A DNA stretch of 64,000 nt. Source: Actinomycetes bacterium. Its GTDB lineage: Bacteria > Actinomycetota > Acidimicrobiia > Acidimicrobiales > Acidimicrobiaceae. Position numbers and translations under genes: made by a program. Of the stretch, positions 1 to 64,000 are shown piece by piece (the first letter of the stretch is position 1; each line of letters starts with the position of its first letter). Location of the stretch: the NCBI GenBank assembly GCA_021805205.1, contig JAJZFV010000055.1:81287-145286 (forward strand), in the 5' to 3' direction. The notes beneath the pieces were generated by a model, which did no database searches, was not told the origin of the DNA, and saw nothing but the letters and a program-made list of their open reading frames with translations.

Positions 1-1
1 A

Positions 2-106
2 GAGTCACTATCCAAGCTAAGTCAGCTCATAGGGCCCCCACCTGGAAAGACAGAAGAGCGACCTAACAAAAAATCTAATTCGAAGCGCGCAGGGAAAAGC
101 AAGTGA
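2..106 (+). CDS. 3' end of an unidentified gene (partial)
   Basis: An open frame enters from the left edge and stops with TGA at 104-106. The last 34 residues are proline-rich, then strongly basic (many Lys/Arg), like a disordered tail. The stop overlaps the GTG start of the following ParA-type gene as GTGA, an arrangement typical of translational coupling, so the two are probably one operon. Too little is visible to name the product. It could be chance reading frame, but the 4-base overlap argues for a real gene. Confidence 0.45.
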   Translation, partial: ESLSKLSQLIGPPPGKTEERPNKKSNSKRAGKSK

Positions 107-852
107 AGACCGTGATGTTCTACAACCAAAAGGGAGGAGTTGGAAAGACTTCTCTGGCCGTAAACTTCGCCTACCTCGCAGCATCTGAGGGGTTTAGAAC
201 GCTGCTGTGGGACCTCGACCCCCAGGCAAGTGCCACCTACATCTTGAGGGGTGACGATGGTGATTCACCAAAAGCCTCCAAGATAGTCTCCGAAGAGTAC
301 TCCCTCGACGAACTTGCTATTAGCTCTAACTACGCTAACCTCTTCTTACTTGCGTCTTCACTAAAGATGCGCCTCTTTGCCGAAAAACTCGCTGAAGCAA
401 AGAATCCAAGAAGACGCCTTACTCGCATCCTAGAGGCTACCAAGGATGAATTTGACCTAACCGTAATTGACGCACCTCCGAACCTGACCGACCTCTCTGA
501 GACCGTAATCTCGGCCATCGATCTGGTCGTGGTTCCACTTCAGCCAAGCCCCCTAGCCATAAGGTCGTCTCAAGTTATGATCGAGCACCTTGAATCGATC
601 GGTTTGAGTCAAAAGTGTGTAGCCCTCTACAATATGGTGGATCAACGAAGGGCTGGCCACCGCAGCGCCATTGCAACCGAAGAACCAGTCGGCAAACTCG
701 CCAAGTTACGCTCCTACATTCCATACTCAGCAGATATCGAAAAGATGGCGATTTCTAGAGAGCCACTTCCAATCATCGCCACGAACTCCAAATCGTCGGT
801 AGCGATGGAGGGGCTCTATAACGAGATCTCAAATTTGATCTATGCACGATAG
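103..852 (+). CDS. ParA/Soj-family P-loop ATPase
   Basis: A 249-residue cytoplasmic ATPase of the ParA/MinD class. The deviant Walker A box KGGVGKT (Lys10 and Lys15) opens the protein, DLDPQAS follows at about residue 37 (switch I region) and the Walker B-like stretch LTVIDAPPNL lies near residue 125. These proteins dimerise on ATP and bind DNA or membrane to position chromosomes, plasmids or protein complexes. There is no ParB downstream (the next gene is convergent), so this is probably an orphan ParA rather than the chromosomal segregation pair. The start is GTG with a weak AGGG upstream, overlapping the stop of the previous gene. The exact cargo cannot be told. Confidence 0.85.
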   Translation: MKTVMFYNQKGGVGKTSLAVNFAYLAASEGFRTLLWDLDPQASATYILRGDDGDSPKASKIVSEEYSLDELAISSNYANLFLLASSLKMRLFAEKLAEAKNPRRRLTRILEATKDEFDLTVIDAPPNLTDLSETVISAIDLVVVPLQPSPLAIRSSQVMIEHLESIGLSQKCVALYNMVDQRRAGHRSAIATEEPVGKLAKLRSYIPYSADIEKMAISREPLPIIATNSKSSVAMEGLYNEISNLIYAR

Positions 853-857
853 AGCTA

Positions 858-2078
858 TCACTCAATTGAGAGGCGCTGTCTTTTAGGACGAATCAAAATC
901 GCTAGAACAGCGCCGGTAAAGCTAACTATAACAACTATTGCGAAGTCGATCTTAAAAGAACCGGTAGCAGATGCTATGGCACTTCCGATCTGAGGTCCAA
1001 TTGCCTGCGTTATTCCAAAGAATAAAGTGACCATAGCAAATGTCCGCGCGAAGACCGCCCCCTTTGCATAGTCTCCGATGTAAGCAGCTACCAAGTTGGG
1101 GACGCCACTCATCCCGAATCCATAGGCGAATGCGCCAACTATCACAAAAGGAAGACTTCCGCTCAAGACCGAAAGGCCGGCAATTCCCATAGCAATGAAC
1201 GCTAGTGACATGACGGTACCTCTGTCACCATTACGATCGCTAATACGACCAGCTAATATACCGCCAAAGATCGAGATAAATCCCACCAAGGAAAAAATGG
1301 ATTGCGAGGTCGTCGCCAGATAGTGGTGGTCGTGGTTGAGCGCTGTCACGATATAGGTTAGGAATATCGCCTGAACAAATCCATAGGCCATATAAGAGGC
1401 GAAGAGGATATTGCGCTTCGGTAGCCTCGAGGGCCGCAAAGGTGCCTCCATCACATCAATAGCTTCCACCGAGTCGTCAACTTTGGAAGGCGCATGGAGA
1501 AAAATAAATGACGACAATGTGATGAGAGCACCGACTCCAGCCTCAACAAAGAGAAGAGCTCGCCAAGAAAGAGTGCCATGAAGGTGAACAAAGACCTTCG
1601 CCACCTGCGCCTCCAAGGTTATTGCTATTCCGATTCCACCACCGACCAAGCCAATCGCCCACCCCTTGCGCCTTTCAGCTACCGCTCCGGCAGCTAGAGC
1701 TGGCGAAGAGATCCAGATCATCGCCCCACCAAAACCCATGAGTGCCATGGCCAAGGAGAAGAATAGAAAAGTCGAAGAGATGCCGAAGAGACCCAATCCG
1801 ACCACGGAGGTCGCAAGTCCGATGCGAATAAAGCGGACACCGCTTATCGCTTTGGACTTCCAGGTTACAAAGATCGACCCCAGGAGATATGCCCCGACGT
1901 TGATGGTTCCCAAAGTTCCGGTGAGAAAGACAGAGTGGAGCGACGTTTTCAACAGAGGTGGAAGAATCAAGGAGTAGCTGAAACGTCCAAAGCCCTGAGC
2001 CTCACCTGCGAACAGCATCGCAAGAACTATGGGCGTCCAAGTAAAGACGCCATTTTTACGATCGCTTCTAGTTGCCAA
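858..2078 (-). CDS. MFS transporter, YbfB/YjiJ-like
   Basis: A 406-residue integral membrane protein with about twelve hydrophobic segments, typical length for the major facilitator superfamily. The N-terminal GFGRFSYSLILPPLL resembles the first helix signature of the YbfB/YjiJ subfamily, and GRISDRNGDRG in the middle is the MFS loop motif after helix 8. Substrate unknown. The 3' end faces the ParA gene with only five bases between stops, so any terminator must lie inside coding sequence. Upstream is a divergent second MFS gene. Confidence 0.8.
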   Translation of the reverse strand: MATRSDRKNGVFTWTPIVLAMLFAGEAQGFGRFSYSLILPPLLKTSLHSVFLTGTLGTINVGAYLLGSIFVTWKSKAISGVRFIRIGLATSVVGLGLFGISSTFLFFSLAMALMGFGGAMIWISSPALAAGAVAERRKGWAIGLVGGGIGIAITLEAQVAKVFVHLHGTLSWRALLFVEAGVGALITLSSFIFLHAPSKVDDSVEAIDVMEAPLRPSRLPKRNILFASYMAYGFVQAIFLTYIVTALNHDHHYLATTSQSIFSLVGFISIFGGILAGRISDRNGDRGTVMSLAFIAMGIAGLSVLSGSLPFVIVGAFAYGFGMSGVPNLVAAYIGDYAKGAVFARTFAMVTLFFGITQAIGPQIGSAIASATGSFKIDFAIVVIVSFTGAVLAILIRPKRQRLSIE

Positions 2079-2126
2079 TCAAACCTCTAATAGATCCAAC
2101 CTCGTCGCTGAGGAAGATAAAAGTGC

Positions 2127-2143
2127 GGGTGGAGCCTCCACCC
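2127..2143. terminator. Short GC-rich hairpin with T-rich flank in a divergent intergenic region
   Basis: A perfect 7-bp stem (GGGTGGA / TCCACCC) with a 3-base loop is followed by TCTTT on the plus strand. It looks like a small intrinsic terminator but no plus-strand gene is seen before it. It lies between two divergently transcribed MFS genes, so it could act in the leader of one of them. Confidence 0.3.
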
Positions 2144-2308
2144 TCTTTAAAAGGCTAACAAGGATTCGGGCGTTGAGTAGCTTCGAAGCAACTTCAAAAC
2201 TACCAAAGCAAAAATACACCTTTTCGACTTATGCACCTCTCGATACCATTCGATCGGGCGTGCAAGATGTCGCTAAATAGCTATATCTCATTTAGCATCA
2301 TTAGTTAT

Positions 2309-3673
2309 ATGGCGAACATGGATGACTTTAAAGCTCTAGCAAAGAAGGGCGGTGATAATCTTCAACGATACTTTGACAGAAGGCTACCCCTTGGACCAAT
2401 GAGGAGGGTGCACCTTCTTTCAACGGTTGGAGACACTTTCACAACAGTCGCCCTGGCTGGATCGCTCTTCTTCTCCATCTCTCCAAACGAAGCAAAAGGA
2501 AAGATCACCCTATATCTCCTCCTAACTGTGGCGCCATTTGGAGTGGTTGCACCATTTCTAGGTCCAATACTGGATCGAAAGGGTGGCTCGCGCCGAGCAC
2601 TACTGTCGCTTTCTTTCATCATCCGCGCCGTCTTTGTACTACTTATGTCTAGAGACCTAAACAGTGTCATCCTCTTCCCGGAAGCCTTCACCGTCCTAGT
2701 TGCTTCTAAGGTCTACCTCGTTACCAAAGCTGCGATAATACCTGAACTCGCAAGCGGAATTTCCCCTACCGAAGGTGGCAAGAGACATCGCCGCTTGCCA
2801 CTTCCAAAGGCCGATGGGGGGAACCCAGTCCTGGTATCTGTCAATTCATCGATCTCACTTTTAGCTGCGGTGGGTGGATTTATTGGCGGCGCACTAGCTG
2901 CAGCGGTTCTGAAGATACCTGGATTAGGTGCCCCTTGGGTACTAAGAATTGACTTTCTGATCCTCTTACTTGGCGTAACTCAAGTTCGTCTCATTCGCTC
3001 GGGCAGAATAAGAAAGCGAAGGCACCAGAGGAGTGCTTCAGAAGAGGAGGCGCAAGAGGCTAAGAGTGGTGAGATAGACCCAGAAGAGGTCAAAGCCGAC
3101 GAAGAGGATGTAAAAAGATCTCCTCAATCGGTCATACTTGCTGCTGCGGCCATGTCGGTCTTACGTGGATCGGTGGGGTTCTTTACATTCTTCATAGCCT
3201 TCAATTTGCGCCGTAGCCACGCCCCAACTTACTTTTTTGGTTTGATTCTTGGCGCAAGTGCCATCGGAAGCGGCTTGGCTACGGCGATTACCCCCAAGAT
3301 TCGCCGCTTTGTACAAGAAGAGATTCTGTTGATATCGGGGCTCGTGGTCGAGGCGCTTCTAGGAGTTATAGGGGCCGCGGTTGGAGATCGCTATATTCAG
3401 ATCCTCTTAGCCCTAGTCATCGGCTTCGTTGCCAGCTCGGGCAAGTTGGCCTTCGATTCTTTAGTTCAATTTCACATTCTTCCCTCCAATCAGGGAAAGG
3501 CCTTTTCGAGATACGAGACCCGCTTTCAGTTGGCGTGGGTTCTCGGCGGACTTATCCCAACTATCGTGGTACTTCCCTTAGCCTCTGGCGATCTGACGCT
3601 TGCATTTTCGGCCGTAGTTGCAGCAACTAGCTTTAGTGCTGGAAGAAGTGCGGTAAAGAACCTAGAACAGTAG
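2309..3673 (+). CDS. MFS transporter
   Basis: A membrane protein of about 454 residues from the chosen start. Hydrophobic helices begin around HLLSTVGDTFTTVALAG. The loop motif GPILDRKGGSRRALL is the MFS signature between helices 2 and 3. A charged, acidic/basic cytoplasmic loop of about 60 residues (many Glu, Lys, Arg) separates the two six-helix halves. I chose ATG at 2309 because the more upstream ATG at 2231 gives a poorly conserved-looking leader; neither has a good ribosome site and 2318 is also possible. Substrate unknown. The gene is divergent from the MFS gene at its left and 39 bases ahead of the gamma-carbonic-anhydrase-like gene. Confidence 0.75.
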   Translation: MANMDDFKALAKKGGDNLQRYFDRRLPLGPMRRVHLLSTVGDTFTTVALAGSLFFSISPNEAKGKITLYLLLTVAPFGVVAPFLGPILDRKGGSRRALLSLSFIIRAVFVLLMSRDLNSVILFPEAFTVLVASKVYLVTKAAIIPELASGISPTEGGKRHRRLPLPKADGGNPVLVSVNSSISLLAAVGGFIGGALAAAVLKIPGLGAPWVLRIDFLILLLGVTQVRLIRSGRIRKRRHQRSASEEEAQEAKSGEIDPEEVKADEEDVKRSPQSVILAAAAMSVLRGSVGFFTFFIAFNLRRSHAPTYFFGLILGASAIGSGLATAITPKIRRFVQEEILLISGLVVEALLGVIGAAVGDRYIQILLALVIGFVASSGKLAFDSLVQFHILPSNQGKAFSRYETRFQLAWVLGGLIPTIVVLPLASGDLTLAFSAVVAATSFSAGRSAVKNLEQ

Positions 3674-3712
3674 AAGCCAGAAAGTCAAAGGCACCTGTGT
3701 TACCATCGCCTA

Positions 3713-4231
3713 ATGGCAATATACCAATTAGGTGAACGTAACCCCAAGATATCAGAGCTCGCCTTCGTCCACCCAATGGCAACGATCATTGGAGATGTAA
3801 CGATAGGTGATTATTCGACCATTTGGCCCGGAGCGGTCTTGAGAGGAGACTACGGTCGAATCGTAGTCGGTGAACGAACTTCGATTCAAGATGGATCGGT
3901 GATCCACGCTACAGCCGAACTCCCTACTATCATCGGATCAAATTGCACCATCGGGCACATAGTCCACCTCGAAGGGTGCCAGATCGAAGATGATGCATTA
4001 GTTGGATCGGGATCGGTTGTTCTACATCGAGCCATAGTTTCATCGTTCGCACTAGTGGGGGCCAATGCAGTGGTTGTGGCCGATACCGTAGTCCCACCCA
4101 AGGCGCTCGCACTTGGCATCCCGGCCAAGATATACCCTGACAGAGTCGATGAATTTCTAATTCGCGATGCTGTCGAAAAGTACGTTGAGAACGGCCAGAA
4201 GTACAAGAGAGAGCTTAAGAAGATCGGCTAA
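3713..4231 (+). CDS. Gamma-carbonic-anhydrase-like hexapeptide-repeat protein
   Basis: A 172-residue left-handed beta-helix protein built of hexapeptide repeats (for example IGDVTIGDYSTIWPGAV). It belongs to the gamma carbonic anhydrase/PaaY/YrdA group, which forms trimers with a metal at the subunit interface. The three metal-binding histidines appear conserved: His65, His82 and His85 in IHAT and GHIVHLEGC. A carbonic anhydrase activity is therefore possible, but many family members are inactive or of unknown function. It lies 39 bases after the MFS gene on the same strand and is followed by a strong hairpin. Confidence 0.85.
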   Translation: MAIYQLGERNPKISELAFVHPMATIIGDVTIGDYSTIWPGAVLRGDYGRIVVGERTSIQDGSVIHATAELPTIIGSNCTIGHIVHLEGCQIEDDALVGSGSVVLHRAIVSSFALVGANAVVVADTVVPPKALALGIPAKIYPDRVDEFLIRDAVEKYVENGQKYKRELKKIG

Positions 4232-4249
4232 TGTAAGTCTCTAAAGTAC

Positions 4250-4290
4250 GAAGCGGCTGAGCCCAAGGTTACCTTGGGCTCAGCCGCTTC
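4250..4290. terminator. 19-bp perfect hairpin between convergent genes
   Basis: The arms 4250-4268 and 4272-4290 are perfectly complementary around a 3-base loop (TTA). It lies between the convergent gamma-carbonic-anhydrase-like gene and aldo/keto reductase. No long T-run follows on either strand, but the position and stability suggest a bidirectional terminator. Confidence 0.8.
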
Positions 4291-4349
4291 CAATCAAAGT
4301 CAACTCCCCCTAACACAAAAGGGAGATCCTCATTTAGGAGATATTTAAC

Positions 4350-5321
4350 TTAGTTAGAGAGACCTGCTGTAACTTTTTCGATTCTCTCGACGACCTCTGG
4401 TGTCAACTTCGGAAGAGCATCTAGTGCTGTCATATTTTCGCGAACCTGTTGCACTGAAGAGGCACCAGTTATAACAGTAGAAACGTTGGGGTTGAGCAGA
4501 CACCAAGCGATAGCCATTTGGGAGGGGGTAACTCCAATGGACTCAGCTATGTCAACCAGCTCACCAACGGCGTTATTCTTTGATGAGTCAGTAAGCATAG
4601 GGGCCAACCACTCATAACCTTCAAGCGACGCCCTTGAGCCCTCCGGAATGCCATTTCGATACTTGCCAGTTAGCAGGCCCGAAGCGAGCGGAGACCAGAT
4701 GGTAGTACCCATCCCATAGTCGTCGAAGATTGGAGAGTACTCAACTTCAACACGATGACGGTGAAGGATGTTATATTGTGGCTGCTCGGTAACGGGGCGA
4801 TGGAGACCATAGCGGTCGGCATACTCATAAGCCTTACGGATCTCATCCGCAGACCACTCCGAGACACCCCAGTAGAGCGCCTTGCCACGATCGATAATGT
4901 CGTGCATTGCCCTCACTGTCTCGGCGATCTCGGTCTCTGGGTCGGGGCGGTGGCAGAATGCAACGTCAATGAAGTCAAGGCCTAGCCGCTCGAGTGAGCC
5001 ATCGATGGCATCGAGGAGGTACTTGCGATTGAGCGTATTCTTGGTGTTTTCGGTTTCGTGTATTCCCCAGAAAAATTTGCTGGAGATAACGTAACTCCTT
5101 CGATCCCATCCCAACTTTCGAAGGGCGGCACCCATGAGCTCTTCCGACTTTCCACCGGCATATCCCTCTGCATTATCGAAGAAGTTGACTCCGGCCTCAC
5201 GAGCCACCTTCATCGTTTCAAAGGCCAAGTCATCATCGACCTGAGTGCCGAAGGTAACCCACGATCCCAAGGACAAGGCCGAAACCTTGATTCCTGAACG
5301 TCCTAGCCTGCGATATAACAT
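4350..5321 (-). CDS. Aldo/keto reductase, Kv-beta-like
   Basis: A 323-residue NADPH-dependent TIM-barrel oxidoreductase. The catalytic tetrad is readable as Asp49 and Tyr54 (FDNAEGY), Lys82 (SSKFFWG) and His124 (FCHRPD). [10 protein letters not shown] and the C-terminal [13 protein letters not shown] cofactor-binding stretch match the bacterial group related to potassium-channel beta subunits (AKR6-like). Physiological substrate unknown; probably carbonyl detoxification. Same strand as the downstream ABC ATPase and EamA genes, with 75 bases between, so a loose operon is possible. Full length, no defects seen. Confidence 0.9.
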
Positions 5322-5395
5322 CGTTTACCTCTCATAACTAATAAATAGAGTGAAACACTAATAATGAAACTTACTTTTGTTAACCTTACCCGTGA

Positions 5396-6178
5396 TCACT
5401 TGGCGATAGCGACTGATCTCTTGCCCACCTGAAAGACGTCGACTTCGGTCTCGAAGATCTTCGATATCACATGCGAGGTGAGGACCTCTGCCTTAGCTCC
5501 ATCTGCTACCACCCGACCGCGATTAATTCCGATAACTCGGTCAAACGAATCTGGAATCTCTTCGATATGGTGAGTCACGAGGACGATGGTGAGATTGGGA
5601 TAGTCAGCGGCGATTCGATCAAGGCGACCGATAAGTCTCTCGCGGGAGGGAAGGTCCAATCCTGCAAATGGCTCGTCCAAAAGTAGAACTAAAGGATCTG
5701 CCATCAGTGCTCGTGCGATACCAATCTGTTGCCGTTGCCCCATCGAAAGGTTGGAAAATCGCTCACCCCTTCGATCCTCCAATCCGACGAGGGTCAAAAG
5801 CTCGAAAGCCCGCAACGATTGGGCCTCTGTAACCTCGCTAAACCAGTTGGAAAACACTTGATCGACGCCGGTAAGTACTACCTCTTCGAGGTTTAAATTG
5901 GGGTCGATCTTCTCTAGGGTCGAGCTACCACAGACTCCGATCTTTCGCCTTAGCCGGCGCATATCGGTCGATCCGACTGTCTCGCCCAAAATTGCTACCT
6001 TTCCCGAGGAGGGTCGGCGGCGAGCAGCGAAGAGCTCAAAGAGGGTACTCTTTCCGGCACCATTAGCACCAACGATCACAACCTTTGAACCGACTTCAAC
6101 GCGGATCGTAATATCGCGCAAAATTGGAGCACCACCGATACTCAGCGAGACGTCTTCAAAATCCAAGCTGCTACTCAT
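5396..6178 (-). CDS. ABC-type ATPase, ModF/COG1119-like
   Basis: An ATP-binding protein of about 260 residues with all ABC motifs: Walker A GANGAGKST, Q-loop region, signature LSMGQRQQ, Walker B LVLLLDEPFAGLD and switch His in VTHHIEEIPDSF. The phrase THHIEEIP is characteristic of the COG1119 group (ModF/PhrA-like), whose members often lack an obvious permease. None is encoded nearby, so it may be a stand-alone ATPase. I chose ATG at 6178 because GGAAAGAG lies about seven bases upstream; a longer frame to 6241 exists but lacks a ribosome site. Confidence 0.85.
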   Translation of the reverse strand: MSSSLDFEDVSLSIGGAPILRDITIRVEVGSKVVIVGANGAGKSTLFELFAARRRPSSGKVAILGETVGSTDMRRLRRKIGVCGSSTLEKIDPNLNLEEVVLTGVDQVFSNWFSEVTEAQSLRAFELLTLVGLEDRRGERFSNLSMGQRQQIGIARALMADPLVLLLDEPFAGLDLPSRERLIGRLDRIAADYPNLTIVLVTHHIEEIPDSFDRVIGINRGRVVADGAKAEVLTSHVISKIFETEVDVFQVGKRSVAIAK

Positions 6179-6261
6179 CGTCTCAGTCTCTTTCCATGAA
6201 ATAAAGTACAATTTTCGGACTAAGGCTACAGACAATCGCACTCAATTCAAACGCATTTTCA

Positions 6262-6672
6262 TTAGCCAGAGGATAAAAGGTAGATGGCACCGACTGCCAT
6301 AACCACCCCCGCTACTTCGCGAAGATGCGGGCGATAGCCATTGGCAACGATATTTAGAACCAGTGTTATCAACGGATAGGTAGCAGTTATTGCCACTACC
6401 GTTGGAGCGCTACCATCGCGTAAGGCGATGAAAAAGAATAAGTAACCGACCGCGCCCGAGAGGGCAGAGAGGATCGCGAAGGTGGAAAGGACTGGGCGAT
6501 ACTTTAGAAATACCGGCAGTGCAACGATTCCTTCTATCACCACCACGGTAGCCCAAAGGGCTACCGGAGATGTGCCCTTGGAGGCTTTGGCGGAGAAAAA
6601 TCCCCAAACTCCCCACCCAACCGCCGAAACAAACGCGAAGAGTATCCAACTTTGACCGTATTTAGCCAACAT
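6262..6672 (-). CDS. Half-size EamA/DMT-superfamily membrane protein
   Basis: A 136-residue protein with about five hydrophobic helices, equal to a single EamA repeat. It ends in the typical final helix (AGVVMAVGAIYLLSSG). Full EamA permeases carry two such repeats; single-repeat forms act as dimers, as in small multidrug resistance relatives. The VGWGVWGFFSAKA N-terminus matches the family. It is 84 bases upstream of the ABC ATPase on the same strand. Substrate unknown. Confidence 0.75.
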   Translation of the reverse strand: MLAKYGQSWILFAFVSAVGWGVWGFFSAKASKGTSPVALWATVVVIEGIVALPVFLKYRPVLSTFAILSALSGAVGYLFFFIALRDGSAPTVVAITATYPLITLVLNIVANGYRPHLREVAGVVMAVGAIYLLSSG

Positions 6673-6788
6673 CTAGCCCTGACTCCAAATCTTTAACTTG
6701 CAATTTCAATATTTTTATTGAAGGTTCATCCAAATTTCGCCGATAACAAACAAAAAGAATCTTTTCAACCAAACTGGGTGGGGCCACA

Positions 6789-7814
6789 ATGGATTCAATA
6801 CCTGAAGTAGTAGATGACCATCCGATAAAGAGCGCATGGGCGCCAATCGGCTCCTGCGTCCAGCTGATCATCGAAAATTTCGGTATTGACGGGGGCTTAC
6901 TTCTTGAGAGAAACGCCTATTCGAGAGCGAAGATATCCGGAAAGGTAATGACGACCTTTGGAAATGCCTACCGCTTGATTGAAGGAGATACCCTCCGGTT
7001 AGCCGAAAAAGTTACACCGCAGCAGCACATCGCCCCCTTCGAAGATATGCGCCACTCTAGGGTTCTGCCACAGCTGATCTATCTCATAGAGGATTCACCG
7101 ACCCAATGGTTTGAAATTAATCGCGCCTTTCACGTTGGCCCGATCCGCCTTCTTACAGCGCTCTCGATCCTACCACCGGATGAAACTCTGAGTGAGTTTC
7201 AACTTGTCCTGTTCGATGGCACCAGCTCTAGGGCTACCAGCGAAGCCCTCTCCACTGCGCTGATAGGTGTTTCGCCACTTCTTGAGAGTGTTATTGCAGA
7301 TGCATACTTCAAAGACCGACAAGCTCGGTTCGCACAAAAGGTCCTAACCGTAGCAGAGACCGACCCCCTTACTGGAACCCTGAATCGCTTCGGATGGGAG
7401 GTAGCTATTCAACGACGGATGAAAGTTTCTCCAGGATCTCACGTATCGCTTATTACCTTCGATCTCGATAATTTGAAGACCATAAACGATTCATCTGGCC
7501 ACTCCGCCGGTGACGAGTACATTCGCAACTTCGCCGCAATTATGTCGTCTTCCATTCGAGAAGGAGACATCTTCGCTCGGATCGGTGGAGATGAATTCGT
7601 GCTGTTAGCACCATTGATGACACCGATCAATGCGAGGGACTTTGCCAATAGGGTCGATTCTCTTATGCTTCAAAACGGCATCTCGGTAAGCATCGGATGC
7701 GCAACCGGCACTGCTCCGCTCTCCTTGGATCGGCTCATGGTAGAGGCTGACAACGCCATGTATAACAACAAGCGATATCGCAAACAAGTTGCCGCCTCTG
7801 GTTTGCTATTTTGA
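6789..7814 (+). CDS. Diguanylate cyclase (GGDEF domain)
   Basis: A 341-residue protein whose C-terminal half is a GGDEF domain. DPLTGTLNRFGWE starts the domain near residue 192 and the active-site RIGGDEF lies near residue 266. The inhibitory-site motif RxxD is present just ahead (REGD), and NAMYNNKR closes the domain. It should make cyclic di-GMP from GTP and be product-inhibited. The first 180 residues look like a cytoplasmic sensory region of unrecognised fold; no membrane segment is seen. It is transcribed divergently from the EamA gene. Confidence 0.9.
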   Translation: MDSIPEVVDDHPIKSAWAPIGSCVQLIIENFGIDGGLLLERNAYSRAKISGKVMTTFGNAYRLIEGDTLRLAEKVTPQQHIAPFEDMRHSRVLPQLIYLIEDSPTQWFEINRAFHVGPIRLLTALSILPPDETLSEFQLVLFDGTSSRATSEALSTALIGVSPLLESVIADAYFKDRQARFAQKVLTVAETDPLTGTLNRFGWEVAIQRRMKVSPGSHVSLITFDLDNLKTINDSSGHSAGDEYIRNFAAIMSSSIREGDIFARIGGDEFVLLAPLMTPINARDFANRVDSLMLQNGISVSIGCATGTAPLSLDRLMVEADNAMYNNKRYRKQVAASGLLF

Positions 7815-8197
7815 CAAACGAGTAGCTGAGACAAATAGAACTAACAAAGGTTATCCCCACGTCGTGGAGTAATAAATTCAAAAGGTCGCTTTAAGTATCT
7901 AGTTTAGCGATTTTCGGTGGTATCTTTAAAAGTGCGCTGACTCCGCTCCCCCCTGTGATAGGAGCGAAGCCAGCTATGGTTCAATTTGTCTCGACGAGAG
8001 CCGCCTTTCTCATCACAAAGAAGAACCAATTACTATGTCGGAACTTTTCATCACCACCTTGAGTGGTATTTTTCCGCTCTTATACAGTTATCGTCTCTAG
8101 GAGCGATAACTTTACCCAAAAAACCAAATAAATTTAGCTTTTTGATTCAAGCAGTGACAGAAAATACGAAATCCGTTGCGCCTAGAGATCTGAGGGT
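7815..8197. other. Intergenic region with two small hairpins, no gene recognised
   Basis: This 383-base stretch between convergent genes has no frame that resembles a protein. An 8-bp stem (AGTTATCG / CGATAACT, arms 8086-8093 and 8104-8111) and a weaker 5-bp stem followed by ATTTTT near 8052-8071 may be terminators. Confidence 0.4.
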
Positions 8198-9067
8198 TTA
8201 CCCTGAGATAGATGCCCTTAAACGGTCCAAAGACCCTTCAGCGCCTTTTTTGACGTCGAACTTACTCAGCGTAGAGATGTAGTCGGCGACCGTATCAAAG
8301 ACGAATCTGACTGAGACAACCGTTTGAGAACCCATCTCGTCGAGTAGGACGAGGATGTTGAATCCCAAATCTTCGACGTCGTTATACCCGTATCGAAACC
8401 CAAGACGTAGAGGCGGGTCAATTTCGAGAAATGAGATCTGGTTAACTAATAGTGTGTCATCTGGACTTGTCACTGCAATCTCACCGCCTCTGCCGATCCT
8501 AAATCCCATAGGCCTCCACCACTGCGACAACCTCTCGGGTTCGGACCAATATTTGAATACCTCGGCGACTGGAGATGCGACGCCACCCAATACAACCAGA
8601 GTGCGCTCTATGCGCTCAAATAGGCAATCGTCGAGGCGCTGCATCGCCTGGTTCCAACCGGCGTACATGCCTTGGAGCGCGGCCATCATCTGCTCATTTA
8701 CTACCGTTGCTCTCGCTTTGAGCGTAAGTTCTGTACCATCGCCGTCCTGTTCGATGGTAATCCGGAAGTAGCTCCGCAAAATTGTCGATCCCTCATATTC
8801 GACACGATTCTCGACCGCTAAATATTTTGCCTCTTCAAATTCAACGATGGCTCCAATGATCCGCTGTGAAAAACCCATACCAGTCATCGTGAGGGAGTAG
8901 TTGCCACCGATTCGAGGTTCAACGTCTACCTCGTCTGCTACAAATTGATCCGGCCCCCACCAACTAGCGACTTTTAGCGGATCCTTTAAGAACCCAAATA
9001 TAGATTCTGGTGAGGCTGAGTATTTACGTACAATTGAGATCTCCCGCGTGAGCAAAGATTCCGACAT
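8198..9067 (-). CDS. Tandem SRPBCC (AHSA1-like) protein
   Basis: A 289-residue cytoplasmic protein made of two consecutive START/SRPBCC domains of the AHSA1 (activator of Hsp90 ATPase homologue) type. The first begins near residue 12 (RKYSASPESIFGFLKDP with ASWWGPDQF) and the second near residue 155 (GVASPVAEVFKYWSEPERLSQWW). Each shows the family opening, a conserved Trp-Trp and the Gly-Gly-x-Tyr or equivalent strand. Such domains bind hydrophobic ligands in a deep pocket; function here is unknown. Most bacterial members have one domain, so the fused pair is a mild oddity. The gene stands alone. Confidence 0.8.
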   Translation of the reverse strand: MSESLLTREISIVRKYSASPESIFGFLKDPLKVASWWGPDQFVADEVDVEPRIGGNYSLTMTGMGFSQRIIGAIVEFEEAKYLAVENRVEYEGSTILRSYFRITIEQDGDGTELTLKARATVVNEQMMAALQGMYAGWNQAMQRLDDCLFERIERTLVVLGGVASPVAEVFKYWSEPERLSQWWRPMGFRIGRGGEIAVTSPDDTLLVNQISFLEIDPPLRLGFRYGYNDVEDLGFNILVLLDEMGSQTVVSVRFVFDTVADYISTLSKFDVKKGAEGSLDRLRASISG

Positions 9068-9495
9068 TGGCTCAACCTTTCGATTTGTATAGCTTCATAG
9101 TTTGCTACTCTTAAATTTCTCGACCCTTGAATCAGAGCTAAGAGGACCACATCCAAAGACTATGCCGTTTTAGATTTCGGATCTGAAAAAAAGAAGAGCC
9201 AAAGTTCGGCATCTATTCAAGGTTCGGCGAGGTGGGGTCGAATGCGGAAAGTAAATGGCGTCGAGCCTCAAGTCGTCAATGCGCTCCAAATTCAAAAAAT
9301 ATCATCTGAGGCATAAAATCTCCCAACATGAAGAGAGCAAATCTAAAATTATGTCGGGAAATTTACATTACTAAATCGTGACATAACTAATTGACATGGT
9401 CAACCTTAAATTGCAATGAGTGGAACTCGACAAAATAGAGATGTCTTTCAAACTCAAATTGCACGACAGGCTCTAAACCAGAGCAGCATCGAAGG
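9068..9495. other. Intergenic region, nothing recognised
   Basis: About 430 bases between two minus-strand genes, the right half AT-rich. No protein-like frame, RNA or strong hairpin was found by eye. It probably carries the promoter of the tandem AHSA1 gene. Confidence 0.3.
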
Positions 9496-10704
9496 CTAGC
9501 CAAGGTAACTTGAGTCAGCCTCATTACGGTGAGCAATGATCAAATAACGGCCAAATAACATCAACCCTGTGGAGAGAGCTGCTACAGCCATCAACAAGAT
9601 CCACGAAGGCCTAAAACCAAAGTGGACCACAAAGTAGCCAAAGACGATCGGTCCCGCGACTGAACCGATAAATGCACCACTCTGGGTAATTCCCGTAGCC
9701 CTACCCTCGGCTCCCTTATGGTTGACTACTACAGCAAAGTTAAAGAGACCGTTCCAGCCCCAACCGAATCCGTAACCAATAATCGCCGCTGGTACTACAA
9801 GCCACTTGATGGAAGTAGCGAAGAAGAGGTAGCCAATTGCGCCCATTCCGATCATCGATGCAACAACAATCAAATGCTTTCCGTCGCGCTTGTCGGCACG
9901 GTATCCTACGCTCAAGCGAACAACCAAACTAACAAGAGACCCCAGAGCACCGATAAGACCCGCAGTTCCCGGAGCGTAATGCTGGTGAACCGCATTTTCG
10001 ACCATATAGGCCCCAAGTGCATTGGAGGTTCCAGCCCCTAGGGCCATAGCGATAGCTAAGGTTACAACAGGAGCCAGTGCGATCTCAACCTTTTCACCGT
10101 CGCGGCGCCGTTGGACTTTGACCTTCAGTGAATCTGGATCGCCCGGGATCACCATACTTACTATCAGAGCAATGATCGCAGCAAAAAGATAGACGTAACG
10201 CCATCCAATCGTAAGAGCAACAGAGGGAACTGCCACACCGGCTAACAATGTCGCCACGGGAATGGCGGCCTGCTTTACACCGAGAGCAAAGCCACGCCTG
10301 TTGGTCTTGACCGCATTGATGACAAATAGGTTATTGGCCGGTTGGTTTGTACCATTTGCCACACCCGCGAATGCTAGCAGAATCGCAAGTTCAAAGAAAG
10401 AATGTGCCAAAAAGGCAATGAGCCCCATAGCGATCGCCGATGCGAAGGTCGCTATCCTCATGACCTTAGCCCCGCCTTGGTTTTCAGCCAAGGATCCTGC
10501 AAACAAAGAGGTTGCGGCAGCGGTCCCAAAAAATATTGCAACTGCCACGCCCACTAGGGCTATCGAAAAATGGAGCGATTGGCGAAGTTGGACTGCAACT
10601 GCTCCGGTAATAAACACCGGGAAAACGGTGGAAGTGGTCGAAGAGATTGAGACGACTAAGCGGAGCAGACCTCCTTCACCACCCCTTTTATCCAACGAAC
10701 GCAC
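9496..10704 (-). CDS. MFS transporter
   Basis: A 402-residue membrane protein with about twelve hydrophobic segments. SLAENQGGAKVMRIATF follows helix 2 in the usual MFS motif position, and RLSVGYRADKRDGKHL is the equivalent loop of the second half. Length and layout fit a sugar/drug-type MFS carrier; the substrate is not evident. The start is GTG at 10704 with no clear ribosome site, so an internal start is possible. Upstream is the long leader of the kdp operon on the opposite strand. Confidence 0.75.
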   Translation of the reverse strand: MRSLDKRGGEGGLLRLVVSISSTTSTVFPVFITGAVAVQLRQSLHFSIALVGVAVAIFFGTAAATSLFAGSLAENQGGAKVMRIATFASAIAMGLIAFLAHSFFELAILLAFAGVANGTNQPANNLFVINAVKTNRRGFALGVKQAAIPVATLLAGVAVPSVALTIGWRYVYLFAAIIALIVSMVIPGDPDSLKVKVQRRRDGEKVEIALAPVVTLAIAMALGAGTSNALGAYMVENAVHQHYAPGTAGLIGALGSLVSLVVRLSVGYRADKRDGKHLIVVASMIGMGAIGYLFFATSIKWLVVPAAIIGYGFGWGWNGLFNFAVVVNHKGAEGRATGITQSGAFIGSVAGPIVFGYFVVHFGFRPSWILLMAVAALSTGLMLFGRYLIIAHRNEADSSYLG

Positions 10705-11233
10705 CGCCTGACTTTTATACGGTCAACCTCTCCAGAGGATCCCAATTTTGACCTCGAATACGAATTGCGCCATGTGGCAGGCGCTTAATCGAATAAGGGG
10801 ACAATTAAAGCAATCTCCCTTGGTCCGATTTTCCGCCCATTGTTTTCACAACTCATACGATCATAGGTGAACAACACCCTACAAGGACAAACTGCTCCAC
10901 GGTGTTAACGAGAAACAAAACAGTGGCAACCGGGAAAACCCTATCCATATTAGGGCCGCCAATCTGTCTGGAACTGTGGAGAAGTTTGCTCGAAACCCAA
11001 ACCTCTTACGAACCGAAATACTCAAAGTGCTGGACTTATAGCGCGAGCGAAGTCGACTATGCGATTCTCAACATGGGCGAGAAGTGCTCAATACCGACAA
11101 AGTCGGCCCAGGCAAATGTCGTCTGTTCAAACGTTAATAATCGGCAGATCGCATTAAGGATCCATAAAGAAGCTCAGCTACCCGCACCCAAACCACCTTA
11201 AGATTACGGAAAGGAAGACCCGAAGGAGAAGTT
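10705..11233. other. Kdp upstream region
   Basis: About 530 bases between the divergent MFS gene and the first small gene of the kdp operon. A frame of 99 codons at 10902-11201 is not convincing as a gene (no ribosome site, no family resemblance). The region should contain the KdpE-controlled promoter and is long enough for a leader RNA, but I could not identify a known riboswitch by eye. Confidence 0.35.
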
Positions 11234-11374
11234 ATGGGCGACGTGATCGTAGTGTTATCCATTATCGGAGGTTCGTTTCTAACTATCAAATTCGTCTACT
11301 TCTGCGACAAAATAATTAGCCAAACAGACGATCCTGTTATCACGGGAGTGGAAGCGAACGATGCTCAGCTTTGA
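11234..11374 (+). CDS. Small membrane protein at head of kdp operon
   Basis: A 46-residue protein preceded by a good ribosome site (AAGGAGAA, about 4 bases before ATG). It has one hydrophobic helix (VIVVLSIIGGSFLTIKFVYF), then CDKII and an acidic tail. Small proteins with one helix and an (R/K)xCD-like motif commonly precede kdpF in Actinobacteria, as I recall; function unknown. Its stop overlaps the start of kdpF by 14 bases, so it is co-translated with the pump genes. Confidence 0.65.
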   Translation: MGDVIVVLSIIGGSFLTIKFVYFCDKIISQTDDPVITGVEANDAQL

Positions 11375-11450
11375 CAAACTTGGGGCAATAATTACCATAA
11401 TTGCCCTGGCATACCTTGCATTTACTATTATTCGAGCAGATCAAATCTAA
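11361..11450 (+). CDS. kdpF: Potassium-transporting ATPase subunit KdpF
   Basis: A 29-residue single-helix peptide (GAIITIIALAYLAFTII) directly before kdpA; its TAA shares one base with the kdpA ATG. Length equals the 29 residues of the E. coli protein, and the position is diagnostic. KdpF stabilises the KdpABC complex in the membrane. Recognition rests on place, size and hydrophobicity. Confidence 0.75.
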   Translation: MLSFDKLGAIITIIALAYLAFTIIRADQI

Positions 11451-13162
11451 TGATCAATTCGACCATAATCCCTCTTTTAATAATGGCCGCTCTCATAATG
11501 GCAGTGGCTCCGTTTCTTGGAAGGTACATATATCGAGTTTTTGCCGATGATCAAATTAAAAAAGATACAAAACTCAATAAGTTAGAGCGCAACTTTCTTT
11601 CTCGAATCGGAATAGATCCGCTTGCGGAACAGTCCTGGAAGGCATATGCCTTATCGCTTATTGCGTTTTCAACGGTATCAATCCTCTTTATATATCTCCT
11701 TCAAAGGATCCAGTATCTCGAACCAGGAAACACCAATCATCTACATGCCGTTCCTCCTGCTCTGGCAATCAATACTGCCGTCTCATTCGTAACCAACACA
11801 AACTGGCAAAACTATGCCGGAGAATCTACGATGACCGCCATCACTCAAACGTTGGGGCTAGCTGTACAAAACTTTGTTTCTGCGGCAGTAGGTCTCTCCG
11901 TAGCCATAGCGCTTACCCGTGGTATCACGCGCAGTCGACGCAACACTATCGGCAATTTTTGGGTCGATCTTATGAGGTCAACGACTCGAATTCTTCTGCC
12001 CCTCGCAACTATCTTTTCAATTGTCCTGCTATCACAGGGCGTAATTGATAACCTTGTAATCTCTCGATGCATCACGACAATCGCAGGCGGAAAACAGTGT
12101 ATACCAGGTGGATTAGTAGCGTCTCAAGAAGCTATAAAAGAGCTTGGTACTAACGGTGGAGGATATTTCAATGCAAATTCGATGCATCCATTCGAAAATC
12201 CCAATTTTTTGACTAACTTTCTCGAGGTTTATTCGATACTTCTCATACCATTTTCCTTACCTTTTACATTCGGTAACTTCGCCAAGAAGCGTCGTGAAGG
12301 GATTACGATATTTGCAGTGATGCTTATTCTTTGGGCATCAAGCTCCTTGCTACTGCTCCACTTCGAGACATCAAGTAATCAACTCAATTTGGCCAAAACT
12401 GCCAACTTGACCGCAGTAACAAGTACCAAGGTACTTCCTGAAGGTCAAGATCTTCGAATCTCAACTCCATCCTGCGCGATCTTCTCAGCCTCTACCACTG
12501 CCACCTCAACGGGCGCAGTGAACTGCTCTCTAGATTCACTAGAGCCAGCAGCATCTGGCGTTGCCCTGTTCAATATGATGCTCGGTGAAGTTAGCCCCGG
12601 TGGAGTTGGCTCTGGCCTCTATGGCATCTTGGTCTTTGCAATCTTGGCGGTTTTCGTATCCGGACTCATGGTTGGACGCACCCCTGAATATCTTGGCAAA
12701 AAGATTCAGGGGGCTGAGATGAAGTTGATAACCATCTATCTTCTGATATCGCCAGCTGCAATTATGATCTTCAGCGCTTTTGCGGTAATTCTCAAGACCG
12801 CACGAACTGCAGTTGGGAATCCAGGTGCACAAGGGCTCAGCGAGATAATCTACTCATTTGTTTCGACCGGGAACAACAATGGCTCCGCCCTTGCTGGACT
12901 CTCATCCAATACCGACTTTTATAACATCACCCAAGCTATAAATATGGTTATTGGGCGGTTCGGTCTCATAATTCCAGTGCTTGCCCTTGCGGGAGCGCTT
13001 GTCTCAAAACAAGCAATCCCCCAGGGTCCGGGAACCTTTGCCACTGATAAGCCCCTATTCGCTTCGATACTCATCGCGACCATCGTTTTAATCGTCGGTA
13101 TTACGTACTTTCCAGTCCTGGCACTTGGGCCGATAGTCGCCCACCTAAGCCTCGGACACTAA
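11450..13162 (+). CDS. kdpA: Potassium-transporting ATPase subunit KdpA
   Basis: A 570-residue membrane protein with about ten helices that forms the potassium-selective channel-like subunit of the KdpFABC pump. Filter-region motifs are clear: TNTNWQNYAGE, TNGGGYFNANSMHPFENP and STGNNNGSALAG, each matching one of the four selectivity-filter repeats. Its length matches the family. The start shares a base with the kdpF stop. In KdpFABC, K+ enters through KdpA and is moved by ATP hydrolysis in KdpB. Confidence 0.98.
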   Translation: MINSTIIPLLIMAALIMAVAPFLGRYIYRVFADDQIKKDTKLNKLERNFLSRIGIDPLAEQSWKAYALSLIAFSTVSILFIYLLQRIQYLEPGNTNHLHAVPPALAINTAVSFVTNTNWQNYAGESTMTAITQTLGLAVQNFVSAAVGLSVAIALTRGITRSRRNTIGNFWVDLMRSTTRILLPLATIFSIVLLSQGVIDNLVISRCITTIAGGKQCIPGGLVASQEAIKELGTNGGGYFNANSMHPFENPNFLTNFLEVYSILLIPFSLPFTFGNFAKKRREGITIFAVMLILWASSSLLLLHFETSSNQLNLAKTANLTAVTSTKVLPEGQDLRISTPSCAIFSASTTATSTGAVNCSLDSLEPAASGVALFNMMLGEVSPGGVGSGLYGILVFAILAVFVSGLMVGRTPEYLGKKIQGAEMKLITIYLLISPAAIMIFSAFAVILKTARTAVGNPGAQGLSEIIYSFVSTGNNNGSALAGLSSNTDFYNITQAINMVIGRFGLIIPVLALAGALVSKQAIPQGPGTFATDKPLFASILIATIVLIVGITYFPVLALGPIVAHLSLGH

Positions 13163-13164
13163 AG

Positions 13165-13179
13165 AAAGGATTCGCCATC
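13165..13179 (+). promoter_or_regulatory. Ribosome site and possible ATC start codon of kdpB
   Basis: AAAGGA at 13165-13170 is spaced six bases from ATC at 13177-13179 in the kdpB frame. There is no standard start codon between this point and TTG at 13261, which lacks a good ribosome site and would remove part of the expected first helix. Confidence 0.45.
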
Positions 13180-13260
13180 ACTACTCTCCAGAAGACAAAA
13201 CCAAATGGCGCCCAGACAGAAAAGGGCGCGACCTTCAACCGCCAACAGATTGCAGAGAAC

Positions 13261-15252
13261 TTGAAGGAGTCTCTAAAGAAACTAGATCCTCGCCTGCTTT
13301 GGCACAATCCAGTCATGTTCATAGTCGAGGTTGGAACGGCCTTTGCGACCTTGGACTTCGTCGCAACAATCAAATCTCAAACCACAAGTGATATCGTCTT
13401 TGCGGTATCTGTTATAATTTGGCTCTTCTTTACCCTCGTCTTTGCAAACTTTGCCGAAGTAATAGCCGAACGACGTGGACGAGCACAAGCAGCATCTCTC
13501 AGAAGCGCTAGAACGGCCTTGATTGCGCGGCTAATCGTTAAGGGCTCCATCGAGGAGGTCCCAGCCGAGAGCCTCAAAGTCGGAGACCGCTGCATCGTTA
13601 CAGCGGGAGAGACTATCCCTTGTGACGGAGAAGTCGTAGAGGGAATTGCATCTGTCGACGAATCAGCGATAACGGGTGAATCGGCTCCCGTCATCAGAGA
13701 GGCCGGAGGAGATAGGTCGTCGGTTACGGGTGGCACTAAAGTTCTATCGGATGAAATAATCGTGAGCGTCACTCAAGAACCTGGCAAAAGCTTCCTTGAA
13801 AAGATGATCTTACTAGTAGAGGGAGCAAATCGCCAAAAAACCCCAAACGAAGTGGCGTTAAATATCCTCCTCTCGGGCCTCAGTTTCGTTCTATTGCTCT
13901 CGGTAGCAACGCTGCAGCCCTTTGCGATCTTTTCAAAGTCGCCCCAGAGTATCGTCGTCTTAGTCGCCCTTCTTGTTTGTCTTATACCTACGACCATAGG
14001 TGCGCTTCTATCTGCAATAGGAATAGCTGGTATCGATAGGTTGGTAAAGCAAAATGTTCTAGCCACATCGGGACGCGCTGTGGAAGCGGCCGGCGATTGC
14101 AACACCCTGCTGCTCGACAAAACAGGAACGATAACATATGGGAACAGGCAAGCCGTACAATTCTTCCCATCGTCCGATTCGTCTGAAAAAGAACTCGCTG
14201 AAGCAGCTCTAATCGCAAGCGTTGCGGACCAGACCCCAGAAGGTCGCTCAATAGTTGATCTTTCAAAGAAGATTATGGGCGACAACGGCGCGGTGGAGAC
14301 CTCTCAATCCGACGACTGGATCACGATCGGATTTAGCGCCACGACCCGTATGAGCGGTGTGGATATTGGCGATGACTCTTACCGCAAAGGCGCCGGTGAT
14401 TCAGTTGCCAAATGGATCGTCGAAAATGGAGGTACTGTAGATGCGCTATCCTCTAAAGCGATCACAGAGATCGCTTCAAGCGGCGGTACCCCACTCTTGG
14501 TTGCCAAAAACAACAGATCCTTAGGCGTTATATACCTTAAAGATGTTGTCAAAGAGGGCATAGCCTCAAGGTTTGCCACGATGCGCTCCCTTGGAATAAG
14601 AACCGTGATGGTCACTGGGGATAACCCGGTAACAGCAGCAGCTATAGCAAAAGAGGCTGGGGTCGACGACTTCATTGCACAGGCTACACCTGAGGACAAA
14701 CTGAGCTACATCAAGAAAGAACAGCGAAGTGGGTCCCTTGTCGCAATGACCGGAGATGGAACCAACGACGCCCCGGCTCTAGCTCAAGCAGATGTTGGAG
14801 TGGCGATGAACTCTGGAACTCAAGCCGCCAAGGAGGCGGGGAATATGGTTGACCTTGACTCCAACCCGACCAAGCTGCTTGAGATAGTCGAGATTGGAAA
14901 GCAACTCCTAATTACGCGAGGTTCTCTAACTACGTTCTCAATTGCGAATGATATCGCCAAATACTTTGCAATCATTCCAGCAATGTTTCAAAGAGTATTT
15001 CCGGTACTCAAACCACTAAACATCATGCACCTTACAAATGCACACACCGCAATTTTGGCCGCCGTGATCTTCAATGCGTTAATTATTGTCGCCCTCATCC
15101 CCCTCGCCCTCAGAGGGGTCAAATTTCGAGCTACCTCCTCGGCCTCTATCCTTCGACGCAATCTTTCCATCTATGGAATTGGAGGGGTAATTCTCCCATT
15201 TCTAGGGATCAAGGCAATCGATATCGTCCTTACGTTGATCGGAGTTAAGTAA
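13261..15252 (+). CDS. kdpB: Potassium-transporting P-type ATPase subunit KdpB
   Basis: The catalytic P-type ATPase subunit. LLLDKTGTITYGN holds the phosphorylated Asp (about residue 286), TGES is the dephosphorylation loop and MTGDGTNDAPALAQADVGVAM is split over the hinge motif. The coordinates use a TTG codon at 13261. However, the same frame is open back to the kdpA stop, and the upstream part (FNRQQIAENL) looks like the normal KdpB N-terminal helix. An AAAGGA site at 13165-13170 sits six bases before an ATC codon at 13177, and no ATG, GTG or TTG lies between. The true start may therefore be ATC at 13177, giving 28 more residues. Confidence 0.95.
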   Translation: MKESLKKLDPRLLWHNPVMFIVEVGTAFATLDFVATIKSQTTSDIVFAVSVIIWLFFTLVFANFAEVIAERRGRAQAASLRSARTALIARLIVKGSIEEVPAESLKVGDRCIVTAGETIPCDGEVVEGIASVDESAITGESAPVIREAGGDRSSVTGGTKVLSDEIIVSVTQEPGKSFLEKMILLVEGANRQKTPNEVALNILLSGLSFVLLLSVATLQPFAIFSKSPQSIVVLVALLVCLIPTTIGALLSAIGIAGIDRLVKQNVLATSGRAVEAAGDCNTLLLDKTGTITYGNRQAVQFFPSSDSSEKELAEAALIASVADQTPEGRSIVDLSKKIMGDNGAVETSQSDDWITIGFSATTRMSGVDIGDDSYRKGAGDSVAKWIVENGGTVDALSSKAITEIASSGGTPLLVAKNNRSLGVIYLKDVVKEGIASRFATMRSLGIRTVMVTGDNPVTAAAIAKEAGVDDFIAQATPEDKLSYIKKEQRSGSLVAMTGDGTNDAPALAQADVGVAMNSGTQAAKEAGNMVDLDSNPTKLLEIVEIGKQLLITRGSLTTFSIANDIAKYFAIIPAMFQRVFPVLKPLNIMHLTNAHTAILAAVIFNALIIVALIPLALRGVKFRATSSASILRRNLSIYGIGGVILPFLGIKAIDIVLTLIGVK

Positions 15253-15825
15253 GTGATTCGCCATATTAAACCAGCACTTGGTATCTTCGCACTCTTGACA
15301 CTTCTGCTTGGGATTGCATACCCCGCCTTAGTGTGGGCTATCGGTCAGACGACCTTCAACAATCAAGCCAACGGCTCCCTCGTCTACGTCAACGCCACTC
15401 CGGTTGGTTCTAGCCTATTGGCTCAAAGTTTCCACGGAGCGATGTGGTTCCATCCAAGGCCCTCTGCAGTCGGCTACAGCGGCAATGCTTCAGGCGCCTC
15501 CAACCTTGCCCTCGGAAATCCCAAATTGATAATTCAAATCGATAAACTTGCGACCAACTACCGTCGGGAAAATGGCCTCGCAAATAGCACTCCAATTCCA
15601 GCCGACGCAGCAACGGAGTCGGGTTCTGGGCTCGATCCTGACATATCAGTTGCAAACGCCCAACTACAAGCTCCAAGAGTCGCACACGCTCGCTCCATTA
15701 GCTTGAGTACCGTTGACTCATTGATAAGTCGCGCAACAACCTCTTCTCCTTCCTACTTCTTTGGAACAAAAGTTGTAAATGTCATTACCCTCAACTTAGA
15801 GTTGAAGAGATTGCAGATGCGGTGA
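15253..15825 (+). CDS. kdpC: Potassium-transporting ATPase subunit KdpC
   Basis: A 190-residue protein with one N-terminal membrane helix (LGIFALLTLLLGIAYPALVW) and an outer domain. Family motifs include the G-S-x-L-x-Q pattern (GSSLLAQSF), FHPRPSAVGY (usually FxxRPSA) and TESGSGLDPDIS (usually S.SGLDPHIS). It is the assembly/accessory subunit that stabilises ATP binding to KdpB. GTG start immediately follows the kdpB stop with no gap, so translation is coupled. Confidence 0.97.
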   Translation: MIRHIKPALGIFALLTLLLGIAYPALVWAIGQTTFNNQANGSLVYVNATPVGSSLLAQSFHGAMWFHPRPSAVGYSGNASGASNLALGNPKLIIQIDKLATNYRRENGLANSTPIPADAATESGSGLDPDISVANAQLQAPRVAHARSISLSTVDSLISRATTSSPSYFFGTKVVNVITLNLELKRLQMR

Positions 15826-15829
15826 GAGT

Positions 15830-18343
15830 ATGCGTGGAGAACTTCGAATATACCTAGGTTGCGCCGCAGGCGTCGGCAAAACCTGTGCAATGTTGACCGA
15901 GGGACATAGCCGTCAAAGCAGGGGCACCGACGTCATCGTGGGATACGTTGAAACCCACGACAGGCCAAGGACTAAGGAGTTGGCAGAGGGCCTCGAGATC
16001 GCACCAAGAAAGAGGATAGATTACAAAAACAAAGTAATAGAAGAGATGGATACCGACTACATCATCGATCGAAGGCCCCAAGTGGTCCTCGTAGATGAAT
16101 TGGCCCATGCCAACACTGAGCCTTCAAAAAATCGAAAGCGGTACGAAGACGTACGCATGATCCTCAATGCCGGAATCACCGTCATTAGCACCTTAAACAT
16201 TCAGCACCTAGAGAGTTTAAACGATGTTATCTTCGAGATAACAGGCATTCGCCAAAACGAGACGATTCCAGATGCCTTCGTCCGGTCGGCAAATCAAATT
16301 GAACTCGTTGACATGACCCCTGAAGCGCTAAGAAGAAGAATCGCCCACGGTAACGTTTACCCCATTGGACGCTCAGAGGCGGCCCTCGAGAACTTCTTCA
16401 AAGTCGAAAACCTCTCCGCTTTGCGTGAATTAGCCCTCTTGTGGCTCGCCGACCGCGTCGAGGAGTCATTAACTGCCTTTCGCCAAAGACACTCCCAAAT
16501 AAACACATGGGAGACAAAGGAGCGAATTCTAGTTGCCTTAGGTGGCGTACCTGAGAACGATCTACTCATACGCCGAGCCGCTCGCCTAGCGATGCGCACT
16601 AGGGGAAGTTTGATTGGAGTCCACATCTCAACCCAGGATGGATTCGAAACTCCAAACCTTTCGTCTCTAACCCGACAAAAAGAGCTCATCGATTCTCTTG
16701 GTGGTACGTTCATTGAGATAACTGCCAGTTCCGTGGTGAGTGGAATCATGCAGATCGCTAAAGCCGAGAGCGCAACACAAATAATCCTCGGCGCATCTCG
16801 GAAAAGTCATCTAAGTCGCCTCTTGGGCGACGACGTAATCGACGAAATCGTAAATGCTTCTGGTCACGGAATCGACGTTCACGTCGTCTCGGTGGGAGAT
16901 AGCTCTTCAAAACCAACTTTTGCTAGAATAAAGAGGTTGATACGACGTCAAGCAAATGGATCACGGGCTGGTAGAACAGTTGCACTTATCGCGACTGCGA
17001 TTATATTTCCGCTCGCGACGGTCCTGCTGTCTGCCATAAGACAAAAGCTTGCGCTTTCGGCCATTACGCTGATCTTTCTACTCTTCGTATCAGCTATCGG
17101 ATTTATTGGGGGCTTATTTCCTTCGGTTATAGGTGCTATCGTCGGTTTTCTACTACTCAACTACTACTTCGCTCCACCTATCCATACTTTTACCATTGCC
17201 AATCCCCGCGACCTAATAACTCTCGTTACATTTTTGATTCTGTCGAGCGCATTTGGCTTCTTAATTGACCTTCAGCGAAGAAGGCTTGAGGCGAGCAAGC
17301 AGAACGAAAATAGATCTCGTCTTTACGGACGTGCCGCAGAAATTCTGATTGCATCACCCAACCCGACCCAAGATATGCTCGCCGAACTTAGAAAACAGCT
17401 AAAAAAGAGTTACGCAATTTTGATAAAGGGAGAGTTGGAAAATGGCGAGGAGATCGCGGCTGATGGAAACAGGGTCGAATTTGACCCAAGAGACACATTG
17501 AAGATAAGGCTGCTAAATAACTCACACACCATCGCCCTTTCGCCCGGAGTACTGGAGACCTTCGATATGGAGGTTCTAGCCATTCTTCGGCCCCAGCTTG
17601 AAGCGGCTCTAACTGCAGCAGAACTTGAACGAGAGCGAGAAAAATCTGAGCTGCTACGACAGGGAGATGCCTTTCGCAAGTCAATCCTTGCTGCTGTAAG
17701 CCACGACCTGAGAACACCTCTCTCTGCAATTAGAGCGGCAGCTAGTGGATTGCTAGCAGACGACATTACTCTCGCTCCGGCGATGGAACGAGCCCTCGTC
17801 GAAACAATCGACGACGAGGCAAGAAACCTAACCGAAATTGTATCGAACCTACTCGACCTAACACGAATAAACATGGGTGGTGTATCGGTTATGATCCAGA
17901 AAATATCTCCTGCTGCCCTAATTGACCAAACCCTCCTATCTATGAGGCGAAACTTGGGAAGAATCTCCAATAAAGTTCCCGAAGAGATGCCATTCATGCT
18001 CGCAGATGCCGCCCTCCTCGAGCGAGCGCTGGCAAATGTGATCGAAAATGGGATCGCATTCTCCCCGGCCGATACAACGATCGAAATCAACGCATATACG
18101 ACCCCCACGATGATCTCCATCGAGGTGCGAGATGATGGAGTTGGAATACCCGAGGAGGACTTGGTCAGGATCTTCGAACCGTTTCAACGGGCTGGTGACT
18201 CCACTACACGGCCTGGCATCGGTTTGGGATTAGCGGTGGCTAAGGGTTTTGTTGAAGTTCAGGGTGGAACGCTAGCGGTCAACTCAAAGGTAAATATTGG
18301 AACAACAGTTCGTATTTCGCTGAGACGGGCTGACCTGCAATGA
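15830..18343 (+). CDS. kdpD: Potassium/turgor sensor histidine kinase KdpD
   Basis: An 837-residue sensor kinase with the full KdpD layout. The N-terminal KdpD domain carries the Walker A box GCAAGVGKT and DELAH; a universal-stress-protein-like domain spans about residues 230-365; four membrane helices lie between about 380 and 485; a GAF-like linker follows; and the kinase core has AAVSHDLRTPLSAI (His near 625), an N box (NVIENGIAFS) and G boxes (DDGVGIPEED, GIGLGLAVA). KdpD phosphorylates KdpE when K+ is scarce. It starts four bases after kdpC and overlaps kdpE by ATGA. Confidence 0.97.
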   Translation: MRGELRIYLGCAAGVGKTCAMLTEGHSRQSRGTDVIVGYVETHDRPRTKELAEGLEIAPRKRIDYKNKVIEEMDTDYIIDRRPQVVLVDELAHANTEPSKNRKRYEDVRMILNAGITVISTLNIQHLESLNDVIFEITGIRQNETIPDAFVRSANQIELVDMTPEALRRRIAHGNVYPIGRSEAALENFFKVENLSALRELALLWLADRVEESLTAFRQRHSQINTWETKERILVALGGVPENDLLIRRAARLAMRTRGSLIGVHISTQDGFETPNLSSLTRQKELIDSLGGTFIEITASSVVSGIMQIAKAESATQIILGASRKSHLSRLLGDDVIDEIVNASGHGIDVHVVSVGDSSSKPTFARIKRLIRRQANGSRAGRTVALIATAIIFPLATVLLSAIRQKLALSAITLIFLLFVSAIGFIGGLFPSVIGAIVGFLLLNYYFAPPIHTFTIANPRDLITLVTFLILSSAFGFLIDLQRRRLEASKQNENRSRLYGRAAEILIASPNPTQDMLAELRKQLKKSYAILIKGELENGEEIAADGNRVEFDPRDTLKIRLLNNSHTIALSPGVLETFDMEVLAILRPQLEAALTAAELEREREKSELLRQGDAFRKSILAAVSHDLRTPLSAIRAAASGLLADDITLAPAMERALVETIDDEARNLTEIVSNLLDLTRINMGGVSVMIQKISPAALIDQTLLSMRRNLGRISNKVPEEMPFMLADAALLERALANVIENGIAFSPADTTIEINAYTTPTMISIEVRDDGVGIPEEDLVRIFEPFQRAGDSTTRPGIGLGLAVAKGFVEVQGGTLAVNSKVNIGTTVRISLRRADLQ

Positions 18344-19023
18344 GGATTCTCTTCGTCGAAGACGATATCTCCTTTGCGAACGCTCTCCTAATCTCACTGC
18401 GAGCGAGAGGTTACGAAGTAAAGCACATCGCAAATGGCGCAGGGGCCCTTGCTCAATTCGCAAGTGGACGCTTTGACGTGGTGGTCTTGGACTTAGGACT
18501 TTCCGATATGGACGGCATCGAGGTGCTAAAGGAGATTCGAAAGAAAGACAACACTCCAATCTTGGTGCTCTCAGCGAGAATCGGAGAAGTATCAAAAGTT
18601 GAGGCGCTCGACTTAGGAGCCGACGATTACGTTACCAAGCCATTCGGATTTGGAGAATTCCTAGCTCGGCTCCGCGCTGCACACAGGCGGGGGTCACCGG
18701 GTCCAGCAAACCAAGTTTTGCGAGTTGGAGAGTTCACAATCGATCTCGCGAAAAAGCAGATCACATCGTCAAGTGTTGCCCCTCCAAAATTGACCCCCAC
18801 CGAATGGTCCCTAATGGAAGTATTGGCGCTGGAGAACAACCGAATTATTTCGAGAGAGGAGATCCTAAGACGAGTATGGGGCGAAGCCTTCATGAACGAG
18901 TACGACTACCTTCGTGTCTATATTTCACAGCTAAGGAGAAAGATTGAGCTGAATCCCGCCGATCCCAAATATCTTTTGACCGAGCCCGGCATTGGATATC
19001 GACTCGTTGCCGACTCCCCGTAG
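18340..19023 (+). CDS. kdpE: Response regulator KdpE
   Basis: A 227-residue OmpR/PhoB-type regulator. The receiver domain has the acidic pocket VEDD at residues 6-9, phospho-acceptor Asp51 (VVLDLGLSDMDG) and Lys in DDYVTKPFG. The C-terminal winged helix includes LTPTEWSLMEVLA and the wing RVYISQLRRKIE. It activates the kdp promoter on phosphorylation by KdpD, with which it shares a 4-base overlap. No strong terminator was seen after it. Confidence 0.95.
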   Translation: MRILFVEDDISFANALLISLRARGYEVKHIANGAGALAQFASGRFDVVVLDLGLSDMDGIEVLKEIRKKDNTPILVLSARIGEVSKVEALDLGADDYVTKPFGFGEFLARLRAAHRRGSPGPANQVLRVGEFTIDLAKKQITSSSVAPPKLTPTEWSLMEVLALENNRIISREEILRRVWGEAFMNEYDYLRVYISQLRRKIELNPADPKYLLTEPGIGYRLVADSP

Positions 19024-19341
19024 AAGTTAATTCAATCTGCATTAAGAGGGCGCATTCGAAGGAAAACACCAAACCAAATTGGCGCCCGATAGCTCGACTT
19101 CATACTCGGAAGAATCCGGTGTGGCCTTGGACTAGAGCTACTGTCTAAGCGAGCCGAGCTCCACAAGCCACAAGAAGGTGAGAGAACTTAGGCCTAGAAG
19201 GTGGATCAACGCTAAAGTGCGAGATTGGACACCTCCAGGTGGAACGTGGACCACACCACCGCGGGATAGATCGGTCATTGGTCAAAGTTTAATTACTTAG
19301 ATTAATCTCAGAACAACTCAACTCTTCATTGACTATTTGAC
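19024..19341. other. Intergenic region after kdpE, nothing recognised
   Basis: About 320 bases between the end of kdpE and the minus-strand redox genes. No convincing gene or terminator is visible; the stretch TGGACCACACCACC near 19250 and GGTGTGGCC near 19119 are partly complementary but far apart. Confidence 0.3.
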
Positions 19342-19509
19342 TTAGTTGGCAGCAGCTGAAGAAAACTGTTGGTGATAGCGGTCCAAAAATTGCCAAATTT
19401 TGTTTATAGTCTCGGCGTATATACCCATTTCAATCAAACCTGCGAAGTGATTATTCACATTAATATAACCAATGTCGATGAGAAATCGAAAGATCAAAAA
19501 CGGCTCCAA
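19342..19509 (-). CDS. Possible small protein, 55 residues
   Basis: A minus-strand frame opens with TTG at 19509 and stops at 19342. The product is hydrophobic at first (FLIFRFLIDIGYI), then amphipathic, ending in SSAAAN. It would be the last gene of the redox operon, 84 bases after the ferredoxin stop. It has no good ribosome site and no family resemblance I recognise; it may be a remnant. A perfect palindrome covers its first bases. Confidence 0.25.
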   Translation of the reverse strand: MEPFLIFRFLIDIGYINVNNHFAGLIEMGIYAETINKIWQFLDRYHQQFSSAAAN

Positions 19510-19526
19510 ATGGTCAGCTGACCATT
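19509..19526. promoter_or_regulatory. Perfect 18-bp palindrome, operator-like
   Basis: AATGGTCAGCTGACCATT reads the same on both strands with no spacer. Size and symmetry fit a dimeric repressor site (TetR or GntR type), but no regulator gene adjoins it. It could also be a terminator stem between the convergent kdpE and ferredoxin genes, though a stem without loop is unlikely. Confidence 0.4.
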
Positions 19527-19593
19527 AATCTAAGAGCGGGCAAATGCGTCGACTACCCCAACATTCACTGATATGCAGCAAAGCGATTAGGCC

Positions 19594-19788
19594 CTAATCC
19601 TCGATTATCTTTATTGCCAACTCTGGACAGAGTTGAACCGCTTTCTTGGCAGCCTCAAGATGACTCTCGCTTAGCTGATTTCTATTTAAAATTGGAAAGT
19701 GCCACTTATCCATCTCGATGTACTCTGCCAATAAGGCAGCACAGGTTCCATGACCCTGGCATCTCGTTGGATCGATCACTATCTTCAT
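19594..19788 (-). CDS. Single-cluster ferredoxin, 3Fe-4S type
   Basis: A 64-residue cytoplasmic iron-sulfur protein. The cluster motif is CQGHGTC (CxxHxxC) plus a distal CP (LCPELA). The middle residue being His instead of Cys marks the group that carries a 3Fe-4S cluster or a His-ligated 4Fe-4S cluster, often partner to cytochrome P450 or flavin oxidoreductases. The start overlaps the stop of the NuoF-like gene (ATGA), so it is the electron carrier of this operon. Confidence 0.92.
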   Translation of the reverse strand: MKIVIDPTRCQGHGTCAALLAEYIEMDKWHFPILNRNQLSESHLEAAKKAVQLCPELAIKIIED

Positions 19789-21152
19789 CTACCACTCGCC
19801 GCCGCTAAATTTCCTTGCGCCTTTTTAGGTAACAGCATCGAATGATGATTTGAAGAAGCAACCGAACACTTACCAGCCTTGTGTAGTTTGATCTCATCTC
19901 CAAATGCCGCCACAGTAGATCTAACGTGGGCGATCACACCATCAGGGTGCTGGCACCCTCCACGCCTTTCAACCAGAGGAATTACAGCCTTCAACTCCGA
20001 AATTCCTCGATCGATATTGGACGAAAGAGCGATCCTCGCAAATGCCGTTGAAATTTCAGGAAGTCCATTTATACATGGGCCACATTGTCCCGCGCTCTGC
20101 TCGGCCAGATAGTCAACTATCGAAGCGGCCTCAACGACTGGACAAGTCTCTTTTGATAGAACGCCCAAGATACCTGCACCAATTGACAACTTCTTGTCGC
20201 CCAGTGTGAAATCGTCGTATGCAACTCTAAGGTCATTTTCGTCCCGTACATTTAGCCAACCTCCGAAGTACCCTCCTACAAGAAGGGCACGAACTGAGTG
20301 CGCTTTAGCCTCTCTCAGGATGTCTCCAATTGCTACGCCCGAGCTAACTTCGTAAAGTCCAGGACGATCAACGGCACCCGAAACAGATACCAGACGACTT
20401 CCGGAGTCAAATCCTGACCTACCAGATCTGTACCAATCTGCACCAAATCGCAAGATCAGCCCCAAGTGAGCGAAGGTTTCGACGTTAGACAAGAGCGTAG
20501 GTTGCCCCTTGACTCCAGAAACCGCCACTCGGTCGATCGAAAATTTAGGAACAGCCGGCCCCTTCTCAATACGACGAATTACAGAGGTCTCTTGGCCAGC
20601 CACGTACGTAGCAGGAGCATCTATCACTGACACTTTGGCCTCGGTAAAGCCCCTCTCCCTACGTTCCCGAAGAGCGGAATTTACGGCCGAGTGGGCCTCT
20701 TTATCCTTGACGTAGATGTAGACGCCCTTAGCTCCCAAAACCTCAGCAACCATGACTAGGCCGTCTATGACGAGGTGTGGGTTGGTCTTCAGCAGTAGTG
20801 AATCTTTTATTGAAAGTGGCTCGGACTCCGCACCATTTGCTACGACGTAGCAACCCTTCTTCCTATCGGCTTCATATACCGCAGCGAGCTTTTTGTAAAA
20901 GGGGAACTTTGCCCCTCCGCGACCAGTCAGATTCGCTACACGTAACGAGTCCGAGACCAATGAGTAAGTAAAGCCGGTTGGAATGCGCCCATAGTTAGAG
21001 ATGTGTTCCGAAAGGCTGAGGCGCATTCGACCCTGAGAGTCGCCAGCAAAAGCAATCTCGGGATTCGAGGTCTTCCAGCTTGCCTCCCACCCAAGCGTAA
21101 GTCGACGAGCACCTGAAGGGGCCATAATCGATGTTGAAGTACTATCAGTCAT
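19785..21152 (-). CDS. NuoF-like NADH/ferredoxin flavoprotein
   Basis: A 455-residue homologue of the NADH-binding subunit of complex I, here without NuoE or NuoG. GRGGAKFPFYKK resembles the glycine-rich NADH/FMN site and NGAESEP matches the FMN-site NADESEP motif with Asp replaced by Gly-Ala. An SLBB segment follows (SGAVDRPGLYEV). The C-terminal 4Fe-4S ligands are in CGPC plus a distal Cys in GGCQHPDG. It probably oxidises NADH or exchanges electrons with the ferredoxin, feeding the heme-b membrane protein encoded upstream. Proteins of this kind are found next to ferric-reductase-like and ApbE genes in Actinobacteria. Confidence 0.85.
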   Translation of the reverse strand: MTDSTSTSIMAPSGARRLTLGWEASWKTSNPEIAFAGDSQGRMRLSLSEHISNYGRIPTGFTYSLVSDSLRVANLTGRGGAKFPFYKKLAAVYEADRKKGCYVVANGAESEPLSIKDSLLLKTNPHLVIDGLVMVAEVLGAKGVYIYVKDKEAHSAVNSALRERRERGFTEAKVSVIDAPATYVAGQETSVIRRIEKGPAVPKFSIDRVAVSGVKGQPTLLSNVETFAHLGLILRFGADWYRSGRSGFDSGSRLVSVSGAVDRPGLYEVSSGVAIGDILREAKAHSVRALLVGGYFGGWLNVRDENDLRVAYDDFTLGDKKLSIGAGILGVLSKETCPVVEAASIVDYLAEQSAGQCGPCINGLPEISTAFARIALSSNIDRGISELKAVIPLVERRGGCQHPDGVIAHVRSTVAAFGDEIKLHKAGKCSVASSNHHSMLLPKKAQGNLAAASGR

Positions 21153-21200
21153 CTTTGGTCAATCCTTACTTTTGTCACTTCAAATAAGCCTTCGAATCTC

Positions 21201-22310
21201 TCAACTTGCCGAGATCGTTCCTGAGAACGAAGATCCAGAGAGAGAAACATTTAGATTTGCCGAAACCGAACCCTTTGGGCCATTCAGCGAGAGCGCCAAG
21301 GAGGAGCCATTTGCTTGGGTAACCGTACCGGTATAGATGTTTGGCGAACTCTTTGTGCCGAGAAATGCAGTACTAGATTCAAGCGATAAGGCGCCCTCTT
21401 GGACCACCCCATTCAATTGAACCTCTACGTAGTCGACTGAGTTAGCGACTGATCCACGAAGCACCAGAACCACCACGCCGCTACTCGTCTGGGTCTGGGT
21501 CATGGTTCCCGAAATTGAGCCATTCGTTATAGGGAGCTCAATTGCGGGAACTGATGCAACTTGATTCGAATTCGAGCTTCCAGATGTCAACCCTGCGGCC
21601 ACAGCAGATGTAGTAGTGGGAAATATTGAGTAACCCTTCGCCGATGACTTAGCCCAACCCGCCTTTAGAGGACCGTTAACCGTCCATCCGAGAAGGACGA
21701 TCGGAAGAAGAACTAACGATGCACCAGCGATAACTCTTTGACTCTTAGCAAGTCCGTACTCGCTGTAAGCGCGATAGAGGCCAGCGCCTCCCAAAACCAG
21801 TACAAATAGGACATAGATACCTTCGACGAGCTTGATGTGAGTATCGCTTCCTGTCCCTAGTGCATGAAAGAGAACCAAACTAACAACTACCCAGCTGAGG
21901 TAGTGAATCTTCTTCCATATTCCGTGGTTGAACTTATGCCTTACAACTGAAGTGGCGACGATTATGAGAAGTAAATCAAAAGATACCGTACCAAGACCAA
22001 CCCAAAGTGGGCGGTACTTCGCCTCAAATGGGATCAGCGTAGCACCTAGTCCCACTGAAACGAAGGGGTCGAGGATCGCCGAAACTATATGAGCCACCAA
22101 GAAGACGAGGGTAGAAATTGAAAGACGCCTATGTAGATCAGGGCCAATAAATTTTCCAACACCCAAAGGGGTACTCTTCGATGCGGTAAGAATCCCTAAG
22201 GTCAAGACAATTCCCAGCAGGACCAAGGCGATTACACCGGTAGCCCGACTGATGTACCACAAAAACTTGGTGTTACTTACGACTGCAGCAAATAGATTCA
22301 CGCTGGTCAA
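21201..22310 (-). CDS. Ferric-reductase-like heme-b membrane protein with outer C-terminal domain
   Basis: A 369-residue protein. The first 220 residues hold about six helices of the ferric reductase-like transmembrane domain; histidines suitable for heme binding occur in HRRLSISTLVFLVAHIVSA and near HYLSWVVVSLVLFHALG. The last 140 residues are Ser/Thr/Gly-rich and repetitive (GSISGTMTQTQ, GSVSANLNVSLSGSSFSG), a beta-type domain that should lie outside the membrane. It should transfer electrons across the membrane from the cytoplasmic NuoF-like protein/ferredoxin. The start overlaps the ApbE stop (ATGA). The terminal acceptor is unknown. Confidence 0.82.
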   Translation of the reverse strand: MTSVNLFAAVVSNTKFLWYISRATGVIALVLLGIVLTLGILTASKSTPLGVGKFIGPDLHRRLSISTLVFLVAHIVSAILDPFVSVGLGATLIPFEAKYRPLWVGLGTVSFDLLLIIVATSVVRHKFNHGIWKKIHYLSWVVVSLVLFHALGTGSDTHIKLVEGIYVLFVLVLGGAGLYRAYSEYGLAKSQRVIAGASLVLLPIVLLGWTVNGPLKAGWAKSSAKGYSIFPTTTSAVAAGLTSGSSNSNQVASVPAIELPITNGSISGTMTQTQTSSGVVVLVLRGSVANSVDYVEVQLNGVVQEGALSLESSTAFLGTKSSPNIYTGTVTQANGSSLALSLNGPKGSVSANLNVSLSGSSFSGTISAS

Positions 22311-23272
22311 TTTGCACCTATCAGATGATCATCACTGGCTTCACTACTTGTGGGCCATCCTGATACTGCCAATCCTCGACCATCGATCGTCCTAACCAGT
22401 GCAGGCGTCCTTCTCCGGATCAACCACGGAACCGCTCCATCTCGAAGTATCAGTGCTGATAACGAATGGTAATTTGCCTCTAACGCACTTACTCCAACCG
22501 CGGTCACGGTAACGATAGAGCTCGTTTCAAGATCTGTCCCAACAACGTGAAGGCGCGCCTTCCCAAAACCGTCAGACCATCTTCTCGTCACCAACGAGGA
22601 GGTAGCCACTCCTCCACCAAAGATTTGAACGCTCCCCCCGGGCGCACTTGGATCGAGCGAAAAATCGTCAGTAATCTTGATCGTCCATCCACTTGAAGGA
22701 ACCGCTCCACTGGTAGCGATGTCGCCGCCCAGGTTAACCAGCACACCCCCACCAAAGTTAGAGGTAAGAGTTCCTGCTATTCGATCAGCGATCCAAGCTT
22801 TACCGAGGCCGCCAAAGTCAAGAAACGCGCCGATCGGTCGAGTCAGTTGTGCTTCGGCCGCGCCCTCTGTTAGATCGACCGAAAACTCCTCAAATCCTAC
22901 GGGACGGAAGTGTTTTTCGACGTTCAACTGGGCAACGAGAGGGTTGGATCGTGCATATAGTTCGATCAACTCGTAACCCGTTGTTGGATCGATCAGTCCA
23001 CCGCTAGAGCTATATTTCTCGAGATATACCGATGTGAGCTGCGCAAAGTCGCAAGAGACGGCGATAGTTCTAATCTGCGAGACGTTGACTTTGGTAATCT
23101 CTGAATCGCTACGGTAGACGCTGAAGATTGAGTCATACCTATCAACCTCCTGTTGAACAGTGGTAGTCGCCGCATCAACCTCGTAGGGGCCCAGACCAAA
23201 TAAGATCACGTGGCACTTTGTTCCCAGGGCTTCAAATTTCGCCTCTGCAAATGTGCTATTGAAAGCGGTCAT
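22307..23272 (-). CDS. apbE: FAD:protein FMN transferase (ApbE family), divergent
   Basis: A 321-residue ApbE-like protein, which normally attaches FMN to a Thr/Ser of extracytoplasmic flavoproteins. Family signatures: SVYRSDSEITKVN, DFGGLGKAWIADR and LVNLGGDIATSG. The later, usually strongly conserved H-x-x-D-P-x-T-G motif reads LHVVGTDLET, keeping His but losing Asp-Pro, and the A-D-A motif is EAN. Activity may therefore be changed. I chose ATG at 23272; it follows the stop of the preceding small gene by one base, indicating coupling. The longer frame to 23449 overlaps that gene and is basic and unlike ApbE. No lipoprotein or Sec signal is evident. Confidence 0.8.
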   Translation of the reverse strand: MTAFNSTFAEAKFEALGTKCHVILFGLGPYEVDAATTTVQQEVDRYDSIFSVYRSDSEITKVNVSQIRTIAVSCDFAQLTSVYLEKYSSSGGLIDPTTGYELIELYARSNPLVAQLNVEKHFRPVGFEEFSVDLTEGAAEAQLTRPIGAFLDFGGLGKAWIADRIAGTLTSNFGGGVLVNLGGDIATSGAVPSSGWTIKITDDFSLDPSAPGGSVQIFGGGVATSSLVTRRWSDGFGKARLHVVGTDLETSSIVTVTAVGVSALEANYHSLSALILRDGAVPWLIRRRTPALVRTIDGRGLAVSGWPTSSEASDDHLIGAN

Positions 23273-23273
23273 C

Positions 23274-23558
23274 TCAAGAACCACCAGTTGCTGTAGCTGG
23301 TGCTGAATTTGCCGGAGCCACGGCTGAATTAGTGCTACCGGGCACTGGTGCGATAGTTGCCGACGTCGAGTTGGCCGATGTTGATCCCGACGATCCCGAC
23401 GTGGCGTTAGTCGAAACACCTGGGTTAATCTTTGCAAGCACCAAGGCAAATATCGCAGTTGCCGCCACAGATACCGCTACAACGCTGCGATGTAATCTGC
23501 TCGATTTCACGAGTGCGATTTCGCCGCTCGACATTCCATTGAAGCTCGCGTTGGCCAT
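23274..23558 (-). CDS. Membrane-anchored Ser/Thr/Ala-rich stub; FMN-binding domain apparently missing
   Basis: A 94-residue protein: short cytoplasmic part, one helix (SVVAVSVAATAIFALVLA), then a low-complexity outer tail of Ser, Thr, Ala, Gly, Asn and Pro that ends abruptly at GGS. ATG at 23558 has an excellent ribosome site (GGAGGA). As I recall them, the equivalent first genes of actinobacterial ferric-reductase/ApbE clusters have the same anchor and linker, then an FMN_bind domain with a flavinylated S-G-A-T motif. No such domain or motif follows here; apbE starts one base later. It may be a deletion derivative. Confidence 0.65.
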   Translation of the reverse strand: MANASFNGMSSGEIALVKSSRLHRSVVAVSVAATAIFALVLAKINPGVSTNATSGSSGSTSANSTSATIAPVPGSTNSAVAPANSAPATATGGS

Positions 23559-23825
23559 CAAAAATCCTCCGGGATATCCCTTGAACAGAAGGTTCAAGTC
23601 GATACTTACTAAACAAAGTTCTAATATCCCCACTTGAGATCAAACTGAATAGATATAAAGCATCACTTTGTCTAACCTGAGAATCAATTGAGACCGGAGA
23701 TAAAACTTCTCATTAGCATGAGCCTCTGAAGCACCTGAGCTGCGGAAAGAGGAAACCAAGACAAATTTTCAAACATGCCGTCAGACTCTCGCCTCCGAGT
23801 CATTAGAATCATGTACTCAGTCCAC

Positions 23826-23912
23826 GTCGGAGTGGCGGAATAGGCAGACGCGCTAGCTTGAGGGGCTAGTGCCCGTAAGGGCGTGGGGGTTCAAGTCCCC
23901 CCTCCGACACCA
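23826..23912 (+). tRNA. tRNA-Leu (anticodon GAG)
   Basis: An 87-base cloverleaf including encoded CCA. Acceptor arms GTCGGAG and CTCCGAC pair perfectly with discriminator A. The anticodon arm CTAGC/GCTAG encloses the loop TTGAGGG, anticodon GAG. A long variable arm (GCCCGTAAGGGC region) and T-arm GGGGG-TTCAAGT-CCCCC mark a class II leucine tRNA reading CUC/CUU. Confidence 0.97.
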
Positions 23913-24117
23913 AAATCGCTCCTAAACTGAATCATCGGATGCTAGAGTCTCATCAGACTTCAGGATTTTCGACCTCGTTACCATCAGACCGATTACTATT
24001 ACAGGCTCATCGGACATCAGCGTGTTTGACGCTTTCGTCAAGTGATCAGTAGCTGGTTCAGCCATCACAATTCAAGTGGTATAAAGATTGCTCAATATCC
24101 AACAACTTCTTTGATTT

Positions 24118-24322
24118 TGAGAGAAATGATAGTGAAGTCGACACCTATATGGATCTGCGAACAAAGCAAGTAGCGCCGACTTCACTCTCCGTCTATAGCT
24201 CAACCGAAACTGTTGAAGCTCAAGTTGGCCCAAAAGACGTTCGAGTCAACTTTCGCGGCAGAGTCGAAAGAGGCGTCGTTCTCCTTGCTGAGCAAGTACC
24301 TCCTTACCCAAGGCGTCCATTC
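24118..24322 (+). repeat. Diverged duplication, copy 1
   Basis: This stretch aligns by eye with 25308-25512 over about 200 bases, best across GCAGAGTCGAAAGAGGCGTC and CTTGCTGA/ACCCAAGG. Copy 1 holds an open frame 24149-24325 (58 codons, with VAPTSLSVYSSTE); copy 2 translates to VAPPSLSVFSSNE in the matching part, then goes out of frame. Both look like remains of one protein-coding segment. Family unknown. Confidence 0.6.
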
Positions 24323-24325
24323 TGA
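24149..24325 (+). pseudogene. Fragment of an unidentified gene
   Basis: A 58-codon frame with in-frame stops just upstream (near 24110-24120), whose protein is similar to the decayed copy about 1.2 kb downstream. No ribosome site is evident. It is probably a leftover of a duplicated gene rather than a functional peptide. I do not recognise the family. Confidence 0.4.
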
Positions 24326-24538
24326 AGAGATTGTGTCGGGGACTTTAAATAATATGGCGGCTAACGAACATCGCTTTCAAATCGAAGACTTCAACAACAG
24401 ACCCTTCTTAGAAGGAGAGTCACGGGCTTCAAACCCGACGTAGGCAAGGACTAATACAGATTCTGAAAGTAACTCGATCGCTCCGAAATTCGATAAATCT
24501 GCTATGCAGCAAAAATGCATTACTGCTATCATGTAATC

Positions 24539-24826
24539 ATGACTAAGTCTCATATTTTTGTCACCGTGCAGAGCAGAGGTCTTATTGCTATTCCTTCCGC
24601 CATTCGACGCCACTTCGGCTTGGACAAACCCGGTGCCCAAGTGGAGATCTTTGAACGAGAAGGAGAGATAGTCCTTCGCCCACATGTTGCAGTTCCTGCC
24701 GACCAAGCATGGTTTTGGACAGAGCGATGGCAGAAAATGGAGTTCGAAGCGGACGAAGCAATTGCTGATGGCCGCGTAGTCACCAGCAATGACGTGGATG
24801 AATTTCTAGATGACCTCGACTCGTGA
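24539..24826 (+). CDS. AbrB/MazE-type antitoxin
   Basis: A 95-residue protein. The N-terminal half is a SpoVT/AbrB swapped-hairpin DNA-binding domain (VTVQSRGLIAIPSAIRRHFGL, with GAQVEIFEREGEIVLRP). The C-terminal half is acidic with Trp-rich WFWTERWQKMEFEADEAI and ends in DEFLDDLDS, typical of the toxin-wrapping tail. It should repress its own operon and neutralise the next gene product; the stop overlaps the toxin start as GTGA. ATG at 24539 begins the conserved part; a start at 24515 is also open. Confidence 0.85.
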   Translation: MTKSHIFVTVQSRGLIAIPSAIRRHFGLDKPGAQVEIFEREGEIVLRPHVAVPADQAWFWTERWQKMEFEADEAIADGRVVTSNDVDEFLDDLDS

Positions 24827-25149
24827 GATTCGAAAGAACCGAATCGTTTAAGAGCGACTACCAGCGGTTGACCGAGAAGGAACGTGAGATGTTCCGCTCA
24901 GCAGTTCACGCCTTTAATATGGCTTGCGATCACTTCATCGAAACCAAAGATTCGTCCTCTTGGCCCGCCAGTCTGCGAGTGAAAGCGGTCGTAAATGCGC
25001 CAGGTATTTTCGAGATGACTTGGAGCTTCAGCGGGCCCGACGGTCGAGCAACCTGGCAGTGGGTAACGGTCACCGACGATCACGGAGATCAACTTCCAGC
25101 CGTACGATGGCGACGACTTGGTAACCACAATATCTTCCGCGAACCGTAA
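24823..25149 (+). CDS. RelE/ParE-like toxin of type II system
   Basis: A 108-residue basic protein. It opens with RFERTESFKSDYQRLTEKERE, the helical hairpin of RelE/YoeB-like toxins, and ends in AVRWRRLGNHNIFREP, matching the RelE-like terminal strand (RWRRIG.H.IF). FEMTWSFSGPDGRATWQW forms the middle sheet. Translationally coupled to the AbrB-like antitoxin. Target (ribosome-bound mRNA or gyrase) cannot be deduced. Both genes appear intact although the surroundings are decayed, as expected for an addictive module. Confidence 0.8.
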   Translation: MRFERTESFKSDYQRLTEKEREMFRSAVHAFNMACDHFIETKDSSSWPASLRVKAVVNAPGIFEMTWSFSGPDGRATWQWVTVTDDHGDQLPAVRWRRLGNHNIFREP

Positions 25150-25307
25150 TGTGCAAAGTAGCAATCCATAGATCTGCAACCGTCGGTTTTCCCATTTGGA
25201 TTTTATGGACAATTCCACTGTCGGCACAAGCATCCCGATTCACCGAGTCCAAAGATTGCGGCGCGCAGCTCCTAAGATGTCCTCAAAAGTCGCGGTTCTT
25301 TTACTCT

Positions 25308-25512
25308 TTTTTGCAAAACGAAAGTGAACTCGGCGCCGATACGAACGTATGTGAACAAATAAAGTGGCACCTCCTTCGCTATCTGTCTTTAGCTCTAACG
25401 AAATTGATGAAGCCCTAGTTGTTCTAAAAAGAGTTTCGAGTTACCTTTTGCGACAGAGTCGAAAGAGGCGTCATTCTCATTGCTGAACAGCTAGTTAATA
25501 ACCCAAGGGGTC
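25308..25512 (+). repeat. Diverged duplication, copy 2
   Basis: Second copy of the segment at 24118-24322. Its reading frame is broken by an indel after VAPPSLSVFSSNEIDEALVVLK-like coding. The two copies flank the toxin-antitoxin pair in direct orientation. Confidence 0.6.
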
Positions 25513-25589
25513 CAAGTCGTGGAGATATGGCCAAGACTCACCCAAGAGCAATTTTCTCCTAAATTGACTAAACGGTATTTCCCACGCCG

Positions 25590-26009
25590 ATGAAGATCGA
25601 TCTAAAAAACATCTAACCAGGGGCGAAAAGCAGCCAATGTGAGAAAAGAAGTCGGACTCTGGTTGATCCAGACGCTTAGGTGGCAATTAACTACAGCTTC
25701 ACGGAGGCGATCCGCCGATACTGCCATGTTAAATCCTATTTCGAGGCAAAAGAGGTGCTATTTGAGCTTGCCGATCAAGCCAAGAGATGGGATTTGTCGT
25801 ATCAAGCACAGCGACTTGGTCGAACCATATAGGAGTGATTTGATCAAATCCAGTATTACAACGTCGCAACGGCAAATAACGGACCAACCGACGCAATCAA
25901 CGATCTCATCAAAAGGGTAAGGAGGGTTGGATTTAGCTTTAGAAACTTTGAAAACTACCGTATCAAGTTACTTCTCTACTGCGGAAAGACCAACTTAGAA
26001 GGTTCTTGA
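25590..26009 (+). pseudogene. Remnant of an ISL3-family transposase (3' part)
   Basis: The translated text matches the C-terminus of ISL3-type (IS204/IS1001/IS1096/IS1165) DDE transposases: LGRTI, then NNGPTDAINDLIKRVRRV, GFSFRNFENYRIKLLLYCG. The frame is interrupted by TAG (25677), then TAG and TGA around 25828-25836, and the first two thirds of the gene are absent. It ends with TGA at 26007-26009. It is non-functional and marks old transposition into this island. The conserved E of the DDE triad would be near PTDAIN (usually PTEALN), here Asp. Confidence 0.75.
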
Positions 26010-26242
26010 CTGAAATGGCGGTCAAATAGCAACTGAGAAGATTTGACCACATTTACGGGACAAGCTAACTGCCAAGGACTCTCACCGTACCACCCTCAAA
26101 AGTGCGTGGTTCTCTAAATTTAGAGAGAAACAAGGCTCAGAGGTGGGGTGACACGCCACTAAGGTCCGGAGAGCCGCTTTAGAGCAATTGTCAACGACTT
26201 CAAACGCTCGGTAGATTGAACAACCGTAGTAGGTCGCTCAGT
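26010..26242. other. Spacer after ISL3 remnant
   Basis: About 230 bases with no gene or clear inverted repeat seen; probably the rest of the decayed island. Confidence 0.3.
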
Positions 26243-27034
26243 TCAATTGGCAATACCTGAAGACGACTTTCGCATCAACGACGTTGCTGAACTTCTAGGC
26301 AAGACTCTTCCGAGAAGGGTCGCCGCCAATTGGTTGACAATGCCAGGAACAAAGGTAGGACTCTTACCGAGGTGCGAAAGGGAGAGTTCGACGATCGCAT
26401 CGGGAGAGAGTTGTCCCGGAATCTTTTTCGCGGACCGCGCAATGAGTCCGGGGGTCGTTACAGCTCCTGGCGAAGTTACCAATACGTCTAATCCTGTAGC
26501 TCGATTTTCCTCCCATAGAGCTTCGCCCAACATCCGCAGATATGCCTTCGTTGCTCCATACGTTGCAAGAGACGACGATCCCGCGTAACCTGCTAAAGAT
26601 GAGACTAACACAACAGCACTATGGTCTCTCTCGAGCAATCGCGGTAGTAGATTTCGAAGCAAACTAGTGGGCGTCACGACGTTCGTAATCAACGCACCTA
26701 AGAGCGCATCTTTAGGTGTTTTGTCGAAGATGCCCCCAGGTGAGAGTGCCGCGTTGTAGACGACTGAGCCCAATTCAACTCCTGAGAGCCCCTCCGAAAG
26801 CTCATCGGCGGCAGAGGCAGAACTCAGGTCGAGCGAAATCGTCAAAGTGTCGACCTTGTAGCGTGCCTCGAGCTCCTTCGCCTTTGACTCGAGCGGTTCC
26901 CTTCTGCGGGCAACCAAAGCTACGTTTAGTCCCCTCTTGGCAAATGCTTCAGACCACGCGCCACCAAGTCCATCCGATCCACCTGCCACCAATACCCATG
27001 GACCGTACTTTTGGATAAATCTCTCATCAGTCAA
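26243..27034 (-). CDS. Short-chain dehydrogenase/reductase
   Basis: A 263-residue Rossmann-fold oxidoreductase. Cofactor motif GGSDGLGGAW (TGxxxGxG type) at residue 18, RRREPL as the NADP-preferring basic patch, VYNAALSPGG in the NNAG position, and catalytic Ser (LVSSLAG), Tyr and Lys (YGATKAYL). The catalytic set is complete. The group resembles classical SDRs acting on lipids or steroids; the substrate is unknown. Monocistronic. Confidence 0.9.
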   Translation of the reverse strand: MTDERFIQKYGPWVLVAGGSDGLGGAWSEAFAKRGLNVALVARRREPLESKAKELEARYKVDTLTISLDLSSASAADELSEGLSGVELGSVVYNAALSPGGIFDKTPKDALLGALITNVVTPTSLLRNLLPRLLERDHSAVVLVSSLAGYAGSSSLATYGATKAYLRMLGEALWEENRATGLDVLVTSPGAVTTPGLIARSAKKIPGQLSPDAIVELSLSHLGKSPTFVPGIVNQLAATLLGRVLPRSSATSLMRKSSSGIAN

Positions 27035-27181
27035 GATAACACCCCCTTGCGCAATCTATCAGCTAACTTGCATCAAATAGAGGAAGGGGGATCAATAAAT
27101 ATTTAAATTGAGGCTTGGGCTTTCAGCATTTGACTCCAATTTTACAAATCTTGGTCAAATCAAGAATCAGACTTGAGATCG

Positions 27182-27796
27182 CTAGGCATCCCGACCCGAG
27201 GTGGGAAGATTTATCTTCAGGACAACTCCAAGCATCCTTACCCCAAAGCAAAGTAACACGGCAGCTAATTCAATCGAGACGTTGTAAAAGTGGTATCGCA
27301 GCGCAACCGCGGTAAGTGCAGAGCCGAGTGCGGCAGGTATTGCATATAAGCCGCTCGAAAGCACCGAAGGAACCCTTCTGATGATTACGTCTCGAATAGT
27401 GCCTCCCCCGACCGCGGTGATTGTTCCCAAAAGAATCGACTGAAATGGCCCAAGGTGAAAATTAAAGGCGGTCTCGGTGCCGGCGACACAAAACAGAGAG
27501 AGGCCCGCAGCGTCCAAAACTACAATTGGCTTGTGAACTACCTTTGAGTGGCGTCGAATCATAAACGCTGCCACACCTGCGAAGAGAGCGACTGCGATGT
27601 AGCGCCAATCGCGAAACGATAGAGGCGGAAGGTTCCCTGTAAGGATGTCACGCAAGACACCACCACCAAGTGCGGTTACGGCGGCGAGCACCATCACTCC
27701 CACAAGATCGAGGTTCTCGGCCTCCATTGCCGTAAAGCCTCCGTTTAATCCAAAGACAAAGGTCCCTGCAAACTCCAGCCAAGACAATACGTTCAT
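27182..27796 (-). CDS. TRIC-family cation channel (UPF0126/YadS-like)
   Basis: A 204-residue membrane protein with about seven helices formed by two repeats. Each repeat has the family motif: TALGGGVLRDILTG and TAVGGGTIRDVIIR. Prokaryotic relatives of trimeric intracellular cation channels form homotrimeric K+-permeable channels. It has normal length. The first Met is followed by a helix, as in relatives. Confidence 0.9.
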   Translation of the reverse strand: MNVLSWLEFAGTFVFGLNGGFTAMEAENLDLVGVMVLAAVTALGGGVLRDILTGNLPPLSFRDWRYIAVALFAGVAAFMIRRHSKVVHKPIVVLDAAGLSLFCVAGTETAFNFHLGPFQSILLGTITAVGGGTIRDVIIRRVPSVLSSGLYAIPAALGSALTAVALRYHFYNVSIELAAVLLCFGVRMLGVVLKINLPTSGRDA

Positions 27797-28075
27797 CAGT
27801 GAGCACCAGTCATAAGGGTTAACATCTTAATTTGCCAATCAAAGGCCCAACTTCTCTATCTAAACATCGGTCCGAGAAAGGATCCATCGGAATCTTTTTC
27901 GAAAAAACAATCGATGCCCACTTTGAAGATCCAGCTACTTGATCGGTGGACCTTTGGACCAGTAGACGTACATACCCTCGATAGAAAATATCGCACCTAA
28001 ATTGATGGCCTTATATTGAGATCCATTACCTTTTTTGGCGTAGCCTTGGATCAAAATTATACAAAGGTGATGGCC

Positions 28076-28960
28076 ATGATTTCGAATGAAGCGCAAGCCG
28101 TAAAGGACCTCCTTCGTGCAGCAAAAGAGGGGAGCACCCCGGCTGCTACCATCGAAGAGCAGCGTCTAGGACTAGAGGCAGTCGCTTCATCATGGCCAAT
28201 CGCCGAGGGAGTCTCAATAAGGGAGAGCTCCTTGGCGTCCCTGAAGTCGATTGAAATTACTCCATCTTCAGGTGGATCTGACCGTACCCTCTTATGGCTA
28301 CACGGCGGTGCATACTCCGCTGGATCTATCAAGACCCACCAATCGTTGGTAAGTAGAATTGCTGCTTCGGCAAAGATAGAGGCACACTTACCTGAATATC
28401 GCCTGGCACCCGAAGATCCATATCCAGCTGCGATAGAAGATGCGCTGAGTATCTATCAAGAGCTAGTTGCCAAAGTTGGTGGAGCATCGAAGGTCATCGT
28501 AGGAGGCGACTCTGCCGGCGGCGGATTAACCCTCGCTTTGATGTTGAAGCTGAAAGAGAACCAACTAGACCTGCCATCAAAATTGATACTACTTAGTCCT
28601 TGGACTGATCTAACTGCCTCCGGAAGATCGGTGGTCAACAGGGCTGATGCGGATCCTTGGTTATCGTCAGAGCTCCTTTCGCCTGCGGCAGCGATCTACC
28701 ACGGCGAAGCCTCACCCGCAGATCCAATGGTATCTCCACTATTCGGAGACCTCACTGGCTTTCCTCCGACCTTGACGATAGTTGGAGATGACGAGATTCT
28801 CCTAGACGACTCAACTCGCCTACATACCAAGATGGTAGAAGCGGGTGTAGCTTCCCAACTAGTTATCGCAGAGGGCATGTGGCACGTATATGCCACCTTC
28901 CCCGGCTTCAGAGAGTCAGATGAGGCGATTGAAGCTGTTGCTAAATTCATCCACGGCTGA
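28076..28960 (+). CDS. Alpha/beta hydrolase, hormone-sensitive-lipase (HSL) family
   Basis: A 294-residue esterase/lipase. The oxyanion motif HGGAYSAGS, nucleophile elbow GGDSAGGG, acidic DEILLDD and catalytic His in WHVYATFPG give a complete HSL-family set. I chose ATG at 28076 because AAAGGTGA sits six bases upstream; a TTG at 28016 and ATG at 28070 are other options. It should hydrolyse short-chain esters; physiological substrate unknown. It stands alone. Confidence 0.88.
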   Translation: MISNEAQAVKDLLRAAKEGSTPAATIEEQRLGLEAVASSWPIAEGVSIRESSLASLKSIEITPSSGGSDRTLLWLHGGAYSAGSIKTHQSLVSRIAASAKIEAHLPEYRLAPEDPYPAAIEDALSIYQELVAKVGGASKVIVGGDSAGGGLTLALMLKLKENQLDLPSKLILLSPWTDLTASGRSVVNRADADPWLSSELLSPAAAIYHGEASPADPMVSPLFGDLTGFPPTLTIVGDDEILLDDSTRLHTKMVEAGVASQLVIAEGMWHVYATFPGFRESDEAIEAVAKFIHG

Positions 28961-29415
28961 CCTATTATCAACTCAAAATCGCGCCACGACCTAAAGTTTC
29001 AAGATCTCTAACAATCAGGAAGGGCATAATGCTCATGAGATAACGTTGAGCGGTGCGGGCCGTAAACGCCGAGTCCGCACTTCTCAACTCGGATGGGTTG
29101 TGGCGGAAAGCTTAAGGAAGCTCACTTAATCGTTCATCGAAGACACCTACTTGGCTACGATCCACCGACTACCACCTTCCGGACAAACGATAAGAAATTT
29201 TCTATCGGTAATTCCCGGAGATCTCTAACCCCGGTTCGAATGCAGTGCTTCTAATGACCAACTTCTACCAGGCATCAAGATGAGCAAATTATGAAAGCGC
29301 ACACTTGATATAGCAGCCTCTAGAGATACCAAAATCGACTCCCGCCGCTAGTCTTTTGTTGGACATCTCCACCGATTTTGGGTCTCACGAGACGCAATGA
29401 TTCAAGGACGAACTG
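28961..29415. other. Intergenic region with a structured hairpin
   Basis: About 455 bases with no recognised gene. A long imperfect stem occurs at 29045-29088 (listed separately). The bases GGTTCGAAT near 29233 resemble a tRNA T-loop, but no cloverleaf forms. Confidence 0.35.
29045..29088 (+). ncRNA. Two-part stem-loop, possible terminator or small RNA
   Basis: GTTGAG-CG-GTGCGG pairs with CCGCAC-TT-CTCAAC: two 6-bp helices separated by a 2x2 internal loop, closing a 16-base loop. No T-run follows, and it lies 85 bases after the hydrolase stop. The paired symmetry suggests a folded RNA, but its role is unknown. Confidence 0.3.
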
Positions 29416-29568
29416 ATGCGTGACACGGTAAATCAAAGCGAACTCACTTTCGAATCCAAGGACCAAACCGTGGCATTATCTGCAGCGATGCCCTGGGAGC
29501 AGGCATACAAAGGTTTCGAAAACAACCTGTCAAGGAAAATTGTACTAGTTGGAACAGGCCGCAGATGA
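29416..29568 (+). CDS. Small protein of unknown function, 50 residues
   Basis: A 50-codon frame with a good ribosome site (AAGGA, about 9 bases before ATG). Its stop overlaps the ATG of the next gene as ATGA, a strong sign of coupled translation. The product is soluble and mixed-charge, with a Trp in AAMPWEQAYKGFENN and a basic end. No family recognised. It is likely expressed together with the anchored protein that follows. Confidence 0.5.
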   Translation: MRDTVNQSELTFESKDQTVALSAAMPWEQAYKGFENNLSRKIVLVGTGRR

Positions 29569-30335
29569 GAGAATTGCCCAACGATATTTACCGGCGAAAA
29601 AGAAGTCGAGTGAGAAGGAGGAGGACAGTCCTAGCATGTGCTGTGATTGCAGTTCTTGCAGTAATCATCACCGCGATCCAGTCTCCGGCCACGAACCGCT
29701 ACAACCCTAAGAATGACTTAAAGAATCCACAGTCTGTAGTTGCTAAGACGCCACTATCGGATCCCTCAACCACAACCACCATAGCCTCGACGCCTACCAC
29801 TATTGATCCGGGCCTACTGCCGCAAACAAACGTCCAGCCAGCAAATTCGAGTGTCGCCCTACAGAACAGTATGAGAAATCTGTTCTACGGCATAACACAG
29901 GATTCGATAGCCACTGCCCTAAAATCGTTCTTCACTCTCGACTCCTACCTCTCGGTAAAGAGTCTCCAAGATGACGCCTACGACTATGCAGCTAGGCTCG
30001 TCTTCGAATTTTCACTTGACGTTGAGGCTGCACACAACTACATCGCTTCACAGGGGAAGGCGACCTTCGTGGGGGTATACGTGCCCTCTGCTAACGTCCA
30101 TTACGTATCTCCTGGCGTCTGCTACAACCGTCTCGGATACTGGATGGTACCCGACTCTCGCCTCCTGTACTCGGTCAATGGCAAAACTTACTCAATCGGG
30201 ATCGCCTCCTTGATCTCATGGAGGGGTACTTGGTACGTCGTGCACCTCGGTGCAATCAGTAGACCTAGCAGGGTCGGAGTAGTCGACTCGCCCGCGACCG
30301 GAGTTGGCCCTCCAGGTCCAAGTGGTGGTTGCTAA
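29565..30335 (+). CDS. Membrane-anchored extracytoplasmic protein, unknown function
   Basis: A 256-residue protein. A very basic N-terminus (YRRKRSRVRRRR) precedes one helix (TVLACAVIAVLAVIITAI), then a Pro/Thr-rich linker (STTTTIASTPTTI) and an outer domain of about 150 residues with Tyr/Trp-rich strands. Two cysteines (GVCYNR and the C-terminal GGC) might form a disulfide. The tail is Gly/Pro-rich. It looks like an actinobacterial anchored cell-wall or sensing protein; no family recognised. Coupled to the 50-residue protein upstream. Confidence 0.7.
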   Translation: MRELPNDIYRRKRSRVRRRRTVLACAVIAVLAVIITAIQSPATNRYNPKNDLKNPQSVVAKTPLSDPSTTTTIASTPTTIDPGLLPQTNVQPANSSVALQNSMRNLFYGITQDSIATALKSFFTLDSYLSVKSLQDDAYDYAARLVFEFSLDVEAAHNYIASQGKATFVGVYVPSANVHYVSPGVCYNRLGYWMVPDSRLLYSVNGKTYSIGIASLISWRGTWYVVHLGAISRPSRVGVVDSPATGVGPPGPSGGC

Positions 30336-30395
30336 GAAACAACCGCTCCTAACGCAGAACTTCACCTTGGAATAACAATCCCACCGGATCCATTC

Positions 30396-31091
30396 TCAGA
30401 CTTCTACTTCACGACCAGCTACCTTCCATTCAGTAAAACCATCTGAAAGACGAACCGCACGTAAGTTGTGCTGCTTCAGAATTGAAAGGGCGTCATTTGC
30501 GAATGAACAGTAGGCGCCTCTGCAGTAGACGACTACCTCTAGACCACCGCTGCCAACAGGGGAGATGGATCCGATTTGGCTCAAATCTAAGATCCTTTCA
30601 ACTTCAGCTGAGAGTTCTTCCAGCGGTATCGAAATCGCACCTGGAATATGGCCTGCGAGGTACTCCTCTCGCGGTCGAACATCTAGAACCACCACATTGC
30701 CACTAGCAACTCGATCTTCGAGATTTGCTTGCTCAACCAGCTCGCCCTCGGCATCTCCGAGATAGCGCTCTAAGGCAATCTCTGCACGTTCATAGTGATT
30801 AAGGGCTACGCCTCTAAAGCACTCGAGCAACTCAGCTACTGCAAAGCTGGACAACATGTAAATGATGCGAGTTCCTTCACGGCGGGTAGTCACCAATCCG
30901 CTTCGCCTCATAATTTGAAGATGGGCAGAGGTAGTGGTCACCGAGGTTCCAATTCGATCAGAAAGGAGTTCGACGCTCCTTTCTCCCTGAGAGAGGACGT
31001 CGAGAATCTCAATTCGTTTTCCATTGGAAAGCACCTTGCCAACTTCTGCGAAGGCGTTGTATAGATCTTCTTTAGTGCGCGTATCACCCAT
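30396..31091 (-). CDS. ArsR-family regulator fused to a rhodanese domain
   Basis: A 231-residue protein. Residues 8-90 form an ArsR/SmtB winged helix (RIEILDVLSQGERSVELLS, TTSAHLQIMRRSGLVTTRREG). Residues 120-231 form a rhodanese domain with active-site loop CRGAYCS, including the catalytic Cys, after VVVYCRG. Such fusions sense reactive sulfur or persulfides through the Cys residues and usually regulate nearby sulfur or transport genes. It is transcribed divergently from an MFS gene, and an operator-like palindrome lies just upstream of its start, so autoregulation and control of the MFS gene are likely. Confidence 0.9.
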   Translation of the reverse strand: MGDTRTKEDLYNAFAEVGKVLSNGKRIEILDVLSQGERSVELLSDRIGTSVTTTSAHLQIMRRSGLVTTRREGTRIIYMLSSFAVAELLECFRGVALNHYERAEIALERYLGDAEGELVEQANLEDRVASGNVVVLDVRPREEYLAGHIPGAISIPLEELSAEVERILDLSQIGSISPVGSGGLEVVVYCRGAYCSFANDALSILKQHNLRAVRLSDGFTEWKVAGREVEV

Positions 31092-31100
31092 GCCTTAAGT

Positions 31101-31132
31101 ATATTCTATAATTATCAAGAATAATAGAATAT
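31101..31132. promoter_or_regulatory. Imperfect 13-bp inverted repeat, likely ArsR-type operator
   Basis: ATATTCTATAATT and AATAATAGAATAT (arms 31101-31113 and 31120-31132) match at 12 of 13 pairs around a 6-base spacer. AT-rich interrupted palindromes of this kind are standard ArsR/SmtB sites. It begins 10 bases from the ArsR-rhodanese start codon and lies in the shared divergent promoter region. Confidence 0.7.
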
Positions 31133-31232
31133 ATCTATTGAAGTTGGCTTATAGGGTAGCGGTCTTAGCAATCATGAGGGGATTGACGGCCATCCGCCGA
31201 GAGCAGAACGACCACGAGGAGGCAGATTCAGG

Positions 31233-32492
31233 GTGAAGCAGCAGTTAGATACGGCGGTAGAGCTTGGACTTAGACAGAATCTAAGTCAATTCATCCTGTT
31301 GGCGCTGGTGAATATAACCGTAGGCGGGCTCGTTGGCCTAGAGCGCACAACCACTCCAATAGTTGGCAAAGAAGTCTTTCAACTCACAAGCACAATCGCC
31401 ATCTTCTCTTTTATTATTGCATTTGGTGCAACAAAGGCAGTTACCGATCTCATTACCGGCCCACTAACCGCCAAATACTCCAAGCGATCAATTCTCCTAG
31501 TTGGGTGGCTACTTGGCGCGCCAGTCCCCTTTATCCTGGCCTATTCAACCCATTGGTGGATGATTATCGTAGCGAACGTTGCACTTGGTTTAAATCAAGG
31601 ATTGACCTGGTCAATGACTGTAAATATGAAGATCGATCTGGTTGGGCCAAAGCAACGTGGCCTAGCAACTGGGGTCAATGAAGCAGCTGGATATGGCGCT
31701 GTCGGAGCTACTGCGCTTCTAACCGGTTTTTTGGCAAGTCACTACGGCCTTCGTCCTACGCCGGAGCTAATTGGGATCATATTCGTAGTTCTTGGTTTCG
31801 TTCTAAGTCTTGTGGTAAGGGACACCGCAATCCACGTCGCACACGAGAATAAAAGCCACGCTTCGACGATGAAGGAGGCGCTTGTTGACCCCCAGTCGCA
31901 GCAAAAGCTACGTTTTCGAACTATCTTTTGGGAGACAACTTGGAGCAATCGAAGGCTAAGGGGGGCTAGTCAGGCAGGTTTTATAAACAACCTGAACGAC
32001 GCAGTTACATGGGGTGTGTTCCCACTGTTATTCACCAACCACGGCCTTGGTCTAGTGGCAGTTGGACTTATCAAGGGAATCTACCCTCTCCTTTGGGGCT
32101 TTGGTCAGATTCCAGCCGGATTCGCCTCTGACAAGATCGGCAGAAAACCGCTGATAGTTTTGGGGATGGCGATTCAGGCCGGAGCGCTGGTACTAGCTGT
32201 ATCACTCCTCAAGTGGCCCCTCGTCGCCGGCATAGTCTCTGCGACAGTTCTGGGCGTCGGAACGGCCATGGTCTATCCCACGCTCATCGCAGCGGTTTCG
32301 GATTCAATCGTTCCGTCGCTGCGCAGTAAAACTTTGGGCGTCTATCGATTCTGGAGGGATCTCGGTTACGCTGCCGGCGCTCTCAGCGCTGGCGTCATTG
32401 CAAACTTGGCCGGTCTCAATACATCGATATTGATAGCTGCGGCGCTAACTGCACTCTCTTCATTTTTAGCGTTCAAGTGGATTCCAAATTGA
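31233..32492 (+). CDS. MFS transporter divergent from ArsR-rhodanese
   Basis: A 419-residue protein with about twelve helices. The MFS motifs are GPLTAKYSKRSILL after helix 2 and AGFASDKIGRKPLIVLG after helix 8. GTG at 31233 has GAGGAGG ten bases upstream. Probably exports or imports a sulfur or metalloid-related compound, inferred only from its regulator; the sequence itself does not tell. A cytoplasmic loop of about 40 polar residues joins the halves. Confidence 0.82.
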   Translation: MKQQLDTAVELGLRQNLSQFILLALVNITVGGLVGLERTTTPIVGKEVFQLTSTIAIFSFIIAFGATKAVTDLITGPLTAKYSKRSILLVGWLLGAPVPFILAYSTHWWMIIVANVALGLNQGLTWSMTVNMKIDLVGPKQRGLATGVNEAAGYGAVGATALLTGFLASHYGLRPTPELIGIIFVVLGFVLSLVVRDTAIHVAHENKSHASTMKEALVDPQSQQKLRFRTIFWETTWSNRRLRGASQAGFINNLNDAVTWGVFPLLFTNHGLGLVAVGLIKGIYPLLWGFGQIPAGFASDKIGRKPLIVLGMAIQAGALVLAVSLLKWPLVAGIVSATVLGVGTAMVYPTLIAAVSDSIVPSLRSKTLGVYRFWRDLGYAAGALSAGVIANLAGLNTSILIAAALTALSSFLAFKWIPN

Positions 32493-32516
32493 TCGTCCAA
32501 TAAACAATGAGCAAGA

Positions 32517-32897
32517 TTATTCTCCGCTTGTATCGGTTGGCTCACTTCGGTGAAGATCTCTCTTCTGCTCGATTTGAGCGCTGCGTAACGCAAACATAAC
32601 TCCCCTCTCGACCCAATCATCAAGTACCAGATCTTCACTTAGTGCCTCTTGATCTACTAGCACCCACCCTCTTGCGATTCGACCACTCGTCCTCATCGGC
32701 GTTACGTGTGCTTTTTGGATAAGTAGTTCGGTCTCATCGTGTTCTACCCGAACGATCAATTGGCCTTTACTGCTCACCCCCACGGCCATCTTTCCCTCTA
32801 CCAAGAAACCGAGACCTCCGAACATCTTCTTCTCAACGAAGGGTGCCATTTCAAGGAGGCAAGACCGTACACGCTCTGCAAAAGCGACATCAAGCAT
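32517..32897 (-). CDS. TfoX N-terminal-domain protein
   Basis: A 126-residue cytoplasmic protein. The TfoX/Sxy N-terminal pattern is clear: FAERVRSCLLE, KKMFGGLGFLVEGKMAVGV, and a basic region with ALSEDLVLDDWVERG. In gammaproteobacteria TfoX regulates competence, but stand-alone N-terminal domains in other bacteria have unknown function. The acidic C-terminal tail (SEPTDTSGE) is not conserved. It is convergent with the MFS gene. Confidence 0.85.
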   Translation of the reverse strand: MLDVAFAERVRSCLLEMAPFVEKKMFGGLGFLVEGKMAVGVSSKGQLIVRVEHDETELLIQKAHVTPMRTSGRIARGWVLVDQEALSEDLVLDDWVERGVMFALRSAQIEQKRDLHRSEPTDTSGE

Positions 32898-33083
32898 TTT
32901 GAGCTCCTACAACATCAACCGGCCGCGATCTTAGTAGAAAGGGGGATCCATCTACGAATACTACCGACCCAGGGTTGTCTGAGCCGCCCCATCAAAGATA
33001 GGAAAATTACTTCATCAATGTTTCGAATATGTAAACATTTAACATAAACCGCCATTGCCAAGGCGAGGTGGTAATTTCTATAT

Positions 33084-34007
33084 GTGATTGAAGAACAATT
33101 AATTAAATTTGAAGTTGGCATTCGATACGGATACGACTTTGCAATAGCAACGACGTGGTGCAAGATCTTCGGAAGCGAGTTTCTGACCTCAGGAAAGGCG
33201 CCCCTCGTAGTCTTGCATGGCGGACCGGGAGCTACTCATAGCTACTGCCTGCCGATGGCGGACCTTACACGCGACCAACGTTCAATTATCTTTTACGATC
33301 AAATCGGGAACGGCAACTCAAGCCACTTCCCTGACGCTCCAGTCGAATTCTGGGATCCATCTATCTTCGTAGAAGAACTTCATAACCTAGTGGTGTCCCT
33401 CGGAATTGAAAAAAACCACTCCATTTTGGGACAATCCTGGGGTGGATTTCTCGCCCAAGAGTACGTTTTAGCCCATCCCCAGGGCATCAACAGCATGGTC
33501 TTATCCAATACTGCTGCGTCTTTCCCCCACTTTCTACAGGCTGCCAATGAGTTGCGAACCCAGCTTCCCCAGGAAGTAGAGGCGACGCTCCAACGATGCG
33601 AAGCCAATGGGACAACAGATAGCCAAGAGTACCTCGATGCCTGTGACGTCTTTTATCGTAGGCACGTATGTCGCCTTGAGGAGTGGCCCGAAGAAATTAC
33701 AACCAGCTTTGCAGCGATCGATGATGATCCCACGGTCTATCACACCATGAATGGACCGTCCGAATTCCACGTGATCGGAACCCTAAAAGATTGGTCCTCC
33801 TTAGATCGTCTCCATGAGATCGAGACTCCTACGCTAATCGTATGTGGTCGCTACGACGAAGCAATGCCGTGGCTCTCCGACGAAATCGCTAGTGGCATCG
33901 TGAACTCCGCTGTCAGAATCTTTGAGCAATCCTCGCACATGCCGTTTCATGAGGAGCGTGAACGTTACATGGAGGTCGTTGGAGCATTTCTGAACTCAAA
34001 CGGATAG
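33084..34007 (+). CDS. Proline iminopeptidase-family alpha/beta hydrolase
   Basis: A 307-residue hydrolase. HGGPGATHSYC is the signature of the proline iminopeptidase group, GQSWGGFLAQEY is the nucleophile elbow (Ser in GQSWGG), the acid lies in VCGRYDEAMPW and the catalytic His in SSHMPFHEE. Members remove N-terminal proline or hydrolyse related amides. The start codon is TTG or GTG near 33084 with weak ribosome site. Monocistronic. Confidence 0.88.
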   Translation: MIEEQLIKFEVGIRYGYDFAIATTWCKIFGSEFLTSGKAPLVVLHGGPGATHSYCLPMADLTRDQRSIIFYDQIGNGNSSHFPDAPVEFWDPSIFVEELHNLVVSLGIEKNHSILGQSWGGFLAQEYVLAHPQGINSMVLSNTAASFPHFLQAANELRTQLPQEVEATLQRCEANGTTDSQEYLDACDVFYRRHVCRLEEWPEEITTSFAAIDDDPTVYHTMNGPSEFHVIGTLKDWSSLDRLHEIETPTLIVCGRYDEAMPWLSDEIASGIVNSAVRIFEQSSHMPFHEERERYMEVVGAFLNSNG

Positions 34008-34170
34008 AACAAACCACAGAAGCGTAAATACAGGCCAATTCAGAGATCGCCACTGTATCAAGCTTCGGTCCCTCTATGGCCAAGACAGGGGATTCGAAGA
34101 TTTCCGCCGAACATCTTGGGCATCTCCACTCATATGATACGTTCAACAATTCGAAAGAATAGGTGAAACC

Positions 34171-34617
34171 ATGACAACGCGTCTTGACGTTACAGAAAAG
34201 ATTTTGGAAAAGAAGATTCTTAGAGGCTTTAAATGGAGTGAGATCGCCGCTAAAGTCGGCCTCTCTAAAGAGTGGGTTACCGCGGGCTGCCTCGGTCAAA
34301 TGACCTTTGACGAAGCGGTAGCGCAACAGATCGGGGAGATCTTCGACCTAACCGACTTCGAGATCGCGCTGCTTCAGGTTCCACCCTATCGAGGTTCTCT
34401 CCCCACCCAAGTTCCAACCGATCCTGTCATCTATCGCTTATATGAGATAGTTTCAGTCTATGGAACGACAATTAAGGAGTTGATCCACGAAGAGTTTGGC
34501 GATGGAATAATGAGCGCGATCGACTTTGAGATGGATATCACCCGACAACCGGATCCCAAGGGTGATCGTGTCAAAATTGAAATGAGCGGCAAGTACCTCG
34601 CATATCGAACCTACTAA
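34171..34617 (+). CDS. cynS: Cyanate hydratase (cyanase)
   Basis: A 148-residue enzyme that converts cyanate and bicarbonate to ammonia and CO2; it works as a decamer. The N-terminal helix-turn-helix-like part (WSEIAAKVGLSKEWVTAGCLGQM) and the active-site domain are both present. The catalytic Arg and Glu are in YRLYEIV and the Ser in GIMSAIDFEMD. Slightly shorter than the 156-residue E. coli enzyme. No cyanate transporter, dedicated carbonic anhydrase or CynR regulator adjoins it. Confidence 0.96.
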   Translation: MTTRLDVTEKILEKKILRGFKWSEIAAKVGLSKEWVTAGCLGQMTFDEAVAQQIGEIFDLTDFEIALLQVPPYRGSLPTQVPTDPVIYRLYEIVSVYGTTIKELIHEEFGDGIMSAIDFEMDITRQPDPKGDRVKIEMSGKYLAYRTY

Positions 34618-34674
34618 CAGTCAATTAAAGCAAAGATGCCCCAAGAACTTAGGGGGGAATCTCGGAGGCAAACA

Positions 34675-34714
34675 TTAGAAGAAAGGCGAGAGGTATCTCC
34701 CGCCCTTCTTCTAA
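34675..34714. terminator. Long hairpin between convergent genes
   Basis: TTAGAAGAA pairs with TTCTTCTAA at the base and the stem continues through GGCG/CGCC with small mismatches to a GGTA loop. It lies between cynS and the convergent membrane-protein gene and should stop transcription both ways. Confidence 0.7.
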
Positions 34715-34745
34715 TCGGCCCATATCTCAAGCCAACCAAGATTTT

Positions 34746-35333
34746 CTACACCGCGAGGGCGCCTACTCCGATCTTGGCATCTTCGTCAACCTTACGGGAG
34801 TGGGCAAAGCCAAAGGCAACCAAGATCGCCAACACTGCTGCCAATACGAAGGCTGCTATTGCTGCGAAACCAGCTATCTCGCCAAAGACTGAGAAGGCAT
34901 AGGCCTCGAGGAGAAGTCCCCTCAATGTAGTCCCCTTGAAGGAGGTGTTTACCAGTCCTGCCAAGGACGCATTCTTGGGATCTGCCATAGCTGCTGCCGA
35001 AATCTTAGAGTAGACCCCGCCGTAAGACATCTCAGATAGGTGGACTGCGATGAAGTTATTCGCGTAAACCTCAGCCTGGGATCCGGTCAGCAGCTGCTGA
35101 CCTGCATATTGCGACACCGATGGAATCATGCTTGGTGTAACTTCAGTACCCGCCTTAGCGTGAGCAAATGCTGCTGCCGGTGGAAAGAAGATCTTCTGGG
35201 CAGCCAACTGATCGTGAACGCTGCTATTTGCAAAGGAGGCGCCCCAAGTCAGAAGAGAACCAGCTACGAGAAGAACAACAACTACCACTAATCCGAACCA
35301 ACTTACTAATTTGTCGAAAGCACGTCTTTTCAT
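34746..35333 (-). CDS. Actinobacterial two-helix membrane protein, unknown function
   Basis: A 195-residue protein with one helix at each end (SWFGLVVVVVLLVAGSLLTWG and a C-terminal AAFVLAAVLAILVAFGF) and an outer loop of about 110 residues. The phrases ASFANSSVHDQLAAQKIFFPP and VYANNFIAVHL match a conserved actinobacterial family of unknown function that I recall but cannot name. ATG at 35333 was chosen because GGAGGA precedes it; the frame is open to 35372. Confidence 0.8.
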   Translation of the reverse strand: MKRRAFDKLVSWFGLVVVVVLLVAGSLLTWGASFANSSVHDQLAAQKIFFPPAAAFAHAKAGTEVTPSMIPSVSQYAGQQLLTGSQAEVYANNFIAVHLSEMSYGGVYSKISAAAMADPKNASLAGLVNTSFKGTTLRGLLLEAYAFSVFGEIAGFAAIAAFVLAAVLAILVAFGFAHSRKVDEDAKIGVGALAV

Positions 35334-35698
35334 TTTTCCTCCATTCGTCCCGAACCGAAACTTAATTCTCAATATACGTCTAACTCACAGTGCTTTAGAT
35401 AGGTAAAAGGTCCCAATCTAATTAGGAATATAGAATATATAAATTCAATGGATTTGAAAACACATCATAAATAGCATCTTGACCTGCTAAATTAGCCTTA
35501 ATCTATTTATTTGTATGATACAACTATATGAACTATGACACACAATAATCATATTTTAAGCGGAGAAATTATCGAACTAATATATATTCGTTTACTCATA
35601 TATATTTACCTGAATCAAAGTTCAAAGAACGGTGATAATCGGATTCAAAAACGAGTTACAAAGTTCAGGTCAATGATAACTAAATGAAAGGACAGGCC
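35334..35698. other. AT-rich intergenic region upstream of the methyltransferase
   Basis: This stretch, about 365 bases, is markedly more AT-rich than its neighbours, with runs such as AATATATATTCG and ATATATATTTAC near 35578-35607. No gene recognised. It must hold the divergent promoters, and the composition hints at transferred DNA. Confidence 0.4.
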
Positions 35699-35773
35699 AT
35701 GGCCGAGTTTTCAAGTCCAACTCTTTATTCTTGGATCATTAGAAGCGTTGCTACGATAGCAAGATCGCTATGA
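35699..35773 (+). CDS. Possible 24-residue leader peptide
   Basis: ATG at 35699 is preceded at ideal distance by AAAGGA, and the frame stops at 35773, 27 bases before the methyltransferase start. A small perfect stem (TTGCTA-CGA-TAGCAA, 35748-35762) lies inside it. It may be a leader peptide affecting methyltransferase expression, or an accident. Confidence 0.3.
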   Translation: MAEFSSPTLYSWIIRSVATIARSL

Positions 35774-35800
35774 AATTCTCTATCGAATCGGAGCAAAGAT

Positions 35801-36664
35801 TTGATCAATTTGGATGCGGAGCATTCTTACGTCGTTTCAGGTACCGCTGAGGCAACTTTAAATAGCCTAGACCAGGGAACTCTTGATCTTATCTACATTG
35901 ATCCCCCCTTCAACACCGGCATAACCCAGACGAAGACGACGACAAAGAGCCGCCAATCGAACGATAACGACGGTTTGACGGGATTTGGAGGAAAGAAGTA
36001 CCACCGCGAGAAAGTAGAGGCGGTCGGCTACAACGATAGCCACGACGACTTTATCGATTCATTTCTAAAGCCAGTGCTCGAACTTTCACACCAAAAGTTA
36101 AAGGACCACGGAGCGCTCTACCTCCATCTCGACTATCGCGAAGTTCACTACGCCAAAGTACTGCTCGATAAAGTATTTGGTCGTGATAACTTCCTAAACG
36201 AAATCATCTGGGCCTACGACTACGGCGGCAAGGCTAAGACCAGGTGGCCTGCCAAACACGACAACATCCTCTTTTACGTTAAAGATCGCAAAAACTACAA
36301 GTTCAATAGTGATCAGATCGATCGCGAGCCATATATGGCCCCGGGTCTCGTCACCAAGGAGAAAGCGGAGCGAGGAAAGCTGCCTACAGATGTGTGGTGG
36401 CACACGATTGTAAGTCCCACCGGGAGGGAAAAGAGCGGATATCCTAACCAGAAACCCCTTGGGATTCTGCGGCGCATTTTAGGCGCTTCAAGCGACGAAG
36501 GAGATTTTGTGGCAGACTTCTTCAGTGGTTCTGGCACAACCGCTGTCGCAGCTAGCGAAATGGGGAGAAGATTTATCGTTAGTGATGTAAATCCCAAGGC
36601 TATCGAAGTTACCTCTACCCGACTCGACGCCATAGGAGCCAAGTATCAAAGATTGGATCTCTAG
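35801..36664 (+). CDS. Site-specific DNA methyltransferase (N6-adenine/N4-cytosine type)
   Basis: A 287-residue beta-class enzyme. Catalytic motif IV is DPPFNTG near residue 34, and the SAM-binding motif I FFSGSGTTAVAASEMGRRF lies at the C-terminal end, which is the beta order. LHLDYREVHYAKVLLDKVFG and NQKPLGILRRIL are further family motifs. It transfers a methyl group to the exocyclic amino group of A or C. No restriction gene or specificity subunit adjoins, so it is an orphan with possible regulatory role. Start is TTG with GGAGC upstream. Confidence 0.9.
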   Translation: MINLDAEHSYVVSGTAEATLNSLDQGTLDLIYIDPPFNTGITQTKTTTKSRQSNDNDGLTGFGGKKYHREKVEAVGYNDSHDDFIDSFLKPVLELSHQKLKDHGALYLHLDYREVHYAKVLLDKVFGRDNFLNEIIWAYDYGGKAKTRWPAKHDNILFYVKDRKNYKFNSDQIDREPYMAPGLVTKEKAERGKLPTDVWWHTIVSPTGREKSGYPNQKPLGILRRILGASSDEGDFVADFFSGSGTTAVAASEMGRRFIVSDVNPKAIEVTSTRLDAIGAKYQRLDL

Positions 36665-36678
36665 CTTCTAGCTAATTC

Positions 36679-38322
36679 TTAATTTGACGGAGACAAGAAC
36701 GAGCTAGCCTCGAGCGATCCCCCTGTCACAATCGGAAGGACAACACTTAGGGCTGCTTGACCAACTTGATGATCGAACCATATCGGCTGTGGTAGCTGGA
36801 AGAGTGGAAGCTCGACCATATTTGCCCAAATCTGGCCATCCACAGCGTTGTATAGCTTTGATGCATCGATGGGATAGACCTGTTCAGCCGCCTTGGTTAT
36901 CTCACCCGAAGTTAACGAGGCAAATGTCGATGGGTCAGCCGAATTCAACTGATTGACAACTATCTTCAATCGATCAGATGGTTCAGGTGAAGCTGGAATG
37001 TCCCACAAAACAGCTGTAAATTGGCCACTGTTGATTAGCTCTTGCGGTGAAGACGTAGATGAATAAGGGTGGAGCGCCACCGAAAAGCCGAAGTAACTCC
37101 AGATTCGATCGATTAGGGCTGCGCTCTTAGCATCTACCGGCGAACTTGAATCGTAGGCGAGCGATATCTTAACCTGTCCAGTTGGAAGCGATAGGTTTCC
37201 CAACTGATCGTATGTCATTCCCGCTTGCACAAAGGATCGAATTGCTTTGGCAAAGTCCCCGACCAAAAAGAACCCCTGATGGTCGGCGTACCCCTGCTCT
37301 GAATTGATGTAAAGGTTGTTTCCAGGTGGCGCAGTCGGATAGTCAGAGAGAGGCGTCTGCCCATAAAGGTTAGACCATAGTGAACTCCTATCGATGGAGT
37401 AGGCTAAACCATTTCGAAACGCCAGCGAGGTATTCGATGAATTAAATAGAAGGGAAGTTACGGAAGACCCTCGGACAAACCCGGAGGTAACTGCCGACGA
37501 TGGGGCAAAGGAACCCGAAGCACCGACGGTTGCATTCAGAGAGGCAACATTGGAGGTACCGTCGCTAAAGGTTATTGACGAAAAGTTAGAGGGCTTGTTA
37601 GTTGCCAAGACGATACTCTGGGCAGTATACGACTTGATCAGGTAGTTGGTTATCGACGGAAGGCTGGTGATCCCAAACGAAAGTCCCGCTAAAAAACCAT
37701 GGAGGTGCATGTAACGAGCGGGGTAGATGGCGGAGAACAGACTTCTCCAGTCGGTAAACGGATGCTTGAAGGTAACGGTCACGGCACTTCCGTCGCTATT
37801 AGACACCAGCGAAGCGATATCCGAATACCCCGATGTATCGACCAACTCAGATGCGTATGGTAAAACTTTGCCCTCTAGGCCGTTGTCGAGAGCCTCCCAG
37901 GTGTAGATAAAGTCCAGGGCTGAAAGAGGGTGACCGTCGCTCCAAATCGCCTTCTGATTGATCTTATAGACCACCTCTTGAGGGTTTACCGAGATCGTCT
38001 CAGCGCTAAGGATATAGCGAGTGTCTAGGACAAAGTTTCCACTTGAATCTACGTAGAAGGCCCTAGGGAGTAGAAGAGAGTCGACGAGGCGAGTCACAGA
38101 TCGATCGCCGACGCTGACCATTGGATTCAAAGTTGCCGGAATCGATGGCACAGTCACATTAAGCGAACCGTAGTAAGTAGGGGTAGCCTCTGAACCTCCA
38201 CCACAGGCTCCAAGCAGTAAAGCAGCAACTATAAAAAGCGAAATGTACCTAATTAGACGCAGCTCAAAACTCCTGAAGCCGGGCCATATACAAATTGGCC
38301 ATCTTTTGGTTGCAAAACTCAA
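36679..38322 (-). CDS. ABC transporter substrate-binding lipoprotein, family 5
   Basis: A 547-residue lipoprotein: a signal helix ends in the lipobox LLGAC with Cys40 as the acylation site. The mature part follows the SBP_bac_5 (oligopeptide/nickel/DppA-like) plan, with VPSIPATLNPMV, AIWSDGHPLSALDFIYTWEAL and FKHPFTDWRSLF. Family 5 proteins bind peptides, nickel complexes or other solutes. No permease or ATPase gene adjoins; it is the last gene of the gap-pgk-tpiA-secG line. The first 20 residues before the signal are unusually long, so the true start may be internal. Confidence 0.8.
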   Translation of the reverse strand: MSFATKRWPICIWPGFRSFELRLIRYISLFIVAALLLGACGGGSEATPTYYGSLNVTVPSIPATLNPMVSVGDRSVTRLVDSLLLPRAFYVDSSGNFVLDTRYILSAETISVNPQEVVYKINQKAIWSDGHPLSALDFIYTWEALDNGLEGKVLPYASELVDTSGYSDIASLVSNSDGSAVTVTFKHPFTDWRSLFSAIYPARYMHLHGFLAGLSFGITSLPSITNYLIKSYTAQSIVLATNKPSNFSSITFSDGTSNVASLNATVGASGSFAPSSAVTSGFVRGSSVTSLLFNSSNTSLAFRNGLAYSIDRSSLWSNLYGQTPLSDYPTAPPGNNLYINSEQGYADHQGFFLVGDFAKAIRSFVQAGMTYDQLGNLSLPTGQVKISLAYDSSSPVDAKSAALIDRIWSYFGFSVALHPYSSTSSPQELINSGQFTAVLWDIPASPEPSDRLKIVVNQLNSADPSTFASLTSGEITKAAEQVYPIDASKLYNAVDGQIWANMVELPLFQLPQPIWFDHQVGQAALSVVLPIVTGGSLEASSFLSPSN

Positions 38323-38324
38323 CT

Positions 38325-38340
38325 TCGGCTAAGTAGCCGA
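38325..38340 (-). terminator. Small hairpin between secG and lipoprotein gene
   Basis: TCGGCTA and TAGCCGA form a tight stem with minimal loop in the 30-base gap. Weak; it may lower read-through from secG. Confidence 0.25.
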
Positions 38341-38352
38341 GTCAGCCACAGG

Positions 38353-38580
38353 CTAAAGCCGCAGTGACAGTGCTACCGCAGATGCCATAAAGAGAAGGGC
38401 GAAGACGATGGTAATCCTGTCGAGATTCTTCTCGGCTACAGTCGAGCCCGCAGCAGCGGCACCCACCGAACCTCCCAAAAGATCGGAAACTCCACCACCC
38501 TTTCCAGCGTGAAGAAGAATTAGCACAACGAGTGCTACTGCCGAAATAATCTCAAGAACAACCAATAACGCCGTGAACAC
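38353..38580 (-). CDS. secG: Preprotein translocase subunit SecG
   Basis: A 75-residue protein with two membrane helices (VLEIISAVALVVLILLHAG and ITIVFALLFMASAVALSL) joined by the conserved Gly-rich loop GKGGGVSDLLGGSVG. SecG aids SecYE-dependent protein export. Its place after tpiA is the usual one in Actinobacteria. Ends close to the lipoprotein gene and begins 23 bases after tpiA. Confidence 0.95.
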   Translation of the reverse strand: MFTALLVVLEIISAVALVVLILLHAGKGGGVSDLLGGSVGAAAAGSTVAEKNLDRITIVFALLFMASAVALSLRL

Positions 38581-38603
38581 CTAAAGCTCCAAATTAGTTC
38601 GCA

Positions 38604-39413
38604 CTAAATACTGCGCACGATGCGCGCAAATGCTTCAGCATCCAAACTAGCACCACCGACCAAAAGACCATCCACTCCATCTGCAGCAAGGAGCTCAGCT
38701 GATGTGGTAGGGGTCACTGACCCGCCATATTGGATCCTAACCGCGTTGGCTACCTCAGCTCCGAAGTTACGCTCAATCTCATCACGAATCAGCGAAGCGC
38801 CAGATGAAGCATCCCCAGGAGTCGCAACAAGTCCTGTACCAATCGCCCAGATTGGCTCGTATGCCACGACCGCCTTTGCCACGAGTTCAGGCGCAATTCC
38901 AACAAAGGCTCCACGAACCTGCTGACTCAAGACGTCGTCGGTCTTTCCATCCTCGCGCTCCTGCATCGATTCGCCGACGCAAACGATGGGCGTCATCGCC
39001 TCGCCAAAGGTTGCAGCAACCTTCTTATTGACAATTTCATCAGTCTCACCAAAGTACTTGCGCCTCTCGGAGTGGCCGACGATGACGTAACGCACATTGA
39101 GTTTCGAAAGCATGCTGGCCGAGATCTCTCCGGTATAGGCACCTTTGGCCTCAAAGTAGAGGTTTTGGGCCCCCAAAGCAAATCGCATCTTATCGCTTTC
39201 AATCAACAACTGCAGCGACCTAAGCGACGTTGCTGGTGGATGGATGGAGATCTCACTGTAGGCATAGTCGACGTCGCGCAATTCAAAGTAGAGTTTTTGC
39301 ACTATCGAGATCGCCTCGAGATGATTAAGGTTCATCTTCCAGTTTCCCGATATCAAACGATACCTACCAGTCGCTGGATTGGGCTTTAATTCGTATCCCT
39401 TTTTTGCTGCCAC
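38604..39413 (-). CDS. tpiA: Triosephosphate isomerase
   Basis: A 269-residue TIM-barrel enzyme interconverting dihydroxyacetone phosphate and glyceraldehyde 3-phosphate. Active-site residues: Lys in GNWKMN, His in VGHSERRKYFGE, Glu in AYEPIWAIGTG, and phosphate-binding GGSVTP. It carries about 15 extra N-terminal residues (MAAKKGYELKPNPATG) compared with usual family members. Third enzyme gene of the gap-pgk-tpiA set. Confidence 0.97.
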   Translation of the reverse strand: MAAKKGYELKPNPATGRYRLISGNWKMNLNHLEAISIVQKLYFELRDVDYAYSEISIHPPATSLRSLQLLIESDKMRFALGAQNLYFEAKGAYTGEISASMLSKLNVRYVIVGHSERRKYFGETDEIVNKKVAATFGEAMTPIVCVGESMQEREDGKTDDVLSQQVRGAFVGIAPELVAKAVVAYEPIWAIGTGLVATPGDASSGASLIRDEIERNFGAEVANAVRIQYGGSVTPTTSAELLAADGVDGLLVGGASLDAEAFARIVRSI

Positions 39414-39467
39414 GTCATCTCCTCACATCCACTAAGACACAACTTAGCGGAATCCACAATCAGATTA

Positions 39468-39491
39468 CCGTTGGGGCTCTTGCCCCAACGG
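39468..39491 (-). terminator. Perfect 10-bp hairpin between pgk and tpiA
   Basis: CCGTTGGGGC and GCCCCAACGG enclose a 4-base loop, six bases after the pgk stop. No T-run follows, so it may be an RNA-stabilising or processing element rather than a full terminator. Confidence 0.55.
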
Positions 39492-39497
39492 CGTTAC

Positions 39498-40640
39498 TTA
39501 TCTTCTTGACGCGCTATCGCGAAGCGCCTTCAACCCTGGAAGGTCACCCTTTTCGAGAAGTTCGAGAGATGCGCCTCCACCGGTCGATAGGTGACTGACT
39601 TGATCTGCTAGACCGGCCTCTTCGATTGCGGCCGCAGAATCTCCGCCACCGATTACCGAAAAACCATCCGATGCAGCTACCGCCCGGCCAACACTGAATG
39701 TGCCATTTGAGAACCGTTCATCCTCAAATACTCCCATGGGACCATTCCAGAGTATGGTTCCAGCATTGGCGATAACCTCCGAGTACTTAGCAACGGTCTC
39801 AGGGCCAACGTCTAGCCCTCGATAGCCAGCAGGAATATCACGCCCAACGCTTCGAACTTGCCCGCCGGTCGCACCGCGACCAAATGCTCCACTCGACTCC
39901 AAGACCACCGAATCGACTGGGAGGTGGATCTTATCTGATGACGCGAACAACCTCTTGCAGGTCTCGACTTTGTCCGCCTCAAAGAGAGAGTCTCCTACCT
40001 CATGGCCAAGTGCCGCTAGAAATGTATAGCTCATGGCACCACCGATCAGGAGGGCGTCGACTTTAGGAAGCATCGATTCGATTAGCGCCAGCTTATCTGA
40101 GACTTTCGCACCGCCAATGATTGCGACGAAGGGGCGCTTGGGCTCTGCCAAGAGTTGGCCCAAGACGTTAGCCTCTTTTGCCAACAGGCGCCCCGCTGCC
40201 GATGGAAGGTAGTTCGGGGGACCAACTATCGAGGCGTGTGCTCGGTGACTTGCCCCAAATGCGTCGTTCACGTAGAGGTCGTGGCCCATGACTAGCTCCT
40301 TGACGAAGCTATCGTCGTTGGCCTCCTCTCGAGGATCGAAGCGAAGGTTTTCAATCACTTCAACACCCTCATAGCGCTCTTGAATGTAGCGACGCACTGG
40401 CTCCATTGAATACTTAGCTACTACCTGCCCCTTAGGTCGTCCAAGGTGAGAGGCCATGGTGACTCGAGCTCCGCCATTTAGCAGGAACTCCAAGGTAAGG
40501 AAGGTTGAAACGATACGAAATGGATCCGCAACTTCGGCAGAGCCATCATCGTTATAGGTGAGGGGGACGTTTAGGTCTGCCCTTAGGAAGACCGACTTTC
40601 CGCTGAGGTCCCCTAGGTCCTCGAGCTCCGGCACATTCAT
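39498..40640 (-). CDS. pgk: Phosphoglycerate kinase
   Basis: A 380-residue glycolytic enzyme, transferring phosphate from 1,3-bisphosphoglycerate to ADP. N-terminal FLRADLNVPL, basic patch SHLGRPKG, VNDAFGASHRAHAS, hinge GGAKVSDKL and C-terminal IGGGDSAAAIEEAG are all present. Slightly shorter than typical 390-400 residue enzymes. Transcribed from the gap direction with a 225-base gap between. Confidence 0.97.
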   Translation of the reverse strand: MNVPELEDLGDLSGKSVFLRADLNVPLTYNDDGSAEVADPFRIVSTFLTLEFLLNGGARVTMASHLGRPKGQVVAKYSMEPVRRYIQERYEGVEVIENLRFDPREEANDDSFVKELVMGHDLYVNDAFGASHRAHASIVGPPNYLPSAAGRLLAKEANVLGQLLAEPKRPFVAIIGGAKVSDKLALIESMLPKVDALLIGGAMSYTFLAALGHEVGDSLFEADKVETCKRLFASSDKIHLPVDSVVLESSGAFGRGATGGQVRSVGRDIPAGYRGLDVGPETVAKYSEVIANAGTILWNGPMGVFEDERFSNGTFSVGRAVAASDGFSVIGGGDSAAAIEEAGLADQVSHLSTGGGASLELLEKGDLPGLKALRDSASRR

Positions 40641-40865
40641 CTATGCACTCCATTCGTGAAAAATCACTTTTGTATATCCGACTTTAAAAACTCAAGTCGG
40701 ACCATCTATCAATGCGTGTGGCACCCTAAGTTAGCCTCTGGAGATTTAGAAACACAACAGAGCGGCAAATTAAAGAATCAGTGGCCTTCCACGGGTTACT
40801 TCGCACAAGACCACTGAGAGATTTAAGGTTTATCTGGCTAAAAGCACCGCAGCTCTAAGTTTAAC

Positions 40866-41888
40866 TTACAGCGAAGATCCAATGATCGCCGCTAGATCGA
40901 CCAGACGGTTCGAATAACCCCACTCATTGTCGTACCAACCGAAGACCTTCACCAAGGTCGTTCCATTTTCTAGGTCCATTGCCATAGTCATATTGGAGTC
41001 AATTGTGCAAGAAAAAGGCGTGCCAACGATATCGGAGGAGACCAAAGGTGCAGTCGAATACTCGAGCACCTTCGAGAGGGGACCGGATGTCGCCGCAGCC
41101 TCGTAGGCCTCATTGATCTGGTCCTTGGTGTAGGTACCGTTGAGGATAACAGTTGCGTCAGTGATCGAACCATCTGGGACTGGGACTCGAAGGCTGGTTC
41201 CGTCTAGTCGACCCGCCATAGCTTGGAGGACTAGGCCAGTAGCTTTGGCTGCTCCAGTAGTAGAGGGTACGATGTTAGCAGCGGCAGCTCGGGCTCTGCG
41301 AAGATCTTTGTGAGCTAGATCTAAAAGGTTCTGGTCGTTGGTATAGGCGTGTACCGTACTCATAAGACCCTTGTGAACTCCAAAGGCATCATCTAAGACC
41401 TTGATCATTGGTACGAAGCAGTTAGTAGTGCAGGACGCATTAGAAACGATCTTGTGGTTGACACTGTCATAGTCTCCGTCGTTTACTCCTACGACAAAGG
41501 TGGCATCAACATTTGTACCCGGGGCCGAGATTATTACCTTCTTGGCGCCAGCGTCGATGTGGGCTACGGCCTTGGTGCCGTCGGTAAAGATTCCGGTGCT
41601 CTCGATTACGACGTCACAGCCCAATTCACCCCAGGGGAGGGCTTTGGGATCACGCTCTGAGAAGACTTTGATAACGTGGTCCCCGACCTTGATCCCATTT
41701 TCCAGGGCCTCCACATTCTCCTTGAGACGACCGTGGGTGGTATCGTACTTCAAAAGGTGAGCATTTGTAGCAATCGAGGTCAAATCGTTTACTGCTACTA
41801 CTTCAATATCAGCACCTTGCTCTTTTACAGCGCGGTAGAAGTTACGTCCGATACGGCCAAAGCCGTTAATTCCGACGCGAATCGCCAT
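40866..41888 (-). CDS. gap: Type I glyceraldehyde-3-phosphate dehydrogenase
   Basis: A 340-residue enzyme. NAD-binding GINGFGRIGRN opens the protein, catalytic Cys lies in SNASCTTNC, and the C-terminal WYDNEWGYSNRLVDL is diagnostic. I chose ATG at 41888 because GGAGGT sits five bases upstream; the frame continues four codons further. It makes 1,3-bisphosphoglycerate from glyceraldehyde 3-phosphate and NAD. The gene usually preceding it, whiA, is absent. Confidence 0.97.
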   Translation of the reverse strand: MAIRVGINGFGRIGRNFYRAVKEQGADIEVVAVNDLTSIATNAHLLKYDTTHGRLKENVEALENGIKVGDHVIKVFSERDPKALPWGELGCDVVIESTGIFTDGTKAVAHIDAGAKKVIISAPGTNVDATFVVGVNDGDYDSVNHKIVSNASCTTNCFVPMIKVLDDAFGVHKGLMSTVHAYTNDQNLLDLAHKDLRRARAAAANIVPSTTGAAKATGLVLQAMAGRLDGTSLRVPVPDGSITDATVILNGTYTKDQINEAYEAAATSGPLSKVLEYSTAPLVSSDIVGTPFSCTIDSNMTMAMDLENGTTLVKVFGWYDNEWGYSNRLVDLAAIIGSSL

Positions 41889-42137
41889 TGCGACCTCCAA
41901 TAAGCCATCTCTTCAACTACAAATAGTTGAAGGTTATCCCCATACTAAGTCCCAGTGACCAAAGCACCCGAGACCCTCCGGAAAGCCTATACGCCAAATA
42001 GACAACTACATTGCGCTGCTAATTCAAAGTAATCAATGGCAACCAATCAATATTTATTTAGATCATCCTCTTCAGTGATCGAAGATGGAAACGCTTGGAA
42101 TCCGATGGCTCCAGAAAGATAAGAGTCGAGGCGTGAC

Positions 42138-43043
42138 TCAACCGATGATTGCATGCAGTGCATCTGCAAGCAAGGCTATGTCATGAACTCGCTTTTCATC
42201 TCCACTCAATCGGGCAAATGTCCACTCACACTTCGACTTATCGACCTCTCCTAGTTCAATCGATGTATCGTCGTAGAGGACTTGATCGACTGAAAATCCA
42301 AATCGACTAATTTCAGCCAGGTGATCAGCTACCGACATGTCTTGAGCCTCTCCAGCCTGGGGCGATAAGTTAGCAATGTAGATTACCCTGGCTCCAGATG
42401 CGACTACCGCCCTTTGGACCTTTGGGATTCCGATCACCGCACCTATCGAGGTATGTATCGATCCTGGGCCAATCGTTATGGTAGTAGCGGCGGCTATTGC
42501 TTCAATTACTACATCAGGAACTTCCGGATCAGATGGCATTAATGCAACTGCGTCCAATCCAGCGGTACTTGCAACCATTGCCTGTCCCACAATCTGCATC
42601 TCGCCGTAGTGACCGATGAGGGTTATCGGATCATTGCTAACAGGCAATATCAAACCGTTGGCGAAGGTAAGTCTTGAAAGCTCCACACATGCCTCGACTG
42701 GTGTGGTTCCGATAGACATTAAGGCGGTAAGAATCAAGTTACCAAGGGCATGGCCACGGAGCTCGGTCTGAGAGAAGCGATACTCGAGGATCGAGGCCCA
42801 GCTCGACGAAGGGTCAGCCAAGGCAGAGATACACCTTCTTATGTCGCCCGGAGGAATTTGACCAAAGGCCTCACGCAAACGCCCCGAAGAGCCCCCGTCA
42901 TCCGCAACAGAGACTACACCTACTGGGAAGTGGCCGACTCTAGCCAATGCAGCGAGCGTTGCTGCTAGGCCATGGCCCCCACCAATCGCCACAATCCTCT
43001 GCGGCGATGCCACATACGATGGTGCTATCTCTTCAAGTCTCAA
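42138..43043 (-). CDS. yvcK: YvcK family protein (gluconeogenesis/cell-wall factor, CofD-like fold)
   Basis: A 301-residue protein of the YvcK/CofD fold. GGGHGLAATLAAL is the nucleotide-sugar binding loop, VSVADDGGSSGRLR and PPGDIRRCISAL are family signatures, and ITIGPGSIHTSIG is the C-terminal glycine motif. YvcK binds UDP-sugars and controls carbon flux to cell wall in Gram-positive bacteria. Start overlaps rapZ stop (ATGA). Confidence 0.95.
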   Translation of the reverse strand: MRLEEIAPSYVASPQRIVAIGGGHGLAATLAALARVGHFPVGVVSVADDGGSSGRLREAFGQIPPGDIRRCISALADPSSSWASILEYRFSQTELRGHALGNLILTALMSIGTTPVEACVELSRLTFANGLILPVSNDPITLIGHYGEMQIVGQAMVASTAGLDAVALMPSDPEVPDVVIEAIAAATTITIGPGSIHTSIGAVIGIPKVQRAVVASGARVIYIANLSPQAGEAQDMSVADHLAEISRFGFSVDQVLYDDTSIELGEVDKSKCEWTFARLSGDEKRVHDIALLADALHAIIG

Positions 43044-43891
43044 CGATCTACGTCCCTATGAATTACACGAGGTACAATCGACCTCTCGTTGAAGTAGGCC
43101 GCAAGCTGATCGGCCACCACTACGCTTCGATGGCGCCCTCCGGTGCACCCAACCGCTACAGTTAGGTAGGATTTACCCTCCTTCTCATAGGCGGGTAGGA
43201 GAAAGTCAAAGAGCGACCGAAGCTTGTCTAAAAATTCAGTGGTATCAGGCTGACTCATCACGTAATTCCTAACTGGATCTTCCAGCCCGGTGTGAGGTCG
43301 AAGCTCCGGTATCCAGTGCGGGTTGGGCAAGAAACGGCAGTCAAATAGAAGATCGACGTCGCGGGGCGTTCCGTAAGAGAAGCCAAATGACATTACAGTT
43401 AGGGTCAAGGATGTGGTCTCACCAACACCTGAAAAAAGTTCACCAATTCGCCGACGTAGTTCATGGATATTTAGCGAAGAGGTGTCGATTATGACGTCAG
43501 CGATCTCTCGAAGGGGCATAAGCAATTTACGCTCCTTGTCGATCGAGACCGCCACTCCTTCATCACCCAATGGATGACGGCGACGAGTACTTTCGAAACG
43601 AGTGATCAGTGCCTCATCCGTCGCCTCAAGAAATAGCACTCGAACCGAAGCACCGAGATAGCGAAGGTGCTCAATCTCGGATCGAACTCCTTCGATTGCT
43701 TCGTACCCATATCTCCCTACCACAAATACAACTTTTTCAGCGTTACTATTGCGGTCAGCGAGCTCGGACACCTTTGAGATTAGCGATACCGGCATATTGT
43801 CGATTACAAACCAGCCAAGGTCTTCTAGAGCGGCTGCACCTGAAGAACGACCCGCACCCGACATCCCCACTATAAAGAGGTACTCAGTCAC
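43040..43891 (-). CDS. rapZ: RNase adapter protein RapZ
   Basis: A 283-residue nucleotide-binding protein. P-loop is GMSGAGRSS, the Arg form common in Actinobacteria, followed by ALEDLGWFVIDNMP. C-terminal signatures are SFGFSYGTPRDVDLLFDCRFLPNP and VGCTGGRHRSV. In E. coli it guides RNase E to GlmZ RNA; in Actinobacteria the role is unclear. GTG start with AGGGGG upstream, coupled to yvcK. Confidence 0.96.
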   Translation of the reverse strand: MTEYLFIVGMSGAGRSSGAAALEDLGWFVIDNMPVSLISKVSELADRNSNAEKVVFVVGRYGYEAIEGVRSEIEHLRYLGASVRVLFLEATDEALITRFESTRRRHPLGDEGVAVSIDKERKLLMPLREIADVIIDTSSLNIHELRRRIGELFSGVGETTSLTLTVMSFGFSYGTPRDVDLLFDCRFLPNPHWIPELRPHTGLEDPVRNYVMSQPDTTEFLDKLRSLFDFLLPAYEKEGKSYLTVAVGCTGGRHRSVVVADQLAAYFNERSIVPRVIHRDVDR

Positions 43892-43965
43892 TATTCCCCC
43901 TGCAAATCAAGTAACGACCGCTCGTTACATGTGCGCTCTCACGCACCAATGGTAATACCGATAAG

Positions 43966-44778
43966 CTAGTAACCCTTTACAAAGTGCAGTGCCAGTAGAC
44001 GCGGTATATATTGAGCTTCATAGTACTCCGGTGCCAGCTCCAAAAACCCTTGCGGTGGTGCCGGCTCGTAGATCTTGGCCAATATCAAGCCCTTGGCGAT
44101 CGCAGCGTTCAAGTACGATGAGAGTGTCCTGTGGACAAATGGGATAAAGACATCCTTTTCAACCTCTTCGATATTTTGGCGCTCTTCGAGGTATCGCCCC
44201 ACCCTCCAATACTGCTCCCCAAAGGATGTGTCATCCACCCACCCCGAATCGGGAGTTTGAAAGAGGGGATGGTTTAGCAGAAATAGAAAGCTACCGCCGG
44301 CCTCCAAAAGTCGATAGACCTCCGAGAGTGCACCATCTATATCTGGAATATGCTCGAAGACCAAGCAGGCTATAGCTAGGTCAAATGAACCACTAGCGAG
44401 CGGGACCTCATTTGCGCCTGCTTGGAGATAGTCGGCTACACCTCTTTGATTCGCAACTGCAATCTGCTCCAAGGTTGGATCAAAGCCAATGAGCAGCTCT
44501 CGATCCTGGATGCTAGCTAGGTGGCGAAGTATCTGTCCCTCGCCGGTTCCGATCTCCACTACCTTTTTTCGCCCCTCAGACCAAGCCGCAACTATCGGAA
44601 GGATCTGCTCTTCATACTCTGGATCGGCGCCAGCGGTAAATCCATCCTGCCACCACTTAGCGTTATGAGACCAAAGCTCGGAGGCGATGGGTTCAAACTC
44701 TCGACGAAGGTAGTCGTCGCCACTCTCGCGGTTGACTCCGCCCTCAACATCGTCGTGATGGTGATCAGAGACTCCCAT
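43966..44778 (-). CDS. Class I SAM-dependent methyltransferase
   Basis: A 270-residue enzyme. SAM-binding motif I VVEIGTGEGQILRHLA near residue 70, acidic motif LLIGFDPTLEQI, and FDLAIACLVFEHIPDI typical of Methyltransf_11. The target is unknown. It has a strong ribosome site (GGAGGT) and sits between uvrC and rapZ, positions usually adjacent, so it is an inserted gene relative to the common actinobacterial order. Confidence 0.85.
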   Translation of the reverse strand: MGVSDHHHDDVEGGVNRESGDDYLRREFEPIASELWSHNAKWWQDGFTAGADPEYEEQILPIVAAWSEGRKKVVEIGTGEGQILRHLASIQDRELLIGFDPTLEQIAVANQRGVADYLQAGANEVPLASGSFDLAIACLVFEHIPDIDGALSEVYRLLEAGGSFLFLLNHPLFQTPDSGWVDDTSFGEQYWRVGRYLEERQNIEEVEKDVFIPFVHRTLSSYLNAAIAKGLILAKIYEPAPPQGFLELAPEYYEAQYIPRLLALHFVKGY

Positions 44779-44872
44779 TTCTACCTCCTAGGCAATGACC
44801 CAAAAACACCGCAAAGGTGTCGAGCAAGTGGCACGTATGAAACCTTAGCTTTGAGTAAAGCCAAGCACCGAT

Positions 44873-46840
44873 CTACTCTAGTGCAGACGACCGAGGGGCC
44901 ATATCGCGCGGTTCATTCTGGCTTGGAGTTACTTCGGTGACATCACCGCCACCGATCTTTGGAACCTCCGCAGAGGTTGCCTCGTCACCTATCTCGTGGA
45001 GCAGGTTGTAGACCGATGATGCCACATCCACAGGGAGAAAGGCGAGGGTTTGGAGTTCGTCGAGAGATGCGGCTCGAATCTTCTTCAGACTGCCATAGTG
45101 CGAAAGTAGCTTCTTCTTTCGAATTGGCCCGAGACCGACAACTTCGTCGAGGATCGACTTAGTCATAGCCTTATCCCTCAAGGATCGATGATACGTTATT
45201 GCGAAGCGGTGAGCTTCATCTCGTATCTGCTGTAGCAGAAATAGAGACTCTGAGGTTCTGGGGATTCTAACCGGTTCACTCTCTCCCGGAAGATAGACCT
45301 CTTCAAACTTCTTCGCCAACGAAACCATTGGAATCTCATCTTGAAGATTGGCCTCACAAAGGGCCTTATAGGCCATCGACAACTGCCCCTTGCCACCGTC
45401 TATGACTATCAATGAAGGTGGATAGGAGAAGCGACGACGAACCGTCTCTACCTCTTCATCTTCCTCTTCGGTGAGGTGGGCGAGGCGACGAGTGAGCACC
45501 TCGTACATGGCTGCAAAGTCGTCGTTCTGGCCGACATTGACCTTGAATCGGCGATATTCGCTGCGCTTTGGTAGACCATCTTCCATCACCACCATCGAAC
45601 CTACGTAGTTGGTGCCACTTAGGTGGCTCATGTCGTAGCACTCGATTCGAAGTGGAAAGATCGGAAGCCCCAGTTCGTCGCTCAGCGCAGTTAGGGCTCT
45701 ACTCCTTGAGTTGTGGTCGCTAGCTCGCTTCAAACGAGTCCGGGTGAAACTTCCCTGCGCATTTATGTTGGCCCTCTCCAAGAGCGCCTTCCTGTGGCCC
45801 CTCTTAGGTACTTTGATCTCGACTTTGGTTCCACGAAGAGAGGTCATCCACTCCTCTAGAAGCTCCTTATTGGTAGGCTCCACAGTAACCAAGACCTCTT
45901 TGGGTAGCTCGACCGGAGAGTCGGCGTAGATATCTTCAACTACCCTCTCTAACATCTCAGCCTCTGAAAGCTCTTCAACTCGATCGATCAAAGTTGAGCG
46001 TCGTCCATTCACCCTTCCAGTTCTGATGGAAAGGATGTCAACTTGAAATTCGAGTTCATCGAAGTGGACCCCAACTACGTCAAAATTATCCGACTCTTCG
46101 CCTACCATCTCCTGCCTCTCGATCGCCTTTTCAAGGGCTGCGAGGCGGTCACGAAGGCGAGTTGCTGTCTCAAAGTCGAGTTCAGCTGCAGCCTGGTGCA
46201 TTTGAGCACGCATCAACTCCACGAACTTCTTGGAGTTGCCCTTGAGAACACTTTCAAGGTCACGAACGATATTGCGATAGCCTTCGGCGTCGATCGCACC
46301 GATACAGGGGGCAGAGCAGCGATCGATGTGGTAAAGGAGGCAAGGACGCTTGCTACGAAGTGCAGTATTGAACTTACTCTCAGAACAGGTCCTTATTGGA
46401 AAGGTTCGAATCAACAGATCGAGGGAGTCACGTATGGCATAGGCCTGGGCATAGGGACCAAAGTAGTGGAACCCCTTTCGGTGGCTCGCCCTTGTCACGA
46501 AAGCCCTGGGCCACTCGTCACTCGCTGAGATCGCCAAGTAAGGGTAGCTCTTGTCGTCGCGAAGACGCACGTTATATCTGGGTCTATACCTTTTGATTAG
46601 CGTGTACTCGAGCATCAGGGCCTCAAGATCGTTGGCCACCGTGATCCACTCCACATCGCTCGCACTACTCACCATCGCCGCGGTTCGAGGGTGAAGCGTC
46701 TCAATTGGAGCAAAGTAGTTCGAGAGTCGGGATCGAAGTGACTTCGCCTTTCCTACGTAGATCACCCTTCCGTCGCCATCTTTGAATTGGTAGGATCCTG
46801 GCAGATCGGGCACCTTGCCAAGGTCTATCCACTTAAGCAC
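44873..46840 (-). CDS. uvrC: Excinuclease ABC subunit C
   Basis: A 655-residue nuclease of nucleotide excision repair. N-terminal GIY-YIG domain (GSYQFKDGDGRVIYVGKAKSL), Cys-rich CLLYHIDRCSAPC, UVR motif AAAELDFETATRLRDRL, RNase H-like endonuclease with ECYDMSHLSGTNYVGSMV and VIDGGKGQL, and C-terminal helix-hairpin-helix (VGLGPIRKKKLLSHYGSL). Makes both incisions around damage with UvrAB. Full length. Confidence 0.98.
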   Translation of the reverse strand: MLKWIDLGKVPDLPGSYQFKDGDGRVIYVGKAKSLRSRLSNYFAPIETLHPRTAAMVSSASDVEWITVANDLEALMLEYTLIKRYRPRYNVRLRDDKSYPYLAISASDEWPRAFVTRASHRKGFHYFGPYAQAYAIRDSLDLLIRTFPIRTCSESKFNTALRSKRPCLLYHIDRCSAPCIGAIDAEGYRNIVRDLESVLKGNSKKFVELMRAQMHQAAAELDFETATRLRDRLAALEKAIERQEMVGEESDNFDVVGVHFDELEFQVDILSIRTGRVNGRRSTLIDRVEELSEAEMLERVVEDIYADSPVELPKEVLVTVEPTNKELLEEWMTSLRGTKVEIKVPKRGHRKALLERANINAQGSFTRTRLKRASDHNSRSRALTALSDELGLPIFPLRIECYDMSHLSGTNYVGSMVVMEDGLPKRSEYRRFKVNVGQNDDFAAMYEVLTRRLAHLTEEEDEEVETVRRRFSYPPSLIVIDGGKGQLSMAYKALCEANLQDEIPMVSLAKKFEEVYLPGESEPVRIPRTSESLFLLQQIRDEAHRFAITYHRSLRDKAMTKSILDEVVGLGPIRKKKLLSHYGSLKKIRAASLDELQTLAFLPVDVASSVYNLLHEIGDEATSAEVPKIGGGDVTEVTPSQNEPRDMAPRSSALE

Positions 46841-47103
46841 CGCAACCTCCTAACCTACTCATCGAAGCAACCCCATAGGTGAATCCAAAGGCCAAAGTAC
46901 CTTCCAGCATCAATTGCCACCACCAATGATAAAGGTAGTAATCAAACCACAAATCGACCAGTATCGTCGGGCGGCCGCCAAGAGCGCAACGACGAGGCGG
47001 CTATCCTTTGGGAATAGCATGGGACCTATATTTAGTTGTCTCATACTCTAGGGATCCTTTAGTCCCTATTTGCTGTCAATCCTCTGAAAGATCGATCTTC
47101 CTC

Positions 47104-49941
47104 GTGTCTGAAAAGCTAATTGTAAAAGGTGCGAAAGAACACAACCTGAAAGATGTACATCTTTCAGTCCCAAGAAACAAGCTGGTAGTGTTCACTGGAC
47201 TGTCGGGTTCAGGCAAATCGTCGCTCGCATTCGACACCATCTTCGCCGAAGGTCAACGCCGATACCTTGAGTCGCTCTCCTCCTACGCCAGGCAATTTTT
47301 GGGCCAACTTGATAAACCGGACGTAGAGTCGATAGAGGGACTATCACCCTCTATATCCATCGATCAAAAGTCGGCTCCTCGTAACCCCCGATCTACCGTA
47401 GGGACAGTAACCGAGATCAACGACTATCTCCGTCTACTTTTTGCACGAGTAGGAACCCAATATTGCCACGTCTGCGGGGAGAAGGTAGAGCGCCAAAGCG
47501 TACAACAGATCGTTGACCGCTTGATGGAGATCGACGAGGGAGGACGGTTCATGGTCATGGCACCTCTCGTTGAAGGGAGAAAGGGCGAATTTGCCACACT
47601 TCTTCACGAGGTAGCACGCAAAGGGTACTCTAGAGCGCGGGTGGACGGGGAGATAATTGACGTAGCTCAAGCCACCCACTTTGACCTCAACCGATACGAA
47701 AACCACCACATCGACGTAGTAGTTGATCGACTCACCCGCCGCGAGGGTATCGAATCACGTCTTACCGACTCAGTTGAGAGCGCCCTCGAACTTGGCAATC
47801 GCCGCCTCAAAGTTGTGCTTTTGCCAAACGGTGACCAAAAAGAAGAGATTGAAGTTGTCTTCTCCGAGCTTCTCGCCTGCAATAACTGCGGAATAAGCTT
47901 CTCGGAGTTGGCTCCTAGGAACTTCTCATTCAATTCACCCTACGGTGCTTGCGAGGCTTGCGATGGCCTTGGTACAACAGTTGAAGTGGATGGGGAGTTA
48001 GTAATTCCCGATCCCACCCTCTCGATCCTCCAAGGGGCCATCGCGCCCTGGGCAACTATGAAGAGCGACTTCTATCTCTCCGGCCTCGAGGCTTTGGCTG
48101 CCAAGATGGGCTTCGACCTTAGAACCCCCTTCCAAGACCTTCCAGAGAAGGCTCGTAACGAAATTTTGAATGGCGAGAAGTCGACCAAGTTGAAGGTAAA
48201 CCTCTCGTCTCGCTACTCTCGTGGCGAAGTCAGTATGAAGTGGGAGGGTGTAATTCCCTGGCTCCGCAGGCGATACGAGACATCCACCTCCGAGGGGGCA
48301 CGAGAACAGGTTCGCCAATTCATGAGCGACGTTGCGTGTTCTACCTGCAACGGCCATCGTCTTAAGGCAGAGTCCCTTTCGGTCCTAGTTGGAGACCTCT
48401 CTATCGCCCATATTTCATCACTATCGATCGCAAACTGCATGAATACCATGTCAGAGATTAAGTTTGACGACCGTGATACGATCATTGCCCATCCAATCCT
48501 TCGAGAGGTAAACGCTCGCCTTCGCTTCTTGATCGACGTCGGACTTGACTATCTCACCCTCGATCGCTCAGCCAATACCCTCTCCGGCGGTGAAGCACAG
48601 AGAATTCGGCTGGCATCGCAGATTGGGTCAGGGTTAACCGGCGTTCTCTACGTCTTAGACGAACCATCGATCGGCCTCCACCAGCGAGACAACCAACGTC
48701 TCATCAAAACCCTCGAGCGGCTGCGCGATCTCGACAACTCGGTGATAGTCGTCGAACACGATGAGGATACGATTCGAGCCGCAGATCACGTTGTCGATAT
48801 AGGACCGGGGGCTGGCATCCACGGTGGTCGAGTTGTCGGTGAAGGGAGTGTCGACGATATTATCGCAGCGCCTGAGTCAATTACCGGCGACTATCTTGCT
48901 GGTAGGCGTCGGGTAGCACCTGATCGCGAACCGCGATCCATTGGAGAAAAGCACATCTCAATAAAGGGTGCGGTCGCCAACAATCTAAAGGGCGTGGACG
49001 TCGACATCCCGCTCGGCCTATTCGTTACTGTTACCGGAGTCTCGGGTTCGGGAAAGTCAACTTTGGTAAACGATATCCTTCGAAACGCACTAATGCAGAA
49101 GATATATCGCTCAAAGACTCCACCGGCTAGGCACAAAGCCATACTTGGCATGGAAAACATCGACAAAGTGGTAGACATCGATCAGTCGCCCATCGGTAGA
49201 ACCCCTCGCTCCAATCCAGCCACCTACACTGGCGTCTTCGATAAGATCCGAGCCCTCTTCGCCGGAACCCCGGAGTCGCGGGTTCGCGGCTACGAACAGG
49301 GTCGCTTCTCCTTCAACATTCGAGGTGGTCGCTGCGAAACCTGCAGCGGAGATGGCACCCTGAGAATCGAGATGAACTTCCTACCTGATGTCTACGTCCC
49401 TTGCGAAGCCTGCAAAGGGAGCAGGTACAACCGTGACACTCTGGAAATTGAGTACCGAGGCAAGAACATCGCCCAAGTCCTCGACATGCCAGTAGATGAG
49501 GCTCTCACCTTCTTCAAGGCAATTCCGGCAATTGAGCGCCATCTATCGACCCTTTCAGAGGTAGGTCTTGGGTACGTTAAGTTAGGGCAACCCGCTACGA
49601 CATTATCTGGCGGCGAGGCCCAGAGGGTTAAACTGGCAAGCGAACTAGCAAAGCGGCCCACTGGTCATACGTTCTATATTCTCGATGAACCCACGACTGG
49701 CCTACACTTTGAAGACGTGCGGCGCCTCTTAGCGGTGCTGCAGCGTTTAGTCGACAACGGCAACACTGTTCTCACGATCGAACACAACCTCGATGTCATA
49801 AAGTCGTCTGACTTTTTGATAGACCTTGGCCCAGAGGGTGGTGACAAGGGTGGACAATTGGTCGGGGTGGGCACCCCCTTGGAGTTGTCAAAGAATCCCA
49901 AAAGTCATACCGGCCACTTTTTGATCGACCTGCTCTCATAG
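47104..49941 (+). CDS. uvrA: Excinuclease ABC subunit A
   Basis: A 945-residue damage-recognition ATPase. Two ABC modules: Walker A GLSGSGKSS and GVSGSGKST, signatures LSGGEAQRIRLASQIGSG and LSGGEAQRVKLASELAK, Walker B YVLDEPSIGLH and YILDEPTTGLH. Zinc fingers CHVC/CNNC-CEAC and CETC-CEAC are intact. GTG at 47104 starts the conserved text (SEKLIVKGAKEHNL); ribosome site is poor. Divergent from uvrC. Confidence 0.98.
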   Translation: MSEKLIVKGAKEHNLKDVHLSVPRNKLVVFTGLSGSGKSSLAFDTIFAEGQRRYLESLSSYARQFLGQLDKPDVESIEGLSPSISIDQKSAPRNPRSTVGTVTEINDYLRLLFARVGTQYCHVCGEKVERQSVQQIVDRLMEIDEGGRFMVMAPLVEGRKGEFATLLHEVARKGYSRARVDGEIIDVAQATHFDLNRYENHHIDVVVDRLTRREGIESRLTDSVESALELGNRRLKVVLLPNGDQKEEIEVVFSELLACNNCGISFSELAPRNFSFNSPYGACEACDGLGTTVEVDGELVIPDPTLSILQGAIAPWATMKSDFYLSGLEALAAKMGFDLRTPFQDLPEKARNEILNGEKSTKLKVNLSSRYSRGEVSMKWEGVIPWLRRRYETSTSEGAREQVRQFMSDVACSTCNGHRLKAESLSVLVGDLSIAHISSLSIANCMNTMSEIKFDDRDTIIAHPILREVNARLRFLIDVGLDYLTLDRSANTLSGGEAQRIRLASQIGSGLTGVLYVLDEPSIGLHQRDNQRLIKTLERLRDLDNSVIVVEHDEDTIRAADHVVDIGPGAGIHGGRVVGEGSVDDIIAAPESITGDYLAGRRRVAPDREPRSIGEKHISIKGAVANNLKGVDVDIPLGLFVTVTGVSGSGKSTLVNDILRNALMQKIYRSKTPPARHKAILGMENIDKVVDIDQSPIGRTPRSNPATYTGVFDKIRALFAGTPESRVRGYEQGRFSFNIRGGRCETCSGDGTLRIEMNFLPDVYVPCEACKGSRYNRDTLEIEYRGKNIAQVLDMPVDEALTFFKAIPAIERHLSTLSEVGLGYVKLGQPATTLSGGEAQRVKLASELAKRPTGHTFYILDEPTTGLHFEDVRRLLAVLQRLVDNGNTVLTIEHNLDVIKSSDFLIDLGPEGGDKGGQLVGVGTPLELSKNPKSHTGHFLIDLLS

Positions 49942-49977
49942 TGAAGATAGCAACCTCACCTCAAAGTGGCAGTTTCC

Positions 49978-51325
49978 CTAAAAGATAACTCCTGGATTCA
50001 ATACTCTATTTGGATCAAACGTAGCCTTTATTGCCCTCATCGCTTGGAGCTGGGCGTCATTTTTAGCGCGTGAGAGGTACTTACCCTTGAGGGTTCCTAT
50101 CCCATGTTCCGCAGAGATTGAACCCCCCATCTCCAAAGTCAGGCCGATGATAGCTTCGTCAACTGCGGAACTTGGAAGTGTTGAAACCACGTTCAAGTGA
50201 ATGTTGCCGTCACCTAAATGGCCAAAGATATAGGTCTTAGCGCTCGGAGCAAGCGTCCATAGGCGCTCGTTTGCCCTATTCCAGAACTCTTCGATTCGAC
50301 CAAGTTCAAAGGATACGTCGTACTTATCCACCTTCCCCAAGGTAGAGATAGCCAAGGTATGGTGCTCACGTAGAGACCAAAGTTTTTTTTGAGGCGGTCG
50401 AGTCGGTTGCTACCGCCACATCGCCGTCACTATCACCAAATGCCTCGGAGAGTTCGTGGCCTAAGCTCATTCCACCATCGAATTGAAATAAGAGGTAAAA
50501 GCGGGATCGAAAGGGGATGCTTGCTCCAAGTGCCTTTTCAATTAGAACAACGCCATCGTAGGTAAAGAATTCAGCCGCAGTTAGCGACGCAAATTGACGA
50601 GCAAAACGAAGCTTATCGAGAGCCTCAGTAAATGTGGCTACCCCAATCAACGCCGTAAAGCTTGAAGCGGTGTTTGGGACCAACCGCAGCGTCGCACTTG
50701 TGACGACCCCTATGGTGCCTTCGGCCCCAATAGCTATTCGACCGACGTCGATGCCGGTATTGTCCTTGAGGTACTGAGATGAAGCCGACACCAATCCAAA
50801 TGCGGGGGTAATTAGGTCGAGCGAGACTACTTGATCGCGAAGACCTCCATGGCGAATGAAATGAATTCCACCGGCGTTGGTCGATATCATCCCTCCAATA
50901 GTGGCGCTATCACGGGAGGCGAGGTCGACCCCGAAGTGGTAACCGGTACCCTTGAGGTAATTTGAAAGCTCGCTTAGGGTTACACCTGCTTCACATGTAA
51001 CTCTCCCCAGCTGACTATCGAAGTTGCGGATCCGCTTCAATTTAGAGGTAGTTAGGATGAACTCTGACTTTATCGGAGTTGCACCGCCGACCAAGGAGGT
51101 GTTCCCTCCTTGGATATGAATCGGAGTCTGAAAACGATTAGCTAACATGAGAATCAACTCGAGCTGCGCCGGAGACGATGGTCGAAGCAAGAAGCGGGCA
51201 CAGCCTTCGACCTTCCCGGTCCAGTCAACGTTATGTCCTCGTACGAGGTCCACATCGTCAACGATGACGTCGGGGATCGTCTCTTTCAGCGAGTCGACGA
51301 ATTGACTGCTCGATTCATATTTCAA
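49978..51325 (-). pseudogene. FAD-binding oxidase (GlcD/LldD-like), frameshifted
   Basis: One gene split over two frames. The 5' part (51325-50366) has the PCMH FAD-binding motifs IHIQGGNTSLVGGA, DLASRDSATIGGMI and GLRDQVVSLDLI. The 3' part (to 49978) has FGHLGDGNIHLNV and SAEHGIGTLKGKYL, the typical FAD-oxidase C terminus. The break is at a run of eight A (plus-strand T, 50383-50390): one A fewer would join the frames as SKKLWSLREHHT, matching the family (LWxxREGHT). So it is a recent frameshift, a transcriptional-slippage site, or a sequencing error. The joined protein, about 450 residues, would oxidise a 2-hydroxyacid. Confidence 0.8.
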
Positions 51326-51511
51326 AGAGATGACTTTCGTTGTTTCAAGGATCTACACCTAGAAATCTAATTACCCGATACTACGCCACAAAGATACTGT
51401 ATTTCGTCCAAAATAATTCAAAGAAATCAAAATGCCAACTTTAATTGAGCCAGCTTATTTATACCTAAGCTATGGGTTATCATCCCCAAGACCGAAATTT
51501 GCGGTTGCCAA

Positions 51512-52750
51512 ATGAAACGCTATCTCATTGATTTAAGACCCATAAAAGAGAGCAGCCAATTCCGCAAGATGTTCTCGTCTCAGCTGGTCTCCAACTTCGG
51601 AGATCAGCTGAGCGCTGTTGGAGTGGCCTATGAGGTCTACCACATCACTGGATCGTCGTTTCAGGTTGGGGCGGTAAGCGTCGCTCAGCTGGTTCCCCTT
51701 GCGCTTGTATCGATTTTGGGCGGTGGCCTTGTGGATCACCTAGACCGCCGTAAGTTGATGCTTTATGGATACCTTTTATCGGGGCTTCTATCTGTTGGAA
51801 CCTTGATTGACATCCTTCAAACAAAGGTCATATTATGGCCTCTTTACCTATTTCCTTCACTAATTGCAGGTGCATCGTCTCTGGTTAGGGCATCGCAGAA
51901 TGCAACAGTAACTGGAATCGTTGGCGATCATCTAATTACAGCGGCTGCTGCATTGCGCCAACTTATGTTTCAAATTGGAGCGATCCTAGGCCCCGCACTT
52001 GCCGGAATCGTAATCGCACAAGGTGGGGTTTCAACAGCATTTATCTTCGACACATTCTCATTTCTTACCGGCTTGATGATCACTCTCGTCCTCAAGCCCC
52101 TTCCACCTGAGATCACAAATACACAGAGAAGGAGTCAGCTCAAAGACGGTTATCGCGCAGTGAGGAAAAGTCACGCGCTCCTAGGGATCTATAGCGTCGA
52201 CCTAATAGCAATGATCTTCGGAATGCCTAGGGCACTATTTCCCGCACTAGCCGTCCACCAGTTTCATGGCGGTCCAGCTCTCCTGGGGTATATGTACGCT
52301 GCCCTTGGAGGAGGCTCTATGGTGGCAGCACTCTCATCGGGGTGGCTAGCTTCAATTGGTCGCCTTGGACTTTCAATCGAGATAAACGTCTGCCTTTGGG
52401 GGTTAGCTATAGCCCTCTTCGGTGTCACTCACCAAAGCGTCGTTGCTCTAGCCATGCTTGCGGTCGCGGGCTACAGCGACGTAAATTCAGCAATACTTAG
52501 AAACTCCCTGCTGCAATATAGCGCCCCAAGAGAAACCTTGGGGAGATTGAATGCAGTTCAGATACTCGTAGTAACGGGAGGACCGCGCCTAGGGGACCTC
52601 GAATCTGGAATAGTTGGGTCGATAGGCGGAACGACATTTGCCGTAGTCTCAGGTGGAGTTGCATGCATAGCATTCACCGCACTCCTTGCAGCTCGCCTAA
52701 AGGGTTTTACCAAGTATCAAATATCCTCCCGGAGACAGCCTGACCTCTAA
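51512..52750 (+). CDS. MFS transporter, enterobactin-exporter-like (MFS_3)
   Basis: A 412-residue transporter. FRKMFSSQLVSNFGDQLSAVGVA and GGGLVDHLDRRKLML are signatures of the MFS_3 (EntS-like) group. About twelve helices; the second half has the motif HQSVVALAMLAVAGYSD. Members export siderophores or drugs; substrate here unknown. Not in an operon. Confidence 0.82.
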   Translation: MKRYLIDLRPIKESSQFRKMFSSQLVSNFGDQLSAVGVAYEVYHITGSSFQVGAVSVAQLVPLALVSILGGGLVDHLDRRKLMLYGYLLSGLLSVGTLIDILQTKVILWPLYLFPSLIAGASSLVRASQNATVTGIVGDHLITAAAALRQLMFQIGAILGPALAGIVIAQGGVSTAFIFDTFSFLTGLMITLVLKPLPPEITNTQRRSQLKDGYRAVRKSHALLGIYSVDLIAMIFGMPRALFPALAVHQFHGGPALLGYMYAALGGGSMVAALSSGWLASIGRLGLSIEINVCLWGLAIALFGVTHQSVVALAMLAVAGYSDVNSAILRNSLLQYSAPRETLGRLNAVQILVVTGGPRLGDLESGIVGSIGGTTFAVVSGGVACIAFTALLAARLKGFTKYQISSRRQPDL

Positions 52751-52822
52751 GGGTGAGCGCAATGATTGGATTACATTTCTCGTAATTACGCTAGGAGCTA
52801 GTGCCCCTAGTAATAAATACAC

Positions 52823-53215
52823 TTAGTAAATGGGCCGAGGATACTTCTCCCTGGATTTGAAGATCTGGTCAGCCGTCTTATGCCATCTCAAGGGACGGGG
52901 ATTTTCATTCTGAGTCTCAGTCCATTTTATAATTGCTTCAATGAGTTGCTTTATGAGATTTGTGTGTTGAACTCTGCAACATCTTGGTCGTAAATTCAGA
53001 AAGCCATCGCTCTACAAGATTCATCCACGATGAAAACGTTGGAGCGAAGTGAAAGTAAGAGCGTGGATCCTCAAAGTTCCATTTGCGTACAGCCTCTGTC
53101 TTGTGGGTAGCATACTTATCCATAATGAGATGGACCTCTAGGTCATTTAGCACCTCGTTACCAATGTGACCTAGGAACGAGATGAATTTAACTTCCGAAA
53201 CGTATCAATGGCCTT
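52823..53215 (-). pseudogene. IS630-family transposase remnant
   Basis: The translated minus strand reads EVKFISFLGHIGNEVL, then VHLIMDKYATHKTEAVRKW, FHFAPTFSSWMNLVERWLSE, and, in another frame, QLIEAIIKWTETQNENPRP and LRWHKTAD. These are the C-terminal motifs of IS630-type DDE transposases (HLIxDNYxTHK, FTPTxxSWxNxVE, NxxPxPFxWTKTAD). A frameshift lies near 52950 and the 5' half is missing. Non-functional. Confidence 0.85.
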
Positions 53216-53340
53216 TGGACAACTTTCAACCGAGTTTAATGACTTATAGGTGACACCTCTTCAGGGGTTGGGACATTGGGGACGATTCGCCCTGCGAACC
53301 GCCCGCGCATCGACGGATAACGCTTTGGATTCAGGAATCT

Positions 53341-53650
53341 GCTGGCCCCGGGAAACAGATCTTTACGGCATCTTCCAGCGGCTCAACCTATACATTGCCA
53401 ACCGGAGTAACCTAGAACGAAGTAGAGGGCTGAGGAAGAGGAAGCGGAGGATGAGACGTCGATGGCCTTATCGAAGCAATCATCCCCACCCCTGGGACAA
53501 ATACCTGCTCGGTAACGGTAGGCGCCGCCACCGCCGGCGGCTTCGGTGACAAAGGTACCGATGTGGATAGCGGTGGCGGCGGCATAAATGGCGGCAACTG
53601 TACTCCCGGTATTGTCATCGTCTCCCCAATCACCGCCAACCAAGCCTTAG
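53341..53650 (+). pseudogene. Degenerate copy of the glycine-rich surface protein 3' end
   Basis: This stretch aligns by eye with the 3' half of the intact collagen-like gene downstream. It encodes [19 protein letters not shown], then TAG, frameshifts, and a shrunken Gly-rich part; the end VIVSPIT is again recognisable. Most of the Gly repeats are deleted. It has no start or N-terminus. It is a decayed paralogous fragment. Confidence 0.75.
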
Positions 53651-53820
53651 GGCTCATCCTTCATTTAGCGAGCCACCGAGTGATCGGGGGGGGTGGCTCA
53701 ACCTAGGCTCTCACAGATTACCGATGTTTGAGTCTCCCGTCATCTGACTCGTGTCACCCAGCTGGCAATCTCGTGGGTGTCTTTGACCAGTTGGCAAAGC
53801 GTAGTGGGAAGCGTGTTTGA
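53341..53820 (+). repeat. Duplicated block, degenerate copy
   Basis: Similar by eye to 55316-56110, including the 3' flank: GCTCTCACAGATTAC, AGCTGGCAAT and TCTTTGACCAGT occur in both. So the duplication covered the 3' part of the gene and about 170-200 bases beyond. Confidence 0.7.
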
Positions 53821-54312
53821 GACTAAAAGCCAATCCGACTTTAGTAGCGACCAGATTTGGTGGTCGTATGCCTGACCGTCGCACTGTGGATAGCATTAGG
53901 CCGCGATTCTAGAGTTCCCTGGTGTATTGACGTGCCTACCAATTCGGGGCATAGTATTATCGGCAGTCTCCCTGGTCAGCTCATTGCGCTGACCCCTTTA
54001 AACCGCCCATCCTGCGAATATGTCGGTTGGAGATGGATCAAAGGGGATGCAAAAGGAAACAGCTAAGACTGTACAAAGGTACCACTTCCTTGGCGGGCTC
54101 TGCTACTCCCGATGAGATCTACTTCGATACGAGTTCAAATCAACACCTAAGTAGCCTAAATTGCATATGTAAAAATCAATTCCATTGCCATGCGAGTCAA
54201 TTCGATCAGTGCATGAGGATTGGATCCACCTCACTTCTTTGGCAGGCTCCGCTATCGCATAACTCTTAATTGTGTTTGCTGATTGCCGTTTTTTCACACA
54301 AAGAGTAACAGG
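53821..54312. other. Region without recognised gene; small imperfect repeat
   Basis: About 490 bases with no convincing protein. A 23-base segment, CACTTCCTTGGCGGGCTCTG at 54085 and CACTTCTTTGGCAGGCTCCG near 54231, occurs twice with three differences; on the minus strand both copies encode AEPAKEV. This may be a remnant of a mobile element C-terminus, but I could not identify it. Confidence 0.3.
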
Positions 54313-54344
54313 TTGACACACAGAGATTGAAAAATAGTTATTAT
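54313..54344 (+). promoter_or_regulatory. Candidate promoter for the surface-protein gene
   Basis: TTGACA at 54313-54318 is followed by AT-rich DNA with TAGTTA (spacing 16) or TATTAT (spacing 20). Position about 100 bases before the start codon is suitable; the -10 match is imperfect. Confidence 0.3.
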
Positions 54345-54440
54345 CGCTGGTAAGGAAATATTTATTCTCACTTAGAGACCAAAACTGAATAAATTCACCA
54401 CTATATGAGCAAATCCATTAGCGATACGGGAGACATCGTT

Positions 54441-55922
54441 ATGAATAATCGACAGAGCACAAATAGTACAAAACGCAAAATCTTGGTAAATGATAGGGTT
54501 CGAAAGATAGTGATAAAAGGTGGAAAGGGTGCAGTTGCAATCGCTTCCCTTGCCTTGATTGGTTCTTCCGTAGGTTCAAATGCCCCTCAAAGTCCTACGA
54601 TTGGAATCTCTAGAACTTCATACGACTCGATGCAAGCACAAGTCTCAAGTGGTAATGGATACTGGTTGGTTACGGCTAATGGAAAGGTAAGCACATTCGG
54701 AGGAGCTACCTTTTACGGAGACATGTCTGGCCGTAAGCTAAATGCACCAATTGTAGCTATGGCATCAACTCCAGACGGCAAAGGGTATTGGCTCTTCGGG
54801 GCAGACGGTGGAGTCTTTAGCTTTGGTGATGCGAACTTCTATGGTTCAAACGGCGGTACATCATCTACAAACAGCTATGTAGGTGGAGCAAGTGCTAGCT
54901 CTCAATCTACGACGAGTACCGGTTCGTCGTCAGCTTCGCAATTGCTTCCAACAAACTGGATGGGACCATGGTCTCCCACTTCTACATATCAACCTACTGA
55001 TGTCGTATCGTACAACGGAAGTTCTTGGTTTGCCACTAATTCAGTCGCAATCAATGTAGCCCCTGGAAGCAACGGATCACCGTGGCAGTTATTGGCTGCA
55101 GCAGGCGCAAATGGGGCGGCTGGGCCTCAGGGACCTCAAGGACCTCAGGGGCCAACTGGGGCAACGGGTGCGAAGGGAGCAACTGGTCCTACGGGACCTC
55201 AGGGGCCAACTGGGGCAACGGGTGCGAAGGGAGCAACTGGTCCTACGGGACCTTCGGGTGCAACGGGAGCAACGGGAGCAACTGGGCCTCAAGGACCTCC
55301 CGGGCCTCAAGGACCTACTGGCCCCGGAGAACAGATCTTCACGGCATCTTCTAGCCCCTCAACCTATACAGTGCCAACCGGAGTAACTCAGATCGAAGTA
55401 GAGGTCTGGGGAGGCGGAGGGGGAGGAGGTGCAGACGGATCAGGCGGTAATGGCGGCGGTGGCGGAGCCGGCGGCCTCATCAAAGCAATCATCCCCACCT
55501 CTGGGGCAAGTACCTGTTCGGTAACGGTCGGAATCGGCGGTGTCGGCGGTGTCGGCGGTAGCGGGAACGGCGGCGGTCTTTCGAAAGTATCTTGTGGCGC
55601 ATCAAGCTCCCCCGCCACAGTAACAGCCGAAGGAGGCGGTGGCGGTAGCGGTATATTCGGCGGAGATGGCGGCGGAGATGGCGGTGCTACAAATTATACG
55701 TCCAATGTCACACTCTTGGCCACCACAACCGGCGGCAACGGCGGGAACGCCCTCAACGGCGGGAACGGCGGCGGCTACTATTACTTCAACAACACTAACG
55801 GTGGCAAAGGTGAAAACGGTAGCAACGGCACCGTTGTGGGTAGCGGAGGAGGAGGCAGCGGCATCTACTTCGGCGCGAACGGTGCTCCCGGTCTTGTCAT
55901 CATCACCCCAATCACCAACTAA
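54441..55922 (+). CDS. Large surface protein: GYWL repeats, binding module, collagen-like region, glycine-rich domain
   Basis: A 493-residue exported protein. A basic N-terminus and hydrophobic [14 protein letters not shown] form a signal/anchor. Residues 68-135 hold two GYWL-type repeats ([38 protein letters not shown]) common in Acidimicrobiia. A carbohydrate-binding-like module with Trp residues ([20 protein letters not shown]) follows around 165-215, then about 24 collagen-like Gly-X-Y triplets ([16 protein letters not shown]) to about residue 295, then a glycine-rich domain starting [20 protein letters not shown] and ending LVIITPI. ATG at 54441 was chosen because GGGAG lies eight bases upstream. 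Likely cell-surface or extracellular matrix adhesin; role inferred. Confidence 0.8.
55147..55253 (+). repeat. 54-bp tandem repeat in the collagen-like region
   Basis: The unit 55147-55200 is repeated directly at 55201-55254, identical for 53 bases. It encodes 18 residues, six Gly-X-Y triplets ([18 protein letters not shown]). Such near-perfect repeats point to recent expansion by slippage or unequal recombination, and give length variability. Confidence 0.9.
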
Positions 55923-56110
55923 GACCAGAGGCTCATCCCTGATCTAGCGATTCGCCGAGTGATCGGGGGTGTCTCGCCCTGGCTCTCACAGATTACAGAT
56001 GTTTCAGTTTTATATCATCTAGATCGGTTCATCTAGCTCGCGTCATCTAGCTGGCAATAGTAAGGGTATCTTTGACCAGTGGGCAAAGGGAGTTGGGGAG
56101 TGTCGTTTGA
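55316..56110 (+). repeat. Duplicated block, intact copy
   Basis: Counterpart of 53341-53820. It comprises the glycine-rich 3' half of the surface-protein gene and about 190 bases after its stop. Confidence 0.7.
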
Positions 56111-56282
56111 CCCCACGCAGCCACCTCAGCGTCCGCTAAAAGACTGGTGCGCAGTGGTTTGTACTTCTGTTAGGCCCAACGGTTGGGATGTTTCCCGAAC
56201 TTTTGATCAAACCAACCGGGATGAATAGAAGCGCCCATGGAAATTGAATCGTCCACCTAGTATCGGATTGACACAAGTTGTG

Positions 56283-56410
56283 AGTTCCTCAAGCTCCATA
56301 TCGCCGTGGAGAGGAAAACGCCTTTGATCGACCTAATGGCGTTTCTCTTTGGCGACCGTGTCACTGATCGCCAGCGCGAAGTCGAAGAAGAACTAACTCC
56401 TTGCGATCCT
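56283..56410 (+). pseudogene. Possible DDE transposase fragment (IS4/IS5-like)
   Basis: A short frame encodes FLKLHIAVERKTPLIDLMA and GDRVTDRQREVEEEL, resembling the KLHIAVDxKTxxIVxxxVTxxRVxD segment of IS4/IS5-type transposases, where the second Asp of the DDE triad follows. Stops occur on both sides. Similarity is short, so this is tentative. Confidence 0.4.
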
Positions 56411-56511
56411 TGACTGACGGGGACCGGGGCGGCGTGCCTACCACGTTAAATTGACCCACCCACCAGTGAGACTTGACTGTGAAACATTGAAAGCAACGGA
56501 GGAGTCATCAA

Positions 56512-56920
56512 GTGCTGAAGAGCAAGGAAATTTAAGAATTCTATAGAATTAGCAGCACAAGGACAAAGAGATAGCGAGATATCTCAATTTACCGGAGTCT
56601 TTTAGAATACGATTCTTTAGTCCGTCCGCAATGGAGCGGTGCGCGAAACTAAAGCACCTGGAGCCCCCGGCAGATCACAACCTATTCCTTGCAATGAGAT
56701 GATTAGCGGTATTGTCAAAGACGGACTGATCAGTGCTCCGACGATACTCTCTCGAATATAGCCTTTGGACTGTAGCAGTAAAGTGATGGCGTTCCGTAAT
56801 TTCGTGAAATCTATCAAGCCAAATACCAAACCTCACGCCAAGACGCCCATTCGCTATGAAAGGAAACCGGGAGCTCAGTTCCAACTTGAATATGGACTCT
56901 CTGGCTACGAAGATCACTGA
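56512..56920 (+). pseudogene. IS21-family IstA transposase remnant
   Basis: The start has a good ribosome site (GGAGGA) and reads LKSKEI, then after a frameshift ELAAQGQRDSEISQFTGV (the helix-turn-helix), KDGLISAPTILSRI, MAFRNFVKSIKPNTKP and IRYERKPGAQFQLEYG. These are IstA landmarks (xEGLISAPTILREI, LRxFVRSLRP, VRFETxPGEQAQVDWG). Three TAG codons interrupt it and the catalytic core after about residue 130 is lost. IstB is absent. Non-functional. Confidence 0.85.
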
Positions 56921-57151
56921 GGAACAAGGAGAGACATCGCTGGACTCTTAGTGGCAATGTTTTGCAGCAGAAGGGTCTTGGTGGAATCAACTAGTTCAAA
57001 TTCAATTTGGGTTAGACTTAAATGCGCTGTTATTGCGATCGCGGTTCACCTCCGATAACTTCGCTCATTTCAGGGGCAGTTGCATCAAACAGCGACTGGC
57101 ACCATTTCGCTTGGCGATCGCGGCGCTATTGAAAGATGCCTAAGGACGGTT

Positions 57152-58531
57152 ATGGAAAGTCAGGTCTACTCCAAACGCGAAAAGGCACTTTTAGCGGTTT
57201 CGCTACTTGCAATAGTTTCAACTATCGCCTTTGAGAACCTAGCCACCACCTCCGACCTCGCCGCAATAGGAAGGCACTTTCACACCACCACGCTTCTCCC
57301 GCTAATTTTGAGCCTCTATCTAGGGGCGGAGTTATTCGGAGTAGTAGTCCTGGGTGAAGCTTCAAGACGTTTAGGTAATAAGAGAGCTGCACTAGCTGGA
57401 ATCCTCATCTTTCAGCTGGGAATAGTCCTAGTTGCAATAAGCCCATCTATAACACTACTTCTCTTAGCTAGGATCGTTCAAGCTATTGGAGGCGGTACCT
57501 TTGGCTCAATTGGTTACGTCATAATCAAAGAAGTATTCGACGAGAGCGAAAGGCCGCGGATCTTCTTTGGCTTCTCCCTGGCATGGGTTCTTCCATCCCT
57601 CTTCGCCCCGGTTCTCTCTGGATTTTTAGCTCAAAGCCTTGGATGGCAGGCTCCATTTCTAATCGTACTTCCAGTCTCCATAACATCCACAATCCTTACC
57701 GCGATGTCGTTGAAGAGCCAACCAGCACCAGTGACATCGCGAGTAGGTAACAGAGACTCTTCAAAACGAATCGTGGCTGTGATTGCACTCTCATCAGGAC
57801 TTTCTCTAGCTTTACGATTAACAAATGGAGATGTAACTGCACTCAGTTACCTTTTAGCCATCCCATTACTGCTACTTGCTGGGGTCGGTGGATACCGACT
57901 ACTACCCTTTGATGCCATAAAAAGAGCCAACCAACTCAAATGGTTGATAATATTTCGATTTCTGACTGACATAGCCTTTTTTGGCATCGACGGCCTTCTA
58001 CCACTCTTATTTTTCAAGGATCGGCACCTCTCGCTCACTACCGCCGGGGCGACCTTGACTACCGCTGCAATCTCATGGAGCCTTGGATCTTGGATAAACT
58101 CGAAATTCACTCGTAAAGATCGGCGCGCTCGAATTCTCTTGATCGGGGCGATCGTGGCCCTTGTTGGAGTAGCAAGCACTTCTCTTTCAATACTGCTACA
58201 CCTTCCAACTGCGATCGTCGTTGCCTCTTGGACCATCACTGGCCTTGGTATGGGTGGAATCTACGTGACGATATCGGTTGCAACCTTGGACTTCGCACCC
58301 GATGATGCTACCGAACTAGTAACTTCAGCCCTCGCCCTCGCAGATATTACCGGTATCGCTGTGGGAACTGGAGTCGTCGGCACCTTCGTCTCAATCGCAT
58401 ATTCAATGGGCATCACTCACGCCGTTAGCGCCGGGGTACTGACTGGCACCGTTGCAGCTTGCGCCATCTTCATCTTTACGGCATTCGTCTCGCACAAGAT
58501 TCATCTTCCTGAAACTAGCTACATTGCATGA
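57152..58531 (+). CDS. MFS transporter
   Basis: A 459-residue protein with twelve or more helices. EASRRLGNKRAALAGI is the MFS loop after helix 2 and RIVQAIGGGTFGSIGYVI matches the drug-proton antiporter motif C region loosely. ATG at 57152 has AAGGA five bases upstream; the frame opens earlier at 57080 without a site. Overlaps the next gene by ATGA, forming a two-gene operon. Substrate unknown, perhaps drugs. Confidence 0.82.
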   Translation: MESQVYSKREKALLAVSLLAIVSTIAFENLATTSDLAAIGRHFHTTTLLPLILSLYLGAELFGVVVLGEASRRLGNKRAALAGILIFQLGIVLVAISPSITLLLLARIVQAIGGGTFGSIGYVIIKEVFDESERPRIFFGFSLAWVLPSLFAPVLSGFLAQSLGWQAPFLIVLPVSITSTILTAMSLKSQPAPVTSRVGNRDSSKRIVAVIALSSGLSLALRLTNGDVTALSYLLAIPLLLLAGVGGYRLLPFDAIKRANQLKWLIIFRFLTDIAFFGIDGLLPLLFFKDRHLSLTTAGATLTTAAISWSLGSWINSKFTRKDRRARILLIGAIVALVGVASTSLSILLHLPTAIVVASWTITGLGMGGIYVTISVATLDFAPDDATELVTSALALADITGIAVGTGVVGTFVSIAYSMGITHAVSAGVLTGTVAACAIFIFTAFVSHKIHLPETSYIA

Positions 58532-58881
58532 ATCTAGATGGCACAGCAGCAGACTTTGATCAATCTATCGTCGAACTTATAGCGAAAGCACTATTCGAAG
58601 AGGACGATTCAATCCGGCTAAAGATCCACGTTGCAACCAATAAGGGGAGGAGTCGCTTCAAGGTACCTACCTCTCGCGGCATCGAAGTCGACGTTGCAGC
58701 TCCCGCTGTTGAAGGAAGGGCCAATCGCGAAGTGATGTCCCTGATAAGCAAGACCTTAGAGGTAAAGGTAGCCCAGCTCGAGATAGCAGGAGGAGAGCAC
58801 TCCCGAAATAAAGTTGTAAAAATCAGCCAAGCAAATAAGGAAAAGATAGAGGCAGCGTTATTTAAGGCAATAAAAAGGTAG
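58528..58881 (+). CDS. DUF167 (YggU-like) protein
   Basis: A 117-residue protein of the DUF167/UPF0235 family. The core reads KIHVATNKGRSRFK, VDVAAPAVEGRANREVMSLI, and IAGGEHSRNKVVKI, matching the family pattern (PPVDGKANxAL, GxxSRxK). Function unknown; structures show a small alpha/beta fold. In many Actinobacteria it follows an integral membrane gene; here it follows MFS with a 4-base overlap. Confidence 0.88.
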   Translation: MNLDGTAADFDQSIVELIAKALFEEDDSIRLKIHVATNKGRSRFKVPTSRGIEVDVAAPAVEGRANREVMSLISKTLEVKVAQLEIAGGEHSRNKVVKISQANKEKIEAALFKAIKR

Positions 58882-59436
58882 GTGCTCGCAACCTGGTTTG
58901 GAGAGGCTGCGAGCACTATTGATGCATGGTTTGATGCACCAAATAGCAGGTGTGGCGGACCACCATTTAAAACACTGGCACCACCCGTAGAGCTAAAAAT
59001 AGTTCCTTTTGGCACTCCTAGAGGTCGTGCCAACGAACTCGATTCAGCCACGTAGCGGAACACGCATCCATAACGGTAGATCTAATGACACCAACAAGGG
59101 CTGCCGTTCCGCTCCTAACTCTTTATTCTCGTCATTTGGCACTTTTAAATTCGCCAAGAAGTAAAGACCTACAACTGGGGTCCCCAAACTCCTCCCGCAG
59201 CCAGACCAACAGTTGCTCCAAATTCTTGACGAACTATCCGTTCAACTTCAAAACGACCGAGACGTTAGAAACACTCTAACAGTCAAAAGTAATAATGTAC
59301 GTACAATTTATATTAATCTACTAGAATCAACACTCAAAACTGAACCAATTTAGCGCTCGCTAAATACTGCTAAGCGATAACTGAAGCATTGACAAGCAAT
59401 TGAATAGATATTGAAGCTTAAGAGAGGAACCGTATC
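58882..59436. other. Intergenic region with a 9-bp hairpin
   Basis: GTGCTCGCA (58882-58890) and TGCGAGCAC (58908-58916) form a stem right after the DUF167 stop, a likely weak terminator. The rest is about 500 bases with no gene; a 10-base palindrome TGTACGTACA at 59296 and TTGACA at 59389 may belong to the promoter of the next gene. Confidence 0.45.
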
Positions 59437-60804
59437 GTGGAGACAATAGTCCTAAGCACACCCGAACTTGGAGATAGAAGTTACATAGTCCACGATGGAC
59501 AAAAAGCACTAGTAATTGATCCTCAGCGCGACATCAAAAGGGTAATCGAAGCTGCTAGCGATGCAGGGGTTGAGATTGTGGCTATCGCCGAATCACACAT
59601 GCACAACGACTACCTAACCGGAGGATATGAGTTAGCCGCCCTCCTCGGAGTGCCCTATCTCGTCAACGAAAAGGATACCGTAGCTTTTGAGAGGACTGGG
59701 GTATTCGATGGTTTCGAGATGAAGATCGGCCAGTTGAATCTCAAAGTCATCGCAACACCCGGACACACTCCTACCCATATCTCATTCGAGGTAACCGATA
59801 CCGACGGCAAAGGCACGATCTTCTCAGGTGGATCCCTGCTCTATGGATCGGTTGGGCGACCAGACCTTCTTGGACCAGAGCTGGTTGACCTCCTCGCACG
59901 CAGCCAATACCGTAGCGTAAACCATCTAGCATCTACCCTTCCCGACGACTTCGCAGTAGCTCCGACCCATGGATTTGGCTCGTTCTGCTCCTCGAACACC
60001 TGTGATGTCGCGAATGATTCGACCATTGGCGCCGAAAAAGCTTACAACTTTGCCCTAACGATCAAGGACGAGGATGAATTCAAGAAGGTTCTATTGGACG
60101 GACTCGACGAGTGGCCCACCTACTACGCCCATATGGGCCCCCTAAATCAGGAGGGGCCATCCTCCTACTTCGACAGCATACCGCCGCTTCTATCAGACGA
60201 GGAATTATCCAAGGTGATCAAGGATGGGGCATTCGTTGTTGATCTTCGAGATGGAGAAGCCTTTGCAGCTGAACACATCACGGGGACCCTAGCCCTAGGC
60301 GTTGGCAATAGCTTCTCGGCATACTTTGGTTGGGCCTACCCATGGGGTGAAGAGATCGCATTCGTTGCATCAAACCTCTCACAGGTACTTGAGGCCAAAA
60401 GACAACTTGCCCGCATCGGAGTTGAAAACGTGGTGGGCTATACGCTGTTTTCGCGAACCAACCCAGAGGTGCTCAAGCGGGCAACCATGGAGTTAGTGAC
60501 CTTTCCCGGCCTAGCCCAAGCACTTGCAAAGCAGAAGGCTCCGATCGTCGATGTGAGGCGTAGGAACGAAAATAGCGCATTATCGCTTCCAGGTGCAATC
60601 AATATTCCGGTTCACAGGCTGTTTGAGCGATACGAAGAACTAGACCCGATTAAGGATGAGACGATATATGTCCATTGCGCCGGCGGTTATCGATCCGTCT
60701 TTGGAGCCTCGATCCTAAAAAAGCTCGGCTTCAAGGTGATCGCAGTTCGAGATAGCTTCACCGAAGAGGCTCGAAACCTCGTAGCATCACGACTTGCCGC
60801 CTAA
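59437..60804 (+). CDS. MBL-fold hydrolase with two rhodanese domains (persulfide dioxygenase-like)
   Basis: A 455-residue protein. Residues 1-240 form a metallo-beta-lactamase domain with the metal motif ESHMHNDYLTGG, where the usual second HxxxDH His is Tyr, as in related actinobacterial MBL-rhodanese proteins, and further ligands in TPGHTPTH and APTHGFG. Two rhodanese domains follow. The first (VDLRDGEAFAAEHI) lacks the active Cys loop; the second has VHCAGGYRSVFGAS with catalytic Cys. Likely oxidises or transfers glutathione or other thiol persulfide sulfur. GTG start with GAGAGGAA upstream. Ends in a strong terminator. Confidence 0.9.
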   Translation: METIVLSTPELGDRSYIVHDGQKALVIDPQRDIKRVIEAASDAGVEIVAIAESHMHNDYLTGGYELAALLGVPYLVNEKDTVAFERTGVFDGFEMKIGQLNLKVIATPGHTPTHISFEVTDTDGKGTIFSGGSLLYGSVGRPDLLGPELVDLLARSQYRSVNHLASTLPDDFAVAPTHGFGSFCSSNTCDVANDSTIGAEKAYNFALTIKDEDEFKKVLLDGLDEWPTYYAHMGPLNQEGPSSYFDSIPPLLSDEELSKVIKDGAFVVDLRDGEAFAAEHITGTLALGVGNSFSAYFGWAYPWGEEIAFVASNLSQVLEAKRQLARIGVENVVGYTLFSRTNPEVLKRATMELVTFPGLAQALAKQKAPIVDVRRRNENSALSLPGAINIPVHRLFERYEELDPIKDETIYVHCAGGYRSVFGASILKKLGFKVIAVRDSFTEEARNLVASRLAA

Positions 60805-60814
60805 ATACACAAGA

Positions 60815-60853
60815 GGGGGCCGGTGACGCTACGAAGCCTAGTCACCGGCCCCC
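60815..60853 (+). terminator. 13-bp GC-rich terminator hairpin
   Basis: GGGGGCCGGTGAC and GTCACCGGCCCCC enclose a 13-base loop just after the MBL-rhodanese stop and before the convergent NYN gene. The following bases (CCTTCTCT) are only mildly T-rich. Probably stops transcription from both sides. Confidence 0.8.
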
Positions 60854-60925
60854 CTTCTCTGCTGAATCCACTAATCTTTGGCGCGTCGAGTTCCGTTTTT
60901 ACCGAGCTTCGCAATCAAAGGAAGC

Positions 60926-61834
60926 TTACTTTTTACCAAGCTCACTCCAAAACCCTTCCCGCATGGCATCGGCTAGGTGCGAAGGCAGTTGAGTGCCCCT
61001 TGGCATATCGAAGTACTCCAGGGTATATCGCAGGAGACGAAAGTGAGTACTCTCTGGCACCTGTGGTTTGCTCCTCAAAGTACTTTCAACTTCAACCGCA
61101 CTAGCCATCATCTTGAATCTTCGAGCAAAGTTGCCACCTACCAAAACAACATCCTGCAACGTAACCTGCTCGCTTCGGGGTTGATACACCTCCTCCTGTT
61201 CAGGCGGAGCTACTTGCGTCACGTCGGATCCGATCAACTCCAACGGAGCCCACTTTGGCTTTGTAGCTTGAGGCTTAGGCGGAGGGGTGAAGTATTTACC
61301 GAGAAGAGTTCCACTCATTAGAAAGACGTCGTCAGCTTCTGCTCGAAGTTCGGGCGAAAGGGAGTTACCGTCGCTTCCAATAGCCATGATGTATACCTTG
61401 ACCCCAAAGCTTTGGGCTGTAGCGACGCCCTCTACAAAGTCACCATCTCCTCCTAAAATTACCGCTGTCGCTACAGAATTTTGTCGAGCTAAGGCATTTA
61501 GATCGAGCAGCAGCATAGTGTCGACGTTCTTTTGAACCCCATTCGCAGTTAAATGACCGATCCGAGTCTTGACCTCTGGGAGTACATTGATCTTTTGGTG
61601 TTCCTTAGTCGGCACCCGATCTGGTGCTGCATCGTACCAGTAGACCCGGAGCAACTCTCGATCGTTTGCCATCTTCTTTGAGTAGCTCTTGATCATGTTG
61701 ATCAAGTCGCGATAGTCGATCTTTACATTGGAGCGATTGTAGCTTTCAACCTCTTCTCTCTCGCCAAAGACCGCAGTTATGCCGGCAGCCCATAGGTATC
61801 CAGCATCGACAAATACGGCATATCTACCGTCCAT
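60926..61834 (-). CDS. NYN-domain (LabA/DUF88-like) putative ribonuclease
   Basis: A 302-residue protein. The NYN/PIN-like domain (residues 1-190) shows acidic residues in YAVFVDAGYLW, VDTMLLLDLNAL and ILGGDGDFV, which together form the metal-binding site of this nuclease fold. A Pro-rich linker (PPPKPQATKPK) and a C-terminal domain of about 110 residues (winged or OST-HTH-like, uncertain) follow. ATG at 61834 has GAGGGG eight bases upstream; the longer frame to 61987 overlaps the preceding methyltransferase. Operon with methyltransferase and uvrB. RNA-related role likely. Confidence 0.8.
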   Translation of the reverse strand: MDGRYAVFVDAGYLWAAGITAVFGEREEVESYNRSNVKIDYRDLINMIKSYSKKMANDRELLRVYWYDAAPDRVPTKEHQKINVLPEVKTRIGHLTANGVQKNVDTMLLLDLNALARQNSVATAVILGGDGDFVEGVATAQSFGVKVYIMAIGSDGNSLSPELRAEADDVFLMSGTLLGKYFTPPPKPQATKPKWAPLELIGSDVTQVAPPEQEEVYQPRSEQVTLQDVVLVGGNFARRFKMMASAVEVESTLRSKPQVPESTHFRLLRYTLEYFDMPRGTQLPSHLADAMREGFWSELGKK

Positions 61835-61850
61835 ATCTACAACCCCTCGA

Positions 61851-62489
61851 CTATGCGCTCTTATGCAAAGCGGTCCAAATTCCATTTCCAGAGGCCGCGG
61901 TGAAGGCTTGGTACTTGAGCCCCAGAGCCTTACGAACGTCGTAAGGAGAGAGGTATATTGGAGTTCCATCGCCCTTGGTCGAAACAAAGAAACAGGTTCC
62001 GCCTACTTTCAAAATTCGATCGACTTCGGCAGGAAACAGAAGTGAATTGACGATAACCACCGCATCGAAGCTCTCCGATGGAAATGGGAGGCGGGCACCA
62101 TCACAGTTGATCTGATCAGCCTCAGGATAGTTAGAATTTCGTAGCATCTCATGTGATATATCGATACCCACGGCCTCGTCGAAGTACCCCTTGAGGATCT
62201 CAAGAACCTCTCCAGTGCCACAGCCAACTTCAAGGGCTCGTCCGGTGGTAAATTGAATTCGATCGAAGGCATCCATGACCATGGAGCATCCTTCATTTTC
62301 ACGCTCTTTCCACTCAAGCGCCATTGAGTCAAAGAGGTCGGCGACCTTTTGGGCTCGGATACCATCCCAACTTCCATCGTTGAAGGCAGCCCCCTTTACC
62401 ACGGCTCTCATCGGATGAGCTCCATCGGCGATACCGCCTACTGGTTCGATTACCGCTTCGAGTACCCGAGGGAGAAAGATATGTGACAA
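61851..62489 (-). CDS. Class I SAM-dependent methyltransferase
   Basis: A 212-residue enzyme. Motif I ALEVGCGTGEVLEILKG near residue 73, acidic GIDIS, and FDAVVIVNSLLFPAEVDRILKVGG typical of Methyltransf_11. Target unknown. The start codon appears to be TTG at 62489; an ATG at 62411 is possible. It begins 25 bases after the uvrB stop, so it is co-transcribed with uvrB and the NYN gene. Confidence 0.82.
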   Translation of the reverse strand: MSHIFLPRVLEAVIEPVGGIADGAHPMRAVVKGAAFNDGSWDGIRAQKVADLFDSMALEWKERENEGCSMVMDAFDRIQFTTGRALEVGCGTGEVLEILKGYFDEAVGIDISHEMLRNSNYPEADQINCDGARLPFPSESFDAVVIVNSLLFPAEVDRILKVGGTCFFVSTKGDGTPIYLSPYDVRKALGLKYQAFTAASGNGIWTALHKSA

Positions 62490-62514
62490 AGTTAGCCTTT
62501 CGTAATCGCAGCGA

Positions 62515-64000
62515 TCAACCGATGTCGCTGAGGTACTTCTTCAACTCTTTGATCTCATCGCGCAAACGGCCGGCGTATTCGAATCGCAGATCGGCAGCGG
62601 CTTCGGCCATCTCGGCTTCGAGGGTCTGGATCATTCCTACTATCTCACCAGCGTTCAGTTTGGCATACTCTGAACCATGTCTGCTCTTCTTCGATGAATT
62701 CGGTAGTGGCGCACTCTTGGAAGGACGGAGTTGGTCCAAAATATCAGTTACGGCCTTACGGATCGTTGTAGGGTTGATATTGTTCTCAAGGTTGTATGCG
62801 AGTTGCAATTCCCTTCGACGCTCCGTCTCAGCCATTGCATTAGCCATCGAACGGGTAATTTGATCCGCGTACAAGATCACAAATCCATCGGCGTTTCGAG
62901 CGGCCCGGCCGATGGTCTGAATCAGAGAGGTCTCTGACCGCAAAAAACCCTCTTTATCGGCGTCGAGTATCGCAACTAAGGAGACTTCAGGTAGATCGAT
63001 CCCCTCTCGTAGCAGGTTGATACCGACCAAGACATCAAATTCACCGAGGCGTAGGTCACGCAAGATTGTAACCCTCTCTAGGGTATCGATGTTGGAGTGA
63101 AGGTAGCGGACCCGAAGACCTTGTTCAAGAAGGTAATCGGTCAAGTCTTCGGCCATCTTCTTGGTAAGTGTCGTTACAATGACGCGATCGCCCACTTCTA
63201 TACGCCCTCGGATCTCGCCGATAAGGTCGTCTATCTGGTTCTTAGTGGGGCGAACGACCACCTTGGGATCTAGAAGGCCGGTTGGACGGACGATCTGCTC
63301 AACGATCCGGCTCGACTGATTCAATTCGTAGGCTGATGGGGTAGCCGATAGAAAGATGGCTTGATTTATGTGTTCATAAAACTCTTCAAAGCGAAGAGGA
63401 CGATTGTCCATGGCAGAGGGAAGTCGGAAGCCAAAGTCCACCAGAGTCTCTTTCCGACTCCTATCGCCCGCGTGTTGGGCGTGCAGCTGTGGAACAGTTA
63501 CGTGGGATTCGTCTATAACGAGAAGGAAGTCTTTAGGAAAGTAGTCCAAGAGGGTGTATGGGGGTTCACCTGGACTTCTGCCATCCAAGTGGCGGGAGTA
63601 GTTCTCGATTCCATTACAGAAACCGACCTCTGCCATCATCTCAAGGTCAAATTCAGTGCGCATCCGAAGCCTTTGTGCCTCAAGGAGGCGCCCTTCAGCT
63701 TCAAACTCCTTTAGCCTCTCGGCTAACTCCTTTTCGATCGAGGCGATAGCCCTGCGCATCGTCTCATCGCCAGCCACGTAGTGAGTAGCCGGAAAAATAA
63801 CATATTCATCGAGCTGCGATAGGACCTCTCCGGTCAATGGGTCATAGGTAAATATCGCCTCTAAATCGTCGCCGAAGAATTCAAAGCGATAACAGATCTC
63901 CTCGTAAGCAGGATGGACCTCTAAGGTGTCGCCCCTTACCCTAAATTTCCCACGAATCAAGTTGGCGTCGTTTCGATCGTAGTGAATATCAACAAGCCGC
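62515..64000 (-). CDS. uvrB: Excinuclease ABC subunit B (partial, 5' end beyond window)
   Basis: The C-terminal 495 residues or so of UvrB; the frame is open to the right edge. Visible are the insertion domain ([16 protein letters not shown]), helicase motif [25 protein letters not shown], motif [31 protein letters not shown] split in text, motif [11 protein letters not shown], and the C-terminal UVR domain ([20 protein letters not shown]). UvrB is the damage-verifying helicase that recruits UvrC. Confidence 0.97.

Follow-up and report, generated by a model that had tools for sequence, protein, structure and literature searches.

Which protein does an ApbE modify when its own operon encodes no FMN_bind domain? 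The window, a stretch of DNA of 64,000 nucleotides, holds on its minus strand, from 23558 to 19594, a five-gene operon comprising a short membrane-anchored protein (hereafter the stub), ApbE, a ferric-reductase-like membrane protein, a NuoF-like protein and a ferredoxin. The host genome measures 2.6 Mb, is 89% complete and belongs to a genus that includes Acidithrix ferrooxidans, which is listed, like Ferrithrix thermotolerans, among the ferric-iron reducers (PMC8790237).

Operon architecture and protein families

The gene order, strand, coordinates and coupling given in the original prediction were confirmed from the sequence. A single base separates the stub stop codon, ending at 23274, from the apbE ATG at 23272, while apbE and the reductase gene (TTGA at the apbE stop), like nuoF and the ferredoxin gene, overlap by 4 bases; the reductase and nuoF genes are spaced by 48 bases. 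The features are as follows, with their basis in brackets.

23566..23570, minus strand: ribosome-binding site of the stub, GGAGG (direct sequence reading)
23274..23558, minus strand: stub, 94 aa (open reading frame and hydrophobicity; conserved in the genus and beyond)
23433-23483, minus strand: membrane anchor of the stub, N-in, about residues 26-42 (hydrophobicity)
23277..23288, minus strand: codons ACT GGT GGT TCT for TGGS, the last four stub residues; proposed flavinylation motif with Ser94 as proposed acceptor
22307..23272, minus strand: apbE, 321 aa, FAD:protein FMN transferase family, Asn267 at the Mg-ligand Asp position (Pfam, PDB sequence matches, AlphaFold/Foldseek, site counts)
21201..22310, minus strand: MsrQ/ferric-reductase-like membrane protein, 369 aa, TTG start (Pfam PF01794, alignments, model)
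21207..21530, minus strand: C-terminal eight-stranded beta domain of the reductase, residues 261-368, predicted outside (AlphaFold model)
19785..21152, minus strand: NuoF-like protein, 455 aa, with FMN and Fe-S domains (GRGGAKFP; SAGQCGPC...GGC) (Pfam and NCBIfam)
19594..19788, minus strand: small 4Fe-4S ferredoxin, 64 aa (Pfam Fer4_15)

In Pfam, ApbE (PF02424) scores 110.8 bits, the reductase 33 bits for Ferric_reduct (PF01794, cut-off 28), the NuoF-like protein 114 bits for Complex1_51K and 45.2 bits for NADH_4Fe-4S (PF10589, cut-off 23.5), and the ferredoxin 49.7 bits for Fer4_15. The stub matched no family in Pfam or NCBIfam, and none of the five operon proteins, the stub included, matched FMN_bind (PF04205) in Pfam. 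Within the reductase, His60, His74, His136 and His149 are invariant in 27 homologues, a pattern fitting two b hemes; the model of the whole protein (mean pLDDT 76.7) found no match in the PDB at E <= 0.001.

Conservation and distribution of the stub

The original prediction read the stub as the remnant of a carrier that stops where a deleted FMN-binding domain should begin. The design it described, an anchor and Ser/Thr linker followed by FMN_bind, does exist in this genome: the proposed genome search yields two FMN_bind genes, both genuine, that lie on other contigs next to an ApbE of their own, and the one on contig 40 (locus L049, 5541-6113) has exactly this build. In the stub itself, a predicted N-in anchor is followed by a Ser/Thr/Ala/Pro linker some 50 residues long, and TGGS forms the C-terminus. 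An equally short protein stands ahead of the orthologous apbE, at the matching position, in seven further genomes of the genus, and other genera of the family have the stub as well. Between closest relatives, stub identity reaches 80-84% as against 60-65% for ApbE, and between close relatives the dN/dS of the stub is 0.02-0.11, a ratio given for the stub only, the synonymous sites of apbE being saturated; the stub is under purifying selection. Homologues of this size throughout the genus speak against truncation, and lacking FMN_bind is the norm for the stubs of this clade, genus-wide and across phyla, rather than a sign of loss. Full-length homologues without FMN_bind in related genomes are the very finding that the original prediction had named beforehand as telling against itself. 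From these comparisons, the stub is probably a complete protein and not a broken one.

The wider spread was surveyed with a reductase profile run against one-genome-per-species contigs, which returned 80 loci from Actinomycetota, Chloroflexota and Dormibacterota, together with single MAGs labelled Acidobacteriota and Bacillota. The Actinomycetota among them include Acidimicrobiia, Thermoleophilia, Actinoallomurus, Amycolatopsis, Paractinoplanes, Actinospica, Trebonia and others. In most of the 80 loci, the gene immediately upstream of apbE encodes a protein that has a single hydrophobic segment and whose linker is rich in Ser, Thr and Pro. The linker is unalignable, and the conserved part of the stub is its C-terminus, the last four residues. 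The flank of the anchor is more positively charged on the N-terminal than on the C-terminal side in 57 of 64 stubs, which predicts a C-out orientation. As for the partner genes, the NuoF-like protein, ferredoxin and reductase occur together in 50/64 loci, and the ferredoxin in 52/64.

A degenerate motif at the stub C-terminus

ApbE places FMN on the last residue of the motif D-x-x-[ST]-G-A-[ST], for which seven residues are enough (PMC12052999). That the operon contains no S-G-A-T motif, as originally stated, is literally true, but the stub ends in TGGS, and a degenerate [ST]G[AG][ST] stands at that place across several phyla, in many bacteria of soils and acid mines. Stubs were selected blind to the motif, as hydrophobic ORFs stopping near the apbE start (n = 64 distinct); the exact end is [ST]-G-[AG]-[ST] in 48 of these phylogenetically non-independent proteins (33 SGGS, 7 TGGS, 3 TGAS, 3 SGAS and 2 SGGT), and the motif lies within the last nine residues in 51. 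Inside the linkers it occupies 15 of 4139 positions (0.36%), and shuffled linkers gave a mean of 0.26 exact endings per 64 stubs, with a maximum of 3 in 2000 trials. Ser or Thr is found at position -4 in 62/64 stubs and at -1 in 58/64. A wider set (n = 75) adds 11 stubs, partly found through the motif, from loci where none had been taken beside apbE; ten of them lie directly upstream of the reductase gene. These 75 stubs form 58 clusters at 60% identity, 41 of which have the exact ending.

The motif also appears in other settings. Among 425 short hydrophobic ORFs of loci L053-L132, 50 end exactly in the motif, namely 48 stubs adjoining apbE or the reductase gene, one second anchored protein (L065) and one reductase tail (L074); this last reductase, in which a linker replaces the beta domain, itself ends in PAPIGATGAS. 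The motif is retained where apbE sits elsewhere and the reductase gene comes next, and several stubs of the family have canonical endings: PPSGATRIS and PPAGATRIS (L040, L045) and PSAATGAS (L060, L061, L064). Anchored proteins are encoded as well at a second group of apbE loci, to which the contig 5 paralogue of this genome belongs; their C-termini read STGASRALG, TTGASGLG, TSGASGAYR or, as a variant, ATTRSSQIG, and several have long charged or coil-like segments and lack an FMN_bind signature. The stub end is thus probably a degenerate form of the ApbE flavinylation motif, with the last residue as acceptor. Some features count against a carrier role. Relative to the consensus, Gly replaces Ala and Ser replaces Thr in the stub motif, and changes of Thr to Ser and of Ala reduced labelling by the ApbEs that have been assayed (PMC12052999). 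No Asp is conserved in the stubs three residues ahead of the [ST]GA[ST] core; loss of the motif Asp had a minor effect, and terminal tags performed best (PMC12052999). The motif is absent from the stubs of L067, L102 and L130, and three Dormibacterota stubs end in CHSTPxxPC.

ApbE enzymes of the stub loci

In a tree of 102 ApbEs, the stub-linked enzymes form one clade (97/92), and the FMN_bind-linked ApbEs of the same family form a separate one (100/99). A stub was looked for in Ferrithrix-type loci and none was found, which also counts against a carrier role; the four stub-less Ferrithrix-type ApbEs are nested in the stub clade, an apparent later loss. The AlphaFold model of the operon ApbE (pLDDT 90.9) matches, in Foldseek, the ApbEs of E. 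coli, Salmonella, Treponema and Vibrio as well as Listeria FmnB. The active-site Lys, Ser and His are each conserved in 63/63 enzymes of the stub-linked clade, while the Mg-ligand position is occupied by Asn in 59/63 stub-linked, Glu in 24/25 second-class and Asp in 10/10 FMN_bind-linked ApbEs; Asn267 of the operon ApbE corresponds to Asp285 of Vibrio ApbE and Asp301 of FmnB. As originally noted, the enzyme lacks the Asp-Pro of HxxDPxTG. The absence is no sign of decay, since 9/10 ApbEs that adjoin intact FMN_bind genes, among them one from this genome, likewise lack the Asp; with the invariant catalytic residues and the low dN/dS of the stub, the view of ApbE as a decaying enzyme was abandoned. 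A strict covariation of the missing DP with the TGGS ending was also considered and rejected, as L039 combines VSGGS with an intact DPRT.

A proposed flavin carrier without a binding domain, and its alternatives

The likely explanation, in our judgement, is that the stub serves as a domainless flavin carrier and ApbE substrate, through whose FMN electrons would pass from NAD(P)H to an acceptor outside the cell. The new acceptor suggested in the original prediction therefore finds support, but the C-terminal tail of the stub is the most likely site, not the outer domain of the reductase. ApbE would transfer FMN from FAD onto the hydroxyl of Ser94, and the flavin, sitting on a flexible tether rather than in a folded FMN_bind domain, would act as a swinging arm. 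As the gene content suggests, electrons from NAD(P)H would enter at the NuoF-like protein, pass to the ferredoxin and cross the membrane from the inner to the outer heme of the MsrQ-like protein; the FMN of the arm may collect them near the outer beta domain of the reductase and, judging from gene content and the type of organism, deliver them to an outside acceptor, for example Fe(III). The proposal draws on the motif and its fixed position, the distinct ApbE clade with intact Lys, Ser and His, the canonical endings in orthologues, the four invariant histidines and the conservation of the operon. It is further supported by the motif where no apbE is adjacent, the L074 reductase tail, the second anchored class, the tracking of substrate class by the Mg-ligand position, and the sufficiency of seven-residue terminal tags (PMC12052999). 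Three relatives add to this (G003, G004 and G005, 89-95% complete): the stub operon is present and FMN_bind was not detected among their genes, so that their ApbEs should have another substrate, although incomplete assemblies could hide such a gene.

Two doubts bear on this carrier, and each is met by a rival. The main puzzle appears to be that ApbE has no signal peptide (its domain begins at residue 8), whereas the anchor charges predict the stub tail outside. A flavin-tipped tail in the cytosol, shuttling electrons between NuoF/ferredoxin and the inner heme, would suit such an ApbE and the cytosolic electron donors; the reading is quite unlikely given the C-out prediction, and the FMN_bind-linked ApbEs of the same genomes likewise start straight at the domain though their carriers are anchored. 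In principle, a disordered tail free of domains might receive its flavin in the cytosol and be moved across the membrane afterwards. The second doubt concerns the Mg-ligand position, occupied here by Asn, since replacing the corresponding Asp of FmnB by Ala left activity strongly diminished or absent (PMC8906456). The clade might accordingly have ceased to be a transferase, holding FAD or acting as an FAD pyrophosphatase, with the stub tail docked unmodified in the active site. We regard this as unlikely: the catalytic His, Ser and Lys are invariant, mere docking would not need the Ser/Thr kept at the acceptor position in 58/64 stubs, and the Asp has lost its contact with the metal in E. coli Ftp when ADP is present (PMC4767422).

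The remaining readings fare worse. Deletion of an FMN_bind carrier here, with ApbE decaying, would account for an operon without FMN_bind and an ApbE without Asp-Pro, but is very improbable in view of a stub that is found genus-wide and in several phyla with a low dN/dS, of the invariant catalytic residues, and of FMN_bind-linked ApbEs that lack DP too. Equally improbable is an acceptor in the outer beta domain of the reductase, which is predicted outside and has Ser/Gly residues near its end (SGTISAS); this end is not conserved (SGTFSA, SGQLQA, TGQVSF), and the domain is absent from many relatives. In many loci the stub gene runs into the start region of apbE, so that the Gly-Gly-Ser ending could be a by-product of the ribosome-binding site and start-codon overlap of apbE. 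The varied codons and the variable distance to the apbE start leave this scarcely credible: all Gly codons are used (GGA, GGC, GGT, GGG), with GGC commonest at the second Gly, the Ser/Thr codons vary (TCN, AGT, ACG), with many in use at position -4, the Ala variants have GCN codons, and the motif persists even when the reductase gene follows the stub gene.

Relation to known flavinylation systems

MsrQ-like flavinylated clusters with a NuoF subset have been described (Meheust et al. 2021, PMC8238504) and share with this operon the two-heme PF01794 protein, apbE and a NuoF-like protein with PF10589; they typically include an FMN_bind gene, whereas this operon and related loci have a carrier without one. 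What appears new is the carrier without a domain and the C-terminal motif; no description of either was found in the literature searched, which covered few subscription journals. The L049 carrier of the same genome has in common with the stub a membrane anchor, a Ser/Thr-rich linker, an adjacent apbE and the motif (TGATYTS there), but its FMN_bind domain is folded, and its ApbE belongs to the other clade and retains the Mg-ligand Asp. The engineered flavin-tag (Tong et al. 2021, as described in PMC12052999) likewise relies on a short terminal ApbE motif and attachment without a flavin-binding domain; as described there, it is artificial and of the canonical DxxSGAT type, unlike the natural, degenerate stub motif in an electron-transfer operon. 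In flavinylated FMN_red and Flavodoxin_4 proteins (PMC11334425) the motif also lies outside FMN_bind, in FMN_red within an unstructured C-terminal extension, but there the protein also has a folded flavin-binding site close to the extension. DUF2271 and DUF3570 (PMC8238504) are ApbE substrates without FMN_bind beside orphan apbE genes, yet both fold into domains, 135 and about 420 residues long.

Beyond this operon, we consider it fairly probable that the stubs represent a widespread natural carrier class in Actinomycetota, Chloroflexota and Dormibacterota, in which a dedicated Asn-type ApbE clade would load FMN onto the last residue of a tethered disordered tail for electron flow from NAD(P)H to extracytosolic acceptors. 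Genomes with apbE and no recognised substrate remain, and further substrates are unidentified (PMC8238504); family searches would miss carriers of the stub type, which have no domain. The stub class offers a concrete and simply testable ApbE substrate candidate, a tethered disordered arm whose C-terminus is a motif of four residues. If the proposal is true, a flavin needs no binding domain to act as a redox cofactor on a tether, residues of the ApbE active site track the class of substrate, and Acidithrix and other iron-cycling acidophiles would possess a plausible outward route for electrons.

Genomic neighbourhood and the NuoF-like protein

Features of the operon and its surroundings in the window:
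15830-19023 (+), sensor kinase and response regulator genes, named by eye from the sequence
19785-21152 (-), NuoF-like protein of the operon
23826-23912 (+), tRNA-Leu (gag), upstream of the operon and divergent from it

The kinase is KdpD-like, its gene and that of the response regulator overlap by 4 bases, and the pair is oriented toward the operon end. The NuoF-like protein lacks the first cysteine of the usual CxxCxxC Fe-S motif, reading SAGQCGPC, a string also present in 24 relatives.

Anchored proteins of a second apbE class

A second class of apbE loci was found in the organism's own genome and elsewhere:
4908-6981 of L051 (own genome, contig 5), together with L012-L031, apbE beside an anchored protein

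The anchored proteins carry no FMN_bind signature. Their C-termini read STGASRALG or TTGASGLG, with ATTRSSQIG as a variant form, and the Mg-ligand position of the accompanying ApbEs is Glu.

Variation of the stub and the reductase

In the Ferrithrix-type operons (L042, L044, L046, L047), which contain the apbE, reductase, NuoF-like and ferredoxin genes, a search for the stub, the short membrane-anchored protein, found none. Stubs at the same position in three Dormibacterota loci (L119, L127, L129) terminate in CHSTPTRPC or CHSTPSHPC, replacing the proposed flavinylation motif; these endings are possibly another cofactor or metal site. At L085 (4795-7047), one 750-aa ORF, which may reflect either a frameshift or a fusion, joins ApbE-like and reductase frames, and a separate partial ApbE frame is also present. 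At L074 (5103-5861), a linker replaces the C-terminal outer beta domain of the reductase, which ends in ATGAS; the same locus encodes an SGGS stub, and the ATGAS tail is a possible second flavin-bearing tail of that locus.
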